23,522 nucleotides of DNA, from positions 1 to 23,522 of IMG/VR virus record IMGVR_UViG_3300025137_003518. The stretch is one strand, 5' to 3'. This document shows, piece by piece, positions 1-23,522 of this stretch (the first letter of the stretch is position 1; every line of letters starts with the position of its first letter). The DNA comes from a virus. The translations under genes and the position numbers were made by a program. The notes beneath the pieces were generated by a model. It searched no databases, was not told where the DNA came from, and was given only the letters and a program-made list of their open reading frames with translations.

Positions 1-2
1 TC

Positions 3-866
3 GACAACGATCGAACAGGTCCAGTTGTCGGAGATCCATATTCAACATCAGAAGCTGAAGCTCTAGGTAACACTGGAGAGTCATTTGCTGAAATGGGTTT
101 CACCATTGAAAAAGCAACTGTGACTGCAAAGTCACGTGCGTTGAAAGCAGAGTACACACTAGAACTCGCACAAGATCTAAAAGCGATCCATGGTTTGGAC
201 GCAGAGACAGAATTAGCAAACATTCTGTCAACAGAAATCTTGGCAGAGATCAACCGTGAAGTAATCCGTACAATCAACTCACAAGCTAAAACTGGTGCTT
301 TAACAGCTAACGCATCAACCAAAGGTATCTTTGATTTACAAACAGATGCAGATGGTCGTTGGTCAGCTGAGAAGTTCAAGGGTCTAGGTATTCAACTAGA
401 TCGTGAAGCAAACGTAATTGCAAAAGAGACACGTAGAGGTAAAGGTAACTTTATTATCTGTTCATCAGACGTTGCAACTGCACTAGCTGCTTCAGGAATG
501 TTAGACTATGCTCCTGCATTGTCAACTAACTTGAACATCGATGACACAGGTAATACTTTTGCAGGTGTTATGAATGGTCGTATCAAAGTATACATCGATC
601 CATATGCAACAGCAGATTATATCACTGTAGGTTATAAGGGTACTAACCCATATGACGCAGGTCTGTTCTATTGCCCATACGTACCGCTAACTATGGTACG
701 TGCGGTTGGTGAGAATGATTTCCAACCACGTATCGGGTTTAAAACTCGTTATGGTATGGCGTCTAACCCATTCGTAGGTACATCACCAGCTGATGGACTA
801 GCAGCAGCTAAGTCTAATCAGTACTACAGAATATTCAGAGTAGATAATATTCTTAACGCATCATAA
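3..866 (+). CDS. gp23: Major capsid protein gp23, C-terminal part (5' end outside window)
   Basis: This is the C-terminal part of the T4-type major capsid protein, which forms the hexameric lattice of the head after prohead cleavage. The reading frame is open from the first base of the window, so the true start lies upstream. The first internal ATG at 93 is not the start. The stretch from about base 93 to 260 is almost the same as T4 gp23 from memory (MGFTIEKATVTAKSRALKAE, then ELAQDLKAIHGLDAETELAN). The end of the protein also fits the family. The gene closes with TAA and is followed 29 bases later by a strong intrinsic terminator, as expected for a highly expressed late gene. Identification is very safe; only the missing N-terminus limits the entry. 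Confidence 0.97.
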   Translation, partial: DNDRTGPVVGDPYSTSEAEALGNTGESFAEMGFTIEKATVTAKSRALKAEYTLELAQDLKAIHGLDAETELANILSTEILAEINREVIRTINSQAKTGALTANASTKGIFDLQTDADGRWSAEKFKGLGIQLDREANVIAKETRRGKGNFIICSSDVATALAASGMLDYAPALSTNLNIDDTGNTFAGVMNGRIKVYIDPYATADYITVGYKGTNPYDAGLFYCPYVPLTMVRAVGENDFQPRIGFKTRYGMASNPFVGTSPADGLAAAKSNQYYRIFRVDNILNAS

Positions 867-895
867 GGTAGGTAAACTACTATTGCTCGATAACT

Positions 896-923
896 GGGCG
901 GCTTTCTCAGCCGCCCTTTTTTT
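896..923 (+). terminator. Intrinsic terminator after gp23
   Basis: An 8-bp GC-rich perfect stem (GGGCGGCT / AGCCGCCC) with a 5-base loop is followed directly by seven T. It ends capsid transcription. The T-run also contains the end of the stop codon of the convergent minus-strand gene, so the two genes meet tail to tail here. The minus-strand side has no T-run after the hairpin, so termination looks one-directional. Confidence 0.93.
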
Positions 924-1188
924 ATGAACCTAAGACAACTTCGTAAGAACCATTGTCTGTAAGATCAAAACCTTCAATAAATACATGATGGCTATCATCT
1001 GCCTGAGTCAGTAGAGAATCAACTGCGCGTTGAACATCATCCTGTGAACCAGTTGCTAGGAAAGAAGAAACTTCAGCAAATGTATAACCTTCTTCGTTTT
1101 TACCGTTAATGTATGAGTATACTAGACGAGTACCTTCTTTGAACGTTGTAGGAACTTTTACTTCTTCACACCAGATTGAATTAAACAT
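922..1188 (-). CDS. Hypothetical protein, 88 aa, minus-strand island
   Basis: I do not recognise this small acidic soluble protein. It has no membrane segment and no signal peptide. The middle (FAEVSSFLATGSQDDVQRAV, then a serine/leucine-rich stretch) looks like two short helices, and a winged-helix or ArsR-like fold is possible but unproven. The start is ATG, with a strong AAGGAG site a few bases before it. It has its own sigma70-type promoter, whose leader is nearly identical to that of the next minus-strand gene. That points to early expression and shared control with the HAD-type gene upstream. It lies between gp23 and the gp3-like gene, which are adjacent in related phages as I know them, so it is probably accessory. 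Confidence 0.8.
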   Translation of the reverse strand: MFNSIWCEEVKVPTTFKEGTRLVYSYINGKNEEGYTFAEVSSFLATGSQDDVQRAVDSLLTQADDSHHVFIEGFDLTDNGSYEVVLGS

Positions 1189-1193
1189 TTGAT

Positions 1194-1253
1194 TCTCCTT
1201 TATTTCTTACATTCTTTATACATTATTGTTGAACAAAAGTCAACAGTTAATTT
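1194..1253 (-). repeat. Promoter-leader repeat, copy 1
   Basis: Read on the minus strand, a 15-base block ending in TTGAC and a 27-base block running from TATAAA to AGGAGA are identical to those at 1841-1900. The 18 bases between the blocks differ, but their number is the same in both copies. This copy overlaps the 3' end of the upstream minus-strand gene (1247-1834). Confidence 0.9.
1215..1243 (-). promoter_or_regulatory. Early (sigma70-type) promoter for the 88-aa gene
   Basis: On the minus strand, TTGACT (1238-1243) and TATAAA (1215-1220) are separated by exactly 17 bases. This is the host sigma70 layout used by T4 early promoters. The start of the 88-aa gene follows after about 27 bases with a strong ribosome site. 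The -35 box lies just past the stop codon of the upstream minus-strand gene. Confidence 0.8.
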
Positions 1254-1834
1254 AACATTTCGTAGATTTCTTTCCAACCTTTTACTAGAGGAATATCATC
1301 ATTGACATAGTTCATGTTATGACCATGTTCAATCAGAATAGATTGCAGACCTAACTGTTGGCCAAGCTCAGCATTCTCAATCTTATCTTCAATCCAGAGT
1401 AGACCTGAACCTTCATAAGGAGCAAGAGCTTCATCTTTATCAGCACCTGTGCCAATACAAAGAACATCTTCGAACGCAGTTGGTCCAAAGAGTTTACTAA
1501 GATTCTCTTCACGCAACTTAGAAGCTGATGGATCAGTCGATAGGGAAGTGATTGCACGGAACACATATCCATGCTTGCGATGTAGTAGATCTACATAGTA
1601 CATTGCATCTCGCAATGGAGGTAAGAATCCAATAGCAGCTGATTCATTAAAGAACCGTACTAACTCTTTACCTTTCTTGTATCTGATACCATAACGGTCA
1701 GAAACATCATATTCTGTGGCGTCAGCATTTAGCTTGTAGCCATGTTGTTCCATCCAGACTTTGAAAGCATACTCCCAGTTAAGAAGTACACCATCAACAT
1801 CTGTTAAGATTACTTTATTTGTATTATTGATCAA
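1247..1834 (-). CDS. HAD-superfamily hydrolase, 5'-nucleotidase-like
   Basis: This is a 195-aa HAD phosphohydrolase. Motif I is TDVDGVLLNW, with D12 as nucleophile and D14 as acid/base. Motif II is ITSLS near residue 97, a lysine follows at about 133, and motif IV is WIEDK near 149-150. Such phage and bacterial proteins resemble cytosolic deoxy-5'-nucleotidases, which remove phosphate from nucleoside monophosphates. The substrate here is inferred, not shown. The start is TTG at 1834, chosen because AAGGAGA stands seven bases before it and no ATG is near. A 10-bp palindrome (ATTGATCAAT) covers this start codon. The gene has its own sigma70-type promoter. A role in nucleotide salvage during infection would fit. 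Confidence 0.8.
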   Translation of the reverse strand: MINNTNKVILTDVDGVLLNWEYAFKVWMEQHGYKLNADATEYDVSDRYGIRYKKGKELVRFFNESAAIGFLPPLRDAMYYVDLLHRKHGYVFRAITSLSTDPSASKLREENLSKLFGPTAFEDVLCIGTGADKDEALAPYEGSGLLWIEDKIENAELGQQLGLQSILIEHGHNMNYVNDDIPLVKGWKEIYEMLN

Positions 1835-1840
1835 TTTTGA

Positions 1841-1900
1841 TCTCCTTTATTTCTTACATTCTTTATACTATAAAGTAGTAGTAAGGTCAACAGTTAATTT
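1841..1900 (-). repeat. Promoter-leader repeat, copy 2
   Basis: This is the second copy of the element at 1194-1253. It has the same 27-base block from -10 box to ribosome site (1841-1867) and the same 15-base block including TTGAC (1886-1900), in the same spacing. It drives the HAD-type gene. Confidence 0.9.
1862..1890 (-). promoter_or_regulatory. Early (sigma70-type) promoter for the HAD-type gene
   Basis: On the minus strand, TTGACC (1885-1890) and TATAAA (1862-1867) are 17 bases apart. It faces away from the late promoter at 1924-1931, so the gap between the HAD-type gene and the gp3-like gene carries an early promoter on one strand and a late one on the other. Confidence 0.8.
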
Positions 1901-1923
1901 TAATTATATTGATAAAAGAAACA

Positions 1924-1931
1924 TATAAATA
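1924..1931 (+). promoter_or_regulatory. T4-type late promoter
   Basis: The exact T4 late consensus TATAAATA stands in the intergenic gap, 29 bases before the ATG of the gp3-like gene. Such promoters are read by host RNA polymerase carrying gp55, helped by the sliding clamp gp45; both are encoded in this window. Position and orientation before a tail gene make this copy convincing, unlike intragenic matches. Confidence 0.75.
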
Positions 1932-1960
1932 CAAGTAGTTATAATTTTTATGGAAATAAA

Positions 1961-2515
1961 ATGGTTCAATTAAATCCTAGTGTTACAGTTAATGTAGATG
2001 ATACCTTAGGGAATGCTTCCTCTGGTTTGAACAACATTAATCTTCTACAACCTACATCCTTTAAACTTCTTATAGATAGAAAGAACTTTCCCAATCTCGA
2101 GTTCTTTTGTCAAAGCGTAGCGCACCCAGCAATGGATGCAAGAGCAGCTGAACTGCCATATCAAAGAGTTGCAAACGTACCTTTTGCAGGAGACAAATTG
2201 ACATTTACTGATTTAGAGACTATAATAATAGTAGATGAAAATTTAAATGCATATACTGAGATGTACAATTGGATGCAAAGATTAATACAAACACCAACTA
2301 AGACACCTCTTGCACGAACTGATAATGTTCCTCCAACTGTATGTGACGTCTCACTTATGATCTTGAGTAGTGCCAATAACCCTACTAGAGAAATCAGATA
2401 TATAGATTGTATACCAACAGGATTGGGTAATATGGTACTAGAAGCAACAACTGGAGATACAACTCAGATTACATTTCCAGCTACATTTAGATTTTCTTAT
2501 TTTGAATTGAAGTAA
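1961..2515 (+). CDS. Tail protein, gp3-like tail completion / tail-tube-fold protein
   Basis: This 184-aa structural protein has the pattern seen in marine T4-like phage tail completion and sheath stabiliser proteins (gp3) and related gp19-type tube proteins. It has an N-terminal SFKLLIDRKNFPNLEFFCQS strand pair, then PYQRVANVPFAGDKL, then DLETIIIVDENLNAYTEMY and a short helix WMQRL. The C-terminus ends in a beta-hairpin-like stretch FRFSYFELK. It is assigned to gp3 mainly because gp3 stands between gp23 and uvsY in related phages. It could instead be a tail-tube paralogue. The start ATG follows a late promoter and a GGAAA site. Late control fits a tail protein. Tail family is likely; the exact gene number is less sure. 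Confidence 0.7.
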   Translation: MVQLNPSVTVNVDDTLGNASSGLNNINLLQPTSFKLLIDRKNFPNLEFFCQSVAHPAMDARAAELPYQRVANVPFAGDKLTFTDLETIIIVDENLNAYTEMYNWMQRLIQTPTKTPLARTDNVPPTVCDVSLMILSSANNPTREIRYIDCIPTGLGNMVLEATTGDTTQITFPATFRFSYFELK

Positions 2516-2530
2516 TGAACGGAGTATATT

Positions 2531-2974
2531 ATGAATTTAGAAACACTACTGGAACAGTGGTCGGTAGACTGTGAACTACCGCGCAGCAGTTTAGACGAAG
2601 CATCTCGCAACACCCCAACCCTACATTCTAAATATCTTGGATTTCTTTCTCAAACTAAACTACGTTTGAAGAGAGTAGAGATGGATCAAAAGACACTATT
2701 GAAAAAGAAGTGGCTTTGGTACAATGGTAAGATGTCAGAAGAAGAAGTAAAGGAACAGGGTTGGGATTATGATCCTCTCAATGGTCTGAAAGTAATGAAA
2801 GGTGATATGGATTACTATTATGATTCAGATAAAGAGATACAAGAATCAGAACTAAAGATACAGTATCTAAAAACTGTTATAGATACTCTCAACGAAATTG
2901 TTGACACACTACGTTGGCGACATCAAACAATAGGTAATATGATAAAGTGGAAAGTGTTTGAAGCCGGTGGCTGA
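2531..2974 (+). CDS. uvsY: UvsY recombination mediator
   Basis: UvsY loads the UvsX recombinase on single-stranded DNA covered with gp32 during T4-type recombination-dependent replication. The 147-aa length is close to T4 UvsY (137 aa). The protein is helical and rich in lysine and glutamate. It has the family layout: an N-terminal helix, a SKYLGF segment near residue 34, a basic KKKWLWYNGK stretch, and the typical closing helix ending in MIKWKVFEAGG, close to the FEAGK end of T4. GGAG stands six bases before the ATG. The 3' end overlaps the start of uvsW, as expected for partners in the same pathway. Confidence 0.9.
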   Translation: MNLETLLEQWSVDCELPRSSLDEASRNTPTLHSKYLGFLSQTKLRLKRVEMDQKTLLKKKWLWYNGKMSEEEVKEQGWDYDPLNGLKVMKGDMDYYYDSDKEIQESELKIQYLKTVIDTLNEIVDTLRWRHQTIGNMIKWKVFEAGG

Positions 2975-4448
2975 TATTATTTGTAGACTAAAAGATTATT
3001 CTATGCTTGAAATAGATGTTGATCCTGGCTTGGCAGCTGAGATTAGTGACTACTTTTCATTTTATGTACCTGGTTATAAATTTATGCCTGCGTATAAGAA
3101 CAAAGTGTGGGATGGCAAGATTAGATTATTCAATCGCATGACGGGAGAGCTAAACGCGGGCCTGTATGTTTATCTTGTAAAATTTGCTGCGGAACGAAGC
3201 TACACTCTGGATACTGAGGAAACCAAATACGGTTTTCCAGTGATGAAGGAAAAGGTTTCAGACTTAGATCATCTTTTAGAAAATGAATCACTTCCTTTTC
3301 AACCAAGGGACTATCAGTACGATGCTGTATTAACAGCTCTAGAGCGAAGTCGAGCAATACTATTATCTCCTACTGGATCAGGTAAGTCATTCATTATTTA
3401 TCTAATGATGGTGTATTGGAACAAATATATTTACCATGGGTTAGGTGCAGCGAAGACTTTGATAATAGTTCCAACAACATCATTAGTAGAACAAATGTAT
3501 TCTGATTTTCAAGATTATGGAATGCCTCAAGGAACAGTACATAGAATATATTCAGGAAAAGATAAAAACTTTGATACACCATATGTTATAAGTACTTGGC
3601 AAAGCATCTACAAATTACCTAAGAAATGGTTTGAACAATTTGGTATGGTTGTGGGTGATGAGTGCCATGGATTCAAATCTAAGTCACTATCTTCTATTAT
3701 GAATAAAGCTACACTAGCTAAGTATCGTTTTGGTCTTACTGGAACATTGGATGGTACACTGACTCACAAGTTGGTACTTGAGGGGTTGTTTGGGCCGGTA
3801 TATCAAGTGACAAAGACTGTTAACTTGCAAGAAGATGGAACACTTGCACCTTTGGACATTAAAGTCTTGTTAATGAATTACTCAGAAAAAGTAAGAAAAG
3901 ATTTTGGAAAGAAAACCTATGCAGAAGAAATTGAATTCATCGTGGGAAATGATTCCCGCAATAACTTTATTCGCAATTTGGCTTTGGATACTACTGGGAA
4001 TACTCTTGTCTTATTCCACCGTGTGGAAGCTCATGGAAAGCCGCTTTTTGAGCTTATAAGTAGTAGAGCTAGACAAGGAAGAAAAGTCTTCTTTGTATCT
4101 GGAGAAACAGCTACTTCAGATAGAGAAGCTATACGGAAGATAGTGGAGAAACAAAAAGATGCTATTATTGTTGCAAGCCTTGGTACTTTTAGTACTGGTA
4201 TTAATATTCGGGAGTTGCACAATATCATATTCGCTAGCCCGTCAAAGTCTCAAATTAAAGTTCTACAGTCTATCGGACGAGGGTTACGCAAAGCTAGTGA
4301 TGGACGAAGAACAAACCTCTACGACATAGCAGATGACTTACATTGGGGTAAGAGAAACAATTTTACTTTAATGCATTCTGCTGAACGCGTTAAGATTTAC
4401 GAAAAAGAAGAATTTAACTACGAGTTGATAAAGGTTGATGTAAAATGA
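2958..4448 (+). CDS. uvsW: UvsW DNA/RNA helicase
   Basis: UvsW is an ATP-dependent superfamily 2 helicase that unwinds R-loops and branched DNA and helps switch from origin to recombination replication. The motifs are clear: an N-terminal domain DYFSFYVPGYKF, a Q-like FQPRDYQ, Walker A SPTGSGKS (137-144), DECH (234-237), TGT (261-263) and QSIGRGLRK (437-445). The 496-aa length fits T4. The start is not ATG. TTG at 2958 is given, but GTG at 2967 is equally possible and aligns better with the T4 N-terminus; both lie inside the end of uvsY. The gene ends in an ATGA overlap with the next one. Confidence 0.95.
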   Translation: MKPVADIICRLKDYSMLEIDVDPGLAAEISDYFSFYVPGYKFMPAYKNKVWDGKIRLFNRMTGELNAGLYVYLVKFAAERSYTLDTEETKYGFPVMKEKVSDLDHLLENESLPFQPRDYQYDAVLTALERSRAILLSPTGSGKSFIIYLMMVYWNKYIYHGLGAAKTLIIVPTTSLVEQMYSDFQDYGMPQGTVHRIYSGKDKNFDTPYVISTWQSIYKLPKKWFEQFGMVVGDECHGFKSKSLSSIMNKATLAKYRFGLTGTLDGTLTHKLVLEGLFGPVYQVTKTVNLQEDGTLAPLDIKVLLMNYSEKVRKDFGKKTYAEEIEFIVGNDSRNNFIRNLALDTTGNTLVLFHRVEAHGKPLFELISSRARQGRKVFFVSGETATSDREAIRKIVEKQKDAIIVASLGTFSTGINIRELHNIIFASPSKSQIKVLQSIGRGLRKASDGRRTNLYDIADDLHWGKRNNFTLMHSAERVKIYEKEEFNYELIKVDVK

Positions 4449-4876
4449 CAATAACTCAATTTAGATTATCTAATGGAGATGAGCTCATAGCTGAAGTTGT
4501 TCAAGAGCCAGAAGCAGATGAGATAAATCTTATTATTCGCAATGCTATGCAAATAATCACAACAGACGCTAACCCATCTGTTAGATATTATTCTTTTAGA
4601 CCTTGGATGGTTTATCAGAATGATCCTAACTATTTCCAACTTCTTAATTTTAAACACATAGTAGGAGAAGCTAAACCTGATTCTCTTATGGAAGAACAAT
4701 ATAAAAAAGCTATGGAGATAGAAAGAAATTCTAATAAAGTTACTAAGAGTGATGTAGATTCCAAATATAAAGAATTGATGAAATATTTAGATAGTGCAGA
4801 ATACCTTATGGAGGATATGGATTCAGACTATAGTAATGTAATCCATTTTCAATTTGATAAGGATAAATTACATTAA
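4445..4876 (+). CDS. Conserved phage protein, possible Sm/Hfq-like fold
   Basis: This 143-aa protein begins with FRLSNGDELIAEVVQEP and then a strand NLIIRNAMQII. That resembles the first strands of an Sm/LSm (Hfq-like) barrel, where a Gly-Asp turn follows a strand and leads into a bent strand. The C-terminal half is charged and helical (KYKELMKYLDSAEYLMEDMD) with an acidic end. The RNA-binding role is inferred only from this shape; I see no proof of a ring-forming Sm2 motif. It starts in an ATGA overlap with uvsW and is followed by a one-base overlap with the next gene, so it is co-translated in the uvsW operon. A similar gene stands between uvsW and gp55 in cyanophages, as I recall. Confidence 0.75.
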   Translation: MTITQFRLSNGDELIAEVVQEPEADEINLIIRNAMQIITTDANPSVRYYSFRPWMVYQNDPNYFQLLNFKHIVGEAKPDSLMEEQYKKAMEIERNSNKVTKSDVDSKYKELMKYLDSAEYLMEDMDSDYSNVIHFQFDKDKLH

Positions 4877-5529
4877 TGGAAGATTGTGATGCTTATGTAA
4901 AATATCCACAACACAGAAAGTGGTTTAATAAACTATGGCTGGCGGAAACACTAGGATACAAATGTGGTCCTGCTGATATAGATATTCCTGAAGATGGGAT
5001 GTATGTCATTAGACCAATATATAATCTTGCAGGAATGGGTGCAGGTGCAACAGTAAAAGAACTAAGAAAAGATGATGCCACTTCAACTCCTCCTGGATAT
5101 TTTTGGTGTGAGTATTTTAAAGGCGTGCATTACTCAGCAGAATATGAATGGAAATACGATAGAGATAATATTGATGGATCATGGAATAGTCCATGGAAAG
5201 GTATCTCATGTTGGATAGGTACCAATATGCCTTTAAATTTAACTAAGTTTCTACACTGGGAAAGATCTGACTATATACCTCATGTACCTGATGAGCTGGT
5301 AGAGTTAAACGATGTTGAACACATTAACGTTGAGTTTATAGACGACAAAGTTATTGAAGTTCATTTAAGAAGAACTCCTGATCCGGATTATAATGAATTT
5401 GTTCCAGTATGGAAAAGTGATGAAGGAAAGGTAGCTCACTTCCTGATGCATGAATATAGATTCATAGAAGCCTTTGACGATGCTAACGGATACATAGACG
5501 ATCCCCGGATTGGATTCCTAGTAAAATAA
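4876..5529 (+). CDS. Conserved hypothetical protein, possible ATP-grasp-like
   Basis: This 217-aa soluble protein has no sure name. MYVIRPIYNLAGMGAGATV (residues 42-60) resembles the lysine/arginine strand plus glycine-rich loop of ATP-grasp enzymes. CEYFKG (78-83) could be the hinge, and INVEFIDDKVIEVHLRRTPD (150-169) resembles the metal-binding glutamate strands near the end of that fold. If true, it would join an acid to an amine or thiol using ATP; no substrate can be named. The protein is rich in tryptophan and tyrosine. ATG overlaps the stop of the previous gene by one base, with AAGGAT upstream. It is the last gene before the gp55 promoter. Confidence 0.7.
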   Translation: MEDCDAYVKYPQHRKWFNKLWLAETLGYKCGPADIDIPEDGMYVIRPIYNLAGMGAGATVKELRKDDATSTPPGYFWCEYFKGVHYSAEYEWKYDRDNIDGSWNSPWKGISCWIGTNMPLNLTKFLHWERSDYIPHVPDELVELNDVEHINVEFIDDKVIEVHLRRTPDPDYNEFVPVWKSDEGKVAHFLMHEYRFIEAFDDANGYIDDPRIGFLVK

Positions 5530-5591
5530 TACTACCGGCCCGCTAAGGCTACTCTTAGATTATACATCTAAAATAAAGATATGACAACCGG

Positions 5592-5620
5592 TTGACTAAA
5601 ATACTTTTTTGAATTATAAT
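5592..5620 (+). promoter_or_regulatory. Near-consensus sigma70 promoter before gp55
   Basis: TTGACT (5592-5597) and TATAAT (5615-5620) are 17 bases apart, one base from the full bacterial consensus. It lies in the 114-base gap between the ATP-grasp-like gene and gp55 and would start the gp55-47-46-45 operon early with the unmodified host polymerase. TATAAATT just downstream (5623-5630) is one base from the late consensus, which could give a second, late start. Confidence 0.85.
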
Positions 5621-5643
5621 AATATAAATTGAGGAACTTTGTT

Positions 5644-6246
5644 ATGGCAAAAAGCAAACGCGCTAGCATACACTATGTTAACAATAGAGAATTTTCACAA
5701 GCAGTAGTAGACTATGTTACAGTTGTTTCTGACGCAAAAGAAGCAACCACGGATATTCCTGTTGTCCCAGATTATATTGCTCAATGCTTTCTTCGTATAG
5801 CAGAAGGACTATCACATAAATCTAACTTCATTAGATACACTTATCGTGAAGAAATGGTTATGGATGCTGTTGAAAATTGTTTGAAAGCAATAGAGAATTA
5901 TAATATAGAAGCCGCTACCAGAACTGGTAATCCTAATGCGTTTTCTTACTTCACACAAATATCTTGGTTTGCTTTCTTGCGAAGGATTGCTAAAGAAAAG
6001 AAACAACAAGATGTAAAACTAAAGTATCTTGCTCAGAGTGGATTAGAAGATTATTGTAATAGCGATGCTAGTGATAAGGCTTCTATTCAAGCAATCCAGG
6101 CTTTTGTTGATACATTGAAGGATCGTATTGATAAAGTAAAAGAAAAAGACACTGAATTTAAAGTATATGCAAAGGAGGAGAAGAAGCGTAAGAGGAGAGT
6201 GGTAGTAGTGGACTCAGACCTTGGAGACTTTTTAAATGATAAATGA
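5644..6246 (+). CDS. gp55: gp55, sigma factor for late transcription
   Basis: gp55 replaces host sigma70 on RNA polymerase and directs it to TATAAATA late promoters. The 200-aa protein matches T4 gp55 along its length: YVNNREFSQAVVDY at the start, FLRIAEGLSHKSNFIRYTYR, then a sigma region 2-like segment with NAFSYFTQISWFAFLRRIAK (about 97-116). The C-terminus DLGDFL (192-197) corresponds to the hydrophobic tail that binds the sliding clamp gp45 in T4. ATG at 5644 is chosen over a TTG at 5629 because GAGG stands nine bases before it and the first codons then match the T4 N-terminus. It overlaps gp47 by four bases. Confidence 0.94.
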   Translation: MAKSKRASIHYVNNREFSQAVVDYVTVVSDAKEATTDIPVVPDYIAQCFLRIAEGLSHKSNFIRYTYREEMVMDAVENCLKAIENYNIEAATRTGNPNAFSYFTQISWFAFLRRIAKEKKQQDVKLKYLAQSGLEDYCNSDASDKASIQAIQAFVDTLKDRIDKVKEKDTEFKVYAKEEKKRKRRVVVVDSDLGDFLNDK

Positions 6247-7304
6247 AGATAGCTATATTAAATGACACTCATTGTGGTATCCGCAATAGCAGCGACATAT
6301 TTCTCAATAACGCAGAGAAATTTTATCGCGATGTATTTTTTCCTCATCTTTTGGAACATGATATTAGCCATATTGTGCACCTTGGTGATTACTTCGATAA
6401 CAGGAAATTTGTTAACTTCCGTGCTCTTAACCGCAACCGCGGTTTCTTTCTTAAACCGTTAAGAGAATATGGAATCACCATGGACATCATCCGTGGTAAC
6501 CACGACACCTATTATAAGAATACTGGAGAACTTAACTCACTAAAAGAATTACTTGGTCACTATATGAATGAAGTAACTATTATTCATGAACCTAAAGTGA
6601 TGGAGTATGGTTCAATGAAAATAGGATTGATTCCATGGATAGATGATGATAATGAAAAACAAGCCATGGACTTCTTAGCTAATGCTAAGTGTGATTGGAT
6701 TGGTGGCCACTTTGACATTATGGGTTATGAAATGTTAAAGGGTATAAAATGTGAGCATGGTCTTGACCGCGCTGTGTTCAAAAGATTTGAACAAGTACTA
6801 TCTGGTCATTTTCATACTAAATCAGAACAAGATAACATAATGTATCTTGGTTCACAAATGGAGTTCTTTTGGAATGACGCACACGACAACAAATACTTTC
6901 ACATCTTGGATACGGAAACACGAACTCTTACTCCTATCCATAACCCTCACACTTTGTTCCATCGGATCTATTATAACGATGTGGAAACTGATTACCTTCA
7001 TTATGACCTTGAGCCAGTAGAAGGTAAGTTTGTAAAAGTAGTTGTAATTAATAAATCAGATACATTTACCTTTGATAGATTCATAGACAGGATTAACAAC
7101 AGAGAGATCTTAGAACTAAAGATAGCAGAAAATTTTAATGAATTCTTAGGAGATGCTGTTGACGATCAGACAATTTCAGTGGATGATACTCCTACGCTGT
7201 TGAATAGTTACATTGAAGCTGTAGATACTGATCTCGATAAAGATCGTATCAAAGTTGAGATGAATAATCTTATGATTGAGGCTCAGGCTTTAGAAGTAGT
7301 ATGA
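6243..7304 (+). CDS. gp47: gp47, recombination nuclease subunit (SbcD/Mre11-like)
   Basis: gp47 is the metal-dependent nuclease subunit of the gp46/gp47 complex, which resects DNA ends to start recombination-dependent replication and degrades host DNA. All phosphoesterase motifs are present: NDTHCG (D8, H10), LGDYFDNR (D49, D52), RGNHD (85-88), GGHFD (154-157) and SGHFHT (187-192). At 353 aa it is close to T4 gp47 (339). ATGA overlap with gp55 before it and with gp46 after it points to coupled translation and equal supply of the two subunits. The identity is safe. Confidence 0.96.
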   Translation: MKIAILNDTHCGIRNSSDIFLNNAEKFYRDVFFPHLLEHDISHIVHLGDYFDNRKFVNFRALNRNRGFFLKPLREYGITMDIIRGNHDTYYKNTGELNSLKELLGHYMNEVTIIHEPKVMEYGSMKIGLIPWIDDDNEKQAMDFLANAKCDWIGGHFDIMGYEMLKGIKCEHGLDRAVFKRFEQVLSGHFHTKSEQDNIMYLGSQMEFFWNDAHDNKYFHILDTETRTLTPIHNPHTLFHRIYYNDVETDYLHYDLEPVEGKFVKVVVINKSDTFTFDRFIDRINNREILELKIAENFNEFLGDAVDDQTISVDDTPTLLNSYIEAVDTDLDKDRIKVEMNNLMIEAQALEVV

Positions 7305-9013
7305 TAACATTTAAGAATCTACGTTGGAAGAACTTCTTATCAACTGGTAACAATTGGTCGGAAGTAAACTTCTTAGAAGCAAAGACTTCTCTTGTTGTTG
7401 GACAGAATGGTGCAGGTAAGTCTACTTTGTTAGATGCATTATCTTTTGCATTGTTTGGTAAGGCTCATCGTAACATTTCTAAGGCACAGTTAGTCAATAG
7501 TATAAACAAAAAGTCAACAATTGTAGAAGTACAGTTCTCAGTACTTGGATCAGACTTTAAAATCAAACGAGGTATCAAACCTAACTTATTTGAGATTTGG
7601 CGTGGTGAGACTATGTTAAACCAAGACTCTCATGCCAAAGAGTACCAGAAGATTCTCGAGCAAAACATCTTGAAGCTTAATCATAAAAGCTTCCATCAGA
7701 TTGTTGTGCTAGGCTCTTCCTCCTTCATTCCCTTCATGCAGCTGTCCGCACAGCATAGACGTGATGTTATCGAGGATCTTCTGGACATCAATGTATTCTC
7801 AAAGATGAATGGTATTCTTAAAGAAAAGACTTCATCTCTTAAAGAACAAATAAAAGATGCAGATCATAAAACAGAAGTTAATAAGACAAAGATAGATGCT
7901 CAAAAGAAATACATACGCGATATTAAAGCCATTAACGAAGAACAAAAAGAAGAGAAACTCAAACTTATCGAAGAACACAGAGATGAGATCAAGACTCTTA
8001 ATGAATCTAATGGATCCTTATCCACCTTCGTGGAAGAGAATTTATCTACAGCGTCAGATACTAAACAAGATGCGTCAGAAAAGATTAACGAGCTACAGCA
8101 GTTCAGAGCAAAGTTCAATGCAGATATCAAAAAGCTTGTTAAAGAAGTCCAGTTCTTTGAATCCAACGATACCTGTCCTACTTGCACCCAGCCCATTACA
8201 GAGGAAACGAAAGAGTCCCATATCCTGGATGGAAAAGCAAAAGCACAGGAACTCAATACCGCACTTGAAACTGCTGAGGCTTCTTTGGCAAGACGAAATG
8301 AAGTATTGGCATCCGCTGAACAACAGCTGGTAGAGTGTAGAGAAGCTCAAAGTAATATACATGGAAATAATCAATCTATTAGTAACTTTCAGGCATCTAT
8401 TGATCGTACTCAGACAGAAATAAATAATATTGGCAAAGGCGCAGATGTGGAATCTGCTGATAAAGATTTACAAGCTTTGGTTAATGTAGGAGATGATCTA
8501 GTAGAATATAGATTGACTCTCAATGAACAATATAATTATAATACTGTGATAAGCCAGATGCTAAAGGATACTGGAATTAAAACTAAAATAGTTAAACAGT
8601 ATCTTCCGGTTATAAATAAGTTAGTCAATAAGTATCTACAGATACTAGATTTCTTCGTCTCTTTCAATCTGGATGAGGCTTTCCAAGAAACAATCAGATC
8701 ACGTTTCCGTGATAACTTTACTTACGATTCATTTTCGGAAGGAGAGAAACAACGTATTGACTTAGCATTACTATTCACATGGCGGCAGATAGCTAAGATG
8801 AAGAATAGTGTTGCTACTAATCTATTGATATTGGATGAGACCTTTGACAGCTCATTAGATGTTGATGGTGTTGACAATCTTATGAAAATCATATACAGTC
8901 TAGGAGATGATACTAATGTCTTTGTTATCTCTCATAAGGGTGAGATGGTAGATGGTAAGTTTGCTAACAAGATAGAAGTAGTGAAAGAGAAAAACTTTAG
9001 TAGGATTAAATAA
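7301..9013 (+). CDS. gp46: gp46, recombination ATPase subunit (SbcC/Rad50-like)
   Basis: gp46 is the SMC-like ATPase that partners gp47. Walker A GQNGAGKS is at 34-41, the ABC signature FSEGEKQR at 478-485, and Walker B LLILDE at 508-513. Between them lies a long coiled coil (about 165-430) with a zinc hook CPTC at 292-295, where two molecules join through a shared zinc. At 570 aa it is near the T4 length (560). The start overlaps the end of gp47 (ATGA) and the stop touches the ATG of gp45 (TAATG). The coiled coil generates several shadow frames on both strands, which are not genes. Confidence 0.97.
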   Translation: MITFKNLRWKNFLSTGNNWSEVNFLEAKTSLVVGQNGAGKSTLLDALSFALFGKAHRNISKAQLVNSINKKSTIVEVQFSVLGSDFKIKRGIKPNLFEIWRGETMLNQDSHAKEYQKILEQNILKLNHKSFHQIVVLGSSSFIPFMQLSAQHRRDVIEDLLDINVFSKMNGILKEKTSSLKEQIKDADHKTEVNKTKIDAQKKYIRDIKAINEEQKEEKLKLIEEHRDEIKTLNESNGSLSTFVEENLSTASDTKQDASEKINELQQFRAKFNADIKKLVKEVQFFESNDTCPTCTQPITEETKESHILDGKAKAQELNTALETAEASLARRNEVLASAEQQLVECREAQSNIHGNNQSISNFQASIDRTQTEINNIGKGADVESADKDLQALVNVGDDLVEYRLTLNEQYNYNTVISQMLKDTGIKTKIVKQYLPVINKLVNKYLQILDFFVSFNLDEAFQETIRSRFRDNFTYDSFSEGEKQRIDLALLFTWRQIAKMKNSVATNLLILDETFDSSLDVDGVDNLMKIIYSLGDDTNVFVISHKGEMVDGKFANKIEVVKEKNFSRIK

Positions 9014-9693
9014 TGGAACTGTCGAACTATACTATGAATGCATTGAAGAACTATGCTACTATCAATAGTAATGTTGTTATCCATCAAGGTAACAGTATTA
9101 TGACAATGGCAGAAGCAAAGAATGTTCTTAGCATGACAACCATACCAGAAACATTTCCACAAATGTTTGGTATATATGATCTACAAGAGATGCTGAATGT
9201 ACTCAGTCTTGTAGATAGTCCTCGGCTTAGGTTCGAGGAAAACTATGTATTGATTGGAGATAGCACTGGGAGAGTGGAGATTAAATACTTCTTCTCAGAT
9301 CCAGAGATGTTAACCTCTCCAACCAAACCTATAGATATGCCTAATCCTGATGTAGTATTTACATTAGATCAGGGTACTCTTAACAATCTTAAACGAGCTG
9401 CCGCTGCATTAGGACATAATGAAGTTTCTATTACATCTGTGGATAATGTTATAAGATTGTCTATATTAGATACAGAAAACTCTACATCAAATATATATTC
9501 CATAGATGTAGATGGAGATTGTTCATTATCGGATTGTAACTTTATTATTAATATTAGTAATCTGAAAATGATTCCTGGAGATTATAAAGTAGAGATATCT
9601 ACTAAACTGATCTCACAATTCACCAATACTAGCGATGAGATGGACTTACAGTATTGGGTTGCATTAGAAAAGTCCTCAACTTTTAAGGAGTAA
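9013..9693 (+). CDS. gp45: gp45, sliding clamp
   Basis: gp45 is the trimeric DNA clamp that holds polymerase gp43 on the template and, when bound by gp55, activates late transcription. The 226-aa length equals the family (T4, 228). Matches to T4 include the opening LSNYTMNALKNYATINS, IYDLQEMLNVLSLV near residue 54, the TSPTKPIDMP linker, and FIINISNLKMIPGDYKVEIS near the end. It starts one base into the stop of gp46. A six-base gap follows before the next small gene. Expression is with gp46 from the gp55 promoter; no separate promoter was seen. Confidence 0.95.
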   Translation: MELSNYTMNALKNYATINSNVVIHQGNSIMTMAEAKNVLSMTTIPETFPQMFGIYDLQEMLNVLSLVDSPRLRFEENYVLIGDSTGRVEIKYFFSDPEMLTSPTKPIDMPNPDVVFTLDQGTLNNLKRAAAALGHNEVSITSVDNVIRLSILDTENSTSNIYSIDVDGDCSLSDCNFIINISNLKMIPGDYKVEISTKLISQFTNTSDEMDLQYWVALEKSSTFKE

Positions 9694-9699
9694 GAATAA

Positions 9700-9930
9700 A
9701 TGGCAGAAGAAAAACAGGAAGGTATTTCGTATCCCCCTGAGCAGGATCATGGACAGATCTACGACCTTTCTAATCGAGTGTCACGTAGTGTTGTAGCTGT
9801 AGTAGATGCACTTACACAGCGAGGAGCATTCAAAGGTGAAGAACTATCTACAATTGGTGGCTTGAGAGATCAAGCATTACAAATGATTCAGATATGTGAA
9901 AATTACGAACAGGAAAAAGCATCACAGTAA
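9700..9930 (+). CDS. Hypothetical protein, 76 aa, between clamp and loader genes
   Basis: I do not recognise this small acidic protein. The centre (IYDLSNRVSRSVVAVVDALT, residues 21-40) and the end (GLRDQALQMIQICENYEQEK) look like two amphipathic helices, which suggests a small helical bundle or adaptor. It has no membrane segment. It sits six bases after gp45 with AAGGAG in the gp45 stop region (TTTTAAGGAGTAAG) as ribosome site, and just before the gp44 promoter. A link with clamp or clamp loader is suggested only by place. Confidence 0.8.
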   Translation: MAEEKQEGISYPPEQDHGQIYDLSNRVSRSVVAVVDALTQRGAFKGEELSTIGGLRDQALQMIQICENYEQEKASQ

Positions 9931-9959
9931 TTGACTTATAATCCATTTGAGTGTATAGT
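9931..9959 (+). promoter_or_regulatory. Sigma70-type promoter before gp44
   Basis: TTGACT begins on the first base after the stop codon of the 76-aa gene. With a 17-base spacer it meets TATAGT (9954-9959). A perfect TATAAT at 9959-9964 overlaps this but would need a 22-base spacer. It would give gp44, gp62 and regA their own start, separate from gp45. Confidence 0.7.
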
Positions 9960-9981
9960 ATAATTTTGTTATGAGGATAAT

Positions 9982-10920
9982 ATGTCAAAAGATTTTCTGT
10001 GGGTCGAGAAGTATCGACCAGCTTCTATAGCTGACTGTACATTACCAAGTCAGCTCAAACAAACATTCCAAGCTATTGTAGATGGTGGAGACATACCTAA
10101 TATGTTATTCACTGGTACAGCTGGTCTTGGAAAGACAACAGTTGCCAAAGCAATATGTAATCAATTAGGATTAGATTATATACTGATTAACGGATCAGAA
10201 GAAGGCAACATAGATACACTGCGAGGTAAGATTAAGCAATTTGCCTCTAGTGTATCCCTGCAGGGTGGGTACAAAGTAGTTATCCTTGATGAGGCTGACT
10301 ATCTCAACCCCCAGTCTACACAACCTGCCCTGCGGGGGTTCATAGAAGAATTTGCAAACAATTGTAGATTTATTCTAACTTGTAACTTCAAGAATCGTAT
10401 CATTGAACCGTTACATTCTCGTTGTAGTCTTTATGAGTTTAACACTTCTAAGAAAGATATGGCTGAGTTGGCTGCTAACTTTCATAAGAGGTTCATAGAG
10501 ATCCTTGAGAAAGAATCAGTACAATATGATGTTAAGGCTGCGGCTGTTATGATTATGAAGTATGCACCTGACTGGCGTAGAGTATTGAACGAAGGACAGC
10601 GCAACGCTATTAGTGGTATGGCCATTGATGGTAGTTCTACTGGTACTAGTTCAAACTCTATTGATAGTCTTATATCATGTCTAAGAAACAAAGACTTCAA
10701 AGGAATGAGAAAGTGGGTAGTAGATAATCTAGATATGGATACTACTGCCATCTTCCGTGGAGTCTATGATTCTATGAATGCTAATGTGGAATCAAAGTCA
10801 ATCCCTCAGTTGGTTCTCACATTAGCAGACTATCAATACAAAGACGCTTTTGTTGCTGATCATGAACTGAATGTAGTTGCATGTATGACAGAAGTTATGG
10901 CGCAGGTACAATTCAAATGA
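9982..10920 (+). CDS. gp44: gp44, clamp loader ATPase subunit
   Basis: gp44 is the AAA+ motor of the gp44/gp62 clamp loader, which opens the gp45 ring and closes it on primer-template DNA. It opens with FLWVEKYRPASIADC, typical of RFC-type loaders. Walker A GTAGLGKT is at 45-52, Walker B VVILDEAD at 99-106, sensor-1 TCNFKNRI at 133-140, and the arginine-finger motif SRC at 146-148. At 312 aa it equals T4 gp44 (319). GAGG stands five bases before the ATG. The stop overlaps the ATG of gp62 (ATGA), which should help to keep the 4:1 subunit ratio as in T4. Confidence 0.96.
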   Translation: MSKDFLWVEKYRPASIADCTLPSQLKQTFQAIVDGGDIPNMLFTGTAGLGKTTVAKAICNQLGLDYILINGSEEGNIDTLRGKIKQFASSVSLQGGYKVVILDEADYLNPQSTQPALRGFIEEFANNCRFILTCNFKNRIIEPLHSRCSLYEFNTSKKDMAELAANFHKRFIEILEKESVQYDVKAAAVMIMKYAPDWRRVLNEGQRNAISGMAIDGSSTGTSSNSIDSLISCLRNKDFKGMRKWVVDNLDMDTTAIFRGVYDSMNANVESKSIPQLVLTLADYQYKDAFVADHELNVVACMTEVMAQVQFK

Positions 10921-11294
10921 GTCCATTTGAGTTTGTATCATCTATAAACTTTACCAAGAAGGATATCATGATAGATGATCTGGTAGAGAAACAATATGCA
11001 CCATTTATGATTAATAGATCGTTGAGCTACTTTCAAGATACGGTTTGTTTAGCTAATGTCATGAATCAATATCATCATCTTGATCACAAACTCCAATATC
11101 ACTTTCTTATAAATATTATACGGAAACGTAAAAGATTTTCAAAATGGATTAAACCTGACTTGGATAGTGATACTGAAGTTGTGAAACAATACTATGGTTA
11201 CAGTAACGAAAAAGCAAAACAAGTGCTTGCACTTCTATCACCTGAGCAAATTGCAATAATAAGAAAAAAGGTGAGTAAAGGTGGAAGAAAATAA
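10917..11294 (+). CDS. gp62: gp62, clamp loader small subunit (short form)
   Basis: gp62 is the non-ATPase subunit that completes the clamp loader. Identification rests on position directly after gp44 and before regA, and on the opening SPFEFVSSINFTKKDIM and the central basic stretch NIIRKRKRFSKWIK (about 62-75). At 125 aa it is clearly shorter than T4 gp62 (187 aa), so the C-terminal region is reduced; marine relatives are also short, as I recall. ATG at 10917 is chosen because it overlaps the gp44 stop. An open frame upstream to 10881 lies inside gp44 and has no ribosome site. It overlaps regA by 14 bases. Confidence 0.88.
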   Translation: MSPFEFVSSINFTKKDIMIDDLVEKQYAPFMINRSLSYFQDTVCLANVMNQYHHLDHKLQYHFLINIIRKRKRFSKWIKPDLDSDTEVVKQYYGYSNEKAKQVLALLSPEQIAIIRKKVSKGGRK

Positions 11295-11688
11295 TATAGT
11301 ACAATGGCACCCTTCTGATATGTTAGAAGTAGTGCTAGGCGAACCAGATGACTTTCTAAAGGTTCGAGAAACTCTTACACGTATTGGTGTAGCCTCCCGT
11401 AAAGATAAAAAGTTATTTCAATCTTGTCATATACTTCATAAGCAAGGAAGATACTTTATAGTACACTTCAAAGAACTGTTTATGTTAGATGGTAAGAAAG
11501 CTAACTTGGAACACAATGATGTTCAAAGACGAAATACTATTGCTACATTACTAAGCGATTGGGGATTAGTTGATATGAATGAACATGCGGATCTAGAATG
11601 TGCTCCTCTTCGTCAGATAAAAATTATACCTTTTAAGGATAAAACAAATTGGGAGTTGTGTCCCAAATATAATATTGGAAATAAGTGA
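11281..11688 (+). CDS. regA: RegA translational repressor
   Basis: RegA binds the start regions of many early phage mRNAs, including its own, and blocks ribosome binding. The match with T4 is strong: EPDDFLKVRETLTRIGVASR, KDKKLFQSCHIL, GRYFIVHFKELF, LLSDWGLVDM and the end LCPKYNIGNK. GTG at 11281 with an AAGGTGAG site gives 135 aa. However, the T4 N-terminus aligns with ATG at 11320 (MLEVVLGEPDDFLKV), which would give 122 aa, the T4 length, but lacks a visible ribosome site. The 13 extra residues are thus uncertain. Self-regulation through the start region would be expected from the T4 case. Confidence 0.94.
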   Translation: MEENNIVQWHPSDMLEVVLGEPDDFLKVRETLTRIGVASRKDKKLFQSCHILHKQGRYFIVHFKELFMLDGKKANLEHNDVQRRNTIATLLSDWGLVDMNEHADLECAPLRQIKIIPFKDKTNWELCPKYNIGNK

Positions 11689-12268
11689 TTTGGCCACAGA
11701 TAATGAAATTGACTTAGAAGTCCCTGCTATAGTTACTCCCATTTTAGTTGATGGTAGCGAAAAAATATCCAAAGCCTATGCTCGAGATGCAAGGCCACCT
11801 CATTTATTGGATCCACTTGTTGATAATCGAGTACAAGTTAAATTTACTTTGATAAAAGAAATAGATTTTACCTCAGAAGAAAAATGCAAAAGAGTTATGG
11901 GAGATCTAAAAAAACTATATTTAGATGATTTTGGAAAAATAAAAATCCCACATTTTGTATTTAAAACACTTAATGAAAAAACTATTCAAATCAAATGTGA
12001 GTATATAAAAGGAAGATATCCTCGTCTAAATGAAATGAACATAGTTAGAGATTATGCTTTGCTTAGAATTAACGATAAAGAAAATCCATATACTTTGGCT
12101 GATTACCATCCAAACAATTATATTGTAGAACAAGTTCCTCCCCATAACATTTATTGTATTGATTTAGATTGTTACACAAAGGCAGATATGGCCAGGAGAG
12201 AGGAGCTATGGCAGGCGGCGGTAGGTCCACAAGAGAGGTATAATAAACATTACAGCTTTCTTAAATAA
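11675..12268 (+). CDS. Hypothetical protein after regA, about 197 aa
   Basis: I do not recognise this soluble protein. The core (VQVKFTLIKEIDFTSEEKCK, FGKIKIPHFVFKTL, TIQIKCEYIKGRYPRLNE) has alternating strands and helices. The C-terminus is helical and ends in NKHYSFLK. There is no ATG near the start. TTG at 11675 lies inside regA. TTG at 11690, two bases after the regA stop with GGAA nine bases before it, is also good and would shorten the protein by five residues. The stop codon abuts a 12-bp inverted repeat. Its codon use is more AT-rich than that of the neighbours by eye. Confidence 0.78.
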   Translation: MEISDLATDNEIDLEVPAIVTPILVDGSEKISKAYARDARPPHLLDPLVDNRVQVKFTLIKEIDFTSEEKCKRVMGDLKKLYLDDFGKIKIPHFVFKTLNEKTIQIKCEYIKGRYPRLNEMNIVRDYALLRINDKENPYTLADYHPNNYIVEQVPPHNIYCIDLDCYTKADMARREELWQAAVGPQERYNKHYSFLK

Positions 12269-12305
12269 ATATCTTTTACATGTTGACTTCTAAGTAAAAG
12301 ATATT
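12268..12305. repeat. Perfect 12-bp inverted repeat around the hsp20 -35 box
   Basis: AATATCTTTTAC (12268-12279) and GTAAAAGATATT (12294-12305) are perfect reverse complements with 14 bases between them. The -35 box TTGACT (12283-12288) stands in the loop, and the right arm runs up to the -10 region. It may be an operator for a dimeric regulator, or a weak RNA hairpin at the end of the upstream transcript. It has no T-run on the plus strand, so it is not a standard terminator. Confidence 0.85.
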
Positions 12306-12310
12306 ATATA
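12283..12310 (+). promoter_or_regulatory. Sigma70-type promoter for the hsp20 operon
   Basis: TTGACT (12283-12288) is followed by an AT-rich -10 region. TATATA at 12305-12310 gives a 16-base spacer and at 12307-12312 an 18-base spacer. About 60 bases of leader then lead to an AAGGAG site. The overlap with the inverted repeat suggests regulation at this promoter. Confidence 0.65.
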
Positions 12311-12372
12311 TAGTATAGTGATGCAGAATAATCTGGTCACACTCAATCTTGCTTGATCAAAAGGAGATAACA

Positions 12373-12843
12373 ATGACAGGCTTAACAACACTATTCCCCC
12401 GTTCATCTTTTGTGGGTTTCGATCATCTATTCAATGAACTAGAGTTCACTGCAAAACATGCTCAAGACCACTATCCCCCACACAATATTATTAAAGCTAG
12501 TGAATCAGAGTATCTGATTGAACTTGCTATTGCTGGGTTTACAAAGGATGAGATATCTGTAGAAGTTAAAGATAGAACTTTGACTGTAACAGGGGAACAC
12601 GTATCTAAAGGTAGAGAGTTTATCCATCGTGGCATTTCGACAAAGAAATTTAAACGAACCTTTAGGCTGTCCGAACATGTAAATGTAAACGGAGCAGATA
12701 TTCAAGATGGTATACTTGCAATAGAACTGAAGTACATCATCCCAGAAGAAATGCGTCCTCGTAAAATTTCAATTGGAAAAAACGAGGGTCAAAATGACGC
12801 AACACATAATAACAGCAAGCAACTACTTACTGAATCCCATTAG
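12373..12843 (+). CDS. hsp20: Small heat-shock protein (Hsp20, IbpA-like)
   Basis: This is an ATP-independent holdase chaperone of the alpha-crystallin family, which binds unfolding proteins. It has 156 aa. The N-terminus RSSFVGFDHLF resembles E. coli IbpA. The alpha-crystallin domain runs from YPPHNI (34-39) through LAIAGFTKDEISVEV and TLTVTGEH to DGILAIELKYIIPEE (112-126). The C-terminal I-x-I anchor is ISI (132-134) after PRK. ATG at 12373 is chosen because AAGGAG stands six bases before it; an upstream TTG is ignored. Hsp20 is a common auxiliary gene in marine T4-like phages, usually near gp43, and may aid virion protein folding. It overlaps the next gene by 50 bases. Confidence 0.95.
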   Translation: MTGLTTLFPRSSFVGFDHLFNELEFTAKHAQDHYPPHNIIKASESEYLIELAIAGFTKDEISVEVKDRTLTVTGEHVSKGREFIHRGISTKKFKRTFRLSEHVNVNGADIQDGILAIELKYIIPEEMRPRKISIGKNEGQNDATHNNSKQLLTESH

Positions 12844-13087
12844 TGAGTTTCTATGTACATTAAGTACTTTACCTAACAATATAGCTAATTCGTATAGACG
12901 GTCTAAGTCGGCTAGAAGTACAATGAAGGAGCTGTGTTCATTAACAGACGCAGAACTAAATGACATTGGGATTACACGTGGCGATATTCGGTACATCGCA
13001 TATCATCCTGCGGAACAAGATAACCATCGTCATGCAGGAGAGCAAGCTAACTATCCTTCAAATAATAATTTAAAAGGATGGGTTTGA
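12794..13087 (+). CDS. DUF1127 family small protein
   Basis: This is a 97-aa protein with a DUF1127 (YjiS-like) domain at about 35-70. It has a basic segment YRRSKSARSTMKELCSLTD followed by AELNDIGITRGDIRYIA, the hallmark D-I-G-x-x-R-x-x-I pattern. In alphaproteobacteria, proteins of this family bind RNA or tune phosphate and carbon metabolism and stress responses; whether the phage protein does so is inferred. ATG at 12794 follows GAGGG and lies inside the end of hsp20, so the two are translated together. A short arginine/lysine-rich N-terminus and a histidine-rich tail (DNHRHAGEQ) flank the domain. Its presence suggests capture from an alphaproteobacterial host. Confidence 0.85.
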   Translation: MTQHIITASNYLLNPISEFLCTLSTLPNNIANSYRRSKSARSTMKELCSLTDAELNDIGITRGDIRYIAYHPAEQDNHRHAGEQANYPSNNNLKGWV

Positions 13088-13263
13088 TGACAACCGCAGT
13101 GCTTACATCTTTCTTTTCGCCTTTGTCTGGTTTGTGGTCGCAAGTAGATCGGTATACGCAGATAGCTGGATACTCGAGAGCGGCAGCGGAGCTCGCAAGG
13201 GCTGGTTACCAAGAGGAGAGCAAAAGATGTATGATGGAGTTACGAAAGTTGCTTAATAAATAA
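13087..13263 (+). CDS. Hypothetical small protein, 58 aa, DUF1127 operon
   Basis: I have no firm name for this protein. After a hydrophobic start (TTAVLTSFFSPLSGLW) it has a helical part IAGYSRAAAELARAGYQEES with spaced alanines and arginines, and a basic end RKLLNK. The first 16 residues could be a weak membrane anchor. The ATG overlaps the stop of the DUF1127 gene (TGATGA), with AAAGGATGGG as ribosome site. A longer frame from ATG 13078 would add three residues. Its coupling to the DUF1127 gene suggests a shared role. A hairpin follows directly. Confidence 0.7.
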   Translation: MTTAVLTSFFSPLSGLWSQVDRYTQIAGYSRAAAELARAGYQEESKRCMMELRKLLNK

Positions 13264-13267
13264 GAAA

Positions 13268-13289
13268 AAGAGAGCCTTAGGGCTCTCTT
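13268..13289. terminator. Hairpin ending the hsp20 operon, weak terminator
   Basis: A 9-bp stem (AAGAGAGCC / GGCTCTCTT) with loop TTAG starts five bases after the stop codon. On the plus strand only two T follow, so termination would be partial and the membrane/redox genes could be read through. On the minus strand the hairpin is followed by a run of five T, but no minus-strand gene ends here. Confidence 0.65.
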
Positions 13290-13318
13290 CACACAACACA
13301 CAATAAAGTGAGAAGACA

Positions 13319-13720
13319 ATGAATGTATTAAATAAGATTCCAGATTTTTGTATGAGCCATTGGTTAATAAGAATACCTTTGGCTATTGTATTTTTACAAC
13401 AAGGCTTTAGTAAATTACCAGTAACAATAGAAGGTGCAGAAAGTTTTGATTTACCTTATATTGTTTGGTGGTTTGCAGCATACGGTGAGATCGGTGCTGG
13501 TATAGGCTTACTTGTAGGTGGAGCCATCATATGGCACAAGCTAAAAGAAATAAATGATATTATAACTCGATTCAGTGGTATCACAATTTGTAGTATCATG
13601 ACAGGAGTTATATGGGTCGGTCAACCCGAAAGCTTCTGGGATGTTATTTTATATGATAACCTCCATGTATTTTTATGGGTGGGAGGATTGTTCTTTGCAC
13701 TTAGAGGAAACCGGACATGA
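13319..13720 (+). CDS. DoxX-like inner-membrane protein
   Basis: This 133-aa membrane protein has about four hydrophobic segments (near 16-34, 46-70, 86-102 and 108-128). The pattern LIRIPLAIVFLQQGFSKLP and then AYGEIGAGIGLLVGG is that of DoxX/DoxD-type proteins: arginine in the first helix, a helix ending in QGxxKL, and a glutamate at the start of helix 2. Family members are linked to quinone or thiosulfate metabolism and redox balance; the exact role here is unknown. GTGAGAAG precedes the ATG. The stop overlaps the next ATG (ATGA). It opens the block that ends with pseudoazurin. No clear promoter was seen before it. Confidence 0.65.
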   Translation: MNVLNKIPDFCMSHWLIRIPLAIVFLQQGFSKLPVTIEGAESFDLPYIVWWFAAYGEIGAGIGLLVGGAIIWHKLKEINDIITRFSGITICSIMTGVIWVGQPESFWDVILYDNLHVFLWVGGLFFALRGNRT

Positions 13721-14046
13721 AGAATAGTATAAAAGCATTTCCTCCTCTGGCACTATGGATTGTAGCTAAAGAAGGATGGAAAAGTATAATGACGATTGAG
13801 CATTCCCCATTACGTAACCTGCCACCCCAACTTGCTTTAATGGTATTCTTAATACTATCAGTGATGTGGAGTGGTATCTTTGCTGCTCTCATAAGCAATC
13901 CCTACATATTTGGCTGGACAGCTGGAGGACATATTTTAGTCGTTTGCGGAATTTTTATCACTGCAATAGTTCATGACCAAGCTGAGAAAGCTGGTAATGT
14001 TTCCCAAAACTATAACCTACGCGGCGCTGGCGGCGAACACGAATAA
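13717..14046 (+). CDS. Hypothetical membrane protein, 109 aa
   Basis: I do not recognise this protein. It has two likely transmembrane helices, LALMVFLILSVMWSGIFAAL at about 39-58 and GGHILVVCGIFITAIV at about 70-85. An N-terminal amphipathic part holds several tryptophans, and the tail is polar (DQAEKAGNVSQNYNLRGAGG). The gene is coupled to the DoxX-like gene by an ATGA overlap, so the two products may form one membrane complex. That is inferred from place only. Its tail also runs in another frame as the start of a false, longer version of the following gene. Confidence 0.75.
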   Translation: MKNSIKAFPPLALWIVAKEGWKSIMTIEHSPLRNLPPQLALMVFLILSVMWSGIFAALISNPYIFGWTAGGHILVVCGIFITAIVHDQAEKAGNVSQNYNLRGAGGEHE

Positions 14047-14068
14047 CACACAACACAAGGAGAAAGAT

Positions 14069-14299
14069 ATGTCAAATCCATATCAAATTAGATACGACGT
14101 TTTAGCAATGTCAAAAGAAATATTAGATAAACAGTATGATATGCAATTACAAATGGCTCATAAAGCAATGGAAATGTATAAAGAAAACTCTGAACAAGCA
14201 TTAGAAGCATATCAGAAATATATTCCAAAATCAATTACACCTGAAGAAATAAAAGCTCAAGCTGATAAGTTATATGAGTTTGTATCGGAAAAGAAATGA
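14069..14299 (+). CDS. Hypothetical helical protein, 76 aa
   Basis: This is a small soluble protein made of amphipathic helices, with no name. It opens with SNPYQIRYDVLAMSKEILDK, then runs through KQYDMQLQMAHKAMEMYKEN, which is rich in methionine and lysine, and ends with KSITPEEIKAQADKLYEFVS. ATG at 14069 is chosen because AAGGAG stands six bases before it; an in-frame ATG at 13973 lies inside the previous gene and has no such site. It is shaped like a small adaptor. The stop overlaps the next ATG. Confidence 0.8.
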   Translation: MSNPYQIRYDVLAMSKEILDKQYDMQLQMAHKAMEMYKENSEQALEAYQKYIPKSITPEEIKAQADKLYEFVSEKK

Positions 14300-14451
14300 G
14301 TGAACAGTATTGTACTACTAGAGGACTAGGCTGGGCATTTTTAGTTTGTGCTTTCTTTATATTTGGTGTACCATTATTATTAGTGGACAATGCCAAGTAT
14401 TGTAAACAAGCAATCTTAGTACCATGTTATCCATGGGTGGAGGCAGAATAA
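14296..14451 (+). CDS. Small single-pass membrane protein, 51 aa
   Basis: This 51-aa frame runs from ATG 14296, which overlaps the stop of the previous gene (ATGA), to TAA at 14449-14451, which directly precedes the next ATG. It begins SEQYCTTRG, then has a hydrophobic helix LGWAFLVCAFFIFGVPLLLV (11-30), then a short tail with three prolines and cysteines near CKQAILVPCYPW. There is no known family. The exact fit between two coupled genes supports it as real although it is short. Confidence 0.72.
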   Translation: MSEQYCTTRGLGWAFLVCAFFIFGVPLLLVDNAKYCKQAILVPCYPWVEAE

Positions 14452-14643
14452 ATGCACTTTACTATTATTAATAATAGCACAGGTGAAACATTTGATATGG
14501 AATTTAATTCTCATGAACAGAAAGAAAAGTGGCTTAAACTATCCGAGGGATTTAAATGCCTTGGTGAAGTCCAAGGTGACTATCTTCCAACTCGTCATGT
14601 AAGAATGAGAAATAAAGAGGACTTTGCAGGATGGGGGAGTTAG
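14452..14643 (+). CDS. Hypothetical protein, 63 aa
   Basis: This small soluble protein has no sure function. The start HFTIINNSTGETFDMEF forms a beta-hairpin-like pattern and is followed by a lysine-rich helix EQKEKWLKLSEGFKCLGE. The end is basic (RHVRMRNKEDFAGWGS). The ATG follows the previous stop without a gap, with GGTGGAGG as ribosome site. It overlaps the next gene by 13 bases, in keeping with a tight operon. Confidence 0.75.
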   Translation: MHFTIINNSTGETFDMEFNSHEQKEKWLKLSEGFKCLGEVQGDYLPTRHVRMRNKEDFAGWGS

Positions 14644-14849
14644 ACCCAAGAGTATCAGCACAAGAGGAAGCAGAAAAAACATTTGAAGCTTTTATGTTAT
14701 GGCTGAAAAGAGTTACAATGTATTCAGCAATATTTCTTGGTATTGTTGTGTTTGGTTGTAATAGTGGAGTAGAAACAGGTAAAGGTAAGACTGGCTCTCA
14801 ATATAATGGAGAACAGTATGATCCTTACAATCTTAATAAGGATGAGTAA
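14631..14849 (+). CDS. Small membrane peptide resembling aa3-type cytochrome c oxidase subunit IV
   Basis: This 72-aa protein has one transmembrane helix. The segment AEKTFEAFMLWLKRVTMYSA (about 14-33), just before the helix IFLGIVVFG, resembles the bacterial aa3-type cytochrome c oxidase subunit IV family (COX4_pro_2), where a short polar start leads to a T-F/Y-x-G/A-F stretch and then one helix. That family is typical of alphaproteobacteria. Here the helix ends in a cysteine (FGCNS), which could also be a lipobox-like site, and a glycine-rich polar tail follows. The match is by motif only. AAGAGG stands ten bases before the ATG. It directly precedes the pseudoazurin gene, which supports a redox link. 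Confidence 0.5.
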   Translation: MGELDPRVSAQEEAEKTFEAFMLWLKRVTMYSAIFLGIVVFGCNSGVETGKGKTGSQYNGEQYDPYNLNKDE

Positions 14850-15281
14850 ATGAAAAGAAATATAATAATAGTTATGGTACTTAGCTTTTTAGGTACTATA
14901 ATTTTATCTGCAGCTAATGCAGAAGACTTAACTATTGAAATGTTAAATAAACGTGATGATGGTGCCAAGATGGTTTACGGTACTGACATTGCAAGAGTAG
15001 AAGTTGGTACAACAATAACATGGATACCAACACAAAAAGGTCATAATGTAGAATTCATCGCAGGACCCGATGGATGGAAAGCACCTAAGAAATCAAAAGT
15101 AAATAAAGAAGTTTCCATTACTTTTGATACTCCAGGTGTTTATCTATATCAATGCACACCACATGCAACAATGGGTATGATCGCTTTAGTTGTAGTTGGT
15201 GATGGTGATAATGACGTATCTAAAGCAAAGGTACGAGGGAAGTCTAAAAGAAAACTAAAGGAACTTTTAAAGGAGCTATAA
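14850..15281 (+). CDS. Pseudoazurin (type I blue copper protein), secreted
   Basis: This is a periplasmic copper electron carrier of 143 aa. A signal peptide covers residues 1-24, with a charged start, a hydrophobic core and cleavage likely after ANA. The mature part matches pseudoazurin closely: EMLNKRDDGAKMV, then TWIPTQKGHNVEF, then FDTPGVYLYQCTPHATMGMI. The four copper ligands are present as H65, C102, H105 and M110. A basic lysine-rich tail (about 125-143) replaces the usual C-terminal helices. Pseudoazurin passes electrons from the bc1 complex to reductases, peroxidases or oxidases in alphaproteobacteria. The ATG follows the previous stop directly. I rate the family as safe; its role in infection is inferred. 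Confidence 0.94.
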   Translation: MKRNIIIVMVLSFLGTIILSAANAEDLTIEMLNKRDDGAKMVYGTDIARVEVGTTITWIPTQKGHNVEFIAGPDGWKAPKKSKVNKEVSITFDTPGVYLYQCTPHATMGMIALVVVGDGDNDVSKAKVRGKSKRKLKELLKEL

Positions 15282-15325
15282 TGCTTGACCCTGATCACTC
15301 ATACAGAAAAAAAGTAGGAAAATAA
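15281..15325 (+). CDS. Possible 14-aa microprotein
   Basis: ATG at 15281 overlaps the pseudoazurin stop (TAATG) and has an excellent AAAGGAG site six bases before it. The frame reads MLDPDHSYRKKVGK and stops just before a hairpin. It may be a real coupled microprotein, or the ribosome site may have no use. No family is known. Confidence 0.35.
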   Translation: MLDPDHSYRKKVGK

Positions 15326-15327
15326 CA

Positions 15328-15348
15328 GAAAGGGCCGTTGGCCCTTTC
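15328..15348 (+). terminator. Hairpin after the redox block, probable terminator
   Basis: A perfect 9-bp stem GAAAGGGCC / GGCCCTTTC with a 3-base loop stands right after the last frame. The following sequence is TA-rich (ACTATTTTATAG) with one run of four T, so termination should be partial. The right arm also serves as part of a promoter for gp43. Confidence 0.7.
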
Positions 15349-15366
15349 ACTATTTTATAGTATAAT
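15338..15366 (+). promoter_or_regulatory. Possible gp43 promoter overlapping the hairpin
   Basis: TTGGCC (15338-15343) lies in the hairpin and is 17 bases from a perfect TATAAT (15361-15366). Only three or four of six bases fit at -35, so the promoter is moderate. It would start gp43 mRNA about 20 bases before the ribosome site. Confidence 0.5.
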
Positions 15367-15391
15367 TAGCTTGTGTAGGTTAGGAGGTTAT

Positions 15392-18046
15392 ATGAACTTT
15401 TACACTAGCGTTAACCGATATGGTAACAATATCCTCTATCGAGGATTCGAAGCTGGCAAACGTATTGAGAAGAAGATTCCATACAGGCCAACATTATTCA
15501 TCCCATCAACTAAAGATACTAAGTGGCGTAATTTACAGAATCAACCTGTGCAACCTGTTACGTTAGAGTCTATGAGAGATGCTCGTGACTTCATATCTAA
15601 GTATGATGGAGTAGATAACTTTCCGGTATATGGAACTACAAACTATGTAACACAATATATTACAGATAGATTCCCTGGAGAGATAAAGTTTGAACGAGAA
15701 AAGATAAATGTAACATCATTAGATATTGAGGTGCATTCAGAAGAGGGTTTTCCTTTTGTAGCTGAAGCAGCTCATCCTGTGACTGCTATCACTATGAAAA
15801 ATAATATATCTGATACTTATTATGTGTGGGGTTTGAAAGACTATGATCCGGACAAGTGTCCCATTGAAGGAGTTGAAGCAATCCATTATAAGAAGTGTAA
15901 GGACGAGGTTGAACTTCTATTGGATTGGTTATCTTATTGGAACGATCCTCGGTATTGCCCCGATGTTGTTACCGGTTGGAATACTCGTCTATTTGATTTT
16001 CCTTATCTTATAAACCGGGTGAAGAACATTATAGGTGGAGACGTTTACAAGAAGTTTTCTCCTTGGGGTGTAGTGGATCAACGTGAGATTGTTATTGCTG
16101 GTCGTCCTAATATAGCATATGAGATGATGGGCATTCAACAGTTAGACTATTATGATCTCTTCCGTAAGTTTGGATATGCTTATGGAACATTAGAATCATA
16201 CAAGCTAGATCATGTAGCATTCATAGTACTTGGTGATAAGAAGTTGTCATTTGATGAGGTTGGTAATCTTCAGAACTTATACAAACAAGATCACCAATTG
16301 TATATTGACTATAACATAAAAGATGTTCAACTTATTGATCGATTAGAAGAAAAGATGGGTTTGATTACTCTTGCTATCACTATGGCATATAGAGGTGGTG
16401 TTAACTATAGTGAAACATTTGGTACTACATCTATCTGGGATTCAATTATATATCGATTGCTATTCAAAGAACAAGTTGCTGTCCCTCCAAAGAAACCTTC
16501 TGTGAAGGAGAAGTATCCAGGAGCCTTTGTAAAAGAACCTATGACTGGTATGCACAAGTGGGTATGTTCTTTTGACCTCAACTCTCTATATCCTAATATC
16601 ATCGTTCAGTATAATATGTCACCTGAAACTATTATTGAAGGATCTTTATCTGGTGTGAATGTGGATTCTATCTTAGATGGACATCCCTTCAAACAACAGA
16701 ATGACTTTGCAGTCGCAGCATCTGGTTTGCAGTTTAGAAAAGACCGAGAAGGTATTATTCCTAAGATCATTAAACAATACTACGATGAACGTAGAGAGAT
16801 TAAAGACATGATGCTGGAAGCTGAGCAACTTCTCATTAATATAGGTGCAGATCCTTCAACTGCAACAGCTGCTATTTCTGCTTTTCGAAAATGGGATAAG
16901 GATAATAATGCTGGTCAAACTAGAGGTAATACTAGCGGAGAAAGTGCACATACACCTACAACTATTGAATATACACCTCCAGCTAAAGAAGTAGAGCAGA
17001 TAACTAAAAGACTTAATAACCGTATTACTACAGCAATGAACAATCAGATGGCCATTAAGATTCTTATGAACTCTCTATATGGTGCACTGGGTAATAACTA
17101 CTTCAGATACTTTGATAAACGTATGGCCGAAGCTATAACTACATCAGGACAATTGTCTATTCGTTGGGCTGAACGAGCTATTAATGAAGAGATGAATACA
17201 ATATTAGGTACTACTGGTGAAGATTATGTCATAGCTATTGACACAGATTCACTATATGTTAACATGGATCCTATCATAAACAAAGCAAAGTCTGATAGTC
17301 CTGTGGACTATTTAGATGGGCTATGTAAGAATCACTTTGAGAAGATATTAACTAAATCATATGCAACACTGGCAGATCGTATGAATGTATATGAGAATCG
17401 TATGGAGATGGCCCGTGAGGTTATTGCTGATAAAGCTGTGTGGGTTGCTAAGAAAAGATACTTCATGCAGGTTTGGGATAATGAAGGTGTACGTTTCAAA
17501 GATCCATATCTCAAAGTGATGGGTATTGAAGCTGTGAAGTCTTCTACTCCTCAAGTCTGTAGAGATAAGTTTAAGAAGATATTCAATGTGATTCTAAACG
17601 AAGGAGAGAAATCAACACAGGATTTTGTTAGTCAATTCAAACGAGAGTTTAAGTCTCTTGGGCCAGAAGAAGTGTCCTTTCCTAGAGGTATATCAGATAT
17701 TGATAAATGGTTTGACCGTCACCATGTATACAAGAAAGCTTGTCCCATTCACGTTAGAGGAGCTTTGCTTTTCAATTATCATGTGGGTAAAAAAGGTCTA
17801 GTTAACTCATACGAGACAGTAAAGAATGGTGAGAAGATCAAATTCTGTTATCTAAAGACTCCTAATCCTATCAAGGAGAATGTAATTTCTTATTCACTTA
17901 ACTTACCAAAAGAGCTTGACCTTCACCGATTTGTAGACTATGATAAGATGTATGAAAAATCTTTCGTGGAACCTATCCGACATATTCTAGATGAGATAGG
18001 CTGGGATGTGGAACCGCGAGCTACATTGGAAGAGTTCTTTGTTTAG
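15392..18046 (+). CDS. gp43: gp43, family B DNA polymerase
   Basis: gp43 copies the phage genome and proofreads with its 3'-5' exonuclease. It has 884 aa (T4, 898). Exonuclease motif I DIEVHS is at 111-116 (D111, E113), motif II GWNTRLFDFPYL and motif III YNIKDVQLIDRL follow. Polymerase motif A FDLNSLYPN has D395, motif B is KILMNSLYG at 556-564, and motif C is DTDS at 617-620. The C-terminus LEEFFV resembles the clamp-binding tail of T4. A low-complexity stretch (GQTRGNTSGESAHTPT) lies in the finger region before motif B. ATG at 15392 is chosen for its AGGAGG site; an upstream open frame from 15338 lies in the hairpin. Identity is certain. Confidence 0.98.
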   Translation: MNFYTSVNRYGNNILYRGFEAGKRIEKKIPYRPTLFIPSTKDTKWRNLQNQPVQPVTLESMRDARDFISKYDGVDNFPVYGTTNYVTQYITDRFPGEIKFEREKINVTSLDIEVHSEEGFPFVAEAAHPVTAITMKNNISDTYYVWGLKDYDPDKCPIEGVEAIHYKKCKDEVELLLDWLSYWNDPRYCPDVVTGWNTRLFDFPYLINRVKNIIGGDVYKKFSPWGVVDQREIVIAGRPNIAYEMMGIQQLDYYDLFRKFGYAYGTLESYKLDHVAFIVLGDKKLSFDEVGNLQNLYKQDHQLYIDYNIKDVQLIDRLEEKMGLITLAITMAYRGGVNYSETFGTTSIWDSIIYRLLFKEQVAVPPKKPSVKEKYPGAFVKEPMTGMHKWVCSFDLNSLYPNIIVQYNMSPETIIEGSLSGVNVDSILDGHPFKQQNDFAVAASGLQFRKDREGIIPKIIKQYYDERREIKDMMLEAEQLLINIGADPSTATAAISAFRKWDKDNNAGQTRGNTSGESAHTPTTIEYTPPAKEVEQITKRLNNRITTAMNNQMAIKILMNSLYGALGNNYFRYFDKRMAEAITTSGQLSIRWAERAINEEMNTILGTTGEDYVIAIDTDSLYVNMDPIINKAKSDSPVDYLDGLCKNHFEKILTKSYATLADRMNVYENRMEMAREVIADKAVWVAKKRYFMQVWDNEGVRFKDPYLKVMGIEAVKSSTPQVCRDKFKKIFNVILNEGEKSTQDFVSQFKREFKSLGPEEVSFPRGISDIDKWFDRHHVYKKACPIHVRGALLFNYHVGKKGLVNSYETVKNGEKIKFCYLKTPNPIKENVISYSLNLPKELDLHRFVDYDKMYEKSFVEPIRHILDEIGWDVEPRATLEEFFV

Positions 18047-18977
18047 TTTAACTGTATTTAAGAATCAATTTGATAACAAGACTCATCGTCGTATGGACTT
18101 TGAGTCTTTTGACTCATTAGAAAAGTTTCTATATAAACTATCTAATAGAAAACTAGAAAGCAAAAAAGATGCAGAACTTATATCACCAGCTACTTACTTA
18201 CCTGGGACGACTAGATCAAACAAAAATGTGGTTAACTGGGGAAGTTGGTGTGCTGTTGATGTTGACGATTATGAATTTGAAGGAGATATAAAAGATGTTC
18301 TCAGTAACCAATATGGCCATTGGAGGTACATCTGTTATAGTACTGCTAGTAGTAGTAGTGCTGTACCGAAGTTCCGTTTGGTATTTCCAATTACGCAAGA
18401 GGTTGACAAAGATCGAATCAAACATTTTTGGTTTGCGCTCCAGTGTGAACTCGATTCAATCGGAGATAGACAGACTAAAGACCTCTCTCGCATGTATTTT
18501 GTTCCTGCAGATTATGCTAGTGCTAACAACTTCATATTTAGTAACCGATCTGGTGGATCTATTAATGCTGACGAATTAATGGCCAAGTGGCCATATAATG
18601 AGAAACAAAACAGCAAAGACTTTTTAGATAGACTACCAGACGCATGGAAAGAACAAATACTTGAGTATCGTAAGAATAGACTAGATAATACTGACTATGT
18701 TTGGTCTAGCTATAGAGATTGTCCTTTCTGGCCAAAGAGCATGGCAGCAGAGTATATCCATATTAGTAGTACTGGTTGGTATAGACAGATGTATCGTATT
18801 ATGATTGCTATTGCTGGTAAGGCTGTAGAGAAGGGATATCCTCTAACTGCAAGTCAAATAGTAGACTTGTGTAGACAATTTGATATGGAAACAGGTAATT
18901 GGTATGAGAATAGACCAATGGAAGTAGAAGCTAATAATGCATTGGAGTATGCATACAAGAATGGAGTGATGGCATGA
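18039..18977 (+). CDS. AEP/PrimPol-like primase with PriCT-like C-terminus (putative)
   Basis: This 312-aa protein is not named in T4. It has the layout of archaeo-eukaryotic primases: motif I WCAVDVDDYE (D74, D76), motif II CYSTASSSSAVPKFRLVFPI (99-118), motif III with D139 and then KDLSRMYFVPA (147-157), which matches the DxxRxxYxPG-like pattern. The C-terminal part (MYRIMIAIAGKAVEKGYPLT, then EANNALEYAYKNG) resembles PriCT domains. It may prime or bypass DNA synthesis; T4 uses gp61 (TOPRIM) as primase. TTG at 18039 overlaps the gp43 stop with GGAAGAG before it. ATG 18006 lies deep in gp43 and is less likely. The family call is motif-based and not proven. Confidence 0.7.
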   Translation: MFSLTVFKNQFDNKTHRRMDFESFDSLEKFLYKLSNRKLESKKDAELISPATYLPGTTRSNKNVVNWGSWCAVDVDDYEFEGDIKDVLSNQYGHWRYICYSTASSSSAVPKFRLVFPITQEVDKDRIKHFWFALQCELDSIGDRQTKDLSRMYFVPADYASANNFIFSNRSGGSINADELMAKWPYNEKQNSKDFLDRLPDAWKEQILEYRKNRLDNTDYVWSSYRDCPFWPKSMAAEYIHISSTGWYRQMYRIMIAIAGKAVEKGYPLTASQIVDLCRQFDMETGNWYENRPMEVEANNALEYAYKNGVMA

Positions 18978-19240
18978 CACCTAAAGAAGAAATAGTAATC
19001 CTTAAACAGAATGTTAAGGAACTACAAGAACAATTACAGAATGCGTACATTCGTATTAAATATCTGACTGGAGATAAGGAAACAACTCCTATTGATAGAC
19101 ATTACGATAATTGGGTGGAGGATGTTGGAGTTGTGATTCCAGACGGAACAGGTCATGGACCAGCTATGGAACTTGATGATGGTTGGGCAGATGAGGCAAC
19201 TATTCAAATACAATCTACTAGCAGAGGTAACAATCAATGA
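18974..19240 (+). CDS. Hypothetical protein with N-terminal coiled coil, 88 aa
   Basis: The first 32 residues (EEIVILKQNVKELQEQLQNA and on) form a heptad-like coiled coil, so it probably makes dimers or trimers. The rest is acidic and glycine-rich without a family signal. It is coupled to the primase-like gene by ATGA and to the cupin gene by a four-base overlap (ATGA at 19237). Place in the operon suggests a replication or sugar-cassette accessory role, but nothing more can be said. Confidence 0.75.
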   Translation: MTPKEEIVILKQNVKELQEQLQNAYIRIKYLTGDKETTPIDRHYDNWVEDVGVVIPDGTGHGPAMELDDGWADEATIQIQSTSRGNNQ

Positions 19241-19626
19241 CAAAAGCTGGCAAGGTTTGGGGTACTACTGAACTTATAGAAGCTAATGGTGCCTTAGAGT
19301 TTCATAGAATTGAAATGAAGAAAGGTGGAGTGTGTTCTAAACATATGCATGAATTCAAATGGAACGGATTCTTTGTTGAATCTGGCAAGATGTTAGTACG
19401 TACTTGGCAAAAAGATTATGACCTTATTGATGTGACCACTATTGGACCAGGTGAATATCACAAAGTTAAACCTGGATTGTATCATCAGTTTAAATGTTTA
19501 GAGTCTGGTGTTGCGTTTGAGTTGTACTGGGCAGAGTTTAATCATAACGATATAAAAAGAGAGACTGTTGGTTTTGCAGAGGAGCAAGACGAATTGTTTG
19601 ATACTATAAGAGTGCCTCCAGCATGA
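19237..19626 (+). CDS. Cupin-domain protein
   Basis: This 129-aa protein has a single beta-barrel cupin. GGVCSKHMHEFKWNGFFVESGKM (from 30 on) is the first motif with H36 and H38 as metal ligands. PGEYHKVKPGLYHQFKCLE (71-89) is the second motif, with H83 as the third ligand. The usual glutamate of motif 1 is not in its standard place. Such cupins include sugar-phosphate isomerases and epimerases, so in this context it may act on a sugar before the following enzymes; that is inference. It overlaps both neighbours by four bases. The C-terminal tail is acidic. Confidence 0.82.
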   Translation: MTKAGKVWGTTELIEANGALEFHRIEMKKGGVCSKHMHEFKWNGFFVESGKMLVRTWQKDYDLIDVTTIGPGEYHKVKPGLYHQFKCLESGVAFELYWAEFNHNDIKRETVGFAEEQDELFDTIRVPPA

Positions 19627-20324
19627 TTAGATATATTTTTGATGTAGACGGAACTCTCACTCCAAGCAGAAGATCTATAGATAGAGAGTTTGCAGATTGG
19701 TTGATTGAATTTGCAAAAGATAGTAAACTGTATTATGTTACTGGATCAGATAGAAGAAAGACTATGGAGCAACTTGGCCCGGATGTATATCTTTTAGCTA
19801 AAAGAGTTTATCAATGTAGTGGTAATGATGTATGGGAAAAAGAAAAAGGTAATATAAAATCTGGTACAATGGCAGTCCCTGATATGTTGTTCCAAAGTAT
19901 GTTAGAAGAACTAGAGGTAAATGAGTTTCCTATACGAACTGGTAATCATATAGAATCCAGACCTGGTTTGTGTAACTTTAGTATTGTTGGACGTAATGCT
20001 ACTAGAGCAGATCGTAAAGAGTATGTAGAATATGATTTAAAATATAAAGATAGAGAACAGATAGCAAAACGTCTAGGTGAGAAGTATAACAATTATAATG
20101 TACAAGTCGCAGGAGAAACTGGATTAGATATAATGCCAAAAGGAAGAGACAAGTCTCAAATACTAAATGACTTTGAGGCTGACGATACTATATATTTCTT
20201 TGGTGACAAGTGTCAAGAAGGTGGGAATGACTATGAGATTGCTAGAGCTACATTAGCTCGTGGTGGCATTGTACATGAAGTAGAGAGTTGGGAAGATACA
20301 TGGAGAACATTGAAAGAACTGTAG
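19623..20324 (+). CDS. Eukaryotic-type phosphomannomutase (HAD superfamily)
   Basis: This enzyme would convert mannose-6-phosphate to mannose-1-phosphate, or hydrolyse a sugar phosphate. HAD motif I is FDVDGT (D7, D9). The middle fits the PMM family closely: ESRPGLCNFSIVGRNATRAD (111-130), KEYVEYDLKYKDREQIAKRL, and AGETGLDIMPKGRDKSQIL near 163-181. Motif IV is FFGDKCQEGGNDYEI (192-206), almost the same as in human PMM2. At 233 aa it is the family length (about 250). The bacterial mannose pathway normally uses a different, unrelated mutase, so this type is unusual here. It overlaps the cupin (ATGA) and the next gene. Confidence 0.86.
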   Translation: MIRYIFDVDGTLTPSRRSIDREFADWLIEFAKDSKLYYVTGSDRRKTMEQLGPDVYLLAKRVYQCSGNDVWEKEKGNIKSGTMAVPDMLFQSMLEELEVNEFPIRTGNHIESRPGLCNFSIVGRNATRADRKEYVEYDLKYKDREQIAKRLGEKYNNYNVQVAGETGLDIMPKGRDKSQILNDFEADDTIYFFGDKCQEGGNDYEIARATLARGGIVHEVESWEDTWRTLKEL

Positions 20325-20749
20325 GATTTACGTGTAGCACGTTTGATTTGCTACACGCAGGACACATTGCAATGTTAAGAGAAGCAAAGGAACAATGTGA
20401 TTATCTTATATGTGGATTACAAACAGATCCAAGTATGGATCGTCCTGAAAAGAACAAACCAGCTCAAACATTAGTAGAGAGATATACACAGCTTCAAGCA
20501 GTTCGATACGTGGATGAGATTATACCATATACTACAGAACAAGATTTAGAAGACATATTAAAAATGCTAAATATAGATGTAAGAATTATTGGGCATGAAT
20601 ATAAATCTAAAAAGTTTACTGGTAGAAACATATGCTCACAAAGAGGTATTGAAATATATTATAACAGAAGAGACCATAGGTTCTCCACCTCTGATCTTAG
20701 AAACAGAGTATATGGAGCTGAGTTGAAGAAAGACATTGATAACATATAA
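20300..20749 (+). CDS. Nucleotidyltransferase of the HxGH family (TagD/RfaE-like)
   Basis: This 149-aa cytidylyl/adenylyl transferase transfers a nucleotide to an alcohol phosphate or sugar phosphate. GFTCSTFDLLHAGHIAMLRE (9-28) has the catalytic HAGH (19-22) with the loop before it. CDYLICGLQTDP (33-44) and the terminal RFSTSDLRNRV (127-137, the S/T-R motif) complete the family pattern. Glycerol-3-phosphate cytidylyltransferase and the heptose adenylyltransferase RfaE are the nearest models; the substrate is open. The ATG at 20300 follows GGGAAG and lies inside the mutase gene. A TTG at 20288 would add four residues. It ends in a one-base overlap with the dehydrogenase. Confidence 0.88.
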   Translation: MENIERTVGFTCSTFDLLHAGHIAMLREAKEQCDYLICGLQTDPSMDRPEKNKPAQTLVERYTQLQAVRYVDEIIPYTTEQDLEDILKMLNIDVRIIGHEYKSKKFTGRNICSQRGIEIYYNRRDHRFSTSDLRNRVYGAELKKDIDNI

Positions 20750-21582
20750 TGAATATTTTAATTATTGGCCATGGCTTTGTAGGTAAAGCTGTCGACTATG
20801 GATTTAGCCACCCTGATATTAATAAAGTAATAGTAGATCCCAAATATGGTAACAGCATTGATAACATCCCTGATAACACTTATAGCGTTTGCTTTGTTTG
20901 TGTACCGACCCCAATGGCAGACCTTGGTGCTGTTAATAGTGACATTATTACTGATGTCGTTCGTTCCTGTGTAGGTAAAAAGATAGAGATGGTAGTTGTT
21001 AAGTCAACTGTCACTCCAGATATTATTCTTGAACTAAAGAAAATATTCAAACACATTGTATACAATCCAGAGTTCTTAACAGAGAAGTCAGCTAACGAAC
21101 AGTTTGTTGATCCTCAGTTTCACATCTTTGGTGGAGATAAAAAAGATTGTAAAGACCTTGAAAAAATATATAAGGATTACAGTCTTTGTAATGATTGTCC
21201 TACTTATACCATGAGTTTAGAAGAAGCCAGTTTTGTTAAGTATACAATCAATAGTTTCTTAGCAATGAAAGTAACTTTCTTCAATCAATTATATGATGCA
21301 ATAGGTGACACTGATGCTAACTTTGCTCGAGTTATAAAAGCTGTTGGAGCAGACAGTCGTATTGGTTCTTCGCATACAAAGGTTCCAGGCTTTGATGGTA
21401 AACAAGGATATGGTGGCGCATGCTTCCCAAAGGATACCTCTGCATTCACTAAGTTTTCAAACAAGTTGACTTTGTTGGAAGAATGTATTAGAATCAATAA
21501 TAATTATAGATTACAGCATAAATTAGACGAGCGGGAGATTGAACAAAATGTCAATTATGGACAAACTAAAAAAGAACAGTAA
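20749..21582 (+). CDS. UDP-glucose/GDP-mannose 6-dehydrogenase family, short form
   Basis: Such enzymes oxidise a nucleotide sugar twice to the uronate using NAD. The NAD-binding fold has GHGFVG (7-12), FVCVPTP (49-55), VKSTVTP (84-90) and NPEFLTE (106-112). The central domain has KYTINSFLAMK (164-174) and the catalytic cysteine C225 in GGACFPKD (222-229). The protein ends at 277 aa, while typical members have about 400-450 aa, so the C-terminal nucleotide-sugar binding domain is missing. It may be a half-size variant, use a partner, or act on another sugar. The 3' end overlaps uvsX by 35 bases. The ATG touches the previous stop. Confidence 0.88.
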   Translation: MNILIIGHGFVGKAVDYGFSHPDINKVIVDPKYGNSIDNIPDNTYSVCFVCVPTPMADLGAVNSDIITDVVRSCVGKKIEMVVVKSTVTPDIILELKKIFKHIVYNPEFLTEKSANEQFVDPQFHIFGGDKKDCKDLEKIYKDYSLCNDCPTYTMSLEEASFVKYTINSFLAMKVTFFNQLYDAIGDTDANFARVIKAVGADSRIGSSHTKVPGFDGKQGYGGACFPKDTSAFTKFSNKLTLLEECIRINNNYRLQHKLDEREIEQNVNYGQTKKEQ

Positions 21583-22585
21583 GATTAATACTACAGAAGT
21601 ATTAGCAGATTCAAAGTTCTTTAACGAAAAAGATATGACATCCACAGATGTACCTATGATAAACGTAGCTTTATCTGGTAGTACAGAAGGCGGTATATCA
21701 TCAGGTCTTACAGTACTTGCAGGACCTTCTAAACATTTCAAGACATCTTTTGCATTGTTAATGGCCAGTGCATATCTAAAGAAATATCCAGAGGCAGTAA
21801 TGTTATTCTATGACTCAGAGTTTGGATCACCAAGTTCATACTTCGAGCAATTTGATATTGATGCAGCTCGTGTATTGCACACACCTATTGCTAATGTGGA
21901 AGAACTAAAGTTTGATTTGATATCACAACTAGAGGAACTTGATCGTGAAGATAAAGTAATAGTTGTAATTGATAGTATTGGTAACCTGGCATCTAAGAAG
22001 GAGCTTGATGACGCTCTAAGCGAGAAGTCAGTAGCAGATATGTCACGTGCAAAAGCCCTCAAGGGATTGTTTCGTATGGCTACCCCATACCTAACTATGA
22101 AGAATATTCCCTTGCTTGCAGTTAACCATACTTATAAAGAGATTGGTTTATTTCCTAGAGATATTGTTGGTGGTGGTACAGGTATCTATTACTCAGCCGA
22201 TAACATCTGGATCATAGGCAGACAGCAAGATAAAAAAGGTACAGAGATTCAAGGATACCACTTTGTAATTAATGTGGAGAAAAGTAGGTTTGTAAAAGAG
22301 AAATCCAAGATACCAATAACTGTATCATGGGATGGTGGTGTTCAAAACTACAGTGGCTTATTAGATGTAGCGCTCGCAGGTAACTATGTGACTAAGCCTT
22401 CTAATGGTTGGTATGCGCAAGCAGGTAGTGAAAGCAAAGTCCGATCTGATCAGACCTTACAGAAAGAGTTTTGGGATCCTATCTTTGCTAACACAGACTT
22501 CAAAGAGTTTATTAAAAAACAATATAGTATTGGCCATCAATCGCTTGTCTCTATGGATGAAATAGTGGATGATGCTAATGGTTAA
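21548..22585 (+). CDS. uvsX: UvsX recombinase (RecA-like)
   Basis: UvsX is the RecA-type strand-exchange protein of T4. The match is long: DSKFFNEKDMTSTDVPMINV, AGPSKHFKTSF (Walker A, 58-68), LFYDSEFGSP, VIVVIDSIGNLAS (Walker B) and the loop region SRAKALKGLFRMATPYLTMK, then GGGTGIYYSADNIWIIG. It has 345 aa, shorter than T4 UvsX (391), lacking the acidic tail. ATG 21548 is chosen: GGGAG stands ten bases before it. TTG 21539 and ATG 21557 are alternatives. The start lies in the end of the sugar dehydrogenase, so the cassette is coupled to uvsX. Confidence 0.96.
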   Translation: MSIMDKLKKNSKINTTEVLADSKFFNEKDMTSTDVPMINVALSGSTEGGISSGLTVLAGPSKHFKTSFALLMASAYLKKYPEAVMLFYDSEFGSPSSYFEQFDIDAARVLHTPIANVEELKFDLISQLEELDREDKVIVVIDSIGNLASKKELDDALSEKSVADMSRAKALKGLFRMATPYLTMKNIPLLAVNHTYKEIGLFPRDIVGGGTGIYYSADNIWIIGRQQDKKGTEIQGYHFVINVEKSRFVKEKSKIPITVSWDGGVQNYSGLLDVALAGNYVTKPSNGWYAQAGSESKVRSDQTLQKEFWDPIFANTDFKEFIKKQYSIGHQSLVSMDEIVDDANG

Positions 22586-22865
22586 GATACCCAACATGTA
22601 TGAAGAAAACGTTCAATATGAGTTGGTACCTAACGATGAAAATGAAAAGCAATGGGACATCAGAATAAAACAAGGCAATTTCATTGAAACAGTAATTAAC
22701 TTTGGTACGGTTAGAATGAATGAAAAGTCTGGTATGATAAACTTTGACTTTGATATAAAATATACTCCTGCAGACGATCTGGATACAGATAACGCTGGCC
22801 TTCAGAAAGAAGCTGCAAAAATACTTGAGAGTGTAATGATGGGATTTGTAAATAATAATGAGTAA
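22569..22865 (+). CDS. Hypothetical protein between uvsX and gp41, about 98 aa
   Basis: I do not recognise this small acidic protein. It has a beta-rich core (YELVPNDENEKQWDIRIKQG, ETVINFGTVRMNEKSG, MINFDFDIKYTPADD) and a C-terminal helix KEAAKILESVMMGFV. Starts at 22569, 22572 and 22578 are all ATG; 22578 overlaps the uvsX stop most tightly. It overlaps the helicase gene by eight bases. Its place between recombinase and helicase suggests a replication accessory protein. Confidence 0.78.
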   Translation: MMLMVKIPNMYEENVQYELVPNDENEKQWDIRIKQGNFIETVINFGTVRMNEKSGMINFDFDIKYTPADDLDTDNAGLQKEAAKILESVMMGFVNNNE

Positions 22866-23522
22866 TATTGAACAAGTAGTCCTCCGTAATGTATTGACCA
22901 ATGAGGCTTACATGCGTAAGGTACTTCCCTTTATCAAACCAGAATATTTTGAAGGTGTATACAATCAGCTATTCAAACAAGTAGCTAAGTTTGTTGGCAA
23001 CTATAACAAACTACCTACATTAGAATCCTTTAAGATTGAAGTAGACAAGTCTGATAAGTTTAACGATGATCAGTATACTGCTGCTATGGAGATTCTACCT
23101 AATATTTTTGAACTTGAGAAGTCAGATGAACAATGGTTGTATGATACTACTGAGAAGTGGTGCCAGGATAGAGCAATACATAATGCAATTATGGAGTCAA
23201 TAAGTATCATAGATGGAAAACACAAATCACTCACTAAGAACGCACTCCCCGACCTCTTACAAAAGGCTCTTGCGGTCACATTCGATCCCTCCGTGGGCCA
23301 CGATTATATCGAAGACGTCGAGCTCAGGTATGACTTCTATCATGAAGACGAAGAACGGATTGCGTTTGACTTGGACTACTTTAACACCATTACAAAAGGA
23401 GGCTTGCCTAACAAGACTCTTAACGTATGCCTCGCTGGTACTGGGGTTGGTAAATCTTTGTTTATGTGTCATATGGCTGGTAATGTATTAACCCAAGGAC
23501 GAAACGTACTATATATTACAAT
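22858..23522 (+). CDS. gp41: gp41, replicative helicase (5' part, runs off window)
   Basis: gp41 is the hexameric DnaB-type helicase that leads the T4 fork and works with primase gp61. Only the first 221 residues lie in the window. The N-terminal domain matches T4 in VLTNEAYMRKVLPFIKPEYF, the middle in FDPSVGHDYIEDVELRYDF (142-160), and the helicase core begins with NTITKGGLPNKTLNVCLAG (176-194) and Walker A AGTGVGKS (193-200). The ATG at 22858 overlaps the end of the previous gene (ATGAGTAA). The frame is open to the last base of the window. Confidence 0.95.
   Translation, partial: MSNIEQVVLRNVLTNEAYMRKVLPFIKPEYFEGVYNQLFKQVAKFVGNYNKLPTLESFKIEVDKSDKFNDDQYTAAMEILPNIFELEKSDEQWLYDTTEKWCQDRAIHNAIMESISIIDGKHKSLTKNALPDLLQKALAVTFDPSVGHDYIEDVELRYDFYHEDEERIAFDLDYFNTITKGGLPNKTLNVCLAGTGVGKSLFMCHMAGNVLTQGRNVLYIT

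Follow-up and report, generated by a model that had tools for sequence, protein, structure and literature searches.

We report a mobile group of genes in marine phages that probably, at roughly three chances in four, forms a respiratory module aimed at the terminal part of the host electron-transport chain, cytochrome c oxidase, with an electron donor of its own and a modified oxidase subunit IV. Four observations carry this reading: the homologies of the encoded proteins, their co-occurrence in many viruses, the exchange of one electron carrier for another at the same place and, in one viral lineage, the linkage of the module to COX2, Cox11 and COX1 genes.

Layout of the gene cluster

The DNA is a 23.5-kb fragment of a virus record; "the window" designates below this entire stretch of 23,522 nucleotides. 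No tRNA gene was found in it. Its gp43 polymerase is nearest to those of T4-related marine phages, the best match being Phage C48C1 (50%). The cluster is preceded by genes for Hsp20, a DUF1127 protein and a 61-aa protein, and followed by gp43. A preliminary description of this DNA had reported seven closely packed frames between two hairpins, and all of these elements were found again, the seven frames on the plus strand and the whole spanning 13267-15348:

13267-13290, no strand given: hairpin 5' of the cluster, 10 pairs, with a terminator pattern met on the minus strand only
13319-13720, plus strand: DoxX-family membrane protein, 133 aa, four main helices (Pfam PF07681)
13717-14046, plus strand: mem109, a membrane protein with two long helices and a C-terminal GGEHE motif (conserved family)
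14069-14299, plus strand: hel76, a 76-aa helical protein whose membership in the cluster is doubtful
14296-14451, plus strand: mem51, a one-helix protein with two invariant Cys past the helix (alignment of 19 sequences)
14452-14643, plus strand: 63-aa protein, common in the cluster (recurrence in viral loci)
14631-14849, plus strand: COX4-like protein, a relative of aa3 oxidase subunit IV (PF07835 and profile comparison)
14850-15281, plus strand: pseudoazurin with signal peptide (Copper-bind)
15328-15348, no strand given: terminator-like hairpin 3' of the pseudoazurin gene, 9 pairs, terminator-like on both strands

The joints are as tight as had been described. An ATGA overlap is found between doxX and mem109 (4 bases) and between hel76 and mem51, and there is no gap between mem51 and the 63-aa gene, nor between the COX4-like and pseudoazurin genes. 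The 63-aa and COX4-like frames overlap by 13 bases, and 22 bases separate mem109 from hel76, which starts at 14069. Five of the seven frames recur as families across dozens of viral contigs, and pairwise dN/dS values to relatives lie between 0.01 and 0.24 for doxX, mem109, hel76, mem51, cox4 and paz. The doubt about hel76 comes from the fact that it also adjoins gp43 where the module is laid out differently. This protein had been counted among three further small membrane or helical proteins; helical it is, but it looks soluble and the membrane assignment falls for it.

Two observations were made on the surroundings. In many loci, with either carrier, the module is preceded by the DUF1127 protein (in the window, the pair 12773-13087 and 13078-13263) and then by a small conserved protein with the motif GYSRAAAELxRxGYHEEAK. 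Farther on, from gp43 to a UvsX-like gene (19237-21582 of the window), frames resembling a cupin, a HAD phosphatase, a nucleotidyltransferase and a UDP-sugar dehydrogenase were recognised by eye.

The last frame encodes a pseudoazurin

The product of the last frame scored 60 bits against Copper-bind (cut-off 21.2), and its four copper ligands, H65, C102, H105 and M110, are invariant in 28 viral sequences. Its leader is hydrophobic and ends in ANA-E, as read from the sequence, which marks a secretion signal. The best solved matches of the window protein are pseudoazurins, among which the bacterial 3tu6 reached 106.5 bits. That a complete pseudoazurin closes the operon, as first proposed, is thus borne out: by its sequence the protein is a genuine pseudoazurin, with a predicted function in electron transfer. 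Identity with plastocyanin was rejected, as the match to PHROG 515 (PetE) gave only 23.7 bits and plastocyanins stood far below pseudoazurins among solved structures.

In the tree, a single branch (support 93, below the program's star) unites 49 of 50 phage pseudoazurins with a gene of Rhodobacteraceae MED-G08, and it adjoins other Rhodobacteraceae. The host-chromosome pseudoazurins inspected (L083 and L087) stand alone. Three apparent host matches were discarded as such, L082 and L089 being phage contigs by their genes and L094 by its mem109 genes. L094, on a contig binned as Neomarinimicrobiota, carries a divergent pseudoazurin on a long branch, with two mem109 genes some 3 kb away, and is possibly a separate acquisition. 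Among the cultured phages of the collection, no pseudoazurin, DoxX or module-type cytochrome c was detectable.

A relative of oxidase subunit IV with an added tail

The COX4-like product of the window scores 19.7 bits against COX4_pro_2 (PF07835), just under the cut-off of 22. Although the protein taken alone would not pass, 19 of 21 viral relatives match the family (best E 3.6e-6), and comparison of the viral profile with that of host subunit IV gave a probability of 97.4% (E 1.5e-11), so that the resemblance to COX4_pro_2 first noticed in the window is confirmed as homology. The viral family is, on these sequence comparisons, homologous to subunit IV of bacterial aa3 oxidases, and its place in an oxidase is predicted, with the nearness of COX1 and COX2 genes in one lineage as indirect support. 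A search of PDB sequences with the profile returned only a chance antibody match.

The host subunit stops just past its helix (for example ...FIALVNG). The viral proteins keep the host core and helix, and continue with an invariant Cys at the end of the helix followed by a conserved tail, YNGEQYxPxNL. As the Cys stands in a lipobox-like context (VVGC or VASC), the protein could be a small lipoprotein.

DoxX, mem109 and mem51

With 32.8 bits against PF07681, the window DoxX passes the curated cut-off of 23.6, and the DoxX-like label given to it earlier holds. For its confident AlphaFold model (pLDDT 84.8), the best VIA row after re-alignment was NACHO (TMEM35A), with Z 10.3 over 113 residues and an rmsd of 4.0, where unrelated four-helix bundles reach Z 9. 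Since NACHO is an assembly factor, the match would favour a chaperone-like role for phage DoxX over direct redox chemistry. The likeness to the DoxX/NACHO superfamily consists of the Pfam match and this structural row; NACHO assembles receptors in animals, whereas phage DoxX sits in a putative respiratory cluster and has three invariant residues, C11, H14 and H116. The near relatives of the window DoxX are encoded on chromosomes of marine Rhodobacterales and Pelagibacterales.

No named Pfam family matched mem109, and a PDB sequence search gave no match for either mem109 or DoxX. With the mem109 model (pLDDT 75), the best Foldseek E value against the PDB was 0.48, and VIA gave Z of at most 6.7, on unrelated helical chains. 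The protein occurs in the cultured phage Melnitz, where it is annotated as hypothetical, and solitary chromosomal homologues are present in 28 of 385 alphaproteobacterial genomes. With such homologues in diverse Alphaproteobacteria (L340, L343, L344, L345 and L348), mem109 is an unnamed conserved family of membrane proteins that would be worth naming. For mem51, a weak relative lacking the Cys pair was found in a Rhodobacterales chromosome.

The module recurs with conserved content and variable order

A scan of IMG/VR with the pseudoazurin returned 297 confirmed relatives, the best 80 of which were read. Because a single query biases the sample, DoxX and mem109 were run as independent further queries. 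Partners were counted among five families, in loci with 2.5 kb of flank on each side, the three query sets overlapping. Of the loci with pseudoazurin, 40 of 47 had at least one other module gene no more than 2.5 kb away; the same was true of 31 of 39 loci with doxX and of 30 of 36 with mem109, and all 268 partner pairs were on one strand. The check by which the preliminary description could have been overturned came out in its favour: both homologies, DoxX and COX4_pro_2, are confirmed, and viruses that carry pseudoazurin mostly carry these neighbours too.

About 30 gene orders or subsets were seen, such as mem109-mem51-cox4-paz-doxX, doxX-mem51-cox4-mem109-paz and mem51-cox4-mem109-doxX. The surroundings vary as well, with gp43, ribonucleotide reductase or nucleotide-sugar genes as neighbours (named by eye). 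The conserved order next to hsp20 and gp43 that had been anticipated was found in a subset only; elsewhere the content is conserved but not the order, which argues for selection on the combination of genes.

A copper carrier and a heme carrier replace each other

Module contigs with no pseudoazurin at the locus were searched over their whole length, and 29 of 30 had none anywhere. A search of large contigs revealed a cytochrome c directly beside doxX or mem109. These replacement cytochromes, found in relatives and absent from the window, are of class I, with a CxxCH heme site and an invariant GTKM in the distal Met region, and score 36.8 to 45.7 bits against Pfam (cut-off 21.3). The solved structures closest to the phage cytochrome c are mitochondrial cytochrome c and Paracoccus c552. 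Cytochromes of the mitochondrial type are the carriers that serve aa3 oxidases.

When the phage cytochromes c were themselves used for a scan, 46 viral loci were obtained, and none of the 45 newly fetched had a pseudoazurin. Three loci (L434, L436 and L439) read doxX-cytc-mem109-mem51-cox4. In the slot that extends from the 61-aa gene (g61) to gp43, distinct loci have pseudoazurin in 19 cases, cytochrome c in 6, both in 0 and neither in 4. Over all 166 distinct module loci, many of them fragments and counted with kinship ignored, the figures are 78 for pseudoazurin, 17 for cytochrome c, 0 for both and 71 for neither. Mapped onto the tree of DoxX, the cytochrome c label requires 5 changes, and well-supported branches force 2 of them or more; these changes suggest that copper and heme carriers were probably exchanged more than once.

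The swap of two non-homologous small periplasmic electron carriers within one operon is the strongest evidence we have for function, a natural experiment that points to it without biochemistry. It parallels the situation in algae, where plastocyanin and cytochrome c6 interchange.

Some individual loci deserve mention. A mitochondrial-type cytochrome c lies in the slot of pseudoazurin in L436 (4585-6080), L413, L425 and L429. CxxCH matches near the pseudoazurin of L048 and L050 belong to glutaredoxin-like proteins and were rejected as cytochromes. No carrier was seen with the module in L260, L276, L280, L217 and L253; in L217, L253 and L280, nearby small frames such as MKWFVVIIFNTLAGDIFVF... 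have a conserved Cys and could be another component.

Linkage to catalytic subunits of an aa3 oxidase

On a 134-kb contig (IMG/VR 3300027859_000890; L174, 1117-6726), genes for COX2, Cox11 and COX1 of aa3 type lie directly upstream of the module. The order, supported by Pfam, is COX2-Cox11-COX1-mem109-63aa-COX4-like-doxX, then a few small frames and pseudoazurin. The COX1 protein matches Paracoccus aa3 subunit I with 1029 bits and has its metal-ligand motifs intact (HPEVY, WAHH and HDTYYVVAHFHY), while COX2 carries the CuA motif CSELCGKNHAYM. No COX3 gene was found in the read stretch of this viral oxidase lineage. The contig encodes a phage clamp loader and a tail fibre/baseplate-connector protein, and among its 204 frames there are 114 with relatives in other viral loci that bear the module. 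A contig from another metagenome, 3300012928_002343, ends at doxX and as far as that gene repeats the order, with a COX1 that is 100% identical. As COX1 and the order agree between two metagenomes, a chance misassembly is unlikely. The viral contigs in which the aa3-type COX2, Cox11 and COX1 genes immediately precede the module are L174 and L467.

COX1 was found in four more viral contigs, L468 (with COX2 and Cox11), L469, L470 and L471 (with Cox11, by eye), with phage genes around it and no module in the stretches read. L484 was not counted, its COX1 match having no phage neighbours in the read stretch, and L483, too short to judge, was left out of the viral COX1 count. Only 1 of 23 large module contigs carries COX1, so that most module phages must act on the oxidase of the host.

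Proposed function

From these results we propose that the phage supplies a soluble periplasmic carrier, pseudoazurin in the window and mitochondrial-type cytochrome c in relatives, which would accept electrons at the bc1 complex and deliver them to an oxidase of aa3 type. The COX4-like protein would be a modified oxidase subunit IV, whose added conserved tail, periplasmic according to the positive-inside rule, is a possible docking site for carrier or oxidase. As membrane helpers, DoxX and mem109 would most likely assist the assembly or stability of the complex. The gain for the phage would be electron flow, and with it proton motive force, kept up during the shutdown of host gene expression. 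To judge from the relatives of its pseudoazurin and DoxX, the phage probably infects a marine alphaproteobacterium. Several results weigh against this reading: 71 of the 166 distinct module loci show neither carrier and 29 of 30 contigs searched whole have no pseudoazurin, catalytic oxidase subunits are rare, the COX4-like protein of the window scores under its cut-off and could be a lipoprotein, and the solved structure nearest to DoxX is an assembly factor rather than a redox enzyme. The view that the cluster is a respiratory electron-transport block receives strong support as a prediction, and the analogy with cyanophage plastocyanin drawn in the preliminary description is apt, because cytochrome c fills the slot in relatives and COX2-Cox11-COX1 adjoins the module.

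A more ambitious version, to which we give somewhat less than an even chance, is that phages of heterotrophic marine bacteria rebuild the terminal aerobic segment of the host chain. A viral subunit IV whose tail docks the carrier, a dedicated copper or heme donor from the virus, membrane assembly factors of its own and, for some lineages, catalytic subunits encoded by the phage would then yield a cytochrome c oxidase that is hybrid or entirely viral during infection.

Protection against copper or redox stress is an improbable alternative, though the best placed of those considered. Pseudoazurin would then buffer periplasmic copper, DoxX would act as in oxidoreductase or bufferin settings, and the small membrane proteins would serve envelope maintenance. 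DoxX does belong to the core of copper-chelating bufferin clusters, and a homologue elsewhere guards against oxidative or sulphur stress (PMC12452194); the model of phage DoxX is similar to copper storage proteins too (Z about 9), which are, however, generic four-helix bundles. But the cytochrome c that takes the carrier slot in relatives is a heme protein and no copper buffer, the neighbourhoods read showed no recognisable MNIO or bufferin gene, and the homology to subunit IV and the linkage to COX2-Cox11-COX1 would be left unexplained.

It is quite unlikely that these are unrelated small genes of a hypervariable island, membrane proteins for lysis or for the exclusion of other phages among which pseudoazurin landed by chance. 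Islands of this kind often encode small membrane proteins, gene order varies, and mem109 and mem51 have no assigned function; yet the members of the module keep recurring side by side, in many orders, on a single strand and among differing surrounding genes, all under strong purifying selection. The carrier exchange, moreover, preserves function and not homology, and both mem109 and DoxX have relatives on bacterial chromosomes.

Least credible is an anaerobic use, with pseudoazurin feeding a host nitrite or nitrous oxide reductase as in denitrifiers, given that subunit IV and COX1 are here of the aerobic aa3 type, that the alternative carrier is the one serving aa3 oxidases, and that no reductase was recognised adjoining the module. 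What speaks for it is that pseudoazurin lies beside nirK and cbb3 oxidase genes in some SAR11 genomes (PMC12816887) and that viral nirK is on record (PMC8115048).

Relation to known systems

The proposed respiratory module resembles the plastocyanin (petE, PHROG 515) and photosynthetic electron-transport genes of cyanophages in that a phage-borne small blue copper carrier is thought to sustain electron flow during infection. It differs by its pseudoazurin type of carrier, its respiratory context with subunit IV, the swap with cytochrome c and its presumably heterotrophic alphaproteobacterial hosts. With the aa3 oxidase of Paracoccus and Rhodobacter (CtaD, CtaC, CtaG and subunit IV) it shares the homology of subunit IV, and the viral COX1, COX2 and Cox11 of one lineage are close to these enzymes; in contrast to them, the phage subunit IV has gained a Cys and a conserved C-terminal tail, and most module phages have no catalytic subunits.

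Oxidase genes have been reported before from the viral fraction, as marine virome reads annotated as cbb3 subunit I, with no gene context (PMC3474794); those described here are of aa3 type, on assembled contigs and in a recurrent module. Genes for 5-aminolevulinate synthase and heme oxygenase in aquatic phages have been proposed to support the host respiratory chain (PMC11480375), but they serve heme supply, whereas the module supplies a carrier and oxidase parts. We also saw 5-aminolevulinate synthase-like genes, by eye, in COX1-bearing phages (L472, 5980-7170, minus strand; L480, 20-649), and heme oxygenase on 4 of 23 large module contigs. In the literature searched, with subscription journals and bioRxiv outside its scope, we found neither pseudoazurin nor DoxX described from phages in this sense, and no dedicated viral respiratory module for heterotrophs; two pelagiphage gene surveys mention neither protein.

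That phages steer the energy metabolism of their hosts is well documented in the case of cyanobacterial photosynthesis, and it is heterotrophs that respire most marine organic carbon. The module offers a candidate function for the mem109 proteins of alphaproteobacterial chromosomes, and it raises the question of whether viruses alter the oxygen consumption of infected marine bacteria.
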